Source: Olsenella profusa F0195 (GTDB lineage: Bacteria; Actinomycetota; Coriobacteriia; Coriobacteriales; Atopobiaceae). From it: a stretch of 64,000 nt of DNA. The notes under the pieces were generated by a model. That model was given only the letters and a program-made list of their open reading frames with translations, searched no databases and was not told where the DNA came from. Below, piece by piece: positions 1-64,000 of the stretch. Position 1 is the stretch's first letter. Each line of letters begins with the position of its first letter. Position numbers and translations under genes: made by a program. Location of the stretch: contig NZ_AWEZ01000017.1 of NCBI RefSeq assembly GCF_000468755.1, positions 1 to 64,000 of the forward strand. Reading direction: 5' to 3'.

Positions 1-76
1 ATACCAGCCCGTGGGCGTTTCGATCCCTCTCGTATGATCCACAGGCCGTATCTGCGCATCGGTACAGAGACGACCC

Positions 77-835
77 CTACCATACGCGGGCAAGCGCACA
101 GGCGCTCACCTCCCGCGCACCGTGGTCGCGCAGGGCCTGCGCGCAAGCTCGTATCGACGCGCCGGTCGTGATGACATCGTCCACGAGGAGCAGGCTCAGC
201 CCCGCCACGTCCGACACGACCTCCACGCTGTCACGAAGGTTCGCAGCGCGTTCGCTCCTGCCGAGTGAGCGCTGGTCCCGTGCCGGCCCCCGCGCGAGCA
301 CGTCCGCCATCGGGATGCCCTCGAGCGCCGAGAGGGCGCGAGCGACGCCCTCCATGTGATCGAAGCCCCTGCGCACAAAGGCGCGCTCGGTAGCTGGGAC
401 AAAGCAGAGCGCATCCGTTGCCGCAGGATCGAAGCGGGGACGGCCGTCGGGAGCGGGCCATGCGCGTGCCTCGTCCAGGGCGCAGGCGATGGCGACGGCG
501 AGGACGGGGGCCAGGCGGCGCTCGTGCCCGTCCTTGTAGGCGGTGACCAGACGCGTGCCCACGCCGGCGAAGGGCAGCGCGCAGGCGACCGTGCGCGTCT
601 CCCACGGCTCGTCGCATTCGGAGCAGGCAAGCCATCCTGCCGGGGCGCCGCAGTTGAGGCACGCCCAGCGCTGGTCTATCCAGGGAAGTGCCGCCCGGCA
701 ATGGGGGCACAGCAGCGTACCGGGACGATCACAGCCCACGCACCGCGTGGGCCAGAGCGCCTCCGCGGCACCATCGACGAGATGGGAGAGGATGAGCTGG
801 GAAGAGACGGATGCGGGCACCATGGCACACCTCAC
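77..835 (-). CDS. comF: ComF family phosphoribosyltransferase-like protein
   Basis: 252 aa. The N-terminus carries a cysteine-rich zinc-ribbon-like region (CVGC, CPHC, CLNC, CSEC within about residues 32-74). The C-terminus carries a type I phosphoribosyltransferase fold with the PRPP-binding motif LLLVDDVITTGAS (about residues 214-226). This two-part layout and length are typical of ComF, which in competent bacteria helps bring single-stranded DNA into the cytoplasm. The family is also widespread in species with no known competence, so competence here is inference. It stands alone at the left edge, and no other com gene is visible in the window. Confidence 0.9.
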   Translation of the reverse strand: MRCAMVPASVSSQLILSHLVDGAAEALWPTRCVGCDRPGTLLCPHCRAALPWIDQRWACLNCGAPAGWLACSECDEPWETRTVACALPFAGVGTRLVTAYKDGHERRLAPVLAVAIACALDEARAWPAPDGRPRFDPAATDALCFVPATERAFVRRGFDHMEGVARALSALEGIPMADVLARGPARDQRSLGRSERAANLRDSVEVVSDVAGLSLLLVDDVITTGASIRACAQALRDHGAREVSACALARVW

Positions 836-1138
836 TGATGGGGCGCGCGGGCAGGCATCCGATGTATACCTACGATAGCAGGCACGACGATCGGACGCAA
901 TGGGACGAGGCGGTCATGCCTCCTCCATGCATCCTGTGGGTGCCTTTTGCTGCGTGTGGGTGCGAATCGCATCCTGCCGCTTTCGCTGAACTGGGGTTTT
1001 GTCGACTGTGATAGGGAGATTGGCACCCACACGAATCAAATCGCACCCACATGAACCGATGGGATACGACGCAGGCATGCACGACAAGCGCATGCGACAG
1101 CCATATCGCATCAACCGGCACAGAGACAACCTCATCCG
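836..1138. repeat. Intergenic region with four copies of a TGTGGGTGC motif
   Basis: Gap between comF and the lipoprotein gene. It holds TGTGGGTGC twice on the plus strand (935-943, 955-963) and its complement GCACCCACA twice (1023-1031, 1043-1051). Each pair is spaced 20 bases apart, so the region can fold as two nested stems or act as a clustered binding site. No convincing gene was seen: the possible reading frames here are low in recognisable content and overlap the repeats. Confidence 0.55.
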
Positions 1139-1615
1139 CTATACCGAAACCAACGCGGTTCCTGGCGTCGGAAGCCAGGTCGCACTTGTGTACTTGGGCG
1201 CGATCTGCCATGAGCCGTCAGGCCTTCCGATACCCCAGGGGCCGGCCTGGTGCGATGCCGCAGTCACCATGCCCGCACGCACCTCGCTTACATCAGCCCA
1301 AAGCGGCTCAAGGACCCACACGCCGCCCGGCTCGGCAATGCCCGTGAGTCCCTCGGCCGCAACGGCAAGTGAGGCGCCATCTGACGAGACGGCAAACATG
1401 CTGTAGGGATTCTGGTACCGTGGCGTCACGATCCATGTGCCCGCATCATCCACTATCCCTGCAAGGCCATGCCAATCCCACGGCATGCGAGCTGGAGCGA
1501 CCTCACCCTTCTCAGTACCCTCAGACGTCTCTCCAGAGCAGCTGGGAAGCGTGATGGCACTGGCAATTGCCACGCTAAGGAGCGACCTTCTCGTGAGATT
1601 GCGTCTGCGTCCCAC
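1139..1615 (-). CDS. WG-repeat lipoprotein, short
   Basis: 158 aa from a GTG start with a good upstream GGAAGG ribosome-binding site. The N-terminus has a twin-arginine stretch (LTRRSLL), a hydrophobic segment and a lipobox-like LPSC, so export as a lipoprotein, possibly by the Tat route, is likely. The rest holds WG-type repeats (GLAGIVDDAGTWIVTPRY, GPWGIGRPDGSWQIAPKY). Such repeats form beta-propeller-like surfaces, and the family has no defined biochemical role. The protein is short, and it stops soon after a repeat begins, so it may be truncated at its 3' end. tatC and tatB are present later in the window. Confidence 0.65.
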   Translation of the reverse strand: MGRRRNLTRRSLLSVAIASAITLPSCSGETSEGTEKGEVAPARMPWDWHGLAGIVDDAGTWIVTPRYQNPYSMFAVSSDGASLAVAAEGLTGIAEPGGVWVLEPLWADVSEVRAGMVTAASHQAGPWGIGRPDGSWQIAPKYTSATWLPTPGTALVSV

Positions 1616-1748
1616 AGCCTTCCCCTTTCTTTCGGCCAGGGGGCACGCGGATGACCTGATGCGTGAGATACCAACCTAGCGTACGCGCTCTCTGTGTCTC
1701 TCGCAACATTTGTACGAGTGATGCCGTCCGAGCTGTATCCGACATCCG

Positions 1749-2759
1749 TTACCCCTGCAGACCAAAGAGCGTGCAGGCGTTGCGCCAGAGTGCCCGATAG
1801 GTCGCCGTGCGGGAGACACCCAGCTCGCGCTCACGCACATCGGCGAGCAATGACGAGGTCAGGGCCACCATGGCAGGCTCGCACTCCCGTCCGCGCAGCG
1901 GCACGGGTGCCATGTAGGGGCAGTCGGTCTCGGAAAGCATCCGCCCGGCGGGGCAGGCGGCAGCCGCGGCGCGGATGGCATCCGAGCGCTTGAACGTGAC
2001 GGCTCCCCCGAAGGCGATGTGGCAGCCAAGCTCCGCGAACGGCCGCAGGACCTCGGGACCCTGCGTGAAGCAGTGAAGATCACAGCCCGCCTGGGGCACA
2101 CCTTCCTCCGCGAGTACGTGCGCTGCGAGGTCATGCGCCGCCGTATCGTGCTCGCCATCGCGCAGGTGCAGCTCGACGGGCAGATGCCGCTCGCGTGCCA
2201 CCGTGAGCTGCCAGCGGAGCGCCTGCTCCTGCCGCTCGAGCGCAAGCTCCGCGTAGGGGCCCGCGTCCAGCCCGATCTCTCCCACGCCCACGCAGCGGGG
2301 ACTGGCGAGCAGGGCCTCGAGGCGCTCCCGCACCGCGGGCTCACGCACGCGCAGCGCACCGTACGGGTGGACGCCCGCCACGATGCGCACGTTGTCAAGC
2401 AGCTGCGGCACGTCACCGCCGTATGTGGGTTGCCTCAGGCCTGCGCGCTCGCTCGTGGCGAGCAGCACTCGCGCGCATTCCGCCTGTCCGTCCAGCCACG
2501 CGAGCAGCCCGGCCACGTCATGCCAGCGCGTCTCGTCGGACCCGAAGTCACCAACCGGGTCGATGGGCACCACCAGCAGGCGCACTCCCACGAGCGCCGC
2601 CCGGCAGAGCGCCTCGGCAACGTCCACCGTACGGAAGCAGGTGAGGTGCCCGTGGGTGTCCGCGAGCGGGACCTGGGGCTCAGGCACCTGGACGGGGCGC
2701 CCCGTGCGGTCGTGCAGGGGCATGCCATCCTCGAGCATGAGCCGAAACGCCTCACTCAT
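1749..2759 (-). CDS. tatD: TatD family metal-dependent hydrolase/DNase
   Basis: 336 aa. TatD motifs in order: DTHGHL (metal-binding His pair), GEIGLD, VELHLRD, DLHCFTQG and ETDCPY followed by PLRGRECEP. The family hydrolyses DNA or other phosphodiesters with two metal ions. I chose the ATG at 2759 because frames further upstream lie inside ksgA. This start overlaps the ksgA stop by 8 bases, which indicates translational coupling. The order metG, tatD, ksgA is common in Gram-positive bacteria. Here the order of transcription is metG, ksgA, tatD. Confidence 0.88.
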   Translation of the reverse strand: MSEAFRLMLEDGMPLHDRTGRPVQVPEPQVPLADTHGHLTCFRTVDVAEALCRAALVGVRLLVVPIDPVGDFGSDETRWHDVAGLLAWLDGQAECARVLLATSERAGLRQPTYGGDVPQLLDNVRIVAGVHPYGALRVREPAVRERLEALLASPRCVGVGEIGLDAGPYAELALERQEQALRWQLTVARERHLPVELHLRDGEHDTAAHDLAAHVLAEEGVPQAGCDLHCFTQGPEVLRPFAELGCHIAFGGAVTFKRSDAIRAAAAACPAGRMLSETDCPYMAPVPLRGRECEPAMVALTSSLLADVRERELGVSRTATYRALWRNACTLFGLQG

Positions 2760-3606
2760 GGCGCAGGGCCCCGGCAAGGCGGACGAGATCGTCGGGTGTG
2801 AGGGACTCCGCGCGCACCGTGGGCATGATACCCGTGCGGGCCAGGGCCGCATCGAGCACATCCCGCTCGAAGCCATTGGCCGCAAGGGAGTTGCGGATGG
2901 TCTTGCGCCGCTGGGCGAAGGCGGCATCGATGACCTGCGCGACCCAGGGGATCTCGGCGGCATCCAGCAGCGGCGCGCGATCGATGCGCACCACGGCGGA
3001 GTCCACGTGCGGTGGCGGCATGAAGCTGCCCCGCCCCACCTCGAAGCGGCCCGTCACCCTTCCCCACAGCCGCAGCTTGGCCGTGTAGGCACCGTACGCC
3101 TTGCTCCCGGGCGCAGCTGCGATGCGGTCGGCCACCTCGGCCTGGACCATCACCACCAGCCGCCGCACACTGGGTAGCTCCTCAAGCGCCTTGAGGACGA
3201 GCGTGGCCGCCACCTGGTAGGGCAGGTTGGCCACGAGCATGGTGGGGCGCGGCTCCTGCGCCACGCCCTGGGAGAGCACCTTGAGCGCATCTCCCCACGT
3301 CAGCGTCAGGCGCTCGCCGTCCCGCGCGCAGGTCTCTGCCAGCACCGGGGCAAGCGAACGGTCCGCCTCGATGGCACGCACCTCGCCGGCGCGCGCCAGG
3401 AGCGCAACCGTGAGCGTGCCGATGCCCGGCCCCACCTCGATCACCACGTCATCGCACGTGAGCTCGGCAAGCGCCAGGATGTGCGCGATGACGCCATCGC
3501 TCACCAGGAAGTTCTGTCCCAGCCGATGCTTGGCACAGAGCCCATGCCGCTCGAGCGTGGAGCGGGTCTCGCGCCGGTCGGCAAGGTATGAGCAGGGTGC
3601 CGTCAT
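2752..3606 (-). CDS. ksgA: 16S rRNA (A1518/A1519-N6) dimethyltransferase
   Basis: 284 aa. The SAM-binding motif EVGPGIGTLTVALL and catalytic motif IV NLPY are both present, with the typical start KHRLGQNFL. RsmA/KsgA dimethylates two adjacent adenines in helix 45 of 16S rRNA during late 30S assembly, and its loss gives kasugamycin resistance. It follows metG by 9 bases and overlaps tatD, so the three probably share a transcript. Confidence 0.95.
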   Translation of the reverse strand: MTAPCSYLADRRETRSTLERHGLCAKHRLGQNFLVSDGVIAHILALAELTCDDVVIEVGPGIGTLTVALLARAGEVRAIEADRSLAPVLAETCARDGERLTLTWGDALKVLSQGVAQEPRPTMLVANLPYQVAATLVLKALEELPSVRRLVVMVQAEVADRIAAAPGSKAYGAYTAKLRLWGRVTGRFEVGRGSFMPPPHVDSAVVRIDRAPLLDAAEIPWVAQVIDAAFAQRRKTIRNSLAANGFERDVLDAALARTGIMPTVRAESLTPDDLVRLAGALRHE

Positions 3607-3615
3607 CGCACGTCC

Positions 3616-5229
3616 CTATCTCTTGCCACCCAGGCGCGGGAAGAGCGCAGCGCCCTTGGTGACCTCGACGCCACCTTTGATCTGCCCCCACGCGCACGCG
3701 GCGGCGAGGTCGTCGGAGTCCACCTCCGCGGCAAGGTCCATGCGGCGCAGCACCTCGGCAGATGTCTCGGGCATGAAGGGCGCCAGCAGGTGCGCGCTGA
3801 TGCGGATGGACTCAAGCAGGTTGCAGATGATGTCGGAGAGCTCGCCAACGCGGGTGGGGTCCTTGGCCACGGCCCAGGGGGTGGAGTCCTCCACGTAGTG
3901 GTTGGCCGCATGCACGAGCTCCATGACCACGTCGCGGGCGCCCACGTACTCCATCTTGTCCATGTGGGCCGCGTAGCGTCCCGCGATGCCCTCCGCAATG
4001 GCGCGCAGGGGGTTCTCGCGGACGGCCCAGCCCCCGTCGAAGGCCGGCGTCCTGCCGCCGAAGTACTTGGCGCTCATGTTGAGGGCACGGCTCACGAGGT
4101 TGCCCCAGCTGTTGGCGAGGTCGGCGTTGTAGACCTGCTCCATGCGGGAGAAGCTGATGGCACCGTCCTCGCCGGGCACCACGTCGGTCATGAAGTAGTA
4201 GCGGTAGCCCTCCACGCCCAGAAGGTCGATGACGTCCTGGGGCGCGATGGCGTTGCCACGGCTCTTGGACATCTTCTCGCCCTGGCCGGTCTCCTCGTTC
4301 TTGACCATGAGGAAGCCATGGGCGAACACGTGCCCGGGCAGGGCCTCGCCCACGGCCATGAGCATGGCGGGCCAGATGACGCAGTGGAAGCGGATGATGT
4401 CCTTGCCCACCACGTGGTACTGGGCGGGCCAGCGGAAGGCCAACTCGGCGGCAGCCTCGTCGCCCCCCTGGCCATAGCCCACGGCCGTCATGTAGTTGAG
4501 CAGGGCGTCAAACCACACGTAGGTCACGTGTCGCTCGTCGAAGGGCAGCTTGATGCCCCAGTCGAAGCTCGTGCGGCTCACGGAGAGGTCCGTGAGGCCC
4601 CCTTCGACGAAGCTGCGCACCTCCCTCATGCGGAAGTCGGGCATCACGAAGTCCGGATGCTCGTCATAGAGTGCCAGCAACCTGTCCTGGAAGGCGGAGA
4701 GCCTGAAGAACCAGGACTCCTCCTGCACGCGTTCCAGGGGGCGACCGCAGTCGGGACAGAGGTGTCGACCCTCGGTGTGGTTCTCCTCGTCGGACTTGCA
4801 CACCTGACTCTCGGTGAAGTAGGTCTCCTCGGGCACACAGTACCAGCCATCATAGGAGCCCTTGTAGAGGTAGCCAGACTCCCGCATGCGCTCCCAGAGG
4901 TACTGGACGGCACGCACCTGGCGCGGCTCGGTCGTGCGGATGAAGTCATCGTTGGAGATCTCGAGCGTCCGCCAGAGCTCCTCGAAGAAGGGAACTTGAT
5001 TGTCGCACCACTCCTGCGGCGTCATGCCATGCTCGCGGGCGGCCTCCTCGACCTTCTCACCGTGCTCGTCCATGCCCGTGAGGAACTTGACGTCAAAGCC
5101 CCTGGCGCGACGGTAGCGTGCCTGCACGTCGCAGAGGATCGTGGAGTAGGCCGTTCCCAGGTGGGGCTTGGCGTTGACGTAGTAGATGGGGGTGGTGATG
5201 AAGAAGGACGGCTTGTCGGTCGTGGGCAT
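3616..5229 (-). CDS. metG: Methionyl-tRNA synthetase
   Basis: 537 aa. Class I synthetase charging tRNA-Met. HIGH is represented by PHLG near the N-terminus (FITTPIYYVNAKPHLG) and KMSKS is exact (EKMSKSRGNA). An inserted knuckle with cysteines (VCKSDEE...LCPDCGRPLE) lies near residues 125-150. The protein ends after the anticodon-binding helices and lacks the C-terminal EMAP/Trbp111 tRNA-binding domain found in longer forms. I chose the ATG at 5229, which has an AGGAG site and starts just before the conserved core. An upstream in-frame ATG would add 17 unlikely residues. Confidence 0.95.
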   Translation of the reverse strand: MPTTDKPSFFITTPIYYVNAKPHLGTAYSTILCDVQARYRRARGFDVKFLTGMDEHGEKVEEAAREHGMTPQEWCDNQVPFFEELWRTLEISNDDFIRTTEPRQVRAVQYLWERMRESGYLYKGSYDGWYCVPEETYFTESQVCKSDEENHTEGRHLCPDCGRPLERVQEESWFFRLSAFQDRLLALYDEHPDFVMPDFRMREVRSFVEGGLTDLSVSRTSFDWGIKLPFDERHVTYVWFDALLNYMTAVGYGQGGDEAAAELAFRWPAQYHVVGKDIIRFHCVIWPAMLMAVGEALPGHVFAHGFLMVKNEETGQGEKMSKSRGNAIAPQDVIDLLGVEGYRYYFMTDVVPGEDGAISFSRMEQVYNADLANSWGNLVSRALNMSAKYFGGRTPAFDGGWAVRENPLRAIAEGIAGRYAAHMDKMEYVGARDVVMELVHAANHYVEDSTPWAVAKDPTRVGELSDIICNLLESIRISAHLLAPFMPETSAEVLRRMDLAAEVDSDDLAAACAWGQIKGGVEVTKGAALFPRLGGKR

Positions 5230-5407
5230 GTGCTGCTCTCCTGATGACGGAAGTGGTGGCCAGTGGTGCCAGTGTGGCACACGGTGCCCGATTGTACATC
5301 AGCCAGGGACGGCCAAGCCATCCAGGCCGCCCACCCTACCACCCGAGCGTGCCCAGGGGGCCGCGGGCAAGCTGGCACGTGACCTCACGGCCACCCGCCT
5401 GCCACGC

Positions 5408-6589
5408 CTACCGCCACGCGCTCTCGTAGATGCCGGCGATCTCCTCGTTGGTGGTCTCAGCCGGGTCCGCCAGGTAGAGGACGCCCATGGTCTCGCGCGA
5501 GTTGATGGCGAGCGTCATGGCCTCCTCGCGCGCGATGCCATAGTCGCTCATCCTGAGCCCGTCCACCCCGCAGGCGCGCTGCAGGTCGGTGAGGGCACCG
5601 ATGAAGTCCTGCGCCTCGGTCGCATCGGCCCTGCCGAGCGCCTGGGCCATGCGCACGAAGCGGTCGTCGCAGACGTGCCTGTCGACCCAGAACTGGAAGT
5701 ACGCGCGGCTGATCATGATGAGGCCGGCACCGTGCGGAAGCGCGGGATGGTAGGCGCTCATCGCATGCTCCATCGAGTGCTCGGAGGTGCAGGAACTCGC
5801 CACCATGGAGTAGCCGCTCATCGTGTTGGCAAAGGCCACGTGCGTGCGGGCCTCGAGGTTGGATCCGTCCTTGACGGCCACGGGCAGCCACGTCCCGATG
5901 TTCTCGATGGCAGCAAGCTGGACCATCTCGGAGAAGGGGTTGGCGGGCTTGGAGATGTAGCCCTCGAGGCTGTGGAAGAGGGCATCGAAGCCCTGGTAGG
6001 CGGTGAACGTGGGGGGCACCGTGAGCATGAGCTCGGGGTCGACGATGGCGTAGCGCGCGAAGTCCGTGGGCGTGCCCACGCCGATCTTCTCGTGCGTGGC
6101 CTCGTTGGAGATGACACCAGCCGAGTCGACCTCGGAGCCGGTGCCAGCCGTCGTGGTGATGGCGATCCAGGGGAGCTCGGGATTGGCGAGCGGGAGGCCC
6201 TTGCCGGTCTTGCCCCCGGCATAGTCCCACAGGTCGTTGCTAGGCTGCGGGACGAAGAGCGCCATGACCTTGGCGGAGTCCATGACCGAGCCGCCGCCGA
6301 GCGCCACGACGAAGTCGCAGCCATGCTCGCGGGCAAAGAAGGCGCCCTCCTCGGTGGCCTCCTTGGTGGGGTTGGCTCCGACCCTGTCGAAGACGAGTGT
6401 CTCGACGCCAGCCTGCCTGAGCTGGTCGAGCGTGCGGTCAAGGGAGCCGTTGGCGCTGGTGGACTTCCCGTTGGAGATGACGACCATCGCCTTCTTGCCC
6501 GGCATGGGCAGCGTATGCAGGTTGTCGAGCTGGCCCGCGCCAAAGAGCACCTGCGTGGGACCCCAGAAACGGTAGCTGAGCTGTGCCAT
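5408..6589 (-). CDS. Iron-containing alcohol dehydrogenase
   Basis: 393 aa. Group III (Fe-type) dehydrogenase. The NAD(P) loop is GGGSVMDSAK, followed by TTTAGTGSEVDS. The metal ligands are visible as an Asp and a His in GFDALFHSLE and further histidines in SEHSMEHAMSAYHPALPHG. The family reduces aldehydes or ketones to alcohols with NAD(P)H in fermentation. The precise substrate (butanol, 1,3-propanediol, lactaldehyde) cannot be read from the sequence. It is transcribed alone, between metG and a palindromic intergenic repeat. Confidence 0.9.
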   Translation of the reverse strand: MAQLSYRFWGPTQVLFGAGQLDNLHTLPMPGKKAMVVISNGKSTSANGSLDRTLDQLRQAGVETLVFDRVGANPTKEATEEGAFFAREHGCDFVVALGGGSVMDSAKVMALFVPQPSNDLWDYAGGKTGKGLPLANPELPWIAITTTAGTGSEVDSAGVISNEATHEKIGVGTPTDFARYAIVDPELMLTVPPTFTAYQGFDALFHSLEGYISKPANPFSEMVQLAAIENIGTWLPVAVKDGSNLEARTHVAFANTMSGYSMVASSCTSEHSMEHAMSAYHPALPHGAGLIMISRAYFQFWVDRHVCDDRFVRMAQALGRADATEAQDFIGALTDLQRACGVDGLRMSDYGIAREEAMTLAINSRETMGVLYLADPAETTNEEIAGIYESAWR

Positions 6590-6911
6590 GAAACTCCCCC
6601 TTCTGTAACTGGGCGAACATGCCCATCGGTACCATAGGCAACACCAGATTCATGGTACTCCTGCCACACGGTATCTACACGCCGCACCCCCCTGGCCGCA
6701 CTTCTCCTTGACCGTGCGCGGTTCCCCTACGGTCGTGTGAGGTCTCACCTCCGTCGTGCGAGGTTTTTCGGCCGATTTCGTCTCGCGTGCTGACTCTAGT
6801 CCGCACGCGAGGCGTTTCCATCGAAAAAACCTCGCATGACCGTAGGAGAACCTCGCACGACCGCATACGAGCATGGGATGAGAGGGATGGCAGGGAGGAA
6901 ATCCCGTCTCC
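6590..6911. repeat. Intergenic region with large palindromic repeat, copy A
   Basis: 322-base gap. A nested dyad spans about 6720-6855. The innermost stem is CTCGCGTGC (6782-6790) with GCACGCGAG (6803-6811). Outside it lies GTGCGAGGTTTTTCG (from 6756) against CGAAAAAACCTCGCAT (to about 6837). An outer arm around 6720-6744 pairs imperfectly with about 6829-6854. The core recurs at 42976-43066. No gene was seen here. Its place downstream of the Bce-type permease would suit a terminator or a REP/MITE-like mobile repeat. Confidence 0.75.
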
Positions 6912-9035
6912 CTACCCCAGAAGGTGCCTGCCCAGGGCACCGCACACGACACTGCGGCAGCCCAGATACGTCACCACCAAGTACATGCCATAGATGCCGA
7001 GAGTGGCCAGGGCGGCCATCAGGATCGTGGGGCCCGCGTCGATGCCAAAGGCCGAGAACAGCGTCCTCTGGGAGACGGCGATGGCGCAGGTCGCATGGCG
7101 CGCCGCCACCGCCAGCGGGGCAAGGAAGTACACGAGCACCTGACGGCGCAGGCTGCCGAGGATCATGCGACGGTCACAGCCGATCTTTGCCAGCGTGCGA
7201 TAGCGCGAGGTGGAGTCACTCGTCTCGGAGAGCTGCTGCACCGCAAGGATGGCCGCCGTGGCAACGAGCAGCACGAAGCCGATGTACACGGCAAGGTAGG
7301 TGGCCGTCATCTTGGTGCCCATGGACTGGGCCCGCACCGTGTTGGCCGTGAGGTCCGTGCTCACCGGCCAGGCATACGCAAGGCTTTCCTCCCCGCCCGC
7401 ACCGTACCGGGAGTCGGGCAGGGCCTCGCCCAGTGCCGTCTCGAGCATCCGGTCGGCTGTGGCAGGGTCGAGCCCCTCCCGATAGTCGATGTCGAGAAAG
7501 CTCATGAAGGGCTTGCCACCCTGCGCCTTGAGCGTGTCGATGACCGCATCGGGCAGAACGAGGAGACAGGTCTCGCTGGCTATCTGTGCCACCTGGACGC
7601 CCTGCGCGACGACCTCGCCCGCGGGGTGCAGCTGGGTGCCGCTCACGGTGAGGGCAAGGTCCGAACGCACGACCGACGAGGCAAGCCCCGCCGTGATGGT
7701 CGAGGTGTTGTCCACCAGGTACTGATCGGGGGCAAGCGTGAGGGGCGCGCGCCCCGCAAGCGCACGGGCGGCGTTGAGGTGACTCAGGCTCATCGCCTGC
7801 ACGGGCATCGAGCGGAACGTGTCGCTGGCCTCGAGCGCGGTACCCCGGGCATCGAAGCCGCTGTCGCTCGCCAGCTGGCCGTACGTGAGGTCGGGCAGGG
7901 CCCACAGGTCCACCTGGGCCGTCCGCCCCACCACCTGGTTCCACGTCGACGAGTGGCTGGAGAGGTAGGCCGCGATGTCGCCGTTCGTCGAGGCATATTC
8001 CTCCGCGCCCTTCGAGTTGGCGTAGAGCCCTATGTTGGCCGTGAGCCCAGCATCGAAGAGCGTGCTCTCGCTAAGGTCGCCCGAGAAGATGCTCGCCAGG
8101 CCCATGCCCTCGGAGAACACCGTGATGGCGAAGAAGAGCAGCACGCAGATGACCCAAAGCGAGACGAACGCCGTGTTGACCTTGCTCGCGAACTGACGGA
8201 TGTCGAACATCGCGAGGCCGTGGCAGTACACGCGGCGCAGGTGCTGCGCGACGGCGATGACGAAGCCCGAGAGCGACCAGAACAGCAGGAGCGTGCCGGC
8301 GAGCATGAGCACCGTGGCGCGCTTGAAGTCATCGTCGCCCATCTCGACGAGCCCGTTCCTGATGAGCGCCTGGTAGGCACAGACCAGCAGCACGATGCTC
8401 ACGACAAAGGCCGCAAGCGACACCAGGGGATTGCGCATCACGATGCGTTGGTTGTCCGGACGCGCCGAGAGCAGCGTGGCCAGCCTGCAGCGCCGCACCT
8501 CGATGACGTTGAATGCCGCGGCGACCGCGAAGATGAGGGCGAAGCAGAGGACGGTGCGCACGATTGCCTCGCCCGAGAGCACGAGGCGGTACTGCACCAT
8601 GTCCACCTGGAAGAGTGCGGCCGTGGCAAACGAGAGCACCTGCGAGAGGGCGATGCCCGCACCCAGGCCGACGACCAGCGAGAGCAGGCCGACCGAGACG
8701 GTCTCCATGAGCACCACGCGCGCGACCTGCCCCGAGGTCATGCCAAGCAGCAGGTACATCCCGAACTCGTGCCTGCGCCTCCTGATGAGGAAGCGGTTGG
8801 AGTACACCACGAGGAACCCCAGCACGCAGGCGACCACGACCGAGAAGATCCCCATGAACTCGTTGACCGTGGAGAACACGCCGAAGTCCGCAGCCTTGAG
8901 GTCGAAGAGCACGCGCTGGCTGGGAATGGAGTTGAAGGCATAGAACACGGACACGCCCAGGAGGATGGTCACGAAGTAGATGCCGTAGTCGCGGGCGCTG
9001 CGGCGGACGTTGCGCAGGGCGAGCCTAGCCAGCAT
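6912..9035 (-). CDS. BceB-like ABC transporter permease (FtsX family)
   Basis: 707 aa. The start LARLALRNVRRSARDYGIYFVT and the early RRRRHEFGMYLLLGMT loop are typical of BceB/VraG-type permeases. About ten membrane segments are expected, with a large extracellular domain (about residues 290-500) between the early and late groups. Such permeases sense cell-wall-active peptides bound to lipid II cycle intermediates and signal to the partner kinase. I chose the ATG at 9035 because longer frames run inside the ATPase gene. It overlaps the ATPase stop by 11 bases. Order regulator, kinase, ATPase, permease matches a Bce module. Confidence 0.85.
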   Translation of the reverse strand: MLARLALRNVRRSARDYGIYFVTILLGVSVFYAFNSIPSQRVLFDLKAADFGVFSTVNEFMGIFSVVVACVLGFLVVYSNRFLIRRRRHEFGMYLLLGMTSGQVARVVLMETVSVGLLSLVVGLGAGIALSQVLSFATAALFQVDMVQYRLVLSGEAIVRTVLCFALIFAVAAAFNVIEVRRCRLATLLSARPDNQRIVMRNPLVSLAAFVVSIVLLVCAYQALIRNGLVEMGDDDFKRATVLMLAGTLLLFWSLSGFVIAVAQHLRRVYCHGLAMFDIRQFASKVNTAFVSLWVICVLLFFAITVFSEGMGLASIFSGDLSESTLFDAGLTANIGLYANSKGAEEYASTNGDIAAYLSSHSSTWNQVVGRTAQVDLWALPDLTYGQLASDSGFDARGTALEASDTFRSMPVQAMSLSHLNAARALAGRAPLTLAPDQYLVDNTSTITAGLASSVVRSDLALTVSGTQLHPAGEVVAQGVQVAQIASETCLLVLPDAVIDTLKAQGGKPFMSFLDIDYREGLDPATADRMLETALGEALPDSRYGAGGEESLAYAWPVSTDLTANTVRAQSMGTKMTATYLAVYIGFVLLVATAAILAVQQLSETSDSTSRYRTLAKIGCDRRMILGSLRRQVLVYFLAPLAVAARHATCAIAVSQRTLFSAFGIDAGPTILMAALATLGIYGMYLVVTYLGCRSVVCGALGRHLLG

Positions 9036-9840
9036 GACGGGCACCTCCCCCCAGGAAGGTGACGACCTCGATGATGCGGTCGAAGAACTCCTCGCGGGGC
9101 AGGTCGCCGCGGACGATCTCGTTGAAGAGGGCGCCGTCCTTGATGAAGAGCACACGCCTCGTGAACGAGGCGGCATAGGCGTCGTGCGTGACCATCATGA
9201 TGGTGGTCCTGTCCATGCGGTTGGTGCTCTCGAGCGTCTCGAGCATGACGTTGGCATTGCGTGAGTCGAGCGCGCCGGTGGGTTCGTCGGCCAACACGAG
9301 CTTGGGGTTGCCCACAAAGGCACGCGCCGCCGCCGTGCGCTGGCGCTGACCGCCCAACATCTGGTTGGGGTACTTGTCGAGCACGTCGCTCACCCCCAGG
9401 CGCTTGGCCATGCCGCGCACGAGCGGGTCGACGAGCGCCAGGCGCTCGCCCTTGATGGTAAGCGAGAGGGCGATGTTCTCGAAGCCCGTGAGCGTCTCCA
9501 CGAGGTTGGCATCCTGGAACACGAAGCCCAGCTGCTCGCGCCGGAAGCGGGCGAGGGCGCGCCCGCGCAGCCTGGTGACGTCCTGGCCGTCGAGCAGGAT
9601 GCTGCCCGACGTGGGAACGTCGATGGTGGAGATGCAGTTGAGGAGGGTGGTCTTGCCCGAGCCAGAGGGACCCATGATGCCCACGAACTCGCCGGCGTCC
9701 ACCGTGAAGCTCAGGTCGGAAAGGGCCGTGGTCGTCACGCCGCGGCTACCGCGGGCGCCGAAGACCTTGCCGATGTGGCGAACGTCCAGCAGGCTCGTCC
9801 GCGTGGCCGCATGGGCCGGCGTGGCATGCGTCTCTGCCAT
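9025..9840 (-). CDS. BceA-like ABC transporter ATPase
   Basis: 271 aa, MacB/BceA type. Walker A GPSGSGKTT, Q-loop FVFQDANLV, Walker B LVLADEPTGALDS and the switch His in MMVTHDAYAA are present. The signature is MLGGQRQR rather than LSGGQ, an unusual first two residues though the rest fits. It would energise the neighbouring large permease for resistance to bacitracin-like or lantibiotic-like peptides, inferred from module architecture. The peptide specificity cannot be read. The 120 bases upstream hold an operator-like dyad. Confidence 0.88.
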   Translation of the reverse strand: MAETHATPAHAATRTSLLDVRHIGKVFGARGSRGVTTTALSDLSFTVDAGEFVGIMGPSGSGKTTLLNCISTIDVPTSGSILLDGQDVTRLRGRALARFRREQLGFVFQDANLVETLTGFENIALSLTIKGERLALVDPLVRGMAKRLGVSDVLDKYPNQMLGGQRQRTAAARAFVGNPKLVLADEPTGALDSRNANVMLETLESTNRMDRTTIMMVTHDAYAASFTRRVLFIKDGALFNEIVRGDLPREEFFDRIIEVVTFLGGGARHAG

Positions 9841-9906
9841 GCGATGCTCCTTTCAAGAGGGTGGCATCATCGTACGGGGCGCACCCACGGGCTTCCATCG
9901 AATGAG

Positions 9907-9956
9907 CTTACCGGGGGCTTACGATTCTGTAAGGTGGGACAGCGCTGGGACAGCGC
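9907..9956. promoter_or_regulatory. Candidate operator upstream of the Bce-type transporter genes
   Basis: Between the kinase stop and the ATPase start. CTTAC-N6-GTAAG (9918-9933) is a perfect 5-base dyad, and a further CTTAC half-site lies at 9907-9911. Next to it the 11-base unit TGGGACAGCGC is repeated in perfect tandem (9935-9945, 9946-9956). For the minus-strand genes, a weak promoter (TGGAAG, 17 bases, TACGAT) lies just downstream of the dyad, the usual place for a BceR-type activator site. Binding by the neighbouring regulator is inference. Confidence 0.5.
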
Positions 9957-9960
9957 GACC

Positions 9961-10998
9961 TCAGCGCGTCCGCTCCGCCAGGGTGAGCCGGCGGCGGTCA
10001 TGGGGAAAGCTCACGAGCACGCGCGTGCCCCTGCCCTCCTCGGAGGCGATCTCCAGCCCCAGGCCCAGCTTCTCGCAGATGCGCGCCGCAAGGTAGAGAC
10101 CCATGCCCGTCGAGCGCGCCTGCGCATGGCCGTGCTCGCCCGTGAAGCCCCGCTCGAACACGCGCGGGACGTCAGCGGCGGGGATGCCCCAGCCATCGTC
10201 GGCCAGCTCGAGCACGGTACGCTCATCGACGGAGCCCGCACCCTCGACGCAGGCAGACGCGCGCACGTGGCAGGCACCGTACTTTGCCGCGTTGACCATG
10301 GCCTGGGAGACGACGAAGGCCGCCCACTTGGCATCCGTGAACACGCGCTCCGTCTCGGCAATCGCCACCTCGACCGAGACGCCCGACTCGATGAGCAGGC
10401 GCGCGTTGTCCTTGCAGGCACCCTTGACGATGCGGACAAGCGGCACCTCGCGAATCGTGTAGTCAAGCTCGGCGGATTCGGAGCGCGCGTACCAGAGCGC
10501 CTGCTCGACCTGGGCGTTGATGCGGTCGAGCTCGCGCAGGACGGCGGGGCGCTCGGCCGCGTCCAGACGCGACACCACGAGGCCCGCGGCGGCAATGGGC
10601 ACCTTGACCTCGTGGATCCATGCCTCGATGTAGGAGCGGTAGGCGGAGAGCCGCCGCTGCGCCTCATGCACGTCGTCCGCCGCCGAGCGCCCCTGGGCCG
10701 AGAGCGCCTCGAAGACCAGGCGCCCCGCACGCGAGTCGGGCTCCTCAATCACGAGGGGGAGCTGCCAGGCGTGCTCGAGCGTGGCGGCGTTGTCCGCAAG
10801 GTCGCGCAGGAAGCGACGGTCGCGCACGTATCCCAGCACCAGCGTGGTGGCACCACTCAGCACAAGGATGGCCGCGAGCACGGCGCGGACGTCCGTCGTG
10901 AGGCCGGCCGCCTGCGCGAGCAGGTCGGCGAGCAGGAGCGTCACCAGCCAGCAGGCCAGCTGCGGCGCATGGTCGGCCAGATAGTCACGCGGCCTCAC
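9961..10998 (-). CDS. BceS-like intramembrane-sensing histidine kinase
   Basis: 345 aa from a GTG start that overlaps the regulator stop (GTGA). Two membrane helices sit in the first 60 residues with almost no extracellular loop, the hallmark of intramembrane-sensing kinases that take their signal from a partner ABC transporter. The H-box is YIEAWIHEVKVPIAAAGL, the N-box is MVNAAKYG, followed by DDGWGIP, FERGFTG and GMGLYLA. It likely phosphorylates the OmpR-type regulator encoded just upstream. Confidence 0.88.
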   Translation of the reverse strand: MRPRDYLADHAPQLACWLVTLLLADLLAQAAGLTTDVRAVLAAILVLSGATTLVLGYVRDRRFLRDLADNAATLEHAWQLPLVIEEPDSRAGRLVFEALSAQGRSAADDVHEAQRRLSAYRSYIEAWIHEVKVPIAAAGLVVSRLDAAERPAVLRELDRINAQVEQALWYARSESAELDYTIREVPLVRIVKGACKDNARLLIESGVSVEVAIAETERVFTDAKWAAFVVSQAMVNAAKYGACHVRASACVEGAGSVDERTVLELADDGWGIPAADVPRVFERGFTGEHGHAQARSTGMGLYLAARICEKLGLGLEIASEEGRGTRVLVSFPHDRRRLTLAERTR

Positions 10999-11663
10999 AG
11001 CGAGTACCCCTGGCCGCGATGGGTCCTGAGGAAGCCCCTGGGGACGCCGATGGACGCGAGGCTCTTGCGCAGGCGGTTGACGTTGACCGTGAGGGTGTTG
11101 TCATCCACGAACTCGTCGGACTGCCAGAGCTCGAAGATGAGGTCGCTCCGGCTGACGATGGCGCCCCGTGCCCGCACGAGCGCGGCGAGGATCCTGGGCT
11201 CGTTGCGTGAGAGCTCGCAGGTGGAGCCGTCGTACGACGCCTGCGAGCGCGTGGGGTCGAGCGTGAGGCCCTGCCACTCGGACAGGACGTCCACGTCGGG
11301 GTGCGCGCGGCGGATGGCCGCCGCCACGCGCGCCAGCAGCACGGGCGGGGCGTAGGGCTTCGTCACATAGTCATCCGCACCGAGGTTGATGCCCATGACC
11401 TCATCGAACTCGCTGTCGGACGACGTGAGGATCACGATGGGGACGTCCGAGCGTCCGCGCAGCTCGCGGCAGACGGCCAGGCCGTCGGCGCCGGGCAGCT
11501 TGAGGTCAAGGAGCACGCAGTCGGGAACGGCGGCGAGCGCCTCGTCCGCCGCGTGGGAGAAGTCCGTGCAGGCGGACGTCGCATAGCCCGAGAGCCCCAG
11601 CAGGCGCGCGCACTCCTCGCGCAGCGAGAGGTCATCCTCGATGATGAAGACGCGCTGCGCCAT
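10995..11663 (-). CDS. OmpR-family response regulator (BceR-like)
   Basis: 222 aa. Receiver domain with acidic pocket EDD, phospho-acceptor Asp53 (VLLDLKLPGADG), the switch Thr in ILTSSDSEFDEV and the Lys in VTKPY. A C-terminal winged helix ends NVNRLRKSL...RTHRGQGYSL. I chose the ATG at 11663, 8 bases after GGAGG. First gene of the four-gene Bce-type set. Its likely targets are the ABC genes 1.8 kb downstream, which have a dyad before them. Confidence 0.88.
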   Translation of the reverse strand: MAQRVFIIEDDLSLREECARLLGLSGYATSACTDFSHAADEALAAVPDCVLLDLKLPGADGLAVCRELRGRSDVPIVILTSSDSEFDEVMGINLGADDYVTKPYAPPVLLARVAAAIRRAHPDVDVLSEWQGLTLDPTRSQASYDGSTCELSRNEPRILAALVRARGAIVSRSDLIFELWQSDEFVDDNTLTVNVNRLRKSLASIGVPRGFLRTHRGQGYSL

Positions 11664-11879
11664 GGATCCTCCCCCCGTCCCCTGCCTCATGGCCATGGCA
11701 CCCGCCTACGGCCACTGTTCAGCGCATCAGGACCAGCAATCCCCACGCTGCCGGAAGGCCCCTGTCTCGCCCGTGAGCCGTGCCCCATCCAGTGCCATCC
11801 GAACGCAGGCAGGGAGCGGGCCCGCCACGCCGAGCGTCCCAAGCCACGCCCCAAACGTCGCGCATCCGTGTCGTACCCC

Positions 11880-12764
11880 CTACCGCACGGCCCTGGTCGC
11901 CTGCCGCGCGGCGTCGGCGCGCGCCCTGCCCACGCGCAGCACGAGGTAGGCAATCGCAAGTGCGACGTAGATCCAGAACTGGCCGGAGCCCTGTATGACG
12001 CGCGTCGGGAAGGTGGACAGGTCGCCAACCACGATCTTCGAGCCGCCGGCCCCAAACTGGGCGAGCCCCTGAGCCGTGTACATGAAGCCCACGAGCGCAC
12101 CGCAGACCAGCGTGAGGCCATAGAACGGATAGGCGCAGATCCGCTGCACGCGCTTCCAGGTCCTTCCCCGCATCCTGCGGCGTACCACCCTGAACGAGGT
12201 GACCCAGCCCACGATGAGCGCGACGAACACGATCACGAAGAGGACGCCATAGATGACGAGGTTCATGACCGTGAACCACTCGGGCAGCCCCTCGGTGCCA
12301 TGACTGGAGCCACCGCCCCAGTACCGCAGCACCGTGCTGACGCGCGAGAGGCCGTGTCCGAAGGCGGGGATGCCTCCCAGGATGGCTATCTCGGAATGTA
12401 CGGCATAGAGGCATCGCACCCGCTCGGTCTTGGGCAGGGCCCCGATGAACATGACCACGGTGAACAGCGCCACGCCCGCCTCCGCGGAGAACAGTGCCGT
12501 GCGCAGGAGATAGCCGACGGGGTTGGTGGTGGCGATGAGCCCCTGCACCGCCTGCTGATAGCTCACGGCCCACGCCGGGACGTCCTTGCCCATGAGGAGC
12601 TGCAGCACGGAGACCCAGTACTCGGCAACGGTCAACACGCCGGCGACGGCGTAGAACGTGCGCGCATGACGCTTGAGCACCCCGTCGCAGCAGAGCGCAA
12701 GGGGGAGGACCACCGCAAGGGCGATGGCGATTCGGGGGATGGAGTCGAGCACGAGAGCTACCAT
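11880..12764 (-). CDS. Multi-pass membrane protein of unknown function
   Basis: 294 aa with about seven hydrophobic segments. Scattered histidines (RHART, VHSEIA, FGHGLSR, SSHGTE) could ligate haem, and the general shape recalls ferric-reductase-like membrane domains, but no signature is clear enough to name it. It is transcribed alone between the Bce-type regulator and an oxidoreductase. The 156 bases upstream are AT-rich for this window and probably hold its promoter. Treat as unassigned. Confidence 0.65.
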   Translation of the reverse strand: MVALVLDSIPRIAIALAVVLPLALCCDGVLKRHARTFYAVAGVLTVAEYWVSVLQLLMGKDVPAWAVSYQQAVQGLIATTNPVGYLLRTALFSAEAGVALFTVVMFIGALPKTERVRCLYAVHSEIAILGGIPAFGHGLSRVSTVLRYWGGGSSHGTEGLPEWFTVMNLVIYGVLFVIVFVALIVGWVTSFRVVRRRMRGRTWKRVQRICAYPFYGLTLVCGALVGFMYTAQGLAQFGAGGSKIVVGDLSTFPTRVIQGSGQFWIYVALAIAYLVLRVGRARADAARQATRAVR

Positions 12765-12920
12765 GGCCTGTCAATCTCTTGTATCGCCGGCGCAGTACGT
12801 CCGAGCTAGTTAGACGTAGGCTACTTATTACGCATGCCAAGCGTAGCATGAGTGGCAGATAAGTTATATTAAGGTGACTTATAGACGAGGATGGACGCCC
12901 GTGCGGCGAGGCGCCCCTCC

Positions 12921-13973
12921 CTACTCGTCCCAGGGGAAGCGCACGCCTGCCTGCCGACGGGCCTCGTCCATGATGGCGAGCGACTCCACCGTCACGCGCT
13001 CGAAGTGCCGCACGCGAGCGGGCGCGTCGCCCACGCCCAGGATGGCATCGCGGAAGGTGGTGACCTCGCAGACCATGTCGTTCTCGGGGTCGGACGAGGC
13101 GAGGGGCTCCTCGACGCCGCCCACGGTCCCATAGGCCATGCCCACGTCCTCGTGGAGCACCAACGTGAGGTCGCGCGGGCAGTTGATCGCGGGAATGAGC
13201 AGCGTGCCCCTCTGGCCAATGACCTGCGAGGGCGCAAGGTCGTCTCCCACCTTGGAGAACGAGAGGTCGACCACCTTGTCCGCATAGCGCAGGGCGATGC
13301 TGCCGGCAACGTCCATGGTGGTGAGGGGCTCTGTGGTCCGCCAGGGAACATGACGCGTCACGAGCGAGGCGGAGACGGAGTCTGGCGTGCCAAACAGCGC
13401 GACGGCCGGCTCCACGCAGTAGACGCCGATGTCCGTGAGGGCGCCCTCCCCCATCATGGGGTCGAGTTGCCCCACGTACTCCCCTGCCTCGAGCCGCGCG
13501 ATGCGCGACGTCACCTTGCCAAAGCGCAGCGACGCCTGCGTGACGGCACCCAGACGGGACAGGGTTCGCTCGATGGTGGCGAACCCCTGCGTATGGAGGT
13601 TGCGCGCGGCCTCGAGCGCAACCACGTCACCTCCATGCGCCGCGTCGAAGACCCTGCGAGCCTCGCGCTCCGTCGGCGCGAACGACTTCTCCACCAGCAC
13701 GTGCTTGCCGGCATGGGCCAACAGCGACGCCTGGTCGGCATGCACGCCATTGGGCGAGGCGATGTAGACGGCGTCCACCACGTCGCTGGCGGCAAGCTCG
13801 TCCAGGCCATCAAAGAAGAGCGACGCACCATGCGGCTCGCCGAATGCGCGCGCACGCCCGAGCGCGCGGGAATAGGCGGCAACGTACTCGACGCCCTCCA
13901 CCTGCCCCACGGCATCCACGAAGCGCTCGGCAATGGCACTCGACCCGATGGTGGCAATGCGCACGACGCCCAT
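12921..13973 (-). CDS. Gfo/Idh/MocA family oxidoreductase
   Basis: 350 aa. The N-terminal Rossmann fold reads IATIGSSAIAERFVDAV with the glycine loop partly altered (GSSAIA). The conserved EK dipeptide is in HVLVEKSFAPT, and a C-terminal substrate domain follows (GALTDIGVYCVEPA). Family members oxidise or reduce sugars, inositols or related diols with NAD(P). It starts 3 bases after the aminotransferase stop, so the two share a transcript and perhaps a pathway. The substrate is unknown. Confidence 0.85.
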   Translation of the reverse strand: MGVVRIATIGSSAIAERFVDAVGQVEGVEYVAAYSRALGRARAFGEPHGASLFFDGLDELAASDVVDAVYIASPNGVHADQASLLAHAGKHVLVEKSFAPTEREARRVFDAAHGGDVVALEAARNLHTQGFATIERTLSRLGAVTQASLRFGKVTSRIARLEAGEYVGQLDPMMGEGALTDIGVYCVEPAVALFGTPDSVSASLVTRHVPWRTTEPLTTMDVAGSIALRYADKVVDLSFSKVGDDLAPSQVIGQRGTLLIPAINCPRDLTLVLHEDVGMAYGTVGGVEEPLASSDPENDMVCEVTTFRDAILGVGDAPARVRHFERVTVESLAIMDEARRQAGVRFPWDE

Positions 13974-13976
13974 GGC

Positions 13977-15137
13977 CTACACCCCCGCCCTCTCGATGGC
14001 ATGAACGGCCTCGCGCAGCTGGTCGGGCGGAAGCACGAGCGCCATGCGCACGTAGCCCTCGCCCGAGGGGCCGAAGCTCGCCCCCGGCGTGACGATGACG
14101 CCCGACCGCTCCATGAGCTCGAGGACGAAGTCCTGCGAGCTCGTACGCCCTCCCGGAATCCGTGCCCACACGAACATGGAGCCGTGCGCGTTGGGCCGCT
14201 CCCAGCCGATGGCCTCGAGACCGTCACAGAGGGCGTCACGCCGTGCCTGGTATGCCAGGCGCTGGCGCTCCACCTGCTCGCGCGGGCCCGTGAGGGCAGC
14301 GACGGCCGCCGCCTGCTCGGGGTAGAACATGCCGAAGTCAACCTGGCTCCGCAGCTTGCGCACGGCGGCGACGATGTCCGTGCGCCCCACCACGAACGAC
14401 AGGCGGGCTCCCGTGACGTCAAATGACTTGGAGAGCGAGAAGAACTCCACGCCCACGTCGAGCGCCCCGGGATAGCCGAGGAACGACCCGCCCGCGGGAC
14501 CGTCGAAGACGATGTCGGAGTACGCGTTGTCGTGGATGACGACGATGTCGTGCTCCTTGGCAAAGGCGATGATGCGCCCGTAGACCTCGGGCGTCCCCAC
14601 CGAGCCCACGGGGTTGGCCGGCAGGGAGACCACCAGGTAGCGGGCGGCGCGGGCCACATCGGCGGGGATCTCGTCCACATCGGGCAGGAAGCCATTCTCT
14701 GCCGTGAGACGATAGTAGTGAGGCGTGGCGCCGGCAAGGAGCGTGCCCGCCTGGAACACGGGATAGCAGGGGTCGGGGATGAGCGCCACGTCGCCGGGGT
14801 CGGCCAGCGCCTCGCAGGCGTACCGCATGCCCTCCTGCGTGCCGCGGCAGCTCATGACCATGTCGGGCGTGATGCCCACAACACCAAAGCGATCCTGGTA
14901 GTAGGTGCATACGGCCTCGAGCAGCTCGTCGGTGTCATGCAGGGAGTACTTCCAGTTGACGGGGTCCTGGGCGGACGCGACGAGCGCATCGATGACGTGT
15001 TGGGGAGGTCGGAAGTCCGGCGTGCCCACGGAGAGATCAAACACCGTGCGTCCCTGTGCCTCGAGCGCGCGCCTCCTGGCATTGAGCGCCGCAAACACCT
15101 CGTCACCAAACAGGTCGAGCCGCCTGGAAAACTGCAT
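13977..15137 (-). CDS. Class I/II PLP-dependent aminotransferase
   Basis: 386 aa, fold type I. The PLP-binding lysine is in SLSKSFDVTGAR; NPVGSVG and DNAYSDIVFDG supply cofactor contacts, and RMAL near the C-terminus supplies the carboxylate-binding Arg. The N-terminus (VFDLSVGTPDFRPPQHVIDAL) resembles LL-diaminopimelate or aspartate-type aminotransferases. Substrate not certain. It is cotranscribed with the following oxidoreductase. A minus-strand TAGAAT box at 15170-15175 may be its -10 element. Confidence 0.87.
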   Translation of the reverse strand: MQFSRRLDLFGDEVFAALNARRRALEAQGRTVFDLSVGTPDFRPPQHVIDALVASAQDPVNWKYSLHDTDELLEAVCTYYQDRFGVVGITPDMVMSCRGTQEGMRYACEALADPGDVALIPDPCYPVFQAGTLLAGATPHYYRLTAENGFLPDVDEIPADVARAARYLVVSLPANPVGSVGTPEVYGRIIAFAKEHDIVVIHDNAYSDIVFDGPAGGSFLGYPGALDVGVEFFSLSKSFDVTGARLSFVVGRTDIVAAVRKLRSQVDFGMFYPEQAAAVAALTGPREQVERQRLAYQARRDALCDGLEAIGWERPNAHGSMFVWARIPGGRTSSQDFVLELMERSGVIVTPGASFGPSGEGYVRMALVLPPDQLREAVHAIERAGV

Positions 15138-15273
15138 GGGATCCCCCCGGTCTCGGATTGTCCCCGCCTATTCTAGCGTGGCGCCACGGCGCACCGCATC
15201 AGCGACCGGCAAGCTTTTCAAAATGATGGCGAGACGGAAAAGGCGTGATACAAAGGGGTGCAGGGTGGTGGGC

Positions 15274-15303
15274 TCGGCATGCTCCTCCCCTATCTCTTAT
15301 AAT
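15274..15303 (+). promoter_or_regulatory. Sigma70-type promoter for the amino acid ABC operon
   Basis: A perfect TATAAT at 15298-15303 lies 45 bases before the ATPase ATG. A weaker TCGGCA at 15274-15279, 18 bases upstream, can serve as -35. The position suits transcription of the four-gene importer operon. Confidence 0.6.
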
Positions 15304-15347
15304 TGGCACTTTCTGACCGACGTGTTCGCAGAAAAGAGGCGCGCATC

Positions 15348-16079
15348 ATGGCCAACATGATCGAGATCAGCCATCTCAACAAGTACTTTGGCGACCTGCA
15401 CGTGCTCAGGGACATAGACCTCTCCGTCGCGGAGGGCGAGAAGGTCGTGCTCATCGGGCCGTCCGGCTCGGGCAAGTCCACGCTCATCCGCTCCATCAAC
15501 TGGCTCGAGGAGCCCTCGAGTGGCGAGGTGCGCGTGGGTGGGGAGCTCATGACCAAGAAGAACCACCTGGCCATCACGCGCACGTACACCTCCATGGTGT
15601 TCCAGCAGTTCAACCTCTACCCCAACATGACCGTCATGGGCAACCTCACGCTCGCCCCCATCAAGCTGCAGGGCAAGACCAGGAAGGAGGCCGAGGAGAC
15701 GGCCATGGCCAGCCTGGAGCGCGTGGGGCTTGCCCACAAGGCAGGCGAGTATCCCCAGAACCTCTCCGGTGGCCAGCAGCAGCGCATCGCCATCGCACGG
15801 GCGCTCTGCACCAAGCAGCCCATCATGCTGCTCGACGAGCCCACGAGCGCCCTGGACCCGGAGATGGTGAGCGAGGTTCTGAACGTCATGGTGGAGCTGG
15901 CCCAGGAGAACATCACCATGATCTGCGTGACGCACGAGATGGGCTTTGCCCGCCAGGTGGCCGATCGCGTGGTGTTCATGGACGATGGCCAGATCCTGGA
16001 GACGGGCACGCCGGAACACTTCTTCACGCATCCGGACAACCCCCGCTGTCAGGCCTTCCTCGACAAGATCCTTAAGTAG
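15348..16079 (+). CDS. Polar amino acid ABC transporter ATPase
   Basis: 243 aa, GlnQ/HisP type. Walker [11 protein letters not shown]-loop [13 protein letters not shown], signature LSGGQQQR, Walker [16 protein letters not shown] and switch His in CVTHEMGF are all intact. It powers uptake of a polar amino acid (glutamine, glutamate or aspartate class) with the binding protein and two permeases that follow. I chose the ATG at 15348, after an AGAGG site. Confidence 0.93.
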
Positions 16080-16973
16080 GTGGTGCGCATGCGGAATGGA
16101 AACGCCAGGGCAGACGCCCGCCCCGCCCTTACGCGCAGGGGCTTCCTTGCCGCCTGTGGTACGGCGACGGCTGCGCTTGCAGGCTTCTCGCTGGCAGGCT
16201 GCGCACGCTCGGGCGGCGCGACGGCCATGGACGGGCTCTCCGCCATCCAGGGCCGCGGCACGCTCAAGTGCGGCGTCAAGACGGACGTCCCCGGCTATGG
16301 TTACCAGGACACCGCCACGGGCAGGTATCAGGGCATGGAGATAGACATCTGCCATGAGATCGCGGCCAGCGTCTTCTCCACGACGGCGGACGATGCCCGC
16401 GCCGACAACCTCGTGGAGTTCACGGGCGTCACGGCCAAGACGCGCGGACCCCTCGTGGACTCCGGCGAGGTGGACCTCGTCTGCGCCACCTACACCATCA
16501 CGGAGGCGCGCAAGAAGTCGTGGAACTTCACCGATCCGTACTACACCGACTCGGTGGGCATGCTCGTGCTCAAGTCCGCGGGCCTGAGGAGCGTGACGGA
16601 CCTTGACGGGCGGGTCATCGGTGTGGGCGAGGGCGCCAACACGCGCAAGGAGCTGCAGAAGATGCTCGAGGACCAGGGCCTCGTCGACCGGGTGCACCTC
16701 TCCTTCGCCGAGTACATGGACTACCCCACCCTGGCGGCCGCCCTCGCGTCCGGCAACATCGACGTCTTTGCGATCGACCGCTCCATCCTGGGCGGCTACA
16801 TGAACGACAGCAACGAGCTCCTCGAGCCCGACCTGGTCTTTGGCCAGCAGGACTATGGCGTGTGCACCAACCTGCGCTCGACGGAGCTCTCCGCCGTGTG
16901 CGAGGACGTCGTCACCCAGCTGGTGTCGTCCGGCCGCATCAATGAGCTGGCCGCATACTACCATCTGCTCTAG
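16080..16973 (+). CDS. Amino acid ABC transporter substrate-binding lipoprotein
   Basis: 297 aa from GTG 16080, 294 aa from ATG 16089, which is the better-spaced start. A twin-arginine motif (LTRRGFLAA) and lipobox LAGC predict a membrane-anchored lipoprotein, possibly Tat-exported. The mature part is a family 3 solute-binding protein (GTLKCGVKTDVPGYG; FTDPYYTDSVGMLVLK), resembling glutamate/glutamine binders. The specific ligand is not determinable here. The gene abuts the ATPase stop. Confidence 0.9.
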   Translation: MVRMRNGNARADARPALTRRGFLAACGTATAALAGFSLAGCARSGGATAMDGLSAIQGRGTLKCGVKTDVPGYGYQDTATGRYQGMEIDICHEIAASVFSTTADDARADNLVEFTGVTAKTRGPLVDSGEVDLVCATYTITEARKKSWNFTDPYYTDSVGMLVLKSAGLRSVTDLDGRVIGVGEGANTRKELQKMLEDQGLVDRVHLSFAEYMDYPTLAAALASGNIDVFAIDRSILGGYMNDSNELLEPDLVFGQQDYGVCTNLRSTELSAVCEDVVTQLVSSGRINELAAYYHLL

Positions 16974-16991
16974 GAAGGGGGCTGACCAACG

Positions 16992-17753
16992 ATGAACGAG
17001 CTCTTCAACGCGGAGCGCTGGGCCACGACACCCGCAAGCTCCGACCTCCTGTGGCAGGGCTTCCTCTTCACGATCGAGGTCTCCCTGGCGGGACTCGCCG
17101 TCTCGCTCGTCATAGGCACGCTGATCGGCATATGCTCCACCACACGCTCACGCGTGCTGCGCGCCATCGCCCGCGTGTACGTGGAGTTCTTCCAGAACAC
17201 GCCCATCGTGGTGCAGGTGTTCTTCGTCTATACCGCCGGTCCCATGATCCTGCAGGCCATGACGGGGGCAGAGCACGTGGTGCGCATCGCGCCGTTCGTG
17301 CTCGTGGTCCTCTGTGTGGGCCTGTACCACGGCGCCTATGTGGCCGAGGTCATCCGCACGGGCATCGAGGCCATACCACGTGGGCAGATGGAGGGCGCAC
17401 AGTCGCAGGGCTTCTCGCGCGTGCAGGCGTACCGCTACATCATCCTGCCCCAGACGTTCCGCATCATCCTTCCGCCGCTCGCGAACCAGGCGCTCAACCT
17501 CATCAAGAACACCTCGGTGCTCGCGCTCATCGCCGGCGGCGACCTCATGTACCAGGCGGACATCATCGTGTCCGACACGGGCTACCTGCAGGGCTACATC
17601 GTCTGCTGCGTCATGTACTTCCTCATCTGCTTCCCTCTGGCCATGCTCATCACGTGGCTGGAAAGGCGCAGCAAGGCCCCCCGCAAGGCCAAGCCGACCG
17701 ACACCGTCGAGGCGGCCGGCGCCACTGCCCCCCCGACCGCAGAGGAGGCGTAG
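16992..17753 (+). CDS. Amino acid ABC transporter permease
   Basis: 253 aa, HisMQ family. Several membrane segments are present, with the ATPase-contacting EAA loop GAQSQGFSRVQAYRYIILPQ and the family pattern NTPIVVQVFF near residue 65. The C-terminus is a hydrophilic Ala/Pro-rich tail. It probably forms a heterodimer with the next permease. It follows the binding protein by 18 bases. Confidence 0.92.
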   Translation: MNELFNAERWATTPASSDLLWQGFLFTIEVSLAGLAVSLVIGTLIGICSTTRSRVLRAIARVYVEFFQNTPIVVQVFFVYTAGPMILQAMTGAEHVVRIAPFVLVVLCVGLYHGAYVAEVIRTGIEAIPRGQMEGAQSQGFSRVQAYRYIILPQTFRIILPPLANQALNLIKNTSVLALIAGGDLMYQADIIVSDTGYLQGYIVCCVMYFLICFPLAMLITWLERRSKAPRKAKPTDTVEAAGATAPPTAEEA

Positions 17754-17756
17754 CGC

Positions 17757-18407
17757 ATGGCAGCGATCTTCTCCGCAAGCAACGTGGCCTTCATGTTGCA
17801 GGGCCTGCTCAACACCATCATCATCTCGCTCGCCTCCATCCTTTTGTCCATCATCGTGGGCACGGTCCTCGCCCTCGCGAAGTCGTACTGCACGGGCCGC
17901 CTGCGCTGGGTCAGCTGGCTCGTGAGCGCCTACATCGAGCTCTTCCGCTGCACGCCCAACCTGCTGTGGATCCTCATCTTCCGCTTCACGGTGCAGGGTG
18001 ACAACGTCGTGATCTCCATCCTCGCGTTCACGGTGTTCACCTCCGCCGTCATGGCCGAGATCGTGCGCGGCGGTCTCAACGCCATGCCCACAGGACAGTT
18101 CGAGGCGGCACAGTCGCAGGGCTTCGGCTTCTTTGCCACCATGCGCTTCGTCGTGCTGCCGCAGACGTTCAAGATGATCGTGCCCGCGCTCTTCAGCCAG
18201 TGCACGACCGTCATCAAGGACACCTCGTACCTGCGCGGCATCGACGTCCATGAGTTCATGCGCAACTCCGCCGTGGTGATGGGCCAGGCCTCCACGCTGG
18301 GGGAGATCCTCGTGCTCTACGGCTTCGTGCTGCTCACGTACTTCGTGCTCAACTTTGCCATCTCGCTTGCCGTACGTGCCTACCAGCGTCGTATTTCCGC
18401 AGCGTAG
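17757..18407 (+). CDS. Amino acid ABC transporter permease, second subunit
   Basis: 216 aa, same family as the preceding gene. It has an EAA loop (EAAQSQGFGFFATMRFVVLPQ) and an early ELFRCTPNLLWILI segment. Last gene of the importer operon, starting 3 bases after its partner. The paired permeases would form the heterodimeric membrane channel of the importer. Confidence 0.92.
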   Translation: MAAIFSASNVAFMLQGLLNTIIISLASILLSIIVGTVLALAKSYCTGRLRWVSWLVSAYIELFRCTPNLLWILIFRFTVQGDNVVISILAFTVFTSAVMAEIVRGGLNAMPTGQFEAAQSQGFGFFATMRFVVLPQTFKMIVPALFSQCTTVIKDTSYLRGIDVHEFMRNSAVVMGQASTLGEILVLYGFVLLTYFVLNFAISLAVRAYQRRISAA

Positions 18408-18448
18408 GACTATGATGACGACAGACACCAACCTCCAGGGAGACATGT

Positions 18449-19132
18449 ATGAGCACATCCTTTGACGACGCACGGCACGAGCTGTTCCTCCGGGGCGGGG
18501 ATGACGTCCTGAACGCAGCCGCGGCCTCATCCCACGAGCCCGTGGTCATCTCCATCGCACGCGACTATGGCGCCGAGGGTCATGAGGTGGGCAAGCTCCT
18601 CTCGGAGCGTCTGGGGATCCCCCTGTACGACAACGAGCTGCTCGTGCGCTCCGCCATACGCTCGGGCATCGACGTGGATCAGATCGCCAGCTACGACGAG
18701 CGCGCCGCACACGGACCGCTCGCCTTCCTGCCCGACGCCATGGACCAGAGCACGAGGGGCGACCGCGTCTTCAAGGCCATCAGGCAGGTGATCATCGACC
18801 TGGCCAGCTCCCAGGACTGCATCGTGGAGGGACGCCTCTCCGACTACATCCTGCGCGGCAGCCCCAACCTCATCACCGTGCTGGTGACGGCCCCGCTCGA
18901 GTGCCGCGTGAAGATCGTGGGCGACAAGCGCGGGCTCAAGAGCCACGAGGCGCTGGCCCTGGTGAGACGCATGCAGCACCAGCGTGAGCGCTTCTACACG
19001 CGCTACTCCGCCGGCAAGTGGGACCTGTACATGGACAAGGATCTGATCGTGGACCGATCGGTGTTTGGCGTGGAGGGCTGCTGCGACATCATTGCCGCAG
19101 CGTACCAACGCAAGGTGCGGACGGTGCGCTGA
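18449..19132 (+). CDS. Cytidylate kinase-like family protein
   Basis: 227 aa. The core matches the cytidylate-kinase-like family: ISIARDYGAEGHEVGKLLSERLGIPLYDNELL stands where the P-loop should be, with GAEGHEVGK replacing the usual GxxGxGK. Later come IIDLASSQDCIVEGRLSDYIL and a lid-like RRMQHQRERFYTRYSAGKW. Family members lie near transporters or regulators, and their true phosphate acceptor is largely unknown. GGGAG precedes the ATG by 8 bases, and a TATGAT box lies at 18412-18417. It may be cotranscribed with the importer. Confidence 0.82.
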   Translation: MSTSFDDARHELFLRGGDDVLNAAAASSHEPVVISIARDYGAEGHEVGKLLSERLGIPLYDNELLVRSAIRSGIDVDQIASYDERAAHGPLAFLPDAMDQSTRGDRVFKAIRQVIIDLASSQDCIVEGRLSDYILRGSPNLITVLVTAPLECRVKIVGDKRGLKSHEALALVRRMQHQRERFYTRYSAGKWDLYMDKDLIVDRSVFGVEGCCDIIAAAYQRKVRTVR

Positions 19133-19609
19133 CGGCACGGAGGGTCGCGGCCAAGAGCCAGCGGGCGCGGATCGGGAAGACGCAGGGACGGGCACAGGGA
19201 AACCGTGTCTCCTTTGTTTCCAAACGGAAACGCTTGGCGCCCCTGCGTGACCCGCATGGCACCATACCCATAAGGTATCGGAGCGGTCGATACGAACGGT
19301 CGAGGGACTGAGCCATGTCACAGGTAGAGCTTGCATACGCACGGATTGCCGAGCGCGTCGGACGCGCCGCGAGCGATTGCCGTGCGCGAATTCTACCTGG
19401 CGTCCCCGACCGACTACTAGCCTAGCCGCTCGCATTCGTCGCCCTGTCGCGTCGCACCCCGCACGCAGACAAAAACGGCTCCCCGGCACCGAGCACCTCC
19501 TCACGTCACGACAAGACAAACGGCATACCGCGGTCCGCAGCGCCCTTGGCACCATGCCCCCGGTTCGGCAGGCGACCAGCGTCAGACTCATCTATCGGGA
19601 GGACCTACC
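19133..19609 (+). promoter_or_regulatory. Structured 5' leader of leuA (candidate attenuator or T-box-like element)
   Basis: 477-base region with no long gene. A tiered hairpin spans 19298-19411: GGTCG/CGACC, GGGAC/GTCCC, CAGGTAGA/TCTACCTG (19321-19328 with 19392-19399), CGCACGG/CCGTGCG (19338-19344 with 19380-19386) and a GCGCG/CGCGC tip. ACCGCGG at 19527-19533 recalls the T-box core, but the UGGN that binds the tRNA end is absent there. CCTCC at 19496-19500 could mask the leuA site GGGAGG. Leucine-responsive control is likely by position; the mechanism is open. Confidence 0.5.
19315..19425 (+). CDS. Possible leader peptide of the leucine operon
   Basis: 36 codons from an ATG with GAGGGA 7 bases upstream. 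Four leucines are encoded, three by CTA, a codon that should be rare in such a GC-rich genome. Two of the CTA codons are adjacent, just before Ala and the stop, immediately beyond the 3' arm of the large hairpin. That placement suits ribosome stalling under leucine limitation. It may instead be chance reading through a structured RNA. Confidence 0.35.
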
Positions 19610-21148
19610 ATGACACGCAAGATCGACATCTTCGACACCACCCTGAGGGACGGCGAGCAGTCGCCCGGCGCGTCCATGAACACCGAGGAGAAGCTCGTCA
19701 TCGCACAGGAGCTGCTCCGCATGCACGTGGACGTCATCGAGGCGGGCTTCCCCATCTCGAGTCCCGGTGACTTTCGCTCCGTGCAGGAGATCGGCAAGCT
19801 GGCCGGGGACGATGCCGTCGTCGTCGGCCTCACGCGCGCCGTGGACAAGGACATCGATCGTGCGGCCGAGGCCCTCGCGTGCGCCAAGCGTCCCCGCATC
19901 CACACGGGCCTGGGCGTCTCCCCTCAGCACATGCGTGACAAGCTGCACCTGACGGAGGATCAGGTCATCGAGGGGGCCATCCACTGCGTCACGTACGCCA
20001 AGCGCTACGTGGAGGACGTCGAGTTCTATGCCGAGGACGCCGGCCGTTCCGACCAGGGGTTCCTCGAACGCGTCATCCAGGCCGCCGTTGACGCCGGCGC
20101 CACCGTCGTCAACATCCCCGACACCACCGGCTACCAGCTGCCCGACGACTTTGGCGCCCGCATCAAGGGCCTCGCCGACAACGTCCGTGGCATCGAGAAC
20201 GTCACCATCTCGGTTCACACCCACAACGACCTGGGCATGGCCACCGCACTCGCCCTTGCCGGCGTGAAGAGCGGTGCCCGCCAGATCGAGTGCACCATCA
20301 ACGGCCTGGGCGAGCGGGCCGGCAACACTGCGCTCGAAGAGGTCGTCATGGCCCTCAGGATGCATGGGCAGGAGCTGGATGGCCACACCGACGTCGTGAC
20401 CGGCGAGCTCACGCGCGCCTCCCACCTGGTGAGCCGCATCACCGGCATGCAGGTGCAGGCCAACAAGGCCATCGTGGGTGCCAACGCCTTCGCCCACTCC
20501 TCCGGCATCCACCAGGACGGCGTCCTCAAGGCGCGCGACACCTACGAGATCATCGACCCCGCCGATGTGGGCGCCGCCGGCTCCGAGATCATCCTCTCGG
20601 CACGCTCCGGCCACGCCGCCCTCAGGCACCGTCTGGGCGAGCTGGGCTACCGCTTCGACGACGCCGAGTTTGACGAGGTCTACGACCGCTTCCTCGAGAT
20701 CGCGGACCAGAAGAAGGAGGTCTACGACGAGGACCTCGAGTCCATGGTGCAGGAGCGCCAGCGCGACATCGAGGCCATCTACACGCTGAACGCGCTGCAG
20801 GTGTCCTGTGGCGACCCCCTGGTGCCCACCGCGACGGCCACCATCACCGACGAGGAGGGTGACAGGCATGTGGTCTGCGCCACGGGCGCCGGTCCCGTCG
20901 ACGCCGCCTACAAGGCCATCGACCAGGTCGTGAGCGTCCATGGCGACCTGCAGGAGTTTGCCGTCAAGGCCGTCACGCGCGGCATCGACGCCATCGGCGA
21001 GGTCACCGTGCGCGTGGAGGCGGCGGGTGGCAGGGTCTACACCGGCCGGGGCGCCGACAACGACATCATCGTCTCCTCGGCAAAGGCCTACGTCAACGCC
21101 ATCAACCGCATGATCTCGACCACCCGCTCCAAGCAGCAGGAAGCCTAG
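19610..21148 (+). CDS. leuA: 2-isopropylmalate synthase
   Basis: 512 aa. Condenses acetyl-CoA with 2-oxoisovalerate, the committed step of leucine synthesis. Catalytic-domain motifs: [15 protein letters not shown] (metal Asp and Arg), HTHNDLGMA (metal His pair), [15 protein letters not shown]. The C-terminal regulatory LeuA domain (about residues 370-512) is present, so leucine feedback inhibition is expected. The length matches the shorter LeuA1 type. GGGAGG precedes the ATG. First gene of the branched-chain cluster, 10 bases before ilvB. Confidence 0.96.
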
Positions 21149-21158
21149 GGGCCCGACC

Positions 21159-22850
21159 ATGGAGAGGCTGACGGGAGCACAGGTCCTCGCCCGCTGTCTG
21201 GTGGAACAGGGGGTCGACACGGTCTTCGGCTATCCCGGGGGCACGGTGCTCGACATCTTTGACGTGCTGTACGACTACCGGGACCGCATCCGCGTGGTCG
21301 AGCCCACGCACGAGCAGCATGGCACGCATGCGGCGGACGGCTACGCCCGCGCCACGGGCAGATGTGGCGTCATGATCGCCACCTCGGGGCCCGGCGCCAC
21401 CAACCTCGTCACGGGCATCGCCACCGCCTACCTCGACTCCGTGCCCATGGTTGCCATCACGGGCAACGTGAGCAACGCCATGATCGGCACGGACGCCTTC
21501 CAGGAGCTGGACATCACGGGCGTGACGCTGCCCATCACGAAGCACAACTACTTCGTGCGCAACGCGAACGACCTCCAGCGCATGCTGCGCGAGGCCTTCA
21601 AGCTCGCCTGCTCGGGTCGCAGGGGCCCCGTCCTCGTGGACATCCCCGCCGACGTGCAGCGCGCGCTCATCGGCTACCATGAGCTTGGCCCCGTGGAGGC
21701 GGACGATCCGCTCGAGCCCAGCGAGGGGTCGCTCGAGCGGGCGGCACGGCTCATCGACAAGGCCCAGCGCCCCTTCGTCTACTTTGGCGGCGGCGTCGTC
21801 TCGGCGGATGCGGGGGAGGAGGTCGTCCAGCTTGCCCGCATCATAGGGGCACCGATGGGCTGTTCGCTCATGGGCATCTCGGGCATCCCCACCGCCACGC
21901 GGAACTTCCTGGGCATGGAGGGCATGCACGGCCACTTTGCCAGCACGCGAGCCATGAACGAGTGCGACTGCCTCATCGCCCTGGGCGCCCGCTTCAACGA
22001 CCGCTCCACGGGCGACCGCAGGACGTTTGCACCCAGCGGCAAGGTGGTGCATGTCGACGTGGACTCCTCGGAGTTCTCCAAGACCCTGGACGACATGGCC
22101 GACGTGCATGGGGACGTCAAGAGTGCGCTCCAGAGGCTCGTGGGGCTGGTCTCCCCCAACACCCACGAGGAGTGGCTCCGTCACGTCCACGAGCTCTCCG
22201 CCCAGGAGCGGGGCTATGCGGACTACCGCGAGGGCATCACGCCCAAGAACGTGATGGACGCCATCAATCGCGTGCGCCCCGAGGACGTTCCCGTCGTGAC
22301 CGATGTGGGCCAGCACCAGATGTGGGCCGCCCAGTACCTCAGCTTCACGAGGCCACGCAGCTTCATCACGTCGGGGGGGCTGGGCACCATGGGGTTCGGC
22401 CTGGGGGCGGCCATCGGCGCCTCCCTCGCCACACGGGGACGATCCCTGCTCGTCACGGGCGACGGCTCCTTTGCCATGAACATGGCCGAGCTCGTCACGG
22501 CAGCCGACTATGGCGTGCCCGTGACCATCGTGCTGCTCAACAACGGGACCCTGGGCATGGTGCGCCAGATGCAGTCCCTGTTCAGGAAGGGGCGCCATGC
22601 CAACACCACGCTCGACCGCAGGGTCGACTACGTGGCGCTCGCCCAGGCGACGGGCACGGAAGGCACGCGCGTGGACACGATCGAGGACTTCGAGCGGGCC
22701 CTCGCCGACTCGCTCTCGGCGGACGGCCCCACGCTCATCGAATGCCCCATCGGCATCGACGAGTTCGTGACGCCCGTGCTGCAGATCGGTGCCTCGATGG
22801 ACGACCTCATCGTCAACATGGACGACGTGCGCGCCAGGATGGGGAGGTAG
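21159..22850 (+). CDS. ilvB: Acetolactate synthase large subunit, copy 1
   Basis: 563 aa, ThDP-dependent. It makes 2-acetolactate or 2-aceto-2-hydroxybutyrate. The catalytic Glu is in PTHEQHGTHAADGYAR, and the ThDP/Mg motif is GDGSFAMNMAEL...NNGTLGMV. The glutamate motif is HEQHGTHAADG rather than the common HEQGAAHAADG. It is followed 2 bases later by ilvN, so this copy is the likely holoenzyme partner of the regulatory subunit. A second large subunit lies at 24576. Confidence 0.93.
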   Translation: MERLTGAQVLARCLVEQGVDTVFGYPGGTVLDIFDVLYDYRDRIRVVEPTHEQHGTHAADGYARATGRCGVMIATSGPGATNLVTGIATAYLDSVPMVAITGNVSNAMIGTDAFQELDITGVTLPITKHNYFVRNANDLQRMLREAFKLACSGRRGPVLVDIPADVQRALIGYHELGPVEADDPLEPSEGSLERAARLIDKAQRPFVYFGGGVVSADAGEEVVQLARIIGAPMGCSLMGISGIPTATRNFLGMEGMHGHFASTRAMNECDCLIALGARFNDRSTGDRRTFAPSGKVVHVDVDSSEFSKTLDDMADVHGDVKSALQRLVGLVSPNTHEEWLRHVHELSAQERGYADYREGITPKNVMDAINRVRPEDVPVVTDVGQHQMWAAQYLSFTRPRSFITSGGLGTMGFGLGAAIGASLATRGRSLLVTGDGSFAMNMAELVTAADYGVPVTIVLLNNGTLGMVRQMQSLFRKGRHANTTLDRRVDYVALAQATGTEGTRVDTIEDFERALADSLSADGPTLIECPIGIDEFVTPVLQIGASMDDLIVNMDDVRARMGR

Positions 22851-22852
22851 GC

Positions 22853-23359
22853 ATGAGCAGCTATAGCATCGCCATCATGGTGCGCAACGAGTACGGTGTC
22901 CTCAACCGCGTGACGAGCATGTTCCGCCGCCGGCAGTTCAACATCACGGGACTCACCGTCTCGGAGACCGAGACGGAGGACCTCTCGCGCATCACCGTGC
23001 AGTTCGAGGGCGAGCGGCGCGCCAAGAACCAGCTCGTGGCCCAGCTTGCCAAGCTCCCCGACGTCATCTCGTACAAGGAGTTCGATCCCGAGGACTCCAT
23101 CAGCTGCGAGCTGCTGCTCATCAAGATGGCCAACGAGGAGAGCACGCGCTCCCAGGTGCTCGATGCGGCGGAGGCCTTCCACGCCAAGACCGTGGACTAC
23201 ACGCGCGACTCCATCGTCTTCCGCATCGCAGGAGGCACGAGACGCATCGACAACTTCATCGACCTCATGCGCGACTTCAAGATCCTCGAGGTCTGTCGCA
23301 CCGGGGTCGTCTCGCTCGAGCGCGGCCCATCCGTCATGCGCGACGTGGCCACGCTCTAG
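22853..23359 (+). CDS. ilvN: Acetolactate synthase small (regulatory) subunit
   Basis: 168 aa. N-terminal ACT domain (SIAIMVRNEYGVLNRVTSMFRRRQFNI) for valine feedback, then a C-terminal activation domain (ELLLIKMANEESTRSQVLDAAEAFHAKTVDYTRDSIVFRIAG). Typical IlvN/IlvH length. It sits between ilvB copy 1 and ilvC and is the only small subunit in the window, so it may serve both large subunits. Confidence 0.95.
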   Translation: MSSYSIAIMVRNEYGVLNRVTSMFRRRQFNITGLTVSETETEDLSRITVQFEGERRAKNQLVAQLAKLPDVISYKEFDPEDSISCELLLIKMANEESTRSQVLDAAEAFHAKTVDYTRDSIVFRIAGGTRRIDNFIDLMRDFKILEVCRTGVVSLERGPSVMRDVATL

Positions 23360-23430
23360 GGGTAACTCCGCCGTACACCAGCGGCGTCGTTATGGATTGG
23401 TACTGTAGGAACGGCGAAAGGAAGCGTTTC

Positions 23431-24450
<1,020 letters not shown>

Positions 24451-24456
24451 CATGGT

Positions 24457-24489
24457 GGCGCCTGGGCATCCGGGGGATGACCAGGCGCC
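24457..24489. terminator. Strong hairpin between ilvC and ilvB copy 2
   Basis: GGCGCCTGG (24457-24465) pairs with CCAGGCGCC (24481-24489). Beyond one mismatch, CATCC (24467-24471) pairs with GGATG (24475-24479), leaving a GGG loop. Fourteen base pairs in all, 7 bases after the ilvC stop, with no T-run. It could reduce readthrough or protect an mRNA end. Confidence 0.55.
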
Positions 24490-24575
24490 TGTGCGCGCGG
24501 ACGTGTCAGACAAGGCGGTTCCTCGGGCACAAGGCGCCTCGCCGGCGCAGGAGAGACACGCGGGAAGGGGCGCGC

Positions 24576-26279
24576 ATGGAGCTGACAGGTGCGCAGATAC
24601 TCATCGAATGCCTCAAGGAGCAGGGAGTCGACAGCGTCTTTGGCTACCCGGGTGGCACGATCCTGGACGTCTATGACGCCCTCTTTGAGACGCCCGAGAT
24701 CCACCACTACCTCACGAGCCACGAGCAGGGTGCCGCCCACGCGGCCGATGGGTACGCCCGCTCCACGGGTAGGGTGGGCGTATGCCTCTCCACGTCGGGC
24801 CCGGGCTGCACGAACCTCGTGACCGGCATCGCAACCGCCTACATGGACTCCTCCCCCATCGTTGCCATCACCTGCAACGTCTCCCGGAAGCTGCTGGGCA
24901 GGGACTCCTTCCAGGAGGTGGACATCACCAGCATCACGAGGCCCATCACCAAGTGGAACCGCGTGGTGGACGATGTGCACGACCTCGCCGACGTGGTCCG
25001 CCAGGCCTTCCTCGTGGCCAGAAGCGGACGTCCCGGTCCCGTGCTGCTGGACATCACCAAGGACGTCACCGCCGCCACCTGCGCGTACGAGGCCGTCCCT
25101 ACCGAGGAGCATCGCGTCTTCGAGCTCCCCAACCGGCTCTCCAAGCGCCTCATGGGCAGCCTCAACACGCAGGAGCCCAACCCACAGGACGTGGACACGC
25201 TCGTCGCCATGATCGAGGAGGCCGAGCGTCCGCTCATCGTGTGCGGCGGCGGCGTCGTGCGCAGCCGTGCGAGCCGGGAGCTCAACGCGTTCGCCAACCT
25301 CGTGGATGCACCCGTCGCCATCACGGTCATGGGTGCGGGCGGCTTCCGTGGGAGGGACCCGCTCTCCACGGGCATGATCGGCATGCACGGCTCGCAGGCG
25401 TCCAACATGGCCGTGGACAACTGCGACCTGCTCGTCGCCGTGGGCTGTCGCTTCTCCGACCGCGTGGCGCTGCAGCCCTCCACGTTCGCGCACCAGGCCA
25501 AGATCGTGCAGGTGGACATCGACAGCACCGAGATCGGCAAGAACGTGCGCTGCGACCATTCCGTGCTGGGCGACGCCAAGACCGTGCTCGCCATGGCCAA
25601 CGAGCGCCTGGGACAGCTGCACCACAGGCGCTGGAGGCAGTTCGTGCTCTCCTTCCCCACCGAGACGCAGTACGAGGAGGGCGGCGACCACCTCACCCCC
25701 AAGCAGGTCAACGAGATGGTCGCGCGGCTGTGTCCCGAGGACACCATCGTCGCCACCGACGTGGGCCAGCACCAGATGTGGGCCATCCAGCACTTCCACT
25801 ATGACTACCCCGGGCAGCTGCTCACCTCCGGGGGCTTCGGCGCCATGGGCTTCGGCCTGGGCGCCGCCATCGGCGCACAGGTGGGCAACCCCGGCACCTG
25901 CGTGATCCATGTGACGGGCGACGGCTCCTTCCGCATGAACTGCAACGAGTTGGCCACCGTCGAGCACTACCGGCTGCCCATCATCACCATCGTGTACGAC
26001 AACGCGGTGCTGGGCATGGTCCATCAGTGGCAGACGCTCATCTACGACGAGCGCTACTCCCAGACCACGCTCGACCGTCCGCCCGACTGGGTCAGGCTCG
26101 CCGACGCCTATGGCCTCACGGGCAGGCGCGTGAGCACGATGGAGGAGCTGGAGGTCGCCCTCACGGAGGCCCTCGCCTGTGGGCACGGCTACGTGATCGA
26201 TGCCATCATCGACCCGGACGAGATGGTGCGTCCCATGGTTCCGGCGGGCCAGCACATTACCAACTTCCTGGCCATCTAG
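24576..26279 (+). CDS. ilvB: Acetolactate synthase large subunit, copy 2
   Basis: 567 aa. Same ThDP fold as the copy at 21159, with the canonical SHEQGAAHAADGYAR glutamate motif and GDGSFRMNCNELATVEHY...DNAVLGMV cofactor motif. It differs from copy 1 throughout, so it is an old paralogue rather than a recent duplication. No second small subunit follows. It may share IlvN, work without one, or act as a catabolic acetolactate synthase. GGAAGGGG precedes the ATG. Confidence 0.92.
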   Translation: MELTGAQILIECLKEQGVDSVFGYPGGTILDVYDALFETPEIHHYLTSHEQGAAHAADGYARSTGRVGVCLSTSGPGCTNLVTGIATAYMDSSPIVAITCNVSRKLLGRDSFQEVDITSITRPITKWNRVVDDVHDLADVVRQAFLVARSGRPGPVLLDITKDVTAATCAYEAVPTEEHRVFELPNRLSKRLMGSLNTQEPNPQDVDTLVAMIEEAERPLIVCGGGVVRSRASRELNAFANLVDAPVAITVMGAGGFRGRDPLSTGMIGMHGSQASNMAVDNCDLLVAVGCRFSDRVALQPSTFAHQAKIVQVDIDSTEIGKNVRCDHSVLGDAKTVLAMANERLGQLHHRRWRQFVLSFPTETQYEEGGDHLTPKQVNEMVARLCPEDTIVATDVGQHQMWAIQHFHYDYPGQLLTSGGFGAMGFGLGAAIGAQVGNPGTCVIHVTGDGSFRMNCNELATVEHYRLPIITIVYDNAVLGMVHQWQTLIYDERYSQTTLDRPPDWVRLADAYGLTGRRVSTMEELEVALTEALACGHGYVIDAIIDPDEMVRPMVPAGQHITNFLAI

Positions 26280-26363
26280 TGGTGCCGTCGCATCCGGCCA
26301 GGAAGGGCGATGCATCCGAGCGCCTCGCGCGCCGCAAGCGACCAGCCAAGGAGGACACGCCCC

Positions 26364-27563
26364 ATGCTGTCACTCGACAAGATCTACCATGCCGCCTACG
26401 TCCTCAAGGGGGTCGCTCGCAGGACCGACCTCATCCCAGCCTCCAACATCATCCCCGAGGTGCCCGACCTCTTCCTCAAGACCGAGAACCTCCAGGTGAC
26501 GGGCTCGTTCAAGCTGCGAGGCGCCTACTTCAAGATCAACCAGCTCCCCAAGGAGGAGCTCGCCCTGGGCGTCATCGCCTGCAGTGCCGGCAACCATGCC
26601 CAGGGCGTGGCGCTGGCCGCCACCCGCCTGGGCGTGAGGTCCGTGGTCTGCATGCCCGACGGTGCCCCCATCATGAAGGTGGAGAACACCCGGCGCCTGG
26701 GAGCGGAGGTGCGCCTCGTCCCCGGCGTCTACGATGACGCACACGACGAGGCCGTGCGCCTGCAGGAGGAGACGGGCGCCACCTTCGTGCATCCCTATGA
26801 CGACGAGGACGTCATCGCGGGACAGGGCACCATCGGCCTGGAGGTCATGGACCAGCTCGAGCATGCCGAGGCCGTGGTCGTCCCCGTGGGCGGTGGCGGG
26901 CTCATCTCAGGTGTCGCCTGTGCGGTCAAGAGCCTGAACCCCGCATGCAAGGTCTACGGCGTGCAGGCCGAGGGCGCGGCGGCCATGGCCGCCGCCTTCC
27001 ACGCCGGGGCCTGGTCCGCGTCCGACGAGGCCACCACCTTTGCCGATGGCATCCAGGTGAAGGTCCCCGGCGAGACCACCTTCCAGATGGTGCAGACGTA
27101 CGTGGACGACATCGTGACCGTGAGCGATGACGAGATCGCCGCCGCCATCCTCGCCCTCATGGAGAAGCAGAAGCTCGTGAGCGAGGGAGCCGGGGCCACG
27201 CCGGTCGCAGCCTGCATGTTTGGCAAGCTGCCCGTGGAGGGCAGGCGCACCGTCTGCATCGTGAGCGGTGGCAACATCGACGTCAACATCCTCTCGCGCG
27301 TCATCAACCGCGGCCTGGCCATGAGTGGTCGCAAGGTGACGATGGGCATCAAGCTCACGGACAAGCCGGGCCAGCTCACCGAGGTCAGCGGCATCATCGC
27401 AGGCCTTGGCGCAAATGTGGTCTCGGTTGACTACGACCTCTCCGATCCCGACCTTCCCATCTCCTCGTGTACGCTACGCGTGGGCATGGAGACCAGGGAC
27501 CAAGAGCAGATCGATCAGATTCGCACCAAGCTCCAGGAGTCGGGCTTCAGGCTCGTCGACTAG
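26364..27563 (+). CDS. ilvA: Threonine ammonia-lyase (threonine deaminase)
   Basis: 399 aa. PLP lysine in TGSFKLRGA, phosphate loop SAGNHAQG, and [11 protein letters not shown]-terminal ACT-like domain ([29 protein letters not shown]) follows from about residue 325. It makes 2-oxobutyrate for isoleucine. The single short ACT domain is the 400-residue type, not the 500-residue E. coli IlvA type, so its effectors may differ. AAGGAGG precedes the ATG at 26364. Confidence 0.93.
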
Positions 27564-27634
27564 GGGGAGCGCCCCTGCGGGGCAAGAGGACGCGGTGGCA
27601 CGGGAGTGCCGCCCACGCAAAGGAGAGCATGCAC

Positions 27635-29290
27635 ATGAAGAGTGACGCGATAAAGCTTGGACCGGAGGCGGCGGCCCACCGCTCCCTCTACAACGCGCTC
27701 GGTTGGACCGAGGAGGAGGTCGCACGCCCGCTCGTGGGCATCGTGAGCTCCTTCAACGAGGTCGTCCCCGGCCACATGAACATCGACAAGGTCTGCGAGG
27801 CCGTGCGCATGGGCGTCGCCGAGGCCGGTGGCATGCCGGTGGTCTTTCCCGCCATCGCCGTGTGCGACGGCATCGCCATGGGCCACACGGGCATGAAGTA
27901 CTCCCTCGTCACGCGCGACCTCATCGCCGACTCCTGCGAGTGCATGGCGCTGGCGCATGGCTTTGACGCCCTCGTCATGATCCCCAACTGCGACAAGAAC
28001 GTGCCTGGCCTGCTCATGGCCGCTGCCCGTCTCAACCTGCCCACGACGTTCGTCTCGGGCGGCCCCATGCTCGCCGGCCATATCGATGGCCACAAGACGA
28101 GCCTCTCCTCCATGTTCGAGGCCATGGGGTCCTACACCGCCGGCAGGATCGACGAGGCCAAGCTCCACGAGTTCGAGCGCAAGGCCTGCCCCAGCTGCGG
28201 TTCCTGCTCGGGCATGTACACCGCCAACTCCATGAACTGCCTCACCGAGGTCATCGGCATGGGCCTGCCGGGCAACGGCACCATCCCCGCCGTGTACTCG
28301 CGCCGCCTGCAGCTGGCCAAGCACGCGGGCATGGCCGTCATGCGAATGCTCGAGCAGGGCGTCACCGCGCGCGACATCATGACCCGCGAGGCCTTCCAGA
28401 ATGCCCTCACCGTGGACATGGCCCTGGGCTGCTCCACCAACACCATGCTGCACCTGCCCGCCATCGCCCACGAGTGCGGCCTTGAGATCGACCTCGCCGC
28501 CGCCAACGAGATGAGCGAGAGGACGCCCAACCTCTGCCACCTGGCCCCCGCAGGCCCCACCTACATGGAGGACCTCGACGAGGCGGGCGGCGTCCCCGCC
28601 GTCATGGCCGAGCTCGACCGCGCGGGCCTCATCAACCGCGACTGCCTGACGGTCACGGGTCACACCGTGGGCGAGAACATCGCCCACGCGCACACCAACG
28701 ACCCCGAGGTCATCCGCACCATCGACAACCCCTACTCCCCCACGGGCGGCATCGCCGTCCTGCGCGGCAACCTCGCGCCCGACGGCTCTGTGGTCAAGCG
28801 TTCCGCCGTGGCGCCCTCCATGCTCACGCACGAGGGCCCCGCCCGCGTGTTCGAGAGCGAGGAGGATGCCCAGGCCGCCATCAACGCCGGCAGGATCAAC
28901 CCCGGCGACGTGGTGGTCATCCGCTACGAGGGCCCCAAGGGCGGTCCCGGCATGCGCGAGATGCTCAACCCAACCTCGGCCATCATGGGCAGGGGCCTGG
29001 GCGAGAGCGTCGCACTCGTCACTGACGGGCGCTTCTCGGGTGCCACGCGCGGCGCCTGCATCGGCCACGTCTCGCCTGAGGCGGCGTCCGGCGGCCCCAT
29101 CGGCATCGTCGAGGAGGGTGACACCATCGCCATCGACATCCCCGCCTGCACGATCGAGCTCAGGATCGGCCAGGAGGAGTACGATCGGCGCATAGCCGCC
29201 TTTACGCCCAGGAAGAAGGAGCTCTCCGGCTATCTGCGCCGCTACGCTCAGCTCGTCTCCTCAGGCGCCACGGGGGCCGTGCTCGACTAG
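27635..29290 (+). CDS. ilvD: Dihydroxy-acid dehydratase
   Basis: 551 aa from ATG 27635. ATG 27629 is also possible but sits too close to the AGGAG site. Iron-sulfur cysteines are in NCDKNVPG and [19 protein letters not shown], and the C-terminus has GRFSGATRG. It dehydrates dihydroxy acids to the 2-oxo acids of valine and isoleucine; the cluster is oxygen-sensitive in this family. The 70 bases before it hold two small GC hairpins. Confidence 0.95.
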
Positions 29291-29407
29291 CGCCTTCGAC
29301 GTGCACGCCTGCGTCACGTACGGAAATTCCCACCTGGGCACACGCAACATGAGACGACGAAACCGTACACTTTGCATCGAGCGCCCATATATCAGAGGGG
29401 ACGAGGG

Positions 29408-30622
29408 ATGACAGAGGACGAACGCAAGGAGCTCTGCATGCGCATGAGGACCCTCGTGGTCTTCCGCGCCGTGCTGGATGACCCCGTGATTGCGGCCCTG
29501 GTCGACACGCTCGGCATCGCTGCGGGCCTCGGCCACGATGACGCGCCCCTCGCCGAGGCCTACGCGGGCTTCGTCTCCGAGCTCTTCGCCACGGGCACCT
29601 GCTCGCTCGGTGCCCACGTGCAGGAGGTGGTCCTGGATGACGAGAACGTCTATCTCAGGCGCAGGGGCGCGCGGGCAGAGGTCCCGCGCGTGCTGGCGGA
29701 TGCCGCCGACGCCGAGTTGCAGACGCTCGCGCGCCTTGCGGCGCTCACGCCGGACGACCTTCTGACACACGTGCCGACGGAACTGCGCGGCACGCTGGCG
29801 CGCTATGAGGTGGAGCGCACGGACCTGGTGGGCATCTACCGCGAGCGCCTGGCGGACATCCATCGCCATGGCTTTGGCGTCTATGCTCGCCACCACGTCT
29901 TTCGCATGGACGATGCCGGCCAGGTCGTACCCGTGCACCATCCCGACCCCATCCGCCTCGCCGACCTTGCGGACTACGAGCGCGAGAAGGGCATCATCCT
30001 CGACAACACGCGGGCGCTCCTCGCGGGCAGGCCGGCAGCCAACATCCTGCTCACCGGCGACGCCGGCACGGGCAAGAGCTCCACGGTCAAGGCCGTCGCC
30101 AACGAGCTGGCGTCCGAGGGCCTGCGCATCCTCGAGGTGCACAAGGAGCAGCTCCACCGGATTCCGGGGCTGCTCGACGAGCTCACGAAGAACCCGCTCT
30201 GCTTCGTCATCTTCATCGACGACCTCTCGTTCGCGCGCGACGACGACAACTTCGCCGCACTCAAGGCCATCCTCGAGGGATCCGTCTCGGCGAAGTCGGC
30301 AAACGTTGCCATCTATGCCACGAGCAACCGCCGCCACCTGGTGCGGGAGACCTTCTCGGATCGCGAGGGCGATGACGTCCACCTCAACGACACGCTGCAG
30401 GAGATCGTCTCGCTCTCGGATCGCTTTGGCATCCACGTCTCGTTCCACAGGCCCGACAAGGCCACATACCTCGACATCGTGCATCAGCTTGCCGAAGCGG
30501 ACCACGTCACCATGGACGAGGGGGAGCTCGACCTGCTCGCCGAGCGCTTTGCCACGAGGCGGGGCGGACGCTCCGCCCGCGGCGCACGTCAGTTCGTCGA
30601 CTCGCTCGTCGCACGCCAATAG
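29408..30622 (+). CDS. DUF815-family AAA ATPase
   Basis: 404 aa. The C-terminal half is an AAA domain: Walker A TGDAGTGKSST, Walker B FVIFIDDLSF, sensor-like IYATSNRRHLVRETF. The N-terminal 200 residues are helical and unassigned. The family is widespread but uncharacterised; roles in complex remodelling have only been guessed. It sits on the same strand between ilvD and leuC, with a 117-base gap before it and 62 after, so it may be carried within the branched-chain transcript. A functional link is not shown. Confidence 0.85.
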   Translation: MTEDERKELCMRMRTLVVFRAVLDDPVIAALVDTLGIAAGLGHDDAPLAEAYAGFVSELFATGTCSLGAHVQEVVLDDENVYLRRRGARAEVPRVLADAADAELQTLARLAALTPDDLLTHVPTELRGTLARYEVERTDLVGIYRERLADIHRHGFGVYARHHVFRMDDAGQVVPVHHPDPIRLADLADYEREKGIILDNTRALLAGRPAANILLTGDAGTGKSSTVKAVANELASEGLRILEVHKEQLHRIPGLLDELTKNPLCFVIFIDDLSFARDDDNFAALKAILEGSVSAKSANVAIYATSNRRHLVRETFSDREGDDVHLNDTLQEIVSLSDRFGIHVSFHRPDKATYLDIVHQLAEADHVTMDEGELDLLAERFATRRGGRSARGARQFVDSLVARQ

Positions 30623-30684
30623 GGCCACGTCACCGCGGCCCACCGCATGCGCACCACACAGGAAAGGGAGAAGATAGGAGACAT

Positions 30685-31950
30685 ATGCCACGCCCCATGA
30701 CCATGGCAGAGAAGATCCTCGCCGACCACGCCGGCCTCGAGGAGGTCGTCCCCGGACAACTCATCGAGTGCGACCTCGATGGCGTGCTCGCCAACGACAT
30801 CACGGCCCCCATCGCCATCAAGACGGTGCGAGAGATCGGTGCGGGCATCTGGGACAGGGACAAGATCTTCCTCGTGCCTGACCACTATTCCCCCAACAAG
30901 GACATCAAGAGCGCCGAGCAGACCAAGGTCACACGTGACTTCGCCCATGAGATGGGCATCACGCACTACTTCGAGCAGGGCTGCATGGGCATCGAGCATG
31001 CCCTCCTGCCCGAGCAGGGCATCGTGGTCCCCGGCGACCTCGTGATTGGTGCCGACTCCCACACCTGCACCTACGGCGGCATCGGCGCCTTCTCCACGGG
31101 TGTGGGCTCCACGGATGCCGGTGTGGGCATGGCCACCGGCCGCGCCTGGTTCAAGGTGCCCGAGACCATCCGCTTCGAGATCGAGGGCGAGCTGCCCGAG
31201 GGGGCCTCGGCCAAGGACATCATCCTCCACGTGATCGGCCGGATCGGCGTGGATGGCGCCCTCTACTGCGCCATGGAGTTCGCCGGATCCACCATCGAGC
31301 ATCTCTCCATCGAGGGGCGCCTGACCATCGCCAACATGGCCATCGAGGCTGGCGGCAAGGCGGGCCTCTTCGAGGTGGATGACAGGTGTCGCGCGTACGT
31401 CGAGCGGCGCGCCGAGCATGCCCTGCGCGCGTACCACCCCGACGAGGACGCCTCCTACCGGCAGGTCATCCACATCGACGCGGCGGACGTCATCCCCACC
31501 GTCTCCTGGCCCCACCTCCCCTCCAACACCCACCCCGTCTTTGAGAGCCGCCACATCGCCATCGACCAGGCGGTCATCGGCTCCTGCACGAACGGTCGCA
31601 TCGAAGACATGCGGGCCGCGGCAGACGTCCTGCGCGGACGCACCGTCGACCCCTCCGTTCGCTGCATCGTGATCCCCGCCACCCAGGGCGTGTGGCTCCA
31701 GTGCGTGCACGAGGGCCTCATGGACGTCTTCATCGACGCCCACTGTGTGGTCTCCACCCCCACCTGCGGACCCTGTCTGGGCGGCTACATGGGCATCCTG
31801 GCAGCCGGCGAGCGCTGCGTGAGCTCCACCAACCGCAACTTCGTCGGACGCATGGGTGACCCCACCTCCGAGGTCTACCTTGCCTCGCCAGCCGTCGCCG
31901 CCGCCTCGGCCGTCGCGGGACACATCGCCCTGCCGCAGGACCTGAGCTAG
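30685..31950 (+). CDS. leuC: 3-isopropylmalate dehydratase large subunit
   Basis: 421 aa, aconitase superfamily. The 4Fe-4S cysteines are in GSCTNGR and TCGPCLGG, and VIGADSHTCTYGGIGAFSTG is typical. It isomerises 2- to 3-isopropylmalate with LeuD. TAGGAG precedes the ATG. Confidence 0.96.
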   Translation: MPRPMTMAEKILADHAGLEEVVPGQLIECDLDGVLANDITAPIAIKTVREIGAGIWDRDKIFLVPDHYSPNKDIKSAEQTKVTRDFAHEMGITHYFEQGCMGIEHALLPEQGIVVPGDLVIGADSHTCTYGGIGAFSTGVGSTDAGVGMATGRAWFKVPETIRFEIEGELPEGASAKDIILHVIGRIGVDGALYCAMEFAGSTIEHLSIEGRLTIANMAIEAGGKAGLFEVDDRCRAYVERRAEHALRAYHPDEDASYRQVIHIDAADVIPTVSWPHLPSNTHPVFESRHIAIDQAVIGSCTNGRIEDMRAAADVLRGRTVDPSVRCIVIPATQGVWLQCVHEGLMDVFIDAHCVVSTPTCGPCLGGYMGILAAGERCVSSTNRNFVGRMGDPTSEVYLASPAVAAASAVAGHIALPQDLS

Positions 31951-32167
31951 GGCCGCGGGAGGGGACCCGAGCGCGCCACAGCCCCCACCCGTAGCCTGCA
32001 CCGGAACGATGACGCGGCGCGATGGCCGAGAGGGAGCAGCCCGGGGCTGCACGGGTCTGACACGTCTTGACATGAGCGAGGGGGACGTACGCTCCGTACG
32101 AGTTCGCGAGGCACCGTCTGAGTAGTACGGAGGGCACGCCTCCCCCCAAGACCAGAAGGGACACAGC
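31951..32167 (+). other. leuC-leuD gap with inverted repeat
   Basis: 217 bases, long for a gap between subunits of one enzyme. CTCCGTAC (32093-32100) and GTACGGAG (32125-32132) form a perfect 8-base dyad with a 24-base loop, and TTGACA lies at 32067-32072 without a convincing -10. It may hold an internal promoter or an RNA element. No gene was seen. Confidence 0.4.
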
Positions 32168-32671
32168 ATGAAGTTCAAGGGCACCGCATTTTGCTACGGG
32201 CGCGACATCGACACCGACGTGATCATCCCGGCGCGCTACCTCAACACGAGCGATCCCGCCGAGCTGGCCCGCCACTGCCTCGAGGACCTGGATGCCACGT
32301 TCACCAGCCGTGTGCGGCCCGGTGACATCATCGTGGCCGACGAGAACTTCGGCTGTGGCTCCTCGCGCGAGCATGCACCGGTGGCCATCAAGGCCGCGGG
32401 CGTCTCGGTGGTCATCGCCAAGAGCTTCGCGCGCATCTTCTACCGCAACGCCATCAACATCGGCCTGCCCATCCTGGAGTGCCCCGAGGCCGTGGATGCC
32501 ATCCAGGACGGCGACGTGGTAAGCGTGGACGCCGACACGGGCACGGTGCGCGACGAGACCTACGGCCAGAGCTTCGACGCCCAGCCCTTCCCACCGTTCA
32601 TCCAGGAGATCATCAACGAGGGCGGCTTGGTCGCCCGCACCAGGAAGCTGCTCGCCCACAAGGAGGCATAG
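32168..32671 (+). CDS. leuD: 3-isopropylmalate dehydratase small subunit
   Basis: 167 aa, the short (archaeal/Clostridium-like) LeuD type rather than the 200-residue E. coli type. Swivelling-domain motifs: GRDIDTDVIIPARYL, NFGCGSSREHAP, SFARIFYRNAINIGLP. It partners LeuC and starts 217 bases after leuC but only 1 base before leuB. Confidence 0.95.
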   Translation: MKFKGTAFCYGRDIDTDVIIPARYLNTSDPAELARHCLEDLDATFTSRVRPGDIIVADENFGCGSSREHAPVAIKAAGVSVVIAKSFARIFYRNAINIGLPILECPEAVDAIQDGDVVSVDADTGTVRDETYGQSFDAQPFPPFIQEIINEGGLVARTRKLLAHKEA

Positions 32672-32672
32672 C

Positions 32673-33812
32673 ATGGCCCACACCACCTACAAGATCGTCA
32701 CCCTGCCCGGCGATGGCATTGGCCCGGAGATCCTTGCCGAGGCCAAGCGCGTGCTCGCCGTCATCAGCACGGCCACGGACGTGGACTTCGTCTGCGAGGA
32801 CCAGCTCATCGGCGGCGCTGCCATCGATGCCACGCGTGCCACGGGCGAGGAGGTCACGGCACTCCCCCCCGCGACGCTCGAGGCGGCCAAGGCGGCGGAC
32901 GCCGTGCTCCTTGCCGCCGTCGGCGGTCCCGCGTGGGATGACCCCTCCGCGAGCGTGCGCCCCGAACAGGGACTGCTTGCCATCCGCAAGAGCCTCGGCC
33001 TCTACCTCAACCTGCGGCCCGTGCGCATCTACACGGCACTGCGTGACGCCTCCCCCCTGCGCCCGGAGCGGTTGGACGGCGTGGACCTGCTCATCGTGCG
33101 CGAGCTCACGGGCGGCCTCTACTTTGGCACACACGAACGCGTGCACGACGTCGACGGTGCCGGTGTGGACGGCACGAGCGGCGAGGTCGCCACCGACTCC
33201 ATGGAGTATGCCGAGTACGAGATCGAGCGCGTGGTGCGTTGGGCCTACGAGGCGGCCGCACGCCGCAGCCAGGTCGTGACCTCGGTGGACAAGGCCAACG
33301 TGCTCGAGACCTCCCGTCTGTGGCGCGAGGTCAACCACCGCCTCAACGAGGAGTTCGAGGACGTCGAGGGCGAGGACATGCTCGTGGACAACTGTGCCAT
33401 GCAGCTCGTGGCCAACCCGGCGCAGTTCGACGTGCTCGTGACCGAGAACACCTTCGGTGACATCCTCTCCGACGAGGCCTCCATGCTCACCGGATCGCTC
33501 GGCATGCTCGCCAGCGCCTCGCTGGGCGATGGCACGGCCCTCTACGAGCCCAGCCATGGCTCCGCGCCCGACCTCGCGGGCAAGGGCATCGCCAACCCGC
33601 TTGCGCAGATACTCTCCGTGGAGCTCATGCTGCGCTACAGCTTCCAGATGGACGAGGTGGCGGATGCCCTGGCCGGTGCCGTGGACGACGTGCTCGACGC
33701 CGGCTGGCGCACCGCGGACATCGCCGATGGGGCCTCGCCTGCCGATCACGTGCTGGGTACCACTGCCATGGGCGACAGGATCATCGGGGCCCTCGAGGCG
33801 CGCCTGGCGTAG
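32673..33812 (+). CDS. leuB: 3-isopropylmalate dehydrogenase
   Basis: 379 aa. LPGDGIGPEI, the substrate-binding RELTGGLYFG, and the metal Asp and NAD motif NTFGDILSDEASML...HGSAPDLAGKGIANP are present. It oxidises and decarboxylates 3-isopropylmalate with NAD+. The GEDM insertion (residues about 227-240) is slightly unusual but within range. Last gene of the cluster, followed by a strong hairpin. Confidence 0.95.
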   Translation: MAHTTYKIVTLPGDGIGPEILAEAKRVLAVISTATDVDFVCEDQLIGGAAIDATRATGEEVTALPPATLEAAKAADAVLLAAVGGPAWDDPSASVRPEQGLLAIRKSLGLYLNLRPVRIYTALRDASPLRPERLDGVDLLIVRELTGGLYFGTHERVHDVDGAGVDGTSGEVATDSMEYAEYEIERVVRWAYEAAARRSQVVTSVDKANVLETSRLWREVNHRLNEEFEDVEGEDMLVDNCAMQLVANPAQFDVLVTENTFGDILSDEASMLTGSLGMLASASLGDGTALYEPSHGSAPDLAGKGIANPLAQILSVELMLRYSFQMDEVADALAGAVDDVLDAGWRTADIADGASPADHVLGTTAMGDRIIGALEARLA

Positions 33813-33838
33813 CGCGTGAGGCGGGCCTGCGCGTCACA

Positions 33839-33871
33839 GTGCCTGGTCCGCCATCATGGCAGGCCAGGCAC
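33839..33871. terminator. Hairpin terminator after leuB
   Basis: GTGCCTGG (33839-33846) pairs with CCAGGCAC (33864-33871), with inner GCC/GGC pairing. It lies between convergent leuB and the membrane-protein gene, so it could serve both. There is no T-run. Confidence 0.6.
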
Positions 33872-33894
33872 CACCGATTCCGTCGTGAGCTGGC

Positions 33895-34518
33895 CTATCG
33901 GTCCCTGTCCTGCGCATCGTCTTTCACGAGGACGTCCTTGTCCTCATGCTGGCCATGCTGCTGGTCGTTTTCCTGTGCGGGGCCAGCATACCTCGCACCA
34001 AATGCCAGGAAGCGAAAGATCCCCTGCGTAAAGGCTCCCTGCGCCGCGCAGATCAGAATGAGGTCAAGGATATATGAATCATCGGGCGACATGACATCAA
34101 GCAGGGCAAACGATGGGTATCCCTTGCCAGACGCGAGCATACGCACAACGACCACAAGTGCGAAGACGACAGAGTCCACCACATAGAGCGCCATGAAGAT
34201 GCTCTGGAACCTCTTGGGTCTTCGTGGCATGCGCACAGGCCGCCTTCCACCAAGGCGGCCCTTGATGGAAGAGCCGAGCGTGACCACCTCGGTCGCCCCT
34301 CCGAGGGGAGCGCCGTCAGACCCGTCGCGCTCACGCGCATCAGACCCGCCCTCCACTGACCGAATGACAGCGGCCATCACCGCGAGGAGCGCCAGTGTGA
34401 AGAGGGTGCCCAGTATGCCAGGAAAAGACGTGATCAGATACAAGGTGGCGGCAAGCACGACGAACACCCAATAGAACTGAGCGGTCTTCTCAAACGGCTT
34501 GGAGGTACGGGCGGTCAT
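33895..34518 (-). CDS. Membrane protein of unknown function
   Basis: 207 aa. Hydrophobic segments at about residues 17-33, 35-53, 108-126 and 146-166. A basic, glycine-rich cytoplasmic-type stretch (GRLGGRRPVRMPRRPKRF) separates the two pairs, and the C-terminus is highly charged (HEDKDVLVKDDAQDRDR). GAAGGGA precedes the ATG. No family was recognised. Transcribed alone. Confidence 0.65.
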   Translation of the reverse strand: MTARTSKPFEKTAQFYWVFVVLAATLYLITSFPGILGTLFTLALLAVMAAVIRSVEGGSDARERDGSDGAPLGGATEVVTLGSSIKGRLGGRRPVRMPRRPKRFQSIFMALYVVDSVVFALVVVVRMLASGKGYPSFALLDVMSPDDSYILDLILICAAQGAFTQGIFRFLAFGARYAGPAQENDQQHGQHEDKDVLVKDDAQDRDR

Positions 34519-34767
34519 GAGCGTCCCTTCGAATCAGGTGGCACGTACCGGATGGAAGGATGGAGTCGAGGCACCCTCACCATGCCCAGCTCCACCAGAT
34601 GATCTTCAAACGTACGACGCGCTGCGTGTCCTCAGTGCAGGGTCCACCTTACCCTCATTGCAGAGCATGACAGGAAGAGAGCCTTATTTTGATACATAAA
34701 CATCATGACATCCCGCACTCGCATAAGCGCACCGTCATCTTCCCTTGAGCGCAGGGCGGACGTGGCC

Positions 34768-36381
34768 TCACACCGAGACGTTGCCGAACTCGGAGAGCCT
34801 GAGCTTGGGGTTGCGCTCGATGGCCCAGTCGACGTTCCACTCGTTGGTGAAGAGCAGCAGGCGCGCGCCGCGCATGTCCTCCACGCGCGCCGTGTCGCGC
34901 GAGAGGTCGAGCGCGCGCACGTCCAGCTCGTCGGGTCCGTTCTGCACCCAGCGGATCTGCGTGTACGGCAGCGGGCTGCGGCTCACGGCCACGTGATACT
35001 CGCTCCTGAGGCGCCGCTCCAGCACGTCCAGCTGCAGCACGCCCACCACACCCACGATGACGCTCTCCATGCCTGAGCCCAGCTCGCGGAAGATCTGGAT
35101 GGCACCCTCCTGCGCGAGCTCCTCCACGCCCTTGACGAACTGCTTGCGCTTGAGCGTGTCCACCTGCGTGACGCGAGCGAAGTGCTCCGGCGCGAACGTG
35201 GGGATGCCGGGGTAGCGCACGTGCTGCCTACCCGTGCACACGGTGTCGCCGATGGAGAAGACGCCCGGGTCGAAGAGGCCCACGACGTCGCCCGCAAAGG
35301 CCTCGTCCACGATGGCGCGGTCATCGGCCATCATCGAGGTGCCCGTGGCCAGCTTGAGGCGGCGGTCACCCTGCACGTGATAGGCGTCCATGCCGCGCTC
35401 GAACCTTCCCGAGCAGATGCGCACGAAGGCGATGCGGTCGCGGTGGTTCTTGTCCATGTTGGCCTGGATCTTGAACACGAAGCCCGAGAAGTCGTCGCAC
35501 GTGGGAGCAACCTGCTCGCCCGTGAGCTCGTCCGTGTAGGGCAGGGGCGCTGGGGCCAGGCGCAGGAAGTCCTTGAGGAAGGGTTCCACGCCAAAGTTGG
35601 TGAGGGCCGAGCCAAAGAACACCGGGGTGAGCCGGCCCGTGCGGACGGCGTCGAGGTCGAACTCGTGGTCCGCACCGTCAAGAAGCTCGATGTCGTCGGT
35701 CAGCTCCTGGTGGTTCTCCTGCCCGATGAGCCCGTCGAGCGTGGAATCGCCCAGCTCCGCCTCGACCTCGGCGACCCTCTTGGTGACGTTGGCGTGGCCA
35801 TCCCCCTCGAAGGCGAGCACGCGCCGCGAGGAGCGGTCGAACACGCCCCTGAAGCTGCGACCACTGCCGATGGGCCAGTTCATGGGGTAGGTGCCGATGC
35901 CCAGGACCGTCTCTATCTCCTCCATGAGATCGAAGGGGTCACGCGCATCGTGATCGAGCTTGTTCACGAAGGTGAAGATGGGGATATGACGCAGCGTGCA
36001 CACACGGAAGAGCTTCTTGGTCTGCGCCTCCACGCCCTTGGCGCCGTCGATGACCATGACGGCGGCGTCGGCAGCCATGAGCGTGCGGTAGGTGTCCTCG
36101 GAGAAGTCCTGGTGACCGGGGGTGTCGAGGATGTTGATGCAGTAGTCGCCATAGGTGAACTGCAGGACGGAGGACGTCACGGAGATGCCGCGCTCCCTCT
36201 CGATGTCCATCCAGTCCGAGACGGCATGCCGGGCACTCGCCTTGCCCTTGACCGAGCCTGCCGTCTGGATGTTGCCAGTGTAGAGCAGCAGCTTCTCGGT
36301 GAGGGTCGTCTTGCCCGCATCGGGGTGACTGATGATGGCGAAGGTGCGACGTGATGCAATCTGGTCCTGCAGACTTGGCAT
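34768..36381 (-). CDS. prfC: Peptide chain release factor 3
   Basis: 537 aa, translational GTPase. G1 SHPDAGKTTLTEK, G3 DTPGHQDF, G4 NKLD, and the RF3-specific extension through FMELGSGMES-like residues to the C-terminus. It recycles RF1/RF2 from the ribosome after termination. The ATG at 36381 has GAGGGG upstream; longer frames add an unrelated 46 residues. RF3 is not universal in bacteria. Confidence 0.94.
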   Translation of the reverse strand: MPSLQDQIASRRTFAIISHPDAGKTTLTEKLLLYTGNIQTAGSVKGKASARHAVSDWMDIERERGISVTSSVLQFTYGDYCINILDTPGHQDFSEDTYRTLMAADAAVMVIDGAKGVEAQTKKLFRVCTLRHIPIFTFVNKLDHDARDPFDLMEEIETVLGIGTYPMNWPIGSGRSFRGVFDRSSRRVLAFEGDGHANVTKRVAEVEAELGDSTLDGLIGQENHQELTDDIELLDGADHEFDLDAVRTGRLTPVFFGSALTNFGVEPFLKDFLRLAPAPLPYTDELTGEQVAPTCDDFSGFVFKIQANMDKNHRDRIAFVRICSGRFERGMDAYHVQGDRRLKLATGTSMMADDRAIVDEAFAGDVVGLFDPGVFSIGDTVCTGRQHVRYPGIPTFAPEHFARVTQVDTLKRKQFVKGVEELAQEGAIQIFRELGSGMESVIVGVVGVLQLDVLERRLRSEYHVAVSRSPLPYTQIRWVQNGPDELDVRALDLSRDTARVEDMRGARLLLFTNEWNVDWAIERNPKLRLSEFGNVSV

Positions 36382-36431
36382 GAAGGTCCCCTCGGAAACG
36401 AGCTCAGTGCTCTGTGCGATCAACCTTTTGC

Positions 36432-36460
36432 ATTGTAGTGAGTGGTGCCGCGCGTCACCA
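36432..36460 (-). promoter_or_regulatory. Candidate promoter of prfC
   Basis: On the minus strand, TACAAT (36432-36437) is preceded at 17 bases by TGGTGA (36455-36460). The -10 is strong and the -35 weak. It lies 50 bases before the prfC ATG. Confidence 0.45.
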
Positions 36461-36524
36461 CGCGGTATCCCGGCCACCTCGAAGACTCCAGGCTGGGGCG
36501 TGCCATGGCCCGCGACCATCCGTC

Positions 36525-36550
36525 ATGGGCGCCCGCCCGTGGGCACCCAT
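36525..36550. terminator. Hairpin in the prfC upstream region
   Basis: ATGGGCGCCC (36525-36534) pairs with GGGCACCCAT (36541-36550) apart from one mismatch, with a six-base loop. It lies downstream of the DUF1304 remnant on the minus strand and upstream of prfC. The rest of 36382-36734 shows no gene. Confidence 0.4.
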
Positions 36551-36734
36551 GGACCAAAGGCGCATGGCGTACGGTCCCTATGATGCCGTTTACCAGCATA
36601 AAGTACAGGAACGTGCATAGTTGCAGTTCAGATGGGCCGTCTGCGGTAGACCGACGGACGCCCGTACCAAGACCCTGGCCCGAGGGCGACGCAGGCCACA
36701 TCCCACGGCGAAAGGTGGCCTACGGCAGGCAGCT

Positions 36735-36900
36735 GTATAGACGCCCTGGTTCTTGAAGAGCGCGCACACGGAATCGCGGGCCAGCTCGTCGCTGCCCATG
36801 CCGAATACCCGTGAGGTGCGCTGGAGGTGGTGGCAAAGGTCTCCAGGTACATGATGAAGAGGGGCTCGAGGGCGACGACCGTCCCCATGGGCACGCCCGG
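36735..36900 (-). pseudogene. Frameshifted remnant of a DUF1304 membrane protein
   Basis: Two minus-strand frames together read like a small DUF1304 membrane protein. One gives VVALEPLFIMYLETFATTS. The other continues with SRVFGMGSDELARDSVCALFKNQGVY. The family pattern is an N-terminal ALEH.YIMYLE helix, then FGM...L, then LFKNQG.YNG. The join needs a frameshift near 36830, the usual third helix and C-terminus are missing, and no frame is intact. Family assignment is from memory of the pattern. Confidence 0.55.
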
Positions 36901-36952
36901 GCCGCTGGCACACGGATGGCCCGGGCCGTCAGCCCATCCCCGCCGCCCCCAC

Positions 36953-37426
36953 CTACTTGAGGGAACGATAGTAGCCGTAGGTCATTGGCTCTCCCTGCGC
37001 GAGAACCTGGGACCCCGTGACCTCGCCCAGGATGAGCAGGTGGTCGCCCTCATCCAGGATCGCCTTGACATCGCAGGATATCTGGGAGAGCGCGCCGTCC
37101 GCAACCCATGGGACGCCCTGCTCGTCGTGCCTGACCTCAAGGCCCGCAAACTTGTCGTTGTCCTTGCTCGAGCGCAGGCCAAACCCCTTGATGAGATCCA
37201 TCGGTGCGTCCTTGGCAAGCACGGTGAGGCTGAAGTGGCCAAACGGCTTGACCACATGGGAGCTGTGGCCTCCCTTGTGCAGCGAGACGGTGATGATGGC
37301 AGGTTTGGCGTTCGCCTGCGAAACCGCATCGATCGTGCGGCCGATGGGCCGCTTGCCATCCGCATCCGTGCAGGTAAAGAGATAGACACCAGCACTGATG
37401 TTCCAAAGTGCCCTCTCATCGATCAT
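36953..37426 (-). CDS. Flavin reductase-like domain protein
   Basis: 157 aa. FMN-binding split-barrel: ALWNISAGVYLFT, ANAKPAIITVSLHKGGHSSHVVKPFGHFSLTVLA, DEGDHLLILGEV, PMTYGYYRSLK. Such proteins in anaerobes bind FMN and pass electrons, often to rubredoxin or flavodiiron partners; none is next to it. The ATG at 37426 follows GGGAGA. It is transcribed alone. Confidence 0.85.
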   Translation of the reverse strand: MIDERALWNISAGVYLFTCTDADGKRPIGRTIDAVSQANAKPAIITVSLHKGGHSSHVVKPFGHFSLTVLAKDAPMDLIKGFGLRSSKDNDKFAGLEVRHDEQGVPWVADGALSQISCDVKAILDEGDHLLILGEVTGSQVLAQGEPMTYGYYRSLK

Positions 37427-37534
37427 GATCGTCTCCCATCTGGGCCATGGGATTGACCCCTTGTGGTGTCGCGTCATCCTTCTTCTACCCAAGGGGACCG
37501 TGGCCTAGCATCCACGACCGTGCGGGGCACCTCC

Positions 37535-37642
37535 CGAGTCGTATGCAATCACGCAGGTGCCTTCCGTTCCATCAGCGTAGGTATAGGGATGAGGCATCCA
37601 GATGCTGCCGCCCGAGAGGACCGAGATTTTGCATACGACTCG
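37535..37642. repeat. Inverted repeat, 14-base perfect arms
   Basis: CGAGTCGTATGCAA (37535-37548) and TTGCATACGACTCG (37629-37642) are exact complements 80 bases apart, in the 250-base gap between the ABC-2 exporter operon end and the flavin reductase start. No gene lies inside. It may be a terminator-like structure or the ends of a short mobile repeat. Confidence 0.65.
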
Positions 37643-37676
37643 TCATCGCCATGCCGTCTAGGCACGATGGGGCAAC

Positions 37677-38864
37677 CTAGGCCAGCTCGTCGCGGCCACG
37701 GTTGCGACCCACCAGCAGCGCCACGGTGAGCACGGCGCAACCAAAGAGCGCCACGATGCCTATCTGGCCCACGAGCGGCAGCACTGTCTGCTGACTCACG
37801 TCAACCATGCTCACGGCAGATGTCACCACCTCACAGCACCAGTACGCAGGTGTGAAGTGCGCAAGGGTGACCAACGCGTCCGGTAGGAGGCTCAGTCCCA
37901 CCCAGGCACCACCGAGGAAGGACATCGCCATGCCCGCAATGTTGGCGAAGGCGTTCGCCGCGTTCGCCGAGAGACGCAGCTGTCCAAGCAGAAAGCCACT
38001 TGCGACGGAGAAGAACGCGTAGGCAGCGAGGGAGCCACCCACAAGCACCACCTGAGCCGGGGAGGTGGCAAGTTCCCCGCGGACGAAGAGGAGGACGTCG
38101 AGGCCAAATATCCATGCCCACACACCGACGCCGAGCAGGATGCAGACCGCAAGCAGGCCGCCGTTGCGCCGACGTGCTGTCGTGGGCGCCACCAACCTCC
38201 GGTCGAGCACGGCCTCGGCGTTGAGGCTCTCCATGAGGATGGCAATGCAGACGGAGATGCCGGCGAGCATCGGATAGGTGGAGAACTTGCATGCCAACTC
38301 GAAGGCATCGGAAAGGGGCGTCGCGTCCTGTCGGGCGATGCTCGTTGCCGTGCGCTCCTCCATGGCGCCGTCCGTGAGGGACGCCACCTCCTCCTGGTCG
38401 CCACCCATCGTGGCCGCGCTGCCATAGAGCCCCTGCGCATAGCTCACGGTCTCGACGTCCACGAGCGAGCCCTCGGCCGACTGGTATGAGACATAGGTTT
38501 CGAGGTCGGGTGCGCTCGTGCCCGCCGCCGCGGCATCCATGAGACCCTGGCCCCACCCCGCGGGAATCACGAGAATATACGAGACGCTCCCCTTGGCGAT
38601 GGCATCCTGGATGGCAAGCGGGTCGTCCGCGATCGTCTCCGTGTTGCTGCCCCGTTCCACATGGGCCCTGAGCGCCTGCGAGAGGGCGGACCCATCGCGG
38701 TCTATCACGGCGACGTTGGGCACGGCCCGCTCGTAGGAGGTCGTGTCGTCATGCCCGGACCCCAGTCCCATCAGAAGCCCCAGCAGGGAGAGCAGCACGA
38801 TGTAGACGAGGAGCACCACCTTGTGACCCCACAGGATCCTGAGGCAGGTCTTGAAGCTAGACAT
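37677..38864 (-). CDS. ABC-2 type exporter permease, second subunit
   Basis: 395 aa. One N-terminal helix (VVLLVYIVLLSLLGLLMGLG), a large extracytoplasmic domain (about residues 40-195), then five helices: the ABC-2 layout of YhgE/Pip- and DrrB-like exporters. It overlaps the preceding permease by 8 bases, so the two are probably made in equal amounts. Substrate unknown, perhaps a drug or peptide given the divergent two-component system. Confidence 0.85.
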   Translation of the reverse strand: MSSFKTCLRILWGHKVVLLVYIVLLSLLGLLMGLGSGHDDTTSYERAVPNVAVIDRDGSALSQALRAHVERGSNTETIADDPLAIQDAIAKGSVSYILVIPAGWGQGLMDAAAAGTSAPDLETYVSYQSAEGSLVDVETVSYAQGLYGSAATMGGDQEEVASLTDGAMEERTATSIARQDATPLSDAFELACKFSTYPMLAGISVCIAILMESLNAEAVLDRRLVAPTTARRRNGGLLAVCILLGVGVWAWIFGLDVLLFVRGELATSPAQVVLVGGSLAAYAFFSVASGFLLGQLRLSANAANAFANIAGMAMSFLGGAWVGLSLLPDALVTLAHFTPAYWCCEVVTSAVSMVDVSQQTVLPLVGQIGIVALFGCAVLTVALLVGRNRGRDELA

Positions 38865-40020
38865 GGGACGCCCTCCTCATGTTGAGTGCCGCCAGGCAGA
38901 AGAACGCGAGTGCCATTGTCACCAGCATGAGGCAGCTCCACCAGAACGGCGCCAGGGTGTCGTAGTACAGCAACGAGAAGAAGCAGTGCGTCATCTGCCA
39001 GAGTGGGTTCGCGTGGGCAAGCAGGGGCATGCCCGCCTCAAGGCCATCGCTCACCTGTTGGGAGGCGGCGCCATAGAGCCCTGTGAAGAACGAGAGGCCA
39101 CAGCTGACAGCAGACACCAGAGGCGTCCCGCCTCCCGTGAGACCCGCGAAGGTGCCGATGAGGCTGCCCAGCGCACAGGCCGTAAGGGTCGACATGAGCA
39201 CCGCGAGCGTCACGAGCGGGGCGTTGCTCCCAAAGTCCACGCCACAGACGAGGCGCATGAAGGCGACCACCGCAAGCATGACCGCGAACTCGCAGAGCCA
39301 TGAGCCCAGGATCGTGGCCGCTAGGATGCGCCAGCGAGGCGTGCCAGCCACCGCCACGCGAGCCCCGACCTCGCTGCACCGCGGAAGCACGCGGCGCAGC
39401 GCCTGGGAGGAAAGCATCATGCCCATGCCCGCGACCATGCCCAGAAGGGCGAAGTAGTAGCGCACCTTGCCATCGGGAGCCGCCTTCGTGGCCTGAAGGC
39501 GCACCGTCCGCACGGCATCCGAGCGGAAGGCCGCAACGGTGGAGGCATCCTCGAGTGCCTGTGGGTCCCGCTCGAGGAGTGTCGCAATCCCGTTCCTCGT
39601 GTGCAGGTAGCTGTCGAGCACGGCCTCGAGCACGGCAGGCTGCAGCTCGCCATTCAGGCGAGCCGCCACATGGAGCTGGGGCATGCCATCCCCATCCACC
39701 ATGAGGTAGGCGTCAACGTCACCGGCGTTGGTGGCCGCCAGGGCAGCGTCCTCGGTGTCATAGGCCGTGACGTCGGCGACCTTGGGACTGGCATCGGGCG
39801 AGCTGATGGCTTCGATGGTCTCCGGCAGCCCGTAGACTCCCTGGTAGTTGGCATCCTCCACCACGGCAAGCCTGGTGGTGGCTTCGGCATAGCCGGCATC
39901 GAGGTGGGAGAACATCCCCATGAAGAGCAGGCACATCACGACGGGAAACAGGAAGGCCCACCACAGGAGCGTCTTCTCGCGCACGAGGGCGATGACGCAG
40001 GTCTTGAGGCTGCAGCGCAT
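38857..40020 (-). CDS. ABC-2 type exporter permease, first subunit
   Basis: 387 aa with the same plan as its neighbour: N-terminal helix (LLWWAFLFPVVMCLLFMGMF), an external domain of about 150 residues, then five to six helices. The start MRCSLKTCVIALVREKTLL parallels MSSFKTCLRILWGHKVVLL in the neighbour, so the pair arose by duplication. It follows the ATPase by 9 bases. Confidence 0.85.
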   Translation of the reverse strand: MRCSLKTCVIALVREKTLLWWAFLFPVVMCLLFMGMFSHLDAGYAEATTRLAVVEDANYQGVYGLPETIEAISSPDASPKVADVTAYDTEDAALAATNAGDVDAYLMVDGDGMPQLHVAARLNGELQPAVLEAVLDSYLHTRNGIATLLERDPQALEDASTVAAFRSDAVRTVRLQATKAAPDGKVRYYFALLGMVAGMGMMLSSQALRRVLPRCSEVGARVAVAGTPRWRILAATILGSWLCEFAVMLAVVAFMRLVCGVDFGSNAPLVTLAVLMSTLTACALGSLIGTFAGLTGGGTPLVSAVSCGLSFFTGLYGAASQQVSDGLEAGMPLLAHANPLWQMTHCFFSLLYYDTLAPFWWSCLMLVTMALAFFCLAALNMRRASHV

Positions 40021-40029
40021 GGAAGCCCC

Positions 40030-40980
40030 CTATGCCTCGTCGCGCAGGGCGCGACCCGTGATATCGAGGAACACGTCATTTAGGGTCGGTGGCTCGGAGA
40101 GCACGCGCCCGTACGCAACGCCGGCATCCGTGAGCACGCCGAGGACGTCGGCCAGGTTGTGGCCGCCCGCCGTGCACCCGATGCGCAGTAGCATGCCGTC
40201 GACGGTGACGCAGCGCACGTGAGGGAGGCGACGCACCTGATCAACCACCTGCTCGGAAACGTCCGCAAGCTCCACCGTGACGCGCTCCCCCACCGAGACC
40301 ATGGCCTTGAGCTCGTCCACCGTGCCGGCGGCCACCGAGCGGCCGTGGTCCATGATCATGATGCGACTGCAGAGCTCCTCGACCTCCTCCATGTAGTGCG
40401 AAGTGTAGATGATGGTGGAACCCGCCTCGTTGAGGCGACGGATGCCGTCGAGGATGGCGTTCCTGCTCTGAGGGTCCACTGCCACCGTGGGCTCGTCGAG
40501 GATGATGAGCTCGGGCCTGTGCGCGATGCCACAGGCAATGTTGAGGCGGCGCAACAGGCCCCCCGAGAGCCTCTTGGGTCGGAAGCCCTGGAACTTCTCG
40601 AGCCCCACGAAGGCGACGGCCTCGTTCACGAGCTGGCGACGGCGGGCATGGTCGCTCACGTAGAGCGCACAGAAGCTGTCGATGTTCTCACGCACCGTGA
40701 GCTCGTCGTAGACCGCAACCGCCTGCGGGACGATGCCGATGCGCCGCTTGAGATCGTAGGCCGTAGGTGCCATGGGTGTGCCAAAGAGCTCGATGGTACC
40801 GTGGTCGTAGCGCAGCAGCTGCAGGATGCAGTTGATGGTCGTGGTCTTGCCCGAGCCGTTGGGACCGAGCAGGCCGAAGATCTCACCCTGCTCGATGTCC
40901 AGGCTCAGGTGGTTGACGGCACAGAGGCCCCCATAGCGTTTGACGAGGTTATCCACGTGCACGACAGTCTGTGTTGGCAT
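40030..40980 (-). CDS. ABC exporter ATPase (DrrA/CcmA type)
   Basis: 316 aa. Walker A GPNGSGKTT, Q-loop IVPQAVAVYDELTV, signature LSGGLLRR (usually LSGGMKRR), Walker B LIILDEPTVAVDPQ and switch His in YTSHYMEE. A C-terminal extension of about 80 residues is typical of DrrA-type ATPases. First gene of the exporter operon, with GAGGGAG before the ATG. It is transcribed divergently from a sensor kinase across a region rich in dyads. Confidence 0.9.
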   Translation of the reverse strand: MPTQTVVHVDNLVKRYGGLCAVNHLSLDIEQGEIFGLLGPNGSGKTTTINCILQLLRYDHGTIELFGTPMAPTAYDLKRRIGIVPQAVAVYDELTVRENIDSFCALYVSDHARRRQLVNEAVAFVGLEKFQGFRPKRLSGGLLRRLNIACGIAHRPELIILDEPTVAVDPQSRNAILDGIRRLNEAGSTIIYTSHYMEEVEELCSRIMIMDHGRSVAAGTVDELKAMVSVGERVTVELADVSEQVVDQVRRLPHVRCVTVDGMLLRIGCTAGGHNLADVLGVLTDAGVAYGRVLSEPPTLNDVFLDITGRALRDEA

Positions 40981-41030
40981 GTCCCGCTCCCTCGGCACTT
41001 CTCGATGCTCCCGTCGATGGGGGCGGCGCG

Positions 41031-41165
41031 ACACGTGGCGATGCCACGTGTGGGCACCTGGCTTTTGCACCCATCGCGTACACCTGTCATTCTCGTGGGA
41101 AGGCCACGAAATGGGAAGTGCGGAACGTCATAAGGCCACCCCATCCGACCCATGACACCTGTCAT
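41031..41165. promoter_or_regulatory. Operator-like dyads between exporter and two-component genes
   Basis: A perfect dyad ACACGTGGC (41031-41039) and GCCACGTGT (41043-41051) lies 50 bases before the exporter ATPase. Further along, ATGACACCTGTCAT (41152-41165) is a perfect palindrome and TACACCTGTCAT (41079-41090) repeats its right half. Another ATGACA at 41207-41212 touches the kinase promoter. Four TGTCAT half-sites in this divergent region suggest binding by the LiaR-like regulator, by inference. Confidence 0.6.
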
Positions 41166-41178
41166 GGTGGAAGGTCGA

Positions 41179-41208
41179 TGGCAGGACACGCCATCACTCC
41201 CGTACAAT
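41179..41208 (+). promoter_or_regulatory. Promoter of the two-component operon, possibly leaderless
   Basis: TACAAT at 41203-41208 has TGGCAG 18 bases upstream. The kinase ATG is only 6 bases beyond TACAAT and lacks a clear ribosome-binding site, so transcription would start at or next to the start codon. Confidence 0.5.
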
Positions 41209-41214
41209 GACACC

Positions 41215-42318
41215 ATGGAACGTGCTGTGGACAAGACCTTCGTGCTCGTGCTCTGTGCCTGCCTCTCCGTGCTCGGTGGACGCACCGATGCCGTGGGCGT
41301 GGCGTGGCTCGTCGCCGCCATCACCCTCACGTCACTCGCAAGCCTCATGCGAACGCGAGGCGGGGAGGTGGCGCGAGCGGTGGCGATCGTCACCGCATGC
41401 GTCATGGCCCTTGCACCAGGCGCCACGGCAGCGCTTCCCCTCGCAACCTTCGAGCTCGCGCTCCACGTGCCCTGGCGGCTGCACGTCGCATGGCTGTGCG
41501 CCTTCGCCGCCGGACATGCCGCCGGCGACCCCACCATAGCTGCGGTCACGTTGGCTGCGGCTACGGTCTGTGCGCTGCTTGCCACAAGGGAGGTGCGCCT
41601 TGCCGAGGCACGCGGGCGTCTGTACGAGACCGAGGATGAGCTCTCGGACCGCCTGCTTGCGCTGCGCGCGCAAAACCGCGAGCTTGAGGACGCACGTGGT
41701 GAGGCGTCGCAGGCTGCCACCCTTGCCGAGCGCACGCGCATGGCCCGTGAGGTGCACGACGGCGTGGGTCATAGCCTGACGCGCCTTATCTACCAGGTCG
41801 CCGCGCTCAGACTCGTCCATCACGACGACGTATGTGTCACGGGTGAGCTGGACGAGCTCCGGTCCGGACTCGACGAGACGATGGATGCCATGCGTGCGAG
41901 CGTGCATGCCCTGGATGACCATGCGATGGACCTCCGCGTCGAGCTGGATAGGCTTGCGGTGCGCAGTCCCCATGCACGGGTGAGCGTGGAGTACGGCCTG
42001 AGGGACACGCCCAGCGCCGCGACGACGCGCTGCCTTGTCGCCGTCGCACGCGAGGCGCTCACCAATGCCGAGCGCCATGCGCACGCACGTGCGGCCACCA
42101 TCCATGCGCGCGAGTTCCCCGGCCTGTGGCAGCTGACCATAGAGAACGATGGCGACATGCCCACGGGCAGCATGGAAGCGGGCGAGCTCTCGGAACGGGG
42201 ACTGGGGCTGCGTGCCATGCGTGAGCGCGTGGAATCCCTGGGGGGCACGTTTCACACAGACTTCGATGCGCAACGCTTCCAGGTCTTCGCATCGATTCCC
42301 AGAAAGGTGGGCACATGA
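41215..42318 (+). CDS. NarL-type sensor histidine kinase
   Basis: 367 aa. Four to five membrane segments in the first 130 residues, a coiled-coil-like stretch (about 132-175), the HisKA_3 motif MAREVHDGVGHSLT and ATPase N-box ALTNAERHAHA with GLGLRAMRERV. Typical of LiaS/DesK-like kinases sensing envelope state. It overlaps the regulator gene by 4 bases. It probably controls the divergent ABC exporter. Confidence 0.9.
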   Translation: MERAVDKTFVLVLCACLSVLGGRTDAVGVAWLVAAITLTSLASLMRTRGGEVARAVAIVTACVMALAPGATAALPLATFELALHVPWRLHVAWLCAFAAGHAAGDPTIAAVTLAAATVCALLATREVRLAEARGRLYETEDELSDRLLALRAQNRELEDARGEASQAATLAERTRMAREVHDGVGHSLTRLIYQVAALRLVHHDDVCVTGELDELRSGLDETMDAMRASVHALDDHAMDLRVELDRLAVRSPHARVSVEYGLRDTPSAATTRCLVAVAREALTNAERHAHARAATIHAREFPGLWQLTIENDGDMPTGSMEAGELSERGLGLRAMRERVESLGGTFHTDFDAQRFQVFASIPRKVGT

Positions 42319-42947
42319 GGGTCATCGTGGTGGATGACGACGCCATCGTCGCGAAATCGCTCCGCCTCATCCTGTCTGCCGAGAAGGACATCGACGTCGT
42401 CGGTCTAGGCACCAGCGGCCCCGATGCGGTGCGCCTCTTTGAGGACGAGCTTCCCGAGGTGCTCCTCATGGACATCCAGATGCCCGACGGCGACGGCCTC
42501 ACGGCCTCACGCGAGATCCTTGGCGCTCACCCCACCGCACGCATCGTCTTCCTCACGACCTTCTCGGATGACGAGTACATCACGGGTGCGCTGCGCCTTG
42601 GTGCCCGTGGTTACCTCATCAAGCAGGACATAGACACCATCGCCCCGGCGCTGCGCGCCGTCATGGCCGGGCAGTCCGTGCTGGGGGACGAGGTGCTGGA
42701 ACGAGCCACGGCCTTGGGCGCCGCCTCGGCGCCAGTGCAGCCGGACGAGTCCGCCTTGTCGCCCCTCACCACACGCGAGCGCGATGTGGTGCGTGCCGTG
42801 GCCGATGGCCTCGACAACAAGGAGATCGCCGGTGCGCTCTGCCTCAGCGAGGGCACCGTACGCAATCACATCTCGGCGGTGCTGACGAAGCTGGGGCTCA
42901 GGAACCGCACGCAGCTGGCGGTGTTCTACTACCAGAACTGCCGCTGA
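42315..42947 (+). CDS. NarL/LiaR-family response regulator
   Basis: 210 aa. Receiver with DDD pocket, phospho-acceptor Asp53 (LLMDIQMPDGDG), FLTTFSDDEY and the IKQD lysine. The C-terminal LuxR-type helix-turn-helix is LTTRERDVVRAVADGLDNKEIAGALCLSEGTVRNHISAVLTKLGLRNRTQL. Partner of the kinase just upstream. Its likely operators are the TGTCAT sites in the divergent region. Confidence 0.92.
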   Translation: MRVIVVDDDAIVAKSLRLILSAEKDIDVVGLGTSGPDAVRLFEDELPEVLLMDIQMPDGDGLTASREILGAHPTARIVFLTTFSDDEYITGALRLGARGYLIKQDIDTIAPALRAVMAGQSVLGDEVLERATALGAASAPVQPDESALSPLTTRERDVVRAVADGLDNKEIAGALCLSEGTVRNHISAVLTKLGLRNRTQLAVFYYQNCR

Positions 42948-42975
42948 GAGCCATTAGCCTTCAGCCCCTCCCCCA

Positions 42976-43066
42976 TTGTGCGAGGTTTTTCGACCGATTT
43001 TGTCTCGCGTGCGGACTCAAGTCCGCACGCGAGACGTCTTCAGCGGAAAAACCAAGCACAACCCGT
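42976..43066. repeat. Large palindromic repeat, copy B
   Basis: Inner stem CTCGCGTGCGGACT with AGTCCGCACGCGAG is a perfect 14-base dyad (from about 43004 to 43033). The outer arms are TTGTGC..GGTTTTTC and GAAAAACC..GCACAA (to about 43062). Sequence and layout match the element at 6756-6836. It lies between the convergent response regulator and rsmI genes, so it may act as a two-way terminator. Confidence 0.75.
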
Positions 43067-43100
43067 GGGGAAGTCAGCACGATCGAGGGGGAGTCGGCGG

Positions 43101-43964
43101 TCAACGTGCGCGGGACGCCTTCACCACCCGGTCGTACACCTGCGGCTTGGGAAGGCCATACTCCCTGGCAAGGCGCTTGGCAAGCGCGCTGGGGGGCTCG
43201 TCGGCCGCAAGGCCGGCAGCGATGGCATCCTCGAGTGGCCGCACGGGCACAGACGTGGCCTCGTCCGCCTCCGGTGCGCCGATGATCACGACGCACTCGC
43301 CCCGAACCTCCCCGCATGCCGCAAGCTCTGCCGCCACATGGGGGGCCACCCCCCGCACGACCTCCTCATGCAGCTTGGTGAGCTCGCGCACGAGGGCAAC
43401 CCTTCTCATGGGAAACGCCTCGGCGATGGTGGCCAGCGTCGCGGCCACGCGATGAGGGCTCTCGTACACCACAAGGGCACCCGGCACGGACGCCAGCGCA
43501 CGCAGGCGCTCCAGCTGGGCCTTGTGCCTGCGCGGGAGGAACCCCTCGAAGAAGAAGTGCTCCATGGGAAGCCCCGAGGCCACGAGCGCACAGGTGACGG
43601 CACTCGGACCGGGGATGACCTCCACGCGCAGGCCCGCATCGAGCGTGGCATCCACCAGGCGCTGTCCCGGATCGGAGACGCCCGGCATGCCCGCGTCGGA
43701 CACGAAGGCCACGCGCTCCCCGGCCGCGATGCGCCCGAGCGTGGGCGCGATGCGGGAGGCCAGGGTGTTCTCGTCCGCACGCTGCAGCGACACGCGAACG
43801 CCAAAGTGGGACAGCAGCCTTGAGGTCACGCGCGTGTCCTCGCAGAGCAACACGTCCGCCTGGCGCAGCGTGTCCAGCACGCGCGGGGACGCATCGCCCA
43901 GGTTGCCGATGGGCGTGCCCACCATCGAGAGCACGCCGCCGTGCGGGACGCCAGACGTGCTCAC
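43101..43964 (-). CDS. rsmI: 16S rRNA (C1402-2'-O) methyltransferase
   Basis: 287 aa, tetrapyrrole-methylase fold. SMVGTPIGNLGDASPR at the N-terminus, CEDTRVTSRLL, FVSDAGMPGVSDPG, and VIPGPSAVTCALVASGLP. RsmI methylates the ribose of C1402 in the ribosomal P site. The GTG at 43964 overlaps the stop of the upstream GH5-like gene (GTGA), so translation is coupled. Length fits the family; longer frames run into the upstream gene. Confidence 0.92.
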   Translation of the reverse strand: MSTSGVPHGGVLSMVGTPIGNLGDASPRVLDTLRQADVLLCEDTRVTSRLLSHFGVRVSLQRADENTLASRIAPTLGRIAAGERVAFVSDAGMPGVSDPGQRLVDATLDAGLRVEVIPGPSAVTCALVASGLPMEHFFFEGFLPRRHKAQLERLRALASVPGALVVYESPHRVAATLATIAEAFPMRRVALVRELTKLHEEVVRGVAPHVAAELAACGEVRGECVVIIGAPEADEATSVPVRPLEDAIAAGLAADEPPSALAKRLAREYGLPKPQVYDRVVKASRAR

Positions 43965-45001
43965 GCGAGCATCGCCCGCTCGAACGTGGCGAGCGCCACC
44001 CGTGCGTCCCAACCAGACAGGCGACCTTCGGTCTTCCACGTCTGGAAGAACCACGCGGGGCACTTCCTGAACACGGCAAGCTGTTCGGAGACGAACACGC
44101 GCTCCAGGGCGATGCGGCCCTCGGGTGTGGTAGAGGAGTCCGCGAAGGGTAGCGAGGCGGACCACTTTCCCGCCATCACCGGCAGGCCGCACCTGCGTGC
44201 CGTCTCAAGCATCCTATGCGAACGCTGCGAGAGCTCGCGGATGCCCGTGGGGCCAGGCCCATCGACACGGTCGAGATAGTGGTAGAGGTGGCTGTCAAGC
44301 CATACGTTCTGGTAGCGTCGCGGTGCCATGAAGTGGCCCCAGGCACCCGGCTGGCCCGCATCGGGCAGGATGACCATGGCGTCCGGCGCGTTCTTGCGGA
44401 CGGTGTCGTATGCCGCACGGTAGTAGTTTCGCAACTGATGGAGGGGCACGCCATCCGTGAGTGTGAAGCCATGGCGCACCTGCGGCACCACCTCGTCTGC
44501 AACCTCGATGCCTGCGAGCGCGGCACGTGAGCAGTAGCGCTTGGCGAGGGTTCCCAGGACCACCAGCATATCGTTGCGGTACCGGGAGAACTCATCATGA
44601 TTGCGCACGAGGATGGCGCTAGAGCTACGCTCGCCGGGCGTGATGGCGAGGGCCAGCACGATCTTGAGGTCGATGTCCTCTGCCCAGACGAAGGCCTGGT
44701 CGACGTGGTCTATGCATCCCACATAGGGACCGGTCTCTGGGCCGGCGTCCCCAAACACGTACCATGGCACCTCCAGGCGCACGGCGTTGAAGCCACGCGC
44801 GGCAATGCCCCTGAAGTCCACCTGCGAGAGAAAGCCCCTGCGATGCTTCTCGACCATCTGCCGATAGGGCTCCTGCCCCATCGCAATCACCAGGGAGTCC
44901 TCGTCCAAGGCGCCAGAATCGGCAAAGAGGGAAGGCGTGACCCATGGCTCCAGCGTCAGCCAGCCGGTAAGGTTGACTCCATGCAAGGCCCGTCCTGCCA
45001 T
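43961..45001 (-). CDS. GH5-like (exo-1,3-beta-glucanase-type) protein with altered active site
   Basis: 346 aa, no signal peptide. The start HGVNLTGWLTLEPWVTPSLF closely follows Exg-type glucanases; NAVRLEVPW and LDSHLYHYL supply conserved Arg, His and Tyr. The acid/base Glu is kept as Glu170 but in VADE rather than LLNEP. The nucleophile position, normally Glu in GEWSA, is Lys279 in AGKWSAS (codon AAG, 44165-44167). Retaining hydrolysis needs that Glu, so activity is doubtful. It could bind a glycan instead. Translationally coupled to rsmI. Confidence 0.82.
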   Translation of the reverse strand: MAGRALHGVNLTGWLTLEPWVTPSLFADSGALDEDSLVIAMGQEPYRQMVEKHRRGFLSQVDFRGIAARGFNAVRLEVPWYVFGDAGPETGPYVGCIDHVDQAFVWAEDIDLKIVLALAITPGERSSSAILVRNHDEFSRYRNDMLVVLGTLAKRYCSRAALAGIEVADEVVPQVRHGFTLTDGVPLHQLRNYYRAAYDTVRKNAPDAMVILPDAGQPGAWGHFMAPRRYQNVWLDSHLYHYLDRVDGPGPTGIRELSQRSHRMLETARRCGLPVMAGKWSASLPFADSSTTPEGRIALERVFVSEQLAVFRKCPAWFFQTWKTEGRLSGWDARVALATFERAMLA

Positions 45002-45511
45002 GACACTTCCCTCCGTCCCCGTGCCTCCCTCCCAACGAGTATAACCGCTCCGGTCGACACCAGAATCCGCTTCCACAGGAACCAGCGATTGACGAGATCG
45101 TCCCCTTCAACGGGACTCACGAGCTGAGCGAGGCGCGAACGTCATGCATGTCTCGCCGGCCAATCTCTTCCCCTTGGACATCGCCCCGCCCGACGCCCAG
45201 GTCAAACGCAATGCAGCCGAGCTTGGGATGAACGTTGCCATGCCCACCGACTACTGCACCCGACCCTCGGCCTCCTCGATCCACCAGGCGGTCGTCAACT
45301 ACACGGGAATAGACGCCGCCTACATGCCCCGTGCCGCGGCAACTCTGGCACAGGCCTTTCAGCTGAATCGACGATTGGAGCTACCTTTCCCCTGCCGATA
45401 TCGATATGTTCTTCCATAGGCCACCCACGAATGGTCATGGGGTATGATTACGGGATACCGACAGTCGGCAGGCAACCGGGACGACGGTTCCCCCAGAGAG
45501 GAGAGAGACCC
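45002..45511 (+). pseudogene. Gap with an unrecognised, possibly decayed small gene
   Basis: 510 bases. An ATG at 45144 opens 91 codons to 45419 (core ELGMNVAMPTDYCTRPSASSIHQAVVNYTGIDAAY), composition protein-like, family not recognised and no good ribosome site. Another frame just upstream reads PAIDEIVPFNGTHELSEA, which also looks protein-like, so a frameshifted longer gene is possible. The last 90 bases hold a TATGAT box (about 45443-45448) and the ribosome site of the aldehyde dehydrogenase. Confidence 0.3.
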
Positions 45512-46996
45512 ATGAACGTAAAGCTGGACAAGACCTACGGGCTCTATATCGATGGAAGGTTCGTACCTGCCTCCGATGGTGCGACCTTCCCCACAACCAA
45601 CCCCGCCACCGGCGAGAAGCTGGCCGAATGCGCCGAGGCCACCAGAGAGGACCTCGATGCGGCAGTCGACGCAGCCTGGAGGGCCTTCCCCTCCTGGAAG
45701 GAGGTCGAGCCCGCCAAGCGCGCCGCCGTCCTCCTCAGGATAGCCGACATCATCGATGCCAACGCCGACCTGCTCGCCGAGGTCGAGACCCTCGACAACG
45801 GCAAGCCCATCCGCGAGACCAAGGCCGTCGACATCCCCTTGGCCGCCGACCACTTCCGCTACTTCGCCGGAGCCATCCGCACCGAGGAGGGCTCCGCCAG
45901 CGTGCTCGACGGCGGCTTCCTGAGCCTCATCCTGCGCGAGCCCATCGGTGTCGTCGGTCAGATCGTCCCCTGGAACTTCCCGTTCCTCATGGGCGCCTGG
46001 AAGCTCGCCCCGGTGCTGGCCGCCGGAGACTGCACCGTCATCAAATCGTCCTCGTCGACGCCCCTGTCGCTGCTCGTCCTCATGCAGCTCATCGGCGACG
46101 TCGTCCCCGCCGGCGTCATCAACGTGATCACCGGCAGGGGCTCGAGGTCAGGCCAGTGGATGCTCGAGCATCCCGGCTTCCGCAAGCTCGCCTTCACCGG
46201 TTCCACCGAAGTGGGCCTCTCGGTTGCGAAGGCTGCCGCGGAGAGGCTCATCCCCGCCACGCTCGAACTGGGCGGCAAGAGCGCCAACATCTTCTTCGAC
46301 GACTGCAGCTTCGAGCAGGCCATCGATGGCCTGCAGCTGGGCATCCTCTTCAACCAGGGCCAGGTGTGCTGCGCCGGCAGCCGCGTCTTCGTCCAGGAGG
46401 GCATCTACGACAAGTTCGTGGCGGCGGCCGTCGAGCAGTTCAACAAGGTGAGAATCGGCGATCCGCTCGACCCCGAGACCCAGCTGGGGGCCCAGGTCAA
46501 CGAGGCACAGGCCAAGAAGGTCATGCGCTACATCGACATCGCCCGCAAGGAGGGCGCCACTATCGCCTGCGGCGGTGAGCCCTGCACCGAGGGCGCCTGT
46601 GCCAACGGCACCTTCTTCAAGCCCACGCTCATCACCGACATAGACAACAAGGCCACCTGCTCCCGCGAGGAGATCTTCGGCCCCGTTGCCGTGGTCATCA
46701 AGTTCAAGACCGAGGACGAGGTCGTCGCAATGGCCAACGAGTCGGACTACGGCCTGGGCGGTGCCGTGTGGACGCAGAACCTCAACCGCGCCCTACGCGT
46801 GGCCCGCAGCATTGAGACCGGCCGCATGTGGGTCAACACCTACAACCAGATTCCAGCCGGCGCACCGTTCGGTGGCTACAAGAGCTCCGGCATCGGCCGC
46901 GAGACGCACAAGGTCATCCTCGATCACTACACGCAGGCAAAGAACATCATGATCAACCTCAGCGAGGCGCCGTCCGGATTCTATCCGCACAAGTAG
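45512..46996 (+). CDS. Aldehyde dehydrogenase (NAD(P)-dependent)
   Basis: 494 aa. Catalytic Cys in GQVCCAGSR, general-base Glu in LELGGKS, the Asn in VPWNFP, the NAD loop FTGSTEVG and EEIFGPV. It oxidises an aldehyde to its acid; closest in feel to broad-range aldehyde dehydrogenases. GAGAGGAGAG precedes the ATG at 45512. It is transcribed alone and ends in a strong hairpin. Confidence 0.92.
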   Translation: MNVKLDKTYGLYIDGRFVPASDGATFPTTNPATGEKLAECAEATREDLDAAVDAAWRAFPSWKEVEPAKRAAVLLRIADIIDANADLLAEVETLDNGKPIRETKAVDIPLAADHFRYFAGAIRTEEGSASVLDGGFLSLILREPIGVVGQIVPWNFPFLMGAWKLAPVLAAGDCTVIKSSSSTPLSLLVLMQLIGDVVPAGVINVITGRGSRSGQWMLEHPGFRKLAFTGSTEVGLSVAKAAAERLIPATLELGGKSANIFFDDCSFEQAIDGLQLGILFNQGQVCCAGSRVFVQEGIYDKFVAAAVEQFNKVRIGDPLDPETQLGAQVNEAQAKKVMRYIDIARKEGATIACGGEPCTEGACANGTFFKPTLITDIDNKATCSREEIFGPVAVVIKFKTEDEVVAMANESDYGLGGAVWTQNLNRALRVARSIETGRMWVNTYNQIPAGAPFGGYKSSGIGRETHKVILDHYTQAKNIMINLSEAPSGFYPHK

Positions 46997-47005
46997 CACC
47001 GCAGC

Positions 47006-47045
47006 ATGCCGGAGGGCACCCATCCGCCCCTGTGCCCTCCGGCAT
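47006..47045 (+). terminator. Terminator hairpin after the aldehyde dehydrogenase
   Basis: ATGCCGGAGGGCAC (47006-47019) pairs perfectly over 14 bases with GTGCCCTCCGGCAT (47032-47045), 12-base loop, 9 bases after the stop codon. There is no T-run, as with other hairpins in this window. Confidence 0.7.
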
Positions 47046-47136
47046 CACACTCGTTCCACCCTGTGCGCAAGGCGTCTGCCCCGTCCCACGCCATCATCTA
47101 GGAGAGCCTCATGCTGTAAGGGGCTTGGAGACTCAG

Positions 47137-47556
47137 CTAGACGACGTAGCTCGCGCGGTTGTTGGGCGTCTCGTCGCAGTCAACCCTGCTGATGGGCAGT
47201 CCGCGGTCGCGGAGACGCTCGGCCAGGTAGCGCGCCAGGTTCTCCGCCGTCGTGCGGAAGGGTAGCATCGTGAGCGTAAATCCCTCGTCCTCGAGGGCCG
47301 CGATGGTCTGCGGCTTGAGGGAGCCCTCCTCCACGAGAAAGGTATGGTCGAGCCTGTCGCATTCCTCGCGCACGATGCGCTTGAGGACCCCAAAGTCAAC
47401 CACCATGCCCCGCTGCGTGCCGGCCTCCCCGAGGGACTCGGCGGTGACGTAGGCCGTCACGCGCCACTGATGGCCGTGCAGGTTCTCGCACGCACCATGG
47501 TAGCCCGTCAGGAAGTGGGCGCTGTCAAACCAGTACTCGGTCGAGAGCTCGTACAT
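47137..47556 (-). CDS. queD: 6-carboxy-tetrahydropterin synthase (QueD family)
   Basis: 139 aa. Zinc histidines in DSAHFL and NLHGHQW, catalytic Cys in ACENLHGH, and a later LDHTFL and PTAE-like TTAENLARYLAE. In bacteria this fold mostly makes 6-carboxytetrahydropterin for queuosine and deazapurines. No other que gene is in view. It is 6 bases after ricT and may be the last gene of the tmk-holB-ricT transcript. Confidence 0.9.
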   Translation of the reverse strand: MYELSTEYWFDSAHFLTGYHGACENLHGHQWRVTAYVTAESLGEAGTQRGMVVDFGVLKRIVREECDRLDHTFLVEEGSLKPQTIAALEDEGFTLTMLPFRTTAENLARYLAERLRDRGLPISRVDCDETPNNRASYVV

Positions 47557-47562
47557 GATGAT

Positions 47563-49011
47563 CTACTCGCCCGAGGGGGCCGTGCCGACAGAGGGGCCAC
47601 CCACCGCGCCACCACGACCGCGACCGCCGCGATGGCGCCGCCGGCGCGGCTTGCGCTCTCCCGCCGTCCGGGCGGAGGCACCATCGCCCTCCTGCGGGCG
47701 TTGGTGCTGCTTGGCCTGCTGTCCACCACGGTCACCGGGCCGGCGGCGCTCCGAACGTCCTCGGCCCTGAGCCTTGCCCCCTGCCCGCTTGGCTTGCGTA
47801 TCGCCCTGCGCCTCCGTGCCCTCATGATGACGGCGGCGATGGCGCGTGGCATGCTGTGCGCCGCCCTGTTCGTGGTGCGCCGCCTGCGGGGCGACGTCGT
47901 TCGCATGCACCTTCTTGCGGCGGTGGCGCTGTCGCCTGGATCCCTCCGAGGCCCCCCCACCCTCGCCGCGCGCCTCGGGCGCGCCCTGTCCCTTCCCCCC
48001 ATGACGGCGACGGCGGGATCGGCTCTCCACAAAGATGTCGGACTCGTTGAACGTCTCCTGGGGGATCACGCCGTTTGCACGGTCAAGCTCGGCAAGGGCC
48101 ATCTGCACCTCGGGTGACTGCAGGCGCTCCAACGCCTCGCGCGACACCGTGTCGGGACGGCAGGGGCACGAGAGCTCCTCGCTCTTCCTGACGGCCGCCT
48201 CCGACGTGTCCATGTCGACCAGGGGGACACGGATCTGCTTGCCGCTCTCGAGACGCAGCGCAAGCTGCTCCTTGGGCGTGTCATACTCCACGATCTTGGC
48301 CTTGCCCAGCGGCGTCTCGATGACGGCATTGCGCTTGGGGGCACGACGCTTGAAGTCGCGGTAGGCGTCGAACTCGTAGCGCAGGCAGCACATGAGACGG
48401 CCGCAGGCGCCCGAGATCTTTGACGTGTTGAGGGGCAGGTCCTGCTCCTTGGCCATGCGGATGGAGACGGGCTCGAACTCGCGGCCCAGGCGGGCGCAGC
48501 AGAGCTCCTGGCCGCAGTGGGCATAGCCACCGGCAAGCGCCGCCTCCTCACGCACGCCGATCTGGCGCATGTCCACGCGCTCGTGCAGCTCGCGTGAGAG
48601 CTCGCGCACGAGCTGGCGGAAGTCCACGCGCTCCTCCGCAGAGAAGTAGCACACCACGCGGCCACCCCCAAAGAGGTATTCCACCCCCACGGGCTTCATG
48701 TCCAGGTCAAGGCCATGCACCAGGCGACGGAAGGTGGGCAGGGCGTCCTCGCCACGCTCCGCAAGCCGCTCGGCATGCTTGAGGTCATCGGGCGAGGCGA
48801 TGCGCACCACCGCACGCAGGGGGGCATCGCCCACGGTGTCCCTGAGGGTGTCCGCATCGACCTCCCGGGCATCCATGGTCACCAAGCCAATCTCCTGGCC
48901 ACGCTCCGTGGAGCATATGACGTGGTCACCCTCCTGGGCACCCGTCTCCTTGGGATCGAACCACAGGTCGTGCGTTACATAGTGAAACCTTACCGGTACG
49001 ACGGTGGGCAT
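47563..49011 (-). CDS. ricT: PSP1-domain protein RicT with long basic tail
   Basis: 482 aa. Residues 1-about 290 are the PSP1 domain, with paired cysteine motifs CGQELCC and CGRLMCC that in B. subtilis Ric proteins take part in iron-sulfur binding and RNase Y control. The last 160 residues are low-complexity, rich in Arg, Gly and His, and probably disordered and RNA-binding. The usual family length is near 270-300, so the tail is an addition. The start overlaps holB by 22 bases. Confidence 0.88.
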   Translation of the reverse strand: MPTVVPVRFHYVTHDLWFDPKETGAQEGDHVICSTERGQEIGLVTMDAREVDADTLRDTVGDAPLRAVVRIASPDDLKHAERLAERGEDALPTFRRLVHGLDLDMKPVGVEYLFGGGRVVCYFSAEERVDFRQLVRELSRELHERVDMRQIGVREEAALAGGYAHCGQELCCARLGREFEPVSIRMAKEQDLPLNTSKISGACGRLMCCLRYEFDAYRDFKRRAPKRNAVIETPLGKAKIVEYDTPKEQLALRLESGKQIRVPLVDMDTSEAAVRKSEELSCPCRPDTVSREALERLQSPEVQMALAELDRANGVIPQETFNESDIFVESRSRRRRHGGKGQGAPEARGEGGGASEGSRRQRHRRKKVHANDVAPQAAHHEQGGAQHATRHRRRHHEGTEAQGDTQAKRAGGKAQGRGRSERRRPGDRGGQQAKQHQRPQEGDGASARTAGERKPRRRRHRGGRGRGGAVGGPSVGTAPSGE

Positions 49012-50138
49012 GCGAGTGCCTCCTTGACAGAGAGGAGCATGGTCTCGATGACCAGCTGAGGTGTTACGTTGTGGGCGAGGTCGTCCCGTGCCTGCGCAAG
49101 CGCCTCGAGCGCGCGGAGACAGCCCTCCGAGGATGCGGAGCGCGCGATGCGGTCGATGGGGTCGTTCACGTCCTCGTTCACCACCGGCTCGCCGATTTCC
49201 TCGATACGCACGAGCACGTCGCGCAGGAGTGAGTCGGCAGCAGCCAACGCCTCCATCATACCCGAACGCTCGCGGGCACTTATCTCGCGCTTGTTGGCGG
49301 CCTCCACGCGCTTGAGTGCCGCGGGGCTCAGATAGTCGGCACTCTCGTCACGTGACGCCTCCTGGCGGGACCTCACCTGGTCGAGCGTCGCGTGCACTGC
49401 ATCGACGATGTCGCGCGCGGCGCACAGCACGTCCCACGCATCATCGCGAGCCAGCTCCCCCAAGGTGCGCACCACTTTGCGGCGCACCTCGCGACGACTG
49501 GTCGAGGCGAGAAACTCGGCCGCACGTCCGGGCGCTCCCGTGATGGAGAGCGCCACGCGCGCCTCGTATCCCGTGATGCCGCTCGCCCGCTCCACGGCGC
49601 GCGCCGCGGCATCCGGTGCCACGATGCGGAAGGGGACCTGCTGGCAGCGCGAGACGAGCGTGGGCAGCACCGACGCCGCAGAGCGGGCGATGAGCACGAA
49701 GTACGTGCCCTCGGGCGGCTCCTCAATGGTCTTGAGCAGGGCATTGGCAGCCGCACCGCGGAGCAGCCCCGCCTCGTCCAGGATATAGACCTTGGCCTGG
49801 GCGCGCACGGGTGCCAAAGGGACGTCGTCAATGAGCTCGCGCACCTGGCCCACGAGGTACCCCGTGGCGCTCTCGGGCTTGAGGTAGCGCACGTCGGGAT
49901 GGGTGCGGTGGGCCACGCGGATGCACTCGTCGCAGCTCGCGTCGCCGCCGCGGGGACAGATGATGCACGTCGCCAGGGCAAAGGCGCCCTCCACCATGCC
50001 CGCGCCAGGGGCGCCCAGAAAGAGATAGGCCTGGCTCAGCCGGCCCTCCGCAAGGGCGCGCGCAAGGAAGTCGCGCACGCGGGGCTGCTGGTCGAGGACG
50101 GAGAGGGCCTGGGGATATGGCGATGCCTGCGTACCCAT
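48990..50138 (-). CDS. holB: DNA polymerase III delta' subunit
   Basis: 382 aa. Clamp-loader AAA fold: LFLGAPGAGMVEGAFALA stands at the P-loop without the catalytic Lys, as expected for delta'; zinc cysteines CIICPRGGDASCDEC; KVYILDEAGLL; LLKTIEEPP; SRCQ. The ATG at 50138 follows AGGGGG. The gene lies with ricT and, across a 2.2 kb insert, tmk. A diverged copy of this start lies at 52345-52402. Confidence 0.9.
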   Translation of the reverse strand: MGTQASPYPQALSVLDQQPRVRDFLARALAEGRLSQAYLFLGAPGAGMVEGAFALATCIICPRGGDASCDECIRVAHRTHPDVRYLKPESATGYLVGQVRELIDDVPLAPVRAQAKVYILDEAGLLRGAAANALLKTIEEPPEGTYFVLIARSAASVLPTLVSRCQQVPFRIVAPDAAARAVERASGITGYEARVALSITGAPGRAAEFLASTSRREVRRKVVRTLGELARDDAWDVLCAARDIVDAVHATLDQVRSRQEASRDESADYLSPAALKRVEAANKREISARERSGMMEALAAADSLLRDVLVRIEEIGEPVVNEDVNDPIDRIARSASSEGCLRALEALAQARDDLAHNVTPQLVIETMLLSVKEALACPPSYR

Positions 50139-50158
50139 GTCAGTTGCCCCCTGCCAGG
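50101..50158. repeat. Repeat arm at the intact holB start
   Basis: 58 bases covering the first 12-13 codons and ribosome site of holB. By hand alignment without gaps it matches 52345-52402 at 40 positions. The two arms bracket the decaying ABC region in direct orientation. CAGGTTGC (50155-50162) and GCAACCTG (50204-50211) form an 8-base dyad at the insert side. Confidence 0.7.
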
Positions 50159-50601
50159 TTGCTCGCATCAGGCTGCGAGGTGGCAGCAGACGACCTTTGC
50201 GGGGCAACCTGACCTTGCAAACTGAGCATGAAAGTCCTTATCAGAGAAAAGCACGTTTTTTGCATGACAGTCTCTTGAATTGTAATGAGGGCGTACCGAA
50301 GTGCCAAGCCAGACTGCAAGTACTCCGAAGATCGTAGGCTGACACCCACAGGTACGTCAACAGGCCGTCAACGTCACACACCCATCCCCAAAGAGGCAGA
50401 TTGCAACGCTCACCGAGATACTTTAGCTCAGATAGCCCATTGACAAGGGGACGGTACATCACACTCACCACCTGCTCTAGACTGCGCCTCTACCTAGACT
50501 TAGAGGAGCGAGGCATTGGAGCGCGGCAAAGACGCTGGACACTTTTATAGTTGTACCGACAATGAGCCCACCTCGCCCCTTCTAATGACGCGACCAGAAC
50601 T
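50139..50601. other. Gene-free, AT-richer gap at the holB end of the insert
   Basis: 463 bases, visibly richer in A/T than its neighbours. Short frames on both strands have no recognisable content. The segment next to 50139 holds the holB ribosome site and presumably a promoter for holB-ricT-queD now that tmk is separated from them; GATAAG near 50237 (minus strand) could be part of a -10 but no full promoter is convincing. Confidence 0.45.
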
Positions 50602-51438
50602 CTACGCAGGTTGAGAGAGCAGCTGCGTATGAGCGAGGTTGCGATAGAGTGGCGATGTCTGCAATAGTTGTACGTGAGTGCCCTCGTCAACCACCCGCCC
50701 ACCATCAAGTACCAGTATGTCGTCCGCATCCACAACTGTCGAAAGACGGTGCGCCACAATACTGCGAGCGCTGTGTGGTGCGTAGCAATCGATCAGGTTT
50801 TGGGCAAGCTCCTCGTTTGCCCCATCAAGATTGGATGTTGACTCATCGAGCAGGAGCAGTTCGGGTTCCCTCAGTAGGGCCCTCAGCAACGCAAGCCTCT
50901 GACGCTCCCCACCAGAAAGCAGCACTCCATGCTCACCAACGTCGGCATCCAATCCATCGTGTGATCCATTGCACACGTCAATGAGGTTACATGCCTGAAG
51001 CATGCACATGAGCTTGGCATCATTCACCTGTGAGATTCCAAGGGTCAAATTGTCTCTGATGGTTCCTGACAGAATGGGGGCATCCTGCTCCACATAAGCG
51101 ATATGGTTGCGCACGATGCGACGATCGAGGCTAGCGACGTCAGCCCCTTTGAAAAAGATCGTTCCGCCCACAGGATCATAGAGTCGCGAGATAAGATCGA
51201 GCACGGTACTCTTCCCGGCACCCGAGGGTCCCACTATTGCAAGCGCCTCTAAGAGAGAGGTGACACCAATGCAACGTTTTTTGCCACCTTGAACCCCGTT
51301 TGCCAGACGTTATCACACTGCTCCTCGATTTAATAGGCCAAGTATGACAATTGCTACTAGCAGCTTTGTTTGTTTGAGCACCCCATAGAACAGCTCTCCC
51401 AGGGCGGCTCTCCTGTCAAACCCATTGGGTGCATTCAC
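50602..51438 (-). pseudogene. Decayed ABC exporter: N-terminal stub plus nucleotide-binding domain
   Basis: A GTG at 51438, overlapping the permease stop (GTGA), opens 41 codons ending in a first membrane helix (QTKLLVAIVILGLLNRG) and then TGA TAA. The same frame continues to 50602 as a full ATPase domain: VGPSGAGKST, YVEQDAPILSGTI, LLSGGERQR, LLLLDESTSNLD, VAHRLSTV. About 300 residues of membrane domain are missing. Intact relatives are MsbA/BmrA/LanT-type exporters. An internal deletion best explains this. Confidence 0.8.
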
Positions 51439-52214
51439 GTCTGCACCCCCCTCCTCTGAAAGAGAAAGCCGGCCAACGCCATGAAAACCACGACCCATAT
51501 CGTGAGGACAAGGAGTGCGACACCAGGCCCAAGGCCGGCAGAGGGGGTCTCTGCCACAATAGAAGAGGGGTCATACAACTGCACTCCCGCAGAAAAGGGC
51601 AAGTACTGCGCTCCAGGCATGAGATGCACCAAGACCAGCGTGAACTGTGATGTAACGATCAGGATCAGGAGAGGCGTCAGAGCCTGACGACAGATTATCG
51701 TAAGCGCAAAGCTTAGCAGCGCTATGGCGGCCCAGCTGACTATCGCCCCACCCAAGCTCAACAGGTAGGAAACAGTAATTCCACCATGCAGGATGCCAAC
51801 CTCCCCAAGCTGCAGTTGGCTTATGAACGCAACAAGGGGAACGACGACCATTCCCAAGAGCAGCGAAACAACGCCAACGGCAAGCGCCTTGGCCCCAAGG
51901 AGACGCAGACGATTCGGAACCGCAAGTAACGACACCTTGAGCTGGTCAAATTGATACTCACTACTGACAGATATGCTTCCCAGAAGTATGAGAAAAACCT
52001 GGCCCAGCTCTATGCCGTCAAACCCAACGGACTCCGGTGTTATGCCCGGAGCAAGTGTGGGGTCACCGGTACTGATCGCGTCTCTCACGGAGGGCGTTGT
52101 CAGCAGCGCATAGAGTGGCAGAAGCACGGTTGTTGCCGCAACTACATACCGAATAAAACGCAGAGTGAGCAACTTCTTGAATTCTGATGAGACCGCACGT
52201 GCAAAAGCCCTCAT
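51435..52214 (-). CDS. ABC-2 family permease, orphan
   Basis: 259 aa. Six hydrophobic segments; the start MRAFARAVSSEFKKLLTLRFIRYV and the external loop with TPESVGFDGIELGQVFLILLGSISVSSEYQ resemble lantibiotic-immunity or bacteriocin-type ABC-2 permeases. The ATPase that normally accompanies such a permease is not beside it, and the next gene is a decayed exporter, so it may no longer function. The start at 52214 has only a weak ribosome site. Confidence 0.7.
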   Translation of the reverse strand: MRAFARAVSSEFKKLLTLRFIRYVVAATTVLLPLYALLTTPSVRDAISTGDPTLAPGITPESVGFDGIELGQVFLILLGSISVSSEYQFDQLKVSLLAVPNRLRLLGAKALAVGVVSLLLGMVVVPLVAFISQLQLGEVGILHGGITVSYLLSLGGAIVSWAAIALLSFALTIICRQALTPLLILIVTSQFTLVLVHLMPGAQYLPFSAGVQLYDPSSIVAETPSAGLGPGVALLVLTIWVVVFMALAGFLFQRRGVQT

Positions 52215-52344
52215 CCCACCATTCTTACCAAGGCAAGAAGGGCCATGTAAGCCAGTCAAGACAAGGCGAGACACTTCGATCGCGCGATATGAGACACATG
52301 CCAGCCAACGCTGCAGCATCTTTCATCTTTGATTCCCAAACAAG

Positions 52345-52402
52345 CAAAGGGCCCTGAGATACAGGGATACCCACGCACCTATGTCAGTCTCCTCCTGCCA
52401 AC
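52345..52402. repeat. Diverged copy of the holB 5' end
   Basis: Three bases past the tmk stop, the minus strand reads a ribosome site (GGCAGGAGGAG) and then ATAGGTGCG where holB has ATGGGTACG. It continues in register for about 12 codons before drifting. The spacing from tmk stop to this lost start is 23 bases, as expected for an old tmk-holB junction. The start codon is destroyed (ATG to ATA). Confidence 0.7.
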
Positions 52403-52405
52403 ATG

Positions 52406-53053
52406 TCACAACGGGTGGAAGTCAAGCTGCGGAAACGTATGACGGACAAGGGACGCGACACGCAGGGAGACCTCATCCTCCGAGGCGTCGGCATCCACCA
52501 CCATCACGCGACCAGGCTCCATCCCCGCAAGCTCGAGATATGCATCGCGGACCCGCTCCTGAAACTGGGCCCCTTCGGCCTCAAGCCTGTCTACGCCGCC
52601 CTTGGTAGCACGACGCAACGCGAGCTGGGGGTCAAGGTCAAGAAGGAACGTGAGGTCCGGCACAAGGCCACAGCTCCCCAAGAGATTGCAGGACAGCGTG
52701 ACGTCCCTGTCCACCCCTCGTCCGCCATACTGGTAGGCAAACGTGGAATCAAAGAAGCGGTCGCTCACGACGATGGCCCCCCGCTCCAGCGAGGGCTGGA
52801 TTACCTGTCGCACGAGCTGGGCCCTAGACGCGTTCATGAGCAGGAGCTCGCACTCGTCTGCCATCTCGTCGCTACGGGGGTCGAGCAGGATGGCCCGTAT
52901 CCGCTCGCCAATGGGCGTACCACCGGGCTCACGCAGGAGGATGACCTCCATGCCGGCGGCCTCAAGCGCATGTGCCAGGCGATGCGCCTGAGTAGTCTTG
53001 CCAGAGCCATCGATGCCCTCGAACGTTAGGAAGATGCCACGCTCGCCGTTCAT
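52406..53053 (-). CDS. tmk: Thymidylate kinase
   Basis: 215 aa. P-loop FEGIDGSGKTTQ, DRX motif SDRFFDST, and LLDLDPQLALRRA. Phosphorylates dTMP to dTDP. The ATG at 53053 overlaps the topA stop (ATGA). Its former downstream partner holB is now 2.2 kb away. Confidence 0.94.
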   Translation of the reverse strand: MNGERGIFLTFEGIDGSGKTTQAHRLAHALEAAGMEVILLREPGGTPIGERIRAILLDPRSDEMADECELLLMNASRAQLVRQVIQPSLERGAIVVSDRFFDSTFAYQYGGRGVDRDVTLSCNLLGSCGLVPDLTFLLDLDPQLALRRATKGGVDRLEAEGAQFQERVRDAYLELAGMEPGRVMVVDADASEDEVSLRVASLVRHTFPQLDFHPL

Positions 53054-55590
53054 GACGCACTGCCCCTTCTTGAACCCGCGCGTGACGCGCTCCTTTTGGC
53101 CGAGGTCCCCCGCTTGCTCCCGCGTCCGCGGGCGGGCTTCTTCTCCTTGCCCGGACAGTCCATGTTCACGCAGATGCGCCAGGGGCCACGCGCCGTCACG
53201 ACCTCCACGATGGGCGCGCCGCAGTGGGGGCAGGTCTCGCCCGTGGCGTGCAGCTCGCCGCGCTGCGGCAGGGGGTAGCTCACTCCACACTCGTCGTAGT
53301 TGGTACAGCGGATGAAGCGCTTGCCCGTCCTCTCGCTCTTGTGGGCCACGAGGTCCCCGTGGCGCCCCGCCTCCCTGCAGACGGCGCACTCCCCCACCAC
53401 CACATCGGGCTCGCGATTGGTCTCGCAGGCGGGGTTGACGCACATCTCGAAGGCCTTGGAGCGGAAGGGCTTGCACTTGATGCGCGGTGCGCCGCACACG
53501 GGACACACGCCCGCCTCGCCCTCGAGGGGCTCCACCCTCACGTTGGACGGCACGGGATAGGTGACGTCGCAGTCGGGCCAGCCCATGCAGCCGATGAAGC
53601 TTCCGCGCGTCTTGGCGGAGCGCTTCATCACGAGGTCCTTGCCGCATCTGGGACATACGCCCACCTTGGCGTCGGCCGTCACGGCATCCGCGATGGCCTC
53701 GCCGAGATCCTCCTTGTGCTCGATGAGCGCGTCCACCATGCCCGCAAGCAGCGCGCGCGAGTGCGTGACGACCTGCTCCTGGGTGTCGGCTCCCTCGGCG
53801 ACCTTGGTCATGTCGGCCTCGAGCTCCGCCGTCATGTCGGGCGTGGTGATGTGCGGGGCATAGGCATGCAGCGCCTCGATGACGGCCATGCCCAGCTGGC
53901 TGGGTTCCACCGGATCGTTCTTGATGTACTTCACGTCCAGGAGGCGCTGGATGATGTTGGCGCGCGTGGACTTGGTGCCCAGGCCGCGGCGCTCCATCTC
54001 CTGGATGAGACGACCCTGGCTGTAGCGCGCGGGCGGCTCCGTCTGCTTGGCCTCAAGGCCCAGGGAGACCACGTCCACCACGTCACCTTGGGCGAGCGCC
54101 GGCAGCACCTCGTCCTTGCGCTGGCCGAAGGGGTAGATGCCGCGGAAGCCCTCCTTCACGATGACGGTGCCCGAGGAGGTGAAGGGCTCATTGGCGATGT
54201 CAAGCGAGAGCTTGGTGGACTCGCTGACCGACGGCTCGGAGAGCGTGGCCAGGAAGCGGCGGGCGATGAGGTTGTAGAGGCGCCAGGCCGCACCGTCGAG
54301 ACGGTCGGGGTCCGCCGCGCCCGTGGGGTAGATGGGCGGGTGGTCGGTGGTCTCCTGCTTGCCGCGGGTGGCCGTGAGCCTGCCCTTCCCGAGCAGCTCC
54401 GTGCAGCAGGGCCGGTACTGCGGGACGGCCGAGAGCGTGCGCACGCAGCCCTTGAGGTCGAGCGATCTGGGATACACGGTGTTGTCCACGCGCGGGTAGC
54501 TGATGAGGCCGTCCATGTAGAGCGACTCGGCCAGCCGCATCGTGCGTGCGGGCGAGATGCCGATGGAGGCGGCCGCGGCCTGCAGCGAGGTGGTGTTGAA
54601 GGGCGCGGGCGGCCGCGTGGTGCGACGCTTCCTCTCCACGCCCGTCACCGTGGCAGTCGTCGCGCCCCTGACATGCGCATAGGCGACGTCCGCGGCGGCC
54701 TTGTCCTTGAAGCGCGCCGTGGCGTGCGTGGCCTTGAACGCCACGTCCTCGCCGCGCTGGCCTTGGGGTGCCAGCAGGCCCGAGAGCACCCAGTAGTCCT
54801 CCGGCACGAAGGCCTCGCGCTCGCGCTCCTTCTCCACCACGAGGGCCAGCGTGGGCGTCTGCACGCGGCCGGCCGAGCGCACGTTGCCAAAGCCGCCAAA
54901 GCGCGCCATGGTGAGGTAGCGCGTGAGCACGGCGCCCCAGATGAGGTCGATGCACTGGCGGCTCTCGCCCGCATCGGCGAGGTCCTGGTCGAGCTCCACC
55001 AGGTGGGAGAAGGCATGGTCGATCTCGGCCTTGGTGAAGGCGGAGTAGCGGGCGCGCGAGACGGGGGTGCCGGGCGCCACCTCGCACATCTGGCGCAGGG
55101 CGTCCGAGCCGATGAGCTCGCCCTCGCGGTCGAAGTCCGTGCCGATGACGATGGAGTCCGCCTTCCTGGCAAGGTTCTTGAGGGCGCGGATGATGCCCTT
55201 CTCGGCGGGGAGCTTCTCCACGGGAGCCCATACCAGATAGGGCAGGCTCGGCACCTTCCAGCCCTTGATGTCGATGCCGTCCTTGAGGAAGGGCTTGCGC
55301 TTGGTGTCGTACGGTGGCCGGGCCAACGTCTCCGGCACGGTGGCTGGCATCACCTCGCCCTCCGCCGTGACGGCAAACCACCCCTCCTTCTTTGAGTAGT
55401 GCAGCTCATGGGGGAAGTCGGGAGCCATGATGTGGCCCCTCAGGCCGATGGTGACCCACTCCTCCCCCTCATGCGTGAAGCGGTAGACTGGCGTGTCGTA
55501 CACCTTGTCGGCCGTGGGCTTGCCAGAGGTCGAGAGCAGCCGTGCGATCTGCTGTGCGGCATCGTTCTTCTCGGTGACAACGAGCTTCAA
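53050..55590 (-). CDS. topA: DNA topoisomerase I, archaeal-like type IA
   Basis: 846 aa from a TTG start 7 bases after GGAG. TOPRIM domain with VTEKNDAAQQIARLL and TDFDREGELIG (residues 151-161). The active-site Tyr365 is in LISYPRVDNTVYP, closer to archaeal topoisomerase I than to the bacterial ITYMRTDS form. Four C-terminal zinc fingers (CPRCGK, CPVCG, CAVC, CPHCG) and a Lys/Arg/Ser tail follow. It relaxes negative supercoils. A minus-strand TATAGT at 55626-55631 may be its -10. Coupled to tmk. Confidence 0.9.
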   Translation of the reverse strand: MKLVVTEKNDAAQQIARLLSTSGKPTADKVYDTPVYRFTHEGEEWVTIGLRGHIMAPDFPHELHYSKKEGWFAVTAEGEVMPATVPETLARPPYDTKRKPFLKDGIDIKGWKVPSLPYLVWAPVEKLPAEKGIIRALKNLARKADSIVIGTDFDREGELIGSDALRQMCEVAPGTPVSRARYSAFTKAEIDHAFSHLVELDQDLADAGESRQCIDLIWGAVLTRYLTMARFGGFGNVRSAGRVQTPTLALVVEKEREREAFVPEDYWVLSGLLAPQGQRGEDVAFKATHATARFKDKAAADVAYAHVRGATTATVTGVERKRRTTRPPAPFNTTSLQAAAASIGISPARTMRLAESLYMDGLISYPRVDNTVYPRSLDLKGCVRTLSAVPQYRPCCTELLGKGRLTATRGKQETTDHPPIYPTGAADPDRLDGAAWRLYNLIARRFLATLSEPSVSESTKLSLDIANEPFTSSGTVIVKEGFRGIYPFGQRKDEVLPALAQGDVVDVVSLGLEAKQTEPPARYSQGRLIQEMERRGLGTKSTRANIIQRLLDVKYIKNDPVEPSQLGMAVIEALHAYAPHITTPDMTAELEADMTKVAEGADTQEQVVTHSRALLAGMVDALIEHKEDLGEAIADAVTADAKVGVCPRCGKDLVMKRSAKTRGSFIGCMGWPDCDVTYPVPSNVRVEPLEGEAGVCPVCGAPRIKCKPFRSKAFEMCVNPACETNREPDVVVGECAVCREAGRHGDLVAHKSERTGKRFIRCTNYDECGVSYPLPQRGELHATGETCPHCGAPIVEVVTARGPWRICVNMDCPGKEKKPARGRGSKRGTSAKRSASRAGSRRGSAS

Positions 55591-55710
55591 GATCAGCTCC
55601 TTCGTGCGTGTGTTGCAGGGACGTGACTATAGCAGAGATGACAGCGCAGCCGTGGGGCGCGCCGGCACGGCAGGACCCAGACACCAAAGATGTCCCACGG
55701 CACACCGAGG

Positions 55711-56505
55711 CTACTCCGTCCCCTCCTCGTACCTGTGCTCCTGGTACTCCTCGCGACTCCACTTGAGAGACTCCTTGCCGTCACGCGCGACGAGCACGTA
55801 GCGGGCCACGAACAGGGCAAGCTCGTAGAGGGCGACGAGGGCCGCGAACATGAGGATCATGGTGACGGGCGAGGCGTCGGGCGTGACGATGCTGGAGATG
55901 ACGAGCAGCGCCACGTAGATGTAGCGCCACTGCCCGCGGAACGTCTTGTAGGGCACGATGTGCAGGATGGACAGGTAGAAGATGATGAGCGGCAGCTGGA
56001 ACGCAAAGCCAAAGCCAATCTCCAGCAGCATCATGATGTTGAGGAAGTCCTCGGCATTGGGCATGACGGCCGCAAACTCCAACGATTGCTGCACCATCCA
56101 TCCGATGGCCGCGCGCTGGATGACGAAGTAGCAGAACAGCATGCCAAAGAAGAACAGGAAGACCATGGCGGCCACCGTCGGCACCACCCACTTGCGCTCG
56201 TTGGTCTTGAGCGCAGGCAGGAAGAACCCCATGACCTCCCAGATGATGATGGGCGTACAGATGATCATGCCGAAGAACAGCGCCACCTTGAAGCGGATGG
56301 TGAAACCGCCCAGGACGCTGAACACGGTGAGGTTGGCCCCGGCAAGCTCGTCGCGCACGGGATCCATGAGCATGTCGATGAGCGTGGGCGTGGCGGCATA
56401 GACCACCACGGCCGTGATGGCGAGCGACACCACGATGATGGTGAGACGGCGCCTCAGCTCCCCCAGGTGATCCATGAGGGGCATGCGGGCTGGTCCGATG
56501 GGCAT
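55711..56505 (-). CDS. tatC: Twin-arginine translocase subunit TatC
   Basis: 264 aa, six membrane helices. MPLMDHLGELRRRL is the TatC N-terminal signature that binds the signal peptide; FGFAFQLPLIIFYL and PDASPVTMILMFAALVALYE are conserved later. Receptor and core of the Tat pathway for folded proteins. It follows tatB by 3 bases. Likely clients in this window are the two lipoproteins with RR motifs. Confidence 0.94.
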   Translation of the reverse strand: MPIGPARMPLMDHLGELRRRLTIIVVSLAITAVVVYAATPTLIDMLMDPVRDELAGANLTVFSVLGGFTIRFKVALFFGMIICTPIIIWEVMGFFLPALKTNERKWVVPTVAAMVFLFFFGMLFCYFVIQRAAIGWMVQQSLEFAAVMPNAEDFLNIMMLLEIGFGFAFQLPLIIFYLSILHIVPYKTFRGQWRYIYVALLVISSIVTPDASPVTMILMFAALVALYELALFVARYVLVARDGKESLKWSREEYQEHRYEEGTE

Positions 56506-56508
56506 GGG

Positions 56509-57099
56509 CTACTCCTCCCCCTCGGTCGCCCCGGCAGGGCTGCCGTCGTCTAAGCCCATGCCGTCCGACGCGACGGGTTCGGCTCTCTCGGGCTTGAGCG
56601 CATAGAGGGCGGCGGCGCTCGTATCGGGCATGGCCTCGTGCGGCGACGCCTCCGCGGGCGCCTCATGTGGGGTGGCCGACGCAGGGGTGTCCTCAGGGGC
56701 CTGTGCGACGGCGGGCGGCTCGGGCGCGGTGGGAGCGGCACCAGCCGTCCCCTCAGCCTCCTCCTTGGCCGTGCGCTCGGCCTCGAGACGTGCCTTGCGT
56801 TCGGCGAACGTCTCGTTCGCACGCCTTGTGGGCACCGACTCGTTCTCGAGGTCCGCGTCCTCCTCCAGGGCCGCCGCACGGCGCCTGCCCTTCTCCTGGG
56901 CCTTGGGATCGGCCATGGCATCGTTCAGGGGGTCCATGACCTGGTTCTGGACGACCTCGGAGAAGCCCTCCTGAGCGTCTCGGAACTGTCTGAGCGCGCG
57001 CCCAATGGTCCTGCCCATGCCGGGCAGCTTGTCGGGCCCAAAGATCAGGAACGCAAAGAGCACGATGATCGCGAACTCGGTCTCGCCTATTCCAAACAA
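56509..57099 (-). CDS. tatB: Tat translocase subunit TatA/TatB
   Basis: 196 aa. One N-terminal helix followed by the amphipathic helix: MFGIGETEFAIIVLFAFLIFGPDKLPGMGRTIGRALRQF. Glu at position 8 and the long charged, Ala/Pro/Glu-rich tail favour TatB over TatA. No separate TatA is in the window, so it may also do that job or TatA lies elsewhere. Confidence 0.88.
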   Translation of the reverse strand: MFGIGETEFAIIVLFAFLIFGPDKLPGMGRTIGRALRQFRDAQEGFSEVVQNQVMDPLNDAMADPKAQEKGRRRAAALEEDADLENESVPTRRANETFAERKARLEAERTAKEEAEGTAGAAPTAPEPPAVAQAPEDTPASATPHEAPAEASPHEAMPDTSAAALYALKPERAEPVASDGMGLDDGSPAGATEGEE

Positions 57100-57129
57100 G
57101 TGGTACCTCCTGGCAATGAGAACCCGTCG

Positions 57130-57441
57130 CTACTCGATGACGCCAAGTTCCTTGGAGACCCCCAAGAGCCCCAAGACGCGGGACACGTTGGGCTGGGGAT
57201 GCAGCACGTTGAACGTGCGCGAGAGCTCGCCCGCACGATGGGCGGCACCCACGAGCACGCCAATGCCCGTGGAGTCGATGTAGCTGACCTGCGAGAGTTC
57301 GACCTCGATGGATGCGGAGGGACCCTCAAGCACCCTGTTCAGCTCGTCGCGAAGATCAGATGCATTGGAGACGTCAACCTCACCCGAAACGGCAACGAGG
57401 ATGCCATCGTCCTTGGGCGTACTGGATATCGATATGCTCAT
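57130..57441 (-). CDS. STAS-domain anti-sigma factor antagonist
   Basis: 103 aa. SpoIIAA/RsbV-like: DDGILVAVSGEVDVSNASDLRDEL and SYIDSTGIGVLVGAAHRA. Ser57 in the DSTGIGVL motif is the usual phosphorylation site. Such proteins free a sigma factor by binding its anti-sigma kinase when unphosphorylated; no kinase or sigma gene is near. The ATG at 57441 follows GGAG. Confidence 0.88.
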   Translation of the reverse strand: MSISISSTPKDDGILVAVSGEVDVSNASDLRDELNRVLEGPSASIEVELSQVSYIDSTGIGVLVGAAHRAGELSRTFNVLHPQPNVSRVLGLLGVSKELGVIE

Positions 57442-57469
57442 GACTGCTCCATTCAGTCGCATGCTACGT

Positions 57470-58381
57470 CTAGAACCCCACGTTGGTACCCGAGCCAGAC
57501 GTCAAGGTGCCCATGAGCCCCTTGCCCGAGCCACCCGTGACGGACGGGGAGCCACCGGTGCCACCGTTGGTGTTCTGCGCGTTGATGGCCTTCAGACGCT
57601 GTTCCGCAAAGCTCTTGGCGCCATACTCGTCATCGGGGTCCGCTGCCTTCGCCTTGTTGTAGGCATCGGTGGCCTTGGTGGCATCACCTTCCCGCTCGTA
57701 CACGAGGCCGAGGTTCGCCCAGGCAAGCCCGAAGTCGGGGTTGCTCTGGGTGAGCGCCTCGAGGTCGGCCTGGGCACCCGAGGCGTCACCACCATAGAGC
57801 TTGCAGAGGGCGATGTGCACGCGCACCACATCGGAATCATTGAGGGCGAGGTACTGGTTGTAGTAGTCCTGTGCCGTGGTCAGCAGGTCCTGGCTGTGCT
57901 GCTTGTCCTGGTCAGTGGTTGCGACGGTGCTTGCCTCATAGCCCCACTGCATGTAGTCGTTGCCCAGCCCCAGCAGGGTCGCCAGATTAGTGGGGTCATC
58001 ACGCAGCTTGGACTCGAGGTCGCTCACGAGAGGCTGGTATCTGTCGTCCACGGCGGCGATGCCCGAAGCGGTGCCCGTGTCCGTGCCGGCGGCAGCGGAC
58101 TGCTGGTCCTGGTCCTGCTGATCCTGCTGTTGGGCGTTGCGATTGCCAAAGATGCCTGCCAGGGACGGCGTCATCATCGAGACGCCCATGAGGACGGCGA
58201 AGAGGATGATGACGATCTCACGCATCCGCTTCTTCCCACCCATGCGATCGGTGAGCGTGGGCCTGAAGACCTTCTGGCCCCGTTTGTTGGTACCTTTGGC
58301 ATGCGTGGCACCCTTCCTCGAAGCACTGCCTCGTGTGCGGGGCGCGGCGTTCCCTGCCTTGGGGCGCTTCCTCTTTCCCAT
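57470..58381 (-). CDS. TPR-repeat membrane-anchored protein
   Basis: 303 aa. Basic N-terminus (KRKRPKAGN...), a single helix (EIVIILFAVLMGVSMMTPSLA), a Gln/Asp-rich linker, then tetratricopeptide repeats from about residue 115 to 255 (GLAWANLGLVYEREGDATKATDAYNKA) and a Gly/Ser-rich end. Probably a signal-anchored scaffold. The ATG at 58381 follows GGTGAGG. It may share a transcript with the STAS gene. Confidence 0.8.
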   Translation of the reverse strand: MGKRKRPKAGNAAPRTRGSASRKGATHAKGTNKRGQKVFRPTLTDRMGGKKRMREIVIILFAVLMGVSMMTPSLAGIFGNRNAQQQDQQDQDQQSAAAGTDTGTASGIAAVDDRYQPLVSDLESKLRDDPTNLATLLGLGNDYMQWGYEASTVATTDQDKQHSQDLLTTAQDYYNQYLALNDSDVVRVHIALCKLYGGDASGAQADLEALTQSNPDFGLAWANLGLVYEREGDATKATDAYNKAKAADPDDEYGAKSFAEQRLKAINAQNTNGGTGGSPSVTGGSGKGLMGTLTSGSGTNVGF

Positions 58382-58566
58382 CCTCACCACCCTTTCTCAC
58401 GCTCTCGGCGCGCCATATCCACCCCTCGCGCCACCAGGAGGAGGTATGCAAAAGCCTAGGCATGCCAAGGCCCTCTGCGCAGTAACCCATCCATTCTACA
58501 GAAAGAACGCGGGTGTGCCAGTCGCCATCAGCGTGCGTTCAGAATGAGGAGAATCGACTCATCCAG

Positions 58567-59865
58567 CTAGAGGCGTGCCTCCCATATGAGTTGGGCCGCC
58601 ACCAGCTTGACGGCAACGACGAAGACATCGAGCGCGGCCCCAAGATCCTCGAGAGAGGGGTAGGTTGGCGCAATACGGATGTTGGAGTCTGTGGGATCGT
58701 TGCCAGAGGGCCAGGTGGCACCGGCCGGCGTGAGCTTGACACCCAGCTCGCCCATGAGGGAGACGATGCGCCTGGCCGATCCCGCCGGTCCTTCGAACGA
58801 CACGAAGTAGCCGCCATGCGGATGCGTCCAGCTCGCAACGCCCAGCTCCCCCAGACCCTCGGAGAGCCTCTGCTCGACGAGGGCGAAGCGTGGCCCCACG
58901 ATGGCGGCATGCTTGGCCATGTGCGCCCTCACGCCAGCAAGGTCCTTGAGAAAGCGCACGTGTGCCAACTGGGAGAACTTCTCGGAACTCACGCGCTCGA
59001 CGGCAAAGGCCGCACGGATGTCCCGGATGTCCTCGTCGTCCGCGGCGACGAAGGCGATGCCCGAGCTGGGGAAGGTCACCTTGGCCGTCGAGCCAAACTC
59101 ATAGACGAGGCGGTGCGTGCCGGCATCCCTGAGCGCATCGAAGACGTTGAGCAGCCGATCGTCCTGGTCGCCAAAGCAGTGCACCACATAGGCATTGTCC
59201 CAGTAGACACGGAAGTCAGGCGCGGCCGGGCGCAGGGCGGCAAAGCGCCGCACGACCTCGTCGGAGTAGGTGATGCCCGTGGGATTGGCGTACTTGGGCA
59301 CGCACCAGATGCCCTTGACGGTGGGATCGCCCTCGACAAGCTCCTGCACCACGTCCATGTCGGGACCATCCTCACGCATGGGCACGCTCACGTTCGTGAT
59401 GCCCAGGTCTTCCGTCACCCGGAAGTGCCGGTCGTAACCCGGGGCCGGACACAGCCACGTGACCTCGCCCTGCTGCCAGAAGGGTCGCCCCCCCGCCACG
59501 CCGTTGGTGAAGGCGTGTGCCACGAGGTCATGCATGAGGTTGAGGCTCGACGAGCCGGAGACCACCACGTTCTTGGCGTCCACGCCCAGCATCTCTCCCG
59601 CCAGGGCACGAGCGGAGGGCAGCCCCTCCGGCGTGCCATAGTTGTCCACGATGGCATCGCCATCGTGGAGTGGAGAGGAGGAGCTCAGGACGTCGAGCAT
59701 GGGTCGGGAGAGGGCCGTCTGCTCGGGGCTGGGCTTGCCCCGCGCCATGTCGAGCGCCAGACCCTGCGCCTTGATGGCGTCCGCCCGCGCCTGAAGGTCG
59801 GCGATGCTTCGCGCAAGCTCGTCATCGGACAGTGCCTCATACGCGTTCCGCTCGGTGATGCCCAT
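58567..59865 (-). CDS. PLP-dependent aminotransferase, MocR/AAT-like (aspartate type)
   Basis: 432 aa. Motifs of the larger aspartate aminotransferase family: LDMARGKPSPEQ, GTPEGLPSARALAGEMLG, CVPKYANPTGITYSDE, YWDNAYVVHCF, and the PLP lysine in GSTAKVTFPSSGIAFVAA. It is more like the cytosolic putative aspartate aminotransferases of Gram-positives than the enzyme at 13977. The ATG at 59865 follows GAGGGGAA. A role as the missing branched-chain transaminase is not supported. Confidence 0.87.
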   Translation of the reverse strand: MGITERNAYEALSDDELARSIADLQARADAIKAQGLALDMARGKPSPEQTALSRPMLDVLSSSSPLHDGDAIVDNYGTPEGLPSARALAGEMLGVDAKNVVVSGSSSLNLMHDLVAHAFTNGVAGGRPFWQQGEVTWLCPAPGYDRHFRVTEDLGITNVSVPMREDGPDMDVVQELVEGDPTVKGIWCVPKYANPTGITYSDEVVRRFAALRPAAPDFRVYWDNAYVVHCFGDQDDRLLNVFDALRDAGTHRLVYEFGSTAKVTFPSSGIAFVAADDEDIRDIRAAFAVERVSSEKFSQLAHVRFLKDLAGVRAHMAKHAAIVGPRFALVEQRLSEGLGELGVASWTHPHGGYFVSFEGPAGSARRIVSLMGELGVKLTPAGATWPSGNDPTDSNIRIAPTYPSLEDLGAALDVFVVAVKLVAAQLIWEARL

Positions 59866-60006
59866 GTGCTTCCCCTCGCTTGACCCCTGCCGTCGCATCG
59901 TGCGGCGGCCCGCCACCTTCTCGTGTAGGAAGTATACTGCCCGCTCGCAGGCAGTCCATACGGAGACGGCCTTTGTCACGAAAGGGCAAGACAAGACCCC
60001 CTGGCC

Positions 60007-60813
60007 TCAGATCAGCCTCCCGTCCAGCAGCTGGCGACCATCCTTCTCGGAGAGGATCCTGTCAAGGACCCACGCGTCGTCCTTGCGCGTGAAGCGCCAC
60101 CATTCGACGAGCTTGGCTGGTCTGGTGATGCCCCTCACGAAGTCACCCGTCTCGGTGTCCTCGATGTAGTCGACCATGTGGGACTTCATGTAGAACCAGA
60201 CGCAGTCCCTGTCCTGGCCCACCTCGTCACGCATCTCGACGGGCACGACGGAGTCAAGGCGAATCTGCTTGAGGACGTCGTGCTCATGGCGCACCCTCAT
60301 CCACTCCAGACGCGTCTGCCACTCCTCGAGCAGGCGATCGGAGAGATAGCGCTCCAAACCGCTCAGGTCGCCTTTGGTCCAGCCGTTCTGGAGGGCATAG
60401 AACGTCTCCTCCACGCGCCCCTTGAGCTCCTTGTAGCTCCACGAGGCATCCGCCTTGCCCGCCTGGCGTATGTCCTGCAGCGTCTCCCGCCTCCTCGCAT
60501 GGAGCTTGGCCGTGAAGACGATGACCCCTCCCGCAAGCACGAAGGGAAGCGCCAGCGTGGAGAGGAGGTCGGCGACGGGATGGCCCGACGAGCCACCGTA
60601 GGACGAGGTGCCTGTGCCACTCGAGCCGCTCGAGCTTCCGCCGCCACCTCCTCCACCACCGGAGGCACCGCCGCCACCGGCAGAGGCAAGCGCCATCGTG
60701 GGCGACGGCATCATCGTATGCGTCGACCCTGTACCCACGGGAGCAAGGGCCAGCAGCGTGCCGAGGACGATGACCGACGTGACAAGGGCGCACAGGGCAT
60801 GGATACGCTTCAT
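60007..60813 (-). CDS. Tim44-like domain protein with glycine-rich linker
   Basis: 268 aa. An N-terminal signal/anchor helix is followed by a Gly/Ser linker (GGGGASGGGGGGGGSSSGSS), a second helix (LLSTLALPFVLAGGVIVFTAKL) and a Tim44-like fold (RRRETLQDIRQAGKADASWSYKELKGRVEETFYALQNGWTKGDLSGLERYLSDRLLEEWQ). Such domains bind membrane surfaces or translocons; the role in bacteria is unclear. The ATG at 60813 follows AGGA. Confidence 0.8.
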   Translation of the reverse strand: MKRIHALCALVTSVIVLGTLLALAPVGTGSTHTMMPSPTMALASAGGGGASGGGGGGGGSSSGSSGTGTSSYGGSSGHPVADLLSTLALPFVLAGGVIVFTAKLHARRRETLQDIRQAGKADASWSYKELKGRVEETFYALQNGWTKGDLSGLERYLSDRLLEEWQTRLEWMRVRHEHDVLKQIRLDSVVPVEMRDEVGQDRDCVWFYMKSHMVDYIEDTETGDFVRGITRPAKLVEWWRFTRKDDAWVLDRILSEKDGRQLLDGRLI

Positions 60814-60971
60814 GGGAGTCCTATCAACGGAGATGCGGAACCATCCTACCATCAGCCCGTGCGCAGTGACGCATCGGCACATCATGGCTCCCGTGGATGA
60901 CCCGCCCCTTTCCACCGAAAGGTTCGACGACGAGGAAGGCGAGCCGAAGGGTCTGGGGTACCATCGACCAC

Positions 60972-61289
60972 ATGAGACACGAAGACGATCACACGCGCAG
61001 GCCATCGATGGGCGCCTCACCCTCCCCCTACGTGCCGGCCCCCGAGCATGGTGACCTCCAGCGCCTTATCGAGGAGGTGTTCGAGGCCGCCGAGGGACCC
61101 AGGGGGGCCAGGACCGTGTCCAAGCTCGACCTGCTCATGCGCGCGGACATCGATGACCTCTCGGATGACCTCCGCGAGGTCATCGACCTCATGCCAGGCG
61201 GACGCTTCGAGCGCCGTCGCCTCTGCGACCAGATGAACTCCATCATCACCGCACATGGCTGGGCCTACGCGTACGGCACGGTGGAATAG
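60972..61289 (+). CDS. Small conserved-looking protein of unknown function
   Basis: 105 aa, acidic and helical: PEHGDLQRLIEEVFEAAEGPRGARTVSKLDLLMRADIDDLSDDLREVIDLMPGGRFERRRLCDQMNSIITAHGW. The even composition and ordered heptad-like pattern argue for a real protein. No family recognised. A TACCAT at 60959-60964 sits 7 bases before the ATG with no ribosome site, so it might be leaderless. Confidence 0.55.
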   Translation: MRHEDDHTRRPSMGASPSPYVPAPEHGDLQRLIEEVFEAAEGPRGARTVSKLDLLMRADIDDLSDDLREVIDLMPGGRFERRRLCDQMNSIITAHGWAYAYGTVE

Positions 61290-61477
61290 CGCCGGCCCCA
61301 GACTCGGCCACCTGTTCGCCCGCCCCCTGCTGCGTGACACGCACCCTCCGTTCCAGCGGTCTCCTGACGCCTGACCTGCGCGGCGCCAGTCGCACGGCAC
61401 GCGCATACGGCCCGATCACATTTGCGACCAACTGTGCCATGATGGGTCAGACAGGCGTGGACGTCCCTGGAGGAACC

Positions 61478-62341
61478 ATGAACGAGCAGCGCATTGCGAT
61501 CATCACCGACTCCGGCACGGACACGGGAGCCACGTTCTGCCGCAAGCATGATGTGCGCGTGCTGCCCCTGCGCATCAACTACTCCAATGGTGACACCTAC
61601 AGAAGTGGCGTCGACATCGATAGCCATGAGGTCATCAGGCGCTTTGGCGAGGAGGTTCCCACCACATCCCTCCCCTCGCCGGACGAGATCCTGGAGACGT
61701 TGCGACAGGCCAAGCGTGACGGCTACGAGCGCGCCGTCATCATCACCATCGCCAGCGCCCTCTCCGCAACCAATCAGACGGCGCAGCTGATGGCGGAGCA
61801 GATGGATGACTTCCCCTGCCTGGTGTTCGACACCAGGAACATCGGCATGGTGGCCGGCATGGTGGTCATGCGCGCCGTGGAATACGTGGAGGGGGGCGTC
61901 CCCTTCGAGGGGCTCGAGGGCCGCCTGCGGGAGGATGCCCGGCGGACCAGCATCTTCTTCGCCGTGAAGTCCCTCGACTATCTGTACAAGGGCGGACGCA
62001 TCAGCGCCGCCATCTATCGCGTGGGAAGCGTGCTCAACATCAAGCCCGTGCTCACCTGCGACGAGAACGGCGCCTACGTGATCGCCAAGAAGGCGCACGG
62101 TTGGGACCGCGCGCTGGGCACGCTCGTGAGGTCCGTCGCGCTCAAGGCCAATCGCTTCACCCACGTACGTCTCGCCATCTGTTGCACCGAGGTCACGCGC
62201 CATATGCGCGAGGAGCTCGAGAGGCGCATCCGCAAGGCGGTCAACGCCCACATCGACTGCCTCCTCTATCACGACCTCAAGCCCGACCTCATCGTGCACA
62301 CGGGACCGGACCTGGTGGGCATGGGCGTTCAGGGCCTCTAG
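61478..62341 (+). CDS. DegV family fatty-acid-binding protein
   Basis: 287 aa. N-terminal ITDSGTDTG, then LRINYSNGDTYRSGVDI, PTTSLPSPDEI, SALSATNQTAQL, and VDSLDYL-like SLDYLYKGGRISAA. DegV/FakB proteins bind a fatty acid for the FakA kinase, which feeds exogenous fatty acids into lipids. No fakA in view. AGGAGG-like GGAGGA precedes the ATG. Ends 7 bases before the convergent mtnN stop. Confidence 0.9.
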   Translation: MNEQRIAIITDSGTDTGATFCRKHDVRVLPLRINYSNGDTYRSGVDIDSHEVIRRFGEEVPTTSLPSPDEILETLRQAKRDGYERAVIITIASALSATNQTAQLMAEQMDDFPCLVFDTRNIGMVAGMVVMRAVEYVEGGVPFEGLEGRLREDARRTSIFFAVKSLDYLYKGGRISAAIYRVGSVLNIKPVLTCDENGAYVIAKKAHGWDRALGTLVRSVALKANRFTHVRLAICCTEVTRHMREELERRIRKAVNAHIDCLLYHDLKPDLIVHTGPDLVGMGVQGL

Positions 62342-62348
62342 GGGCGTC

Positions 62349-63050
62349 CTAGGCCTTGAGCAGCGAGACCATGCATCCCACGATCTGGGCGCAGTGGCGG
62401 GCCGCCACCCTCTCGAAGGCAGCATAGTCCATGGTGGAGGTGCCGTCCGCCCTGTCGCTGATGGCACGAATCACCACGAAGGGCAGTCCGTTCACGTAGG
62501 CGGCATGCGCGATGGCGGCACCCTCCATCTCGGCACAGCGCGCCCGGAAGACTGCGGTGATGCGCTCGCGTTGGTCTCCCCCCGCGATGAACTGGTCCCC
62601 CGAGGCCACGCGCCCCTCGAACGCGCGCACGTCGGGCGCCGCCTGCGCGACCGCCCGTATGGCCGTCTCGCGCAGCGTGCCATCCGCAGGAAAGGCCAGC
62701 ACGTCAAAGCCAGGAACCTGGCCTGGGGCGTATCCCAGGGGCGAGACGTCGTAGTCATGCTCGACGGCGTCGGTGGAGACCACGATGTCTCCGATGCCGA
62801 TGGCAGAGTCCAGCGAACCAGCCACGCCCGTGTTGATGACGCAGGTGATCCCAAAGAGGTCGGTGAGCACCTGCACGCAGAGGGCTGCGTTCACCTTGCC
62901 CACACCGCACTTGACCACCACAGCAGGGACTCCCTCAAGCCTGCCCTCGCAGAACTCCATGCCACCATGCGTGGTGACGGAGGTGTCCGTGAGCTGCCGC
63001 TTGAGATAGGAAACCTCGACGTCCATTGCGCCAATGATGCCAATCTTCAT
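62349..63050 (-). CDS. mtnN: 5'-methylthioadenosine/S-adenosylhomocysteine nucleosidase
   Basis: 233 aa. Catalytic Glu12 (GIIGAMDVEVS), the active-site Asp in ISDRADGTS, and CAEMEGAAIAHAA. It hydrolyses S-adenosylhomocysteine to S-ribosylhomocysteine, the substrate of LuxS, whose gene begins the same transcript 25 bases upstream. Confidence 0.95.
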   Translation of the reverse strand: MKIGIIGAMDVEVSYLKRQLTDTSVTTHGGMEFCEGRLEGVPAVVVKCGVGKVNAALCVQVLTDLFGITCVINTGVAGSLDSAIGIGDIVVSTDAVEHDYDVSPLGYAPGQVPGFDVLAFPADGTLRETAIRAVAQAAPDVRAFEGRVASGDQFIAGGDQRERITAVFRARCAEMEGAAIAHAAYVNGLPFVVIRAISDRADGTSTMDYAAFERVAARHCAQIVGCMVSLLKA

Positions 63051-63075
63051 GTATGTCCTCCTCGACGGCGCGCCG

Positions 63076-63558
63076 TCAGCGCGTGGGATAGGTCATGTGC
63101 GCCTCGTCAATGCCCTGCAGGGTATGGTACAGATAGCGACGCGCCCACCATTGGGCCTGCATGAGGTCACTGTCGTGCCAGTTGCCACACTCCCGTGGAC
63201 GGGCGCCCGGCACCTCGCCCTCGAAGGACGCAACGAACTCAAAGAGGCGCGTGACGAGCGACGTCACGTCCTGGGACGCCACATCACCAAAGAGAAGCAG
63301 ATAGAAGCCCGTGCGACAGCCCATGGGGCCAAAGTAGACCACGCGCTCGGACCATTCGGCATCGTTGCGCAGGAAGGTGGCGCCCAGATGCTCGATGGCA
63401 TGGACGGCGGCCGTGTCCATGACCGGCTCGCGGTTGGGTGCCGTCAGGCGCAGGTCGAAGGTCGTCACATCCACTCCTTGCCACGAGTCGACGCGGCTCA
63501 CGTACACACCGGGTTCCAGGCGCAGGTGGTCAATGGTAAAGCTGGCAATCTTCTCCAT
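63076..63558 (-). CDS. luxS: S-ribosylhomocysteine lyase
   Basis: 160 aa. Metal-binding HAIEH (His53, Glu56, His57), RTGFYLLLFG, and the catalytic/metal Cys124 in RECGNW. Cleaves S-ribosylhomocysteine to homocysteine and DPD, the precursor of autoinducer-2, and completes the activated methyl cycle with mtnN. Transcription probably comes from the MscS gene at the right edge, since luxS starts 3 bases after its stop. Confidence 0.95.
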   Translation of the reverse strand: MEKIASFTIDHLRLEPGVYVSRVDSWQGVDVTTFDLRLTAPNREPVMDTAAVHAIEHLGATFLRNDAEWSERVVYFGPMGCRTGFYLLLFGDVASQDVTSLVTRLFEFVASFEGEVPGARPRECGNWHDSDLMQAQWWARRYLYHTLQGIDEAHMTYPTR

Positions 63559-63561
63559 GTT

Positions 63562-64000
63562 CTAGCCTCCCTTGCTTTGCAGGTCCGCAGCGGGCTGGAA
63601 GGCCTCGAGGACCATCCAGCTGCGGTTGGCGAGCTCGCGCACCATCAGGTCGCGTGCAATGGCAACGATCTGCTCGTTCTTCAGGTGGAAGTGCGCGGTG
63701 GCCACCAGACAGTCCGGACGGATCTGATCAAAGATCACGCTTGTGGCAAGGGCGGGGTCGAGCGTGTCGGCAAGCACGCGCTTGCCCGCCTCGATGACAT
63801 CCGCCTCGACGGCGTCCAGCTGGGCGTCACGGCGGACGTAGAGGGTCAGCGCGCAGTCCCCGGCATCCCAGGCGGTACGGCGCGTCAGGGCCGACGTATT
63901 GAGCACGGAGTTGGGAATGACCTGCTCGGTCCCATTGCGCATGCTCACGATGGTATGACGCCAGGTGACGTCCGTCACGGTGCCCGTGAACGTGCCAATG
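63562..64000 (-). CDS. mscS: Mechanosensitive channel MscS family, C-terminal part
   Basis: Partial: the gene continues past the right edge. The visible 145 or so residues start in the MscS beta domain (FTGTVTDVTWRHTIVSMRNGTEQVIPNSVLNTSAL, the IPNS being typical) and run through the C-terminal alpha/beta vestibule. The pore-lining helix lies outside the window. Acts as a safety valve on osmotic down-shock. Confidence 0.85.
   Translation of the reverse strand, partial: IGTFTGTVTDVTWRHTIVSMRNGTEQVIPNSVLNTSALTRRTAWDAGDCALTLYVRRDAQLDAVEADVIEAGKRVLADTLDPALATSVIFDQIRPDCLVATAHFHLKNEQIVAIARDLMVRELANRSWMVLEAFQPAADLQSKGG

Follow-up and report, generated by a model that had tools for sequence, protein, structure and literature searches.

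Analysis of the window, by which we mean the whole stretch of 64,000 nucleotides of Olsenella profusa F0195 DNA studied here (66% GC, part of a 2.72 Mb genome), revealed the minus-strand gene order topA, tmk, insert, holB and ricT. The tmk gene ends with the stop codon TGA at 52408-52406 (minus strand). The insert that separates it from holB has a GC content of about 53-55% versus 64-70% in the flanks, and is bounded by two related sequences, which we call arm R (beside tmk) and arm N (at the holB start).

Organization of the tmk–holB junction

The features of the junction, read from tmk towards holB, are as follows.

52406..53053, minus strand: tmk (dTMP kinase), upstream flank (TIGR00041, E 2e-50; Thymidylate_kin, E 5e-49)
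52345..52402, minus strand: arm R, original ribosome site of holB with the first ~13 codons, now decayed and with ATA in place of the start codon (40/58 to the holB start)
52274..52276, minus strand: deletion junction, 3647 bp missing relative to genome G092 (3-base overlap of two alignment pieces)
51435..52202, minus strand: ABC-2 type permease gene, ORF intact (PF12730, E 1.5e-7)
51313..51438, minus strand: putative 5' fragment of an ABC exporter gene, followed by an internal deletion (ORF list; same break in G092)
50602..51234, minus strand: 3' fragment of the ABC exporter gene, ATP-binding domain without the membrane domain (ABC_tran, E 5e-25)
50159..50601, minus strand: non-coding stretch upstream of holB (no Pfam or PHROG match in six frames)
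50101..50158, minus strand: arm N, ribosome site and first codons of holB, the copy in use (alignment with R)
48990..50138, minus strand: holB (DNA polymerase III delta' subunit), complete (PF13177, E 2e-39; TIGR00678, E 2e-45)

The ATG of holB, at 50138, lies within arm N, and the closest named relatives of the HolB protein are those of Olsenella and other Atopobiaceae. The start of the putative exporter 5' fragment overlaps the stop of the permease gene, and its assignment to the exporter is suggested by this position and by a membrane-like segment. Matches of the 3' fragment to MsbA-type and bacteriocin exporters are confined to their C-terminal ~200 residues. Neither the ORFs nor Pfam, NCBIfam and PHROG scans yielded an integrase or recombinase gene, or a fragment of one, in the window or in the 5.9 kb allele of G092 described below, and a six-frame search of the 450 bases preceding holB detected no integrase remains. 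No Rfam family was found in the insert. The insert matches another contig over 31 bases, but this match falls in an unrelated ABC ATPase gene and was discarded.

The genes of the insert and holB point in the same direction. The holB gene is essential, and arm N must therefore be expressed. Both strains have a promoter-like sequence, TTGGCA-17-TACAAT (50307-50279 in the window), some 140 bases ahead of holB. Promoter-like sites numbered 6 against 3.3 (sd 1.9) in shuffled sequences; because these matches are not clearly above chance, we propose only as a hypothesis that the insert may supply the promoter of holB.

Similarity between the two arms

Arm R begins 3 bases past the tmk stop and aligns with arm N without gaps at 40 of 58 positions, while the next best match for either arm, scanning both strands of the whole window, reached 30-32 of 58. 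The binomial tail for 40/58 is 3e-11 at p=0.27 and 1e-9 at p=0.30, and local alignment of the 400-base flanks scored 25 compared with a maximum of 17 among 1000 shuffles. Only 11 same-strand pairs lying 500-8000 bases apart in the window attain 40/58; the others derive mostly from repeated coding genes at 21.2-26.1 kb, or from a single ORF at 17-18 kb. The repeated coding gene pair itself (window 21159-26279, ~3.45 kb apart) is the source of most of the other long direct repeats. The first-pass annotation had counted 40 matches by hand between these 58 bases and the holB start and had read the old start codon as ATA; recomputation returned the same count, the formal alignment placed the similarity far above chance, and the ATA was seen in both genomes of the species, the window's and G092. 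Its description of the insert as AT-richer also agrees with the GC values given above.

Within a 56-base core of the alignment, 12 of the 16 mismatches are transitions (p=0.0008 against 1/3), which argues that R and N share descent. The differences fall on codon positions as 4, 6 and 4. Such an even spread fits the unconstrained decay that an idle copy R would undergo, and is supportive rather than decisive since the first HolB residues are loosely conserved anyway. Similarity between the arms drops to background upstream of a TGGCAGG motif and again ~58-65 bases further on. No homology was detected between the 3' end of tmk and the stretch upstream of N, nor between the remainder of holB and the left part of the insert. 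The arms have diverged to 69% identity with no long identical core, and at an arm divergence of 28% the original identity of the repeat cannot be shown.

A small terminator-like hairpin is present in R at window 52352-52366 (L054 3079-3093), formed by CCCTGTATCTCAGGG and then CCCTTTGCTT, and is absent from N. Hairpins of this type are no commoner than chance here; the old holB start could have turned into a terminator of tmk.

The junction in related genomes

We compared the junction in 140 genomes of the family and in a 150-genome sample of the order. In this set, the species is represented once more, by G092 (a single contig of 2.6 Mb), alongside three congeners. Among 102 Atopobiaceae loci in which tmk and holB could both be placed, some of them redundant, the gap between the two genes was -57 to +82 bases in 92, including all three congeners; the empty state is therefore ancestral. 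The distance of 23 bases between the tmk stop and the former start codon of R falls within that seen at the closed junctions, and R thus marks the original holB start. It follows that the insert sits inside the original gene, near codon 13.

The loci that are not closed come from six genomes, namely the window's, G092, G029, G090, G091 and G106, and the order sample adds two splits, G250 (9.1 kb) and G240 (0.9 kb). No holB-start arms were found at the splits of G029, G090, G091, G106, G240 and G250, where no score exceeded those of shuffled sequences; apparent arm scores in L180 and L181 proved to be overlaps of the compared stretches and were rejected. The inserts read at the other split junctions are unrelated in content, and none of those read in the family and order survey contains an integrase. 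The 9.1 kb insert of G250, in another family of the order (L178, G250:C85, 2093-11234), is independent and carries sugar and amino-acid genes (a sugar phosphotransferase, an aldolase, a dehydrogenase and ilvD); it is bracketed by palindromic intergenic GGGTTGGTTGGGGACGTG repeats and holds no integrase. In two genomes of one genus, G091 (L055) and G090 (L056), a gene between tmk and holB resembles the DUF1287 family by eye. A second holB in G027 (L059), considered as a parallel case, was set aside as a probable scaffold artefact, since it duplicates the first copy and its reading frame leads into scaffold gaps (unknown residues).

G092 carries the same arms R and N around an insert of 5916 bp. 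Reading towards holB, its cassette first encodes a HisKA_3 sensor kinase and a LuxR-type response regulator, then a permease, an ABC ATPase, a second permease and an ABC exporter. The best NCBIfam match of the ATPase is TIGR03740 (gallidermin protection) at 191.5 bits, under the cut-off of 309.75. The second permease belongs to PF12730, while the first has no family match and is 29% like the second. The exporter has kept its first residues and its ATP-binding domain and lost most of the membrane domain, and ~450 bases without a recognisable gene lie between it and holB.

The window allele (~2.3 kb) is without 3647 bases of the G092 insert, beginning a little past R and stopping just short of the second permease, which in G092 carry the kinase, the regulator, the first permease and the ATPase; the pieces join at a 3-base overlap. 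Since the sensor kinase has no copy elsewhere in the window's own genome, the window allele is a deletion derivative of the longer one. The first-pass annotation, which had only the tail of the cassette in view, reported decaying ABC genes; the insert is more than that, as one permease ORF is intact, one ABC exporter is broken and G092 shows 3.65 kb more genes.

The arms differ at 28% of their core positions versus ~1% between the two strains, so that the insertion is far older than the split of the strains, provided that both arms were identical at the outset. Between the window and G092, divergence rises to 5-10% in two blocks, 49917-50697 (holB start) and 52750-53500 (tmk/topA), against a background of ~1%, and the insert between these blocks is nearly identical. 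The blocks are likely to be recombination tracts, and homologous exchange probably acts at this locus.

The permease of the cassette is absent elsewhere in the family save for relatives at 32-33% identity. The nearest relatives of the cassette, at this identity, are similarly laid-out transporter genes in G002 and G153, away from holB. No close relatives of the permease were found in genome and viral contig collections; among plasmids, the second permease had one weak match and the first had none.

Origin of the insertion

Foreign AT-rich DNA splits a formerly empty site, the old start is idle, and the cassette has been shrinking. The tmk–holB pair has been split by DNA, and the start that holB uses today is a second copy. 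A split of the operon by a mobile or recombining piece of DNA had been put forward in the first-pass annotation; the split of an ancestral empty site is borne out, with an integrative element as a possible agent. The replacement of the holB 5' end which it also described corresponds to a complete gene starting from N, and its reading that no integrase remains holds for the window and the 5.9 kb allele alike. Of the two outcomes that it left to junctions in relatives, empty sites were present, so that the 2.2 kb arrangement is not ancestral, whereas an intact, integrase-bearing element at the same junction was absent from all splits read among the 140 family genomes and the 150-genome order sample.

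We propose that the stem lineage of this Atopobiaceae species received, at about codon 13 of holB, a foreign cassette of at least 5.9 kb with genes for a two-component regulator, for an immunity-type ABC transporter and for an ABC exporter. The joining would have left a direct repeat of ~58 bases over the holB ribosome site and first codons, the element's own copy (N) would have become the working start of holB, and the old start beside tmk (R) would have lost its function and decayed. The exporter has lost most of its membrane domain, and 3.65 kb of the cassette is deleted in the strain of the window. The best explanation for the repeat, to which we give a probability of roughly one half, would be the duplication of an attachment site by an integrase that has since been lost. 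Since neither insert contains an integrase and the other splits have no arms, we infer the mechanism, be it an integrase or the recombination of incoming DNA. Evidence against an integrase consists of the lack of such a gene or fragment in either allele, of any recurrence of the site with an integrase among the splits read, of arms at the other split junctions, and of a long identical core in the two arms.

Homologous recombination would account for the absence of an integrase, as an incoming fragment or non-replicating circle with the cassette next to a holB start would have recombined within holB without any integrase, by a single crossover or by homology-facilitated illegitimate joining, the duplication being a by-product. 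The inserts read at this junction in other genomes have no integrases either, and the divergent blocks at the holB start and tmk/topA are signs of recombination between strains. This route needs a donor with the cassette already beside a closely similar holB start, and none was found; moreover, the repeat ends after ~58-65 bases, which is short for a homologous crossover unless it was trimmed later. We regard it as a tenable alternative with a clearly smaller share of the probability, about as much as a one-in-three guess would deserve. A tandem duplication of the holB start, with the cassette entering later between the copies by unrelated means, is improbable: it would produce two copies without any special element at a junction that does take inserts in other lineages, but it requires two independent events, and none of the relatives showed a doubled start with the insert missing.

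Genes between tmk and holB could be ancestral and lost in relatives, since a few of these (G029, G090, G091, G106, G240, G250) also have inserts, but the inserts read are unrelated in content, all are without arms and nearly all other junctions are closed; the survey of family and order refutes this reading, and we hold it to be very improbable. The probability that the arms resemble each other by chance, or by convergence of two ribosome sites of similar composition, is negligible. A purine-rich ribosome site is indeed present in both, but the ungapped 40/58 against a next best of 32 in 64 kb, with a tail of about 1e-9 to 3e-11, refutes it, and the excess of transitions, the exact register with the holB start and a position expected of the old start speak against it as well.

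Returning to the proposed integrase-made duplication, such repair of the target is known for integrative elements, as the first-pass annotation had noted. Streptococcal ICEs with tyrosine integrases insert in the 5' ends of ftsK, rbgA and ebfC with direct repeats of 12-54 bp, and leave the N-terminus of the protein, in some cases also 15-64 bp upstream, unchanged (PMC4701971). The holB insert resembles them in using the start of a housekeeping gene, in direct repeats that overlap the upstream region and in the N-terminus being kept; in some of these ICEs the upstream sequence is replaced, as at holB. Unlike the ICEs, which carry conjugation genes besides the integrase, the holB insert has neither, its arms have diverged to 69% and it was seen in a single species. 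The SpyCI phage-like islands of Streptococcus pyogenes lie in the 5' end of mutL, and the immobile island SpyCIM5 of strain Manfredo supplies a promoter that rescues the gene (PMC3430984). The likeness is that of an island at the 5' end of a gene within a co-transcribed DNA-metabolism gene set; unlike SpyCI, which has int and is excised in SF370, the holB insert keeps only cargo, and excision is not expected.

The cargo is similar to LanFEG-type immunity transporters under two-component control, with one ATPase, a PF12730 permease and a further, putative permease beside a kinase and a regulator, and with gallidermin protection as the best match of the ATPase. It differs in that this match is under the cut-off, the regulator is LuxR-type with a HisKA_3 kinase and no lantibiotic genes were seen.

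Among the traits of an integrative element, the locus shows an empty site in relatives and terminal direct repeats, although diverged, by which the target gene is restored; an integrase or recombinase gene and the use of the same site by related elements elsewhere were not found. We consider it doubtful, though worth stating, that the Atopobiaceae harbor a family of integrative elements which would use the holB ribosome site and first codons as attachment site and bring a replacement start and promoter, the window holding a dead member.

A decayed insertion at the holB start is confirmed as real; it is of a kind already known from other bacteria rather than a new system, and a literature search found no published report of holB as an integration site. 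The case shows that a replication gene can survive the entry of foreign DNA at its start, the old start being visible as a scar. If an intact relative were found, holB would be added to the few genes that have integration sites at their 5' ends, and the use of its 5' end in this way, if true, may affect the expression of delta' and its operon.
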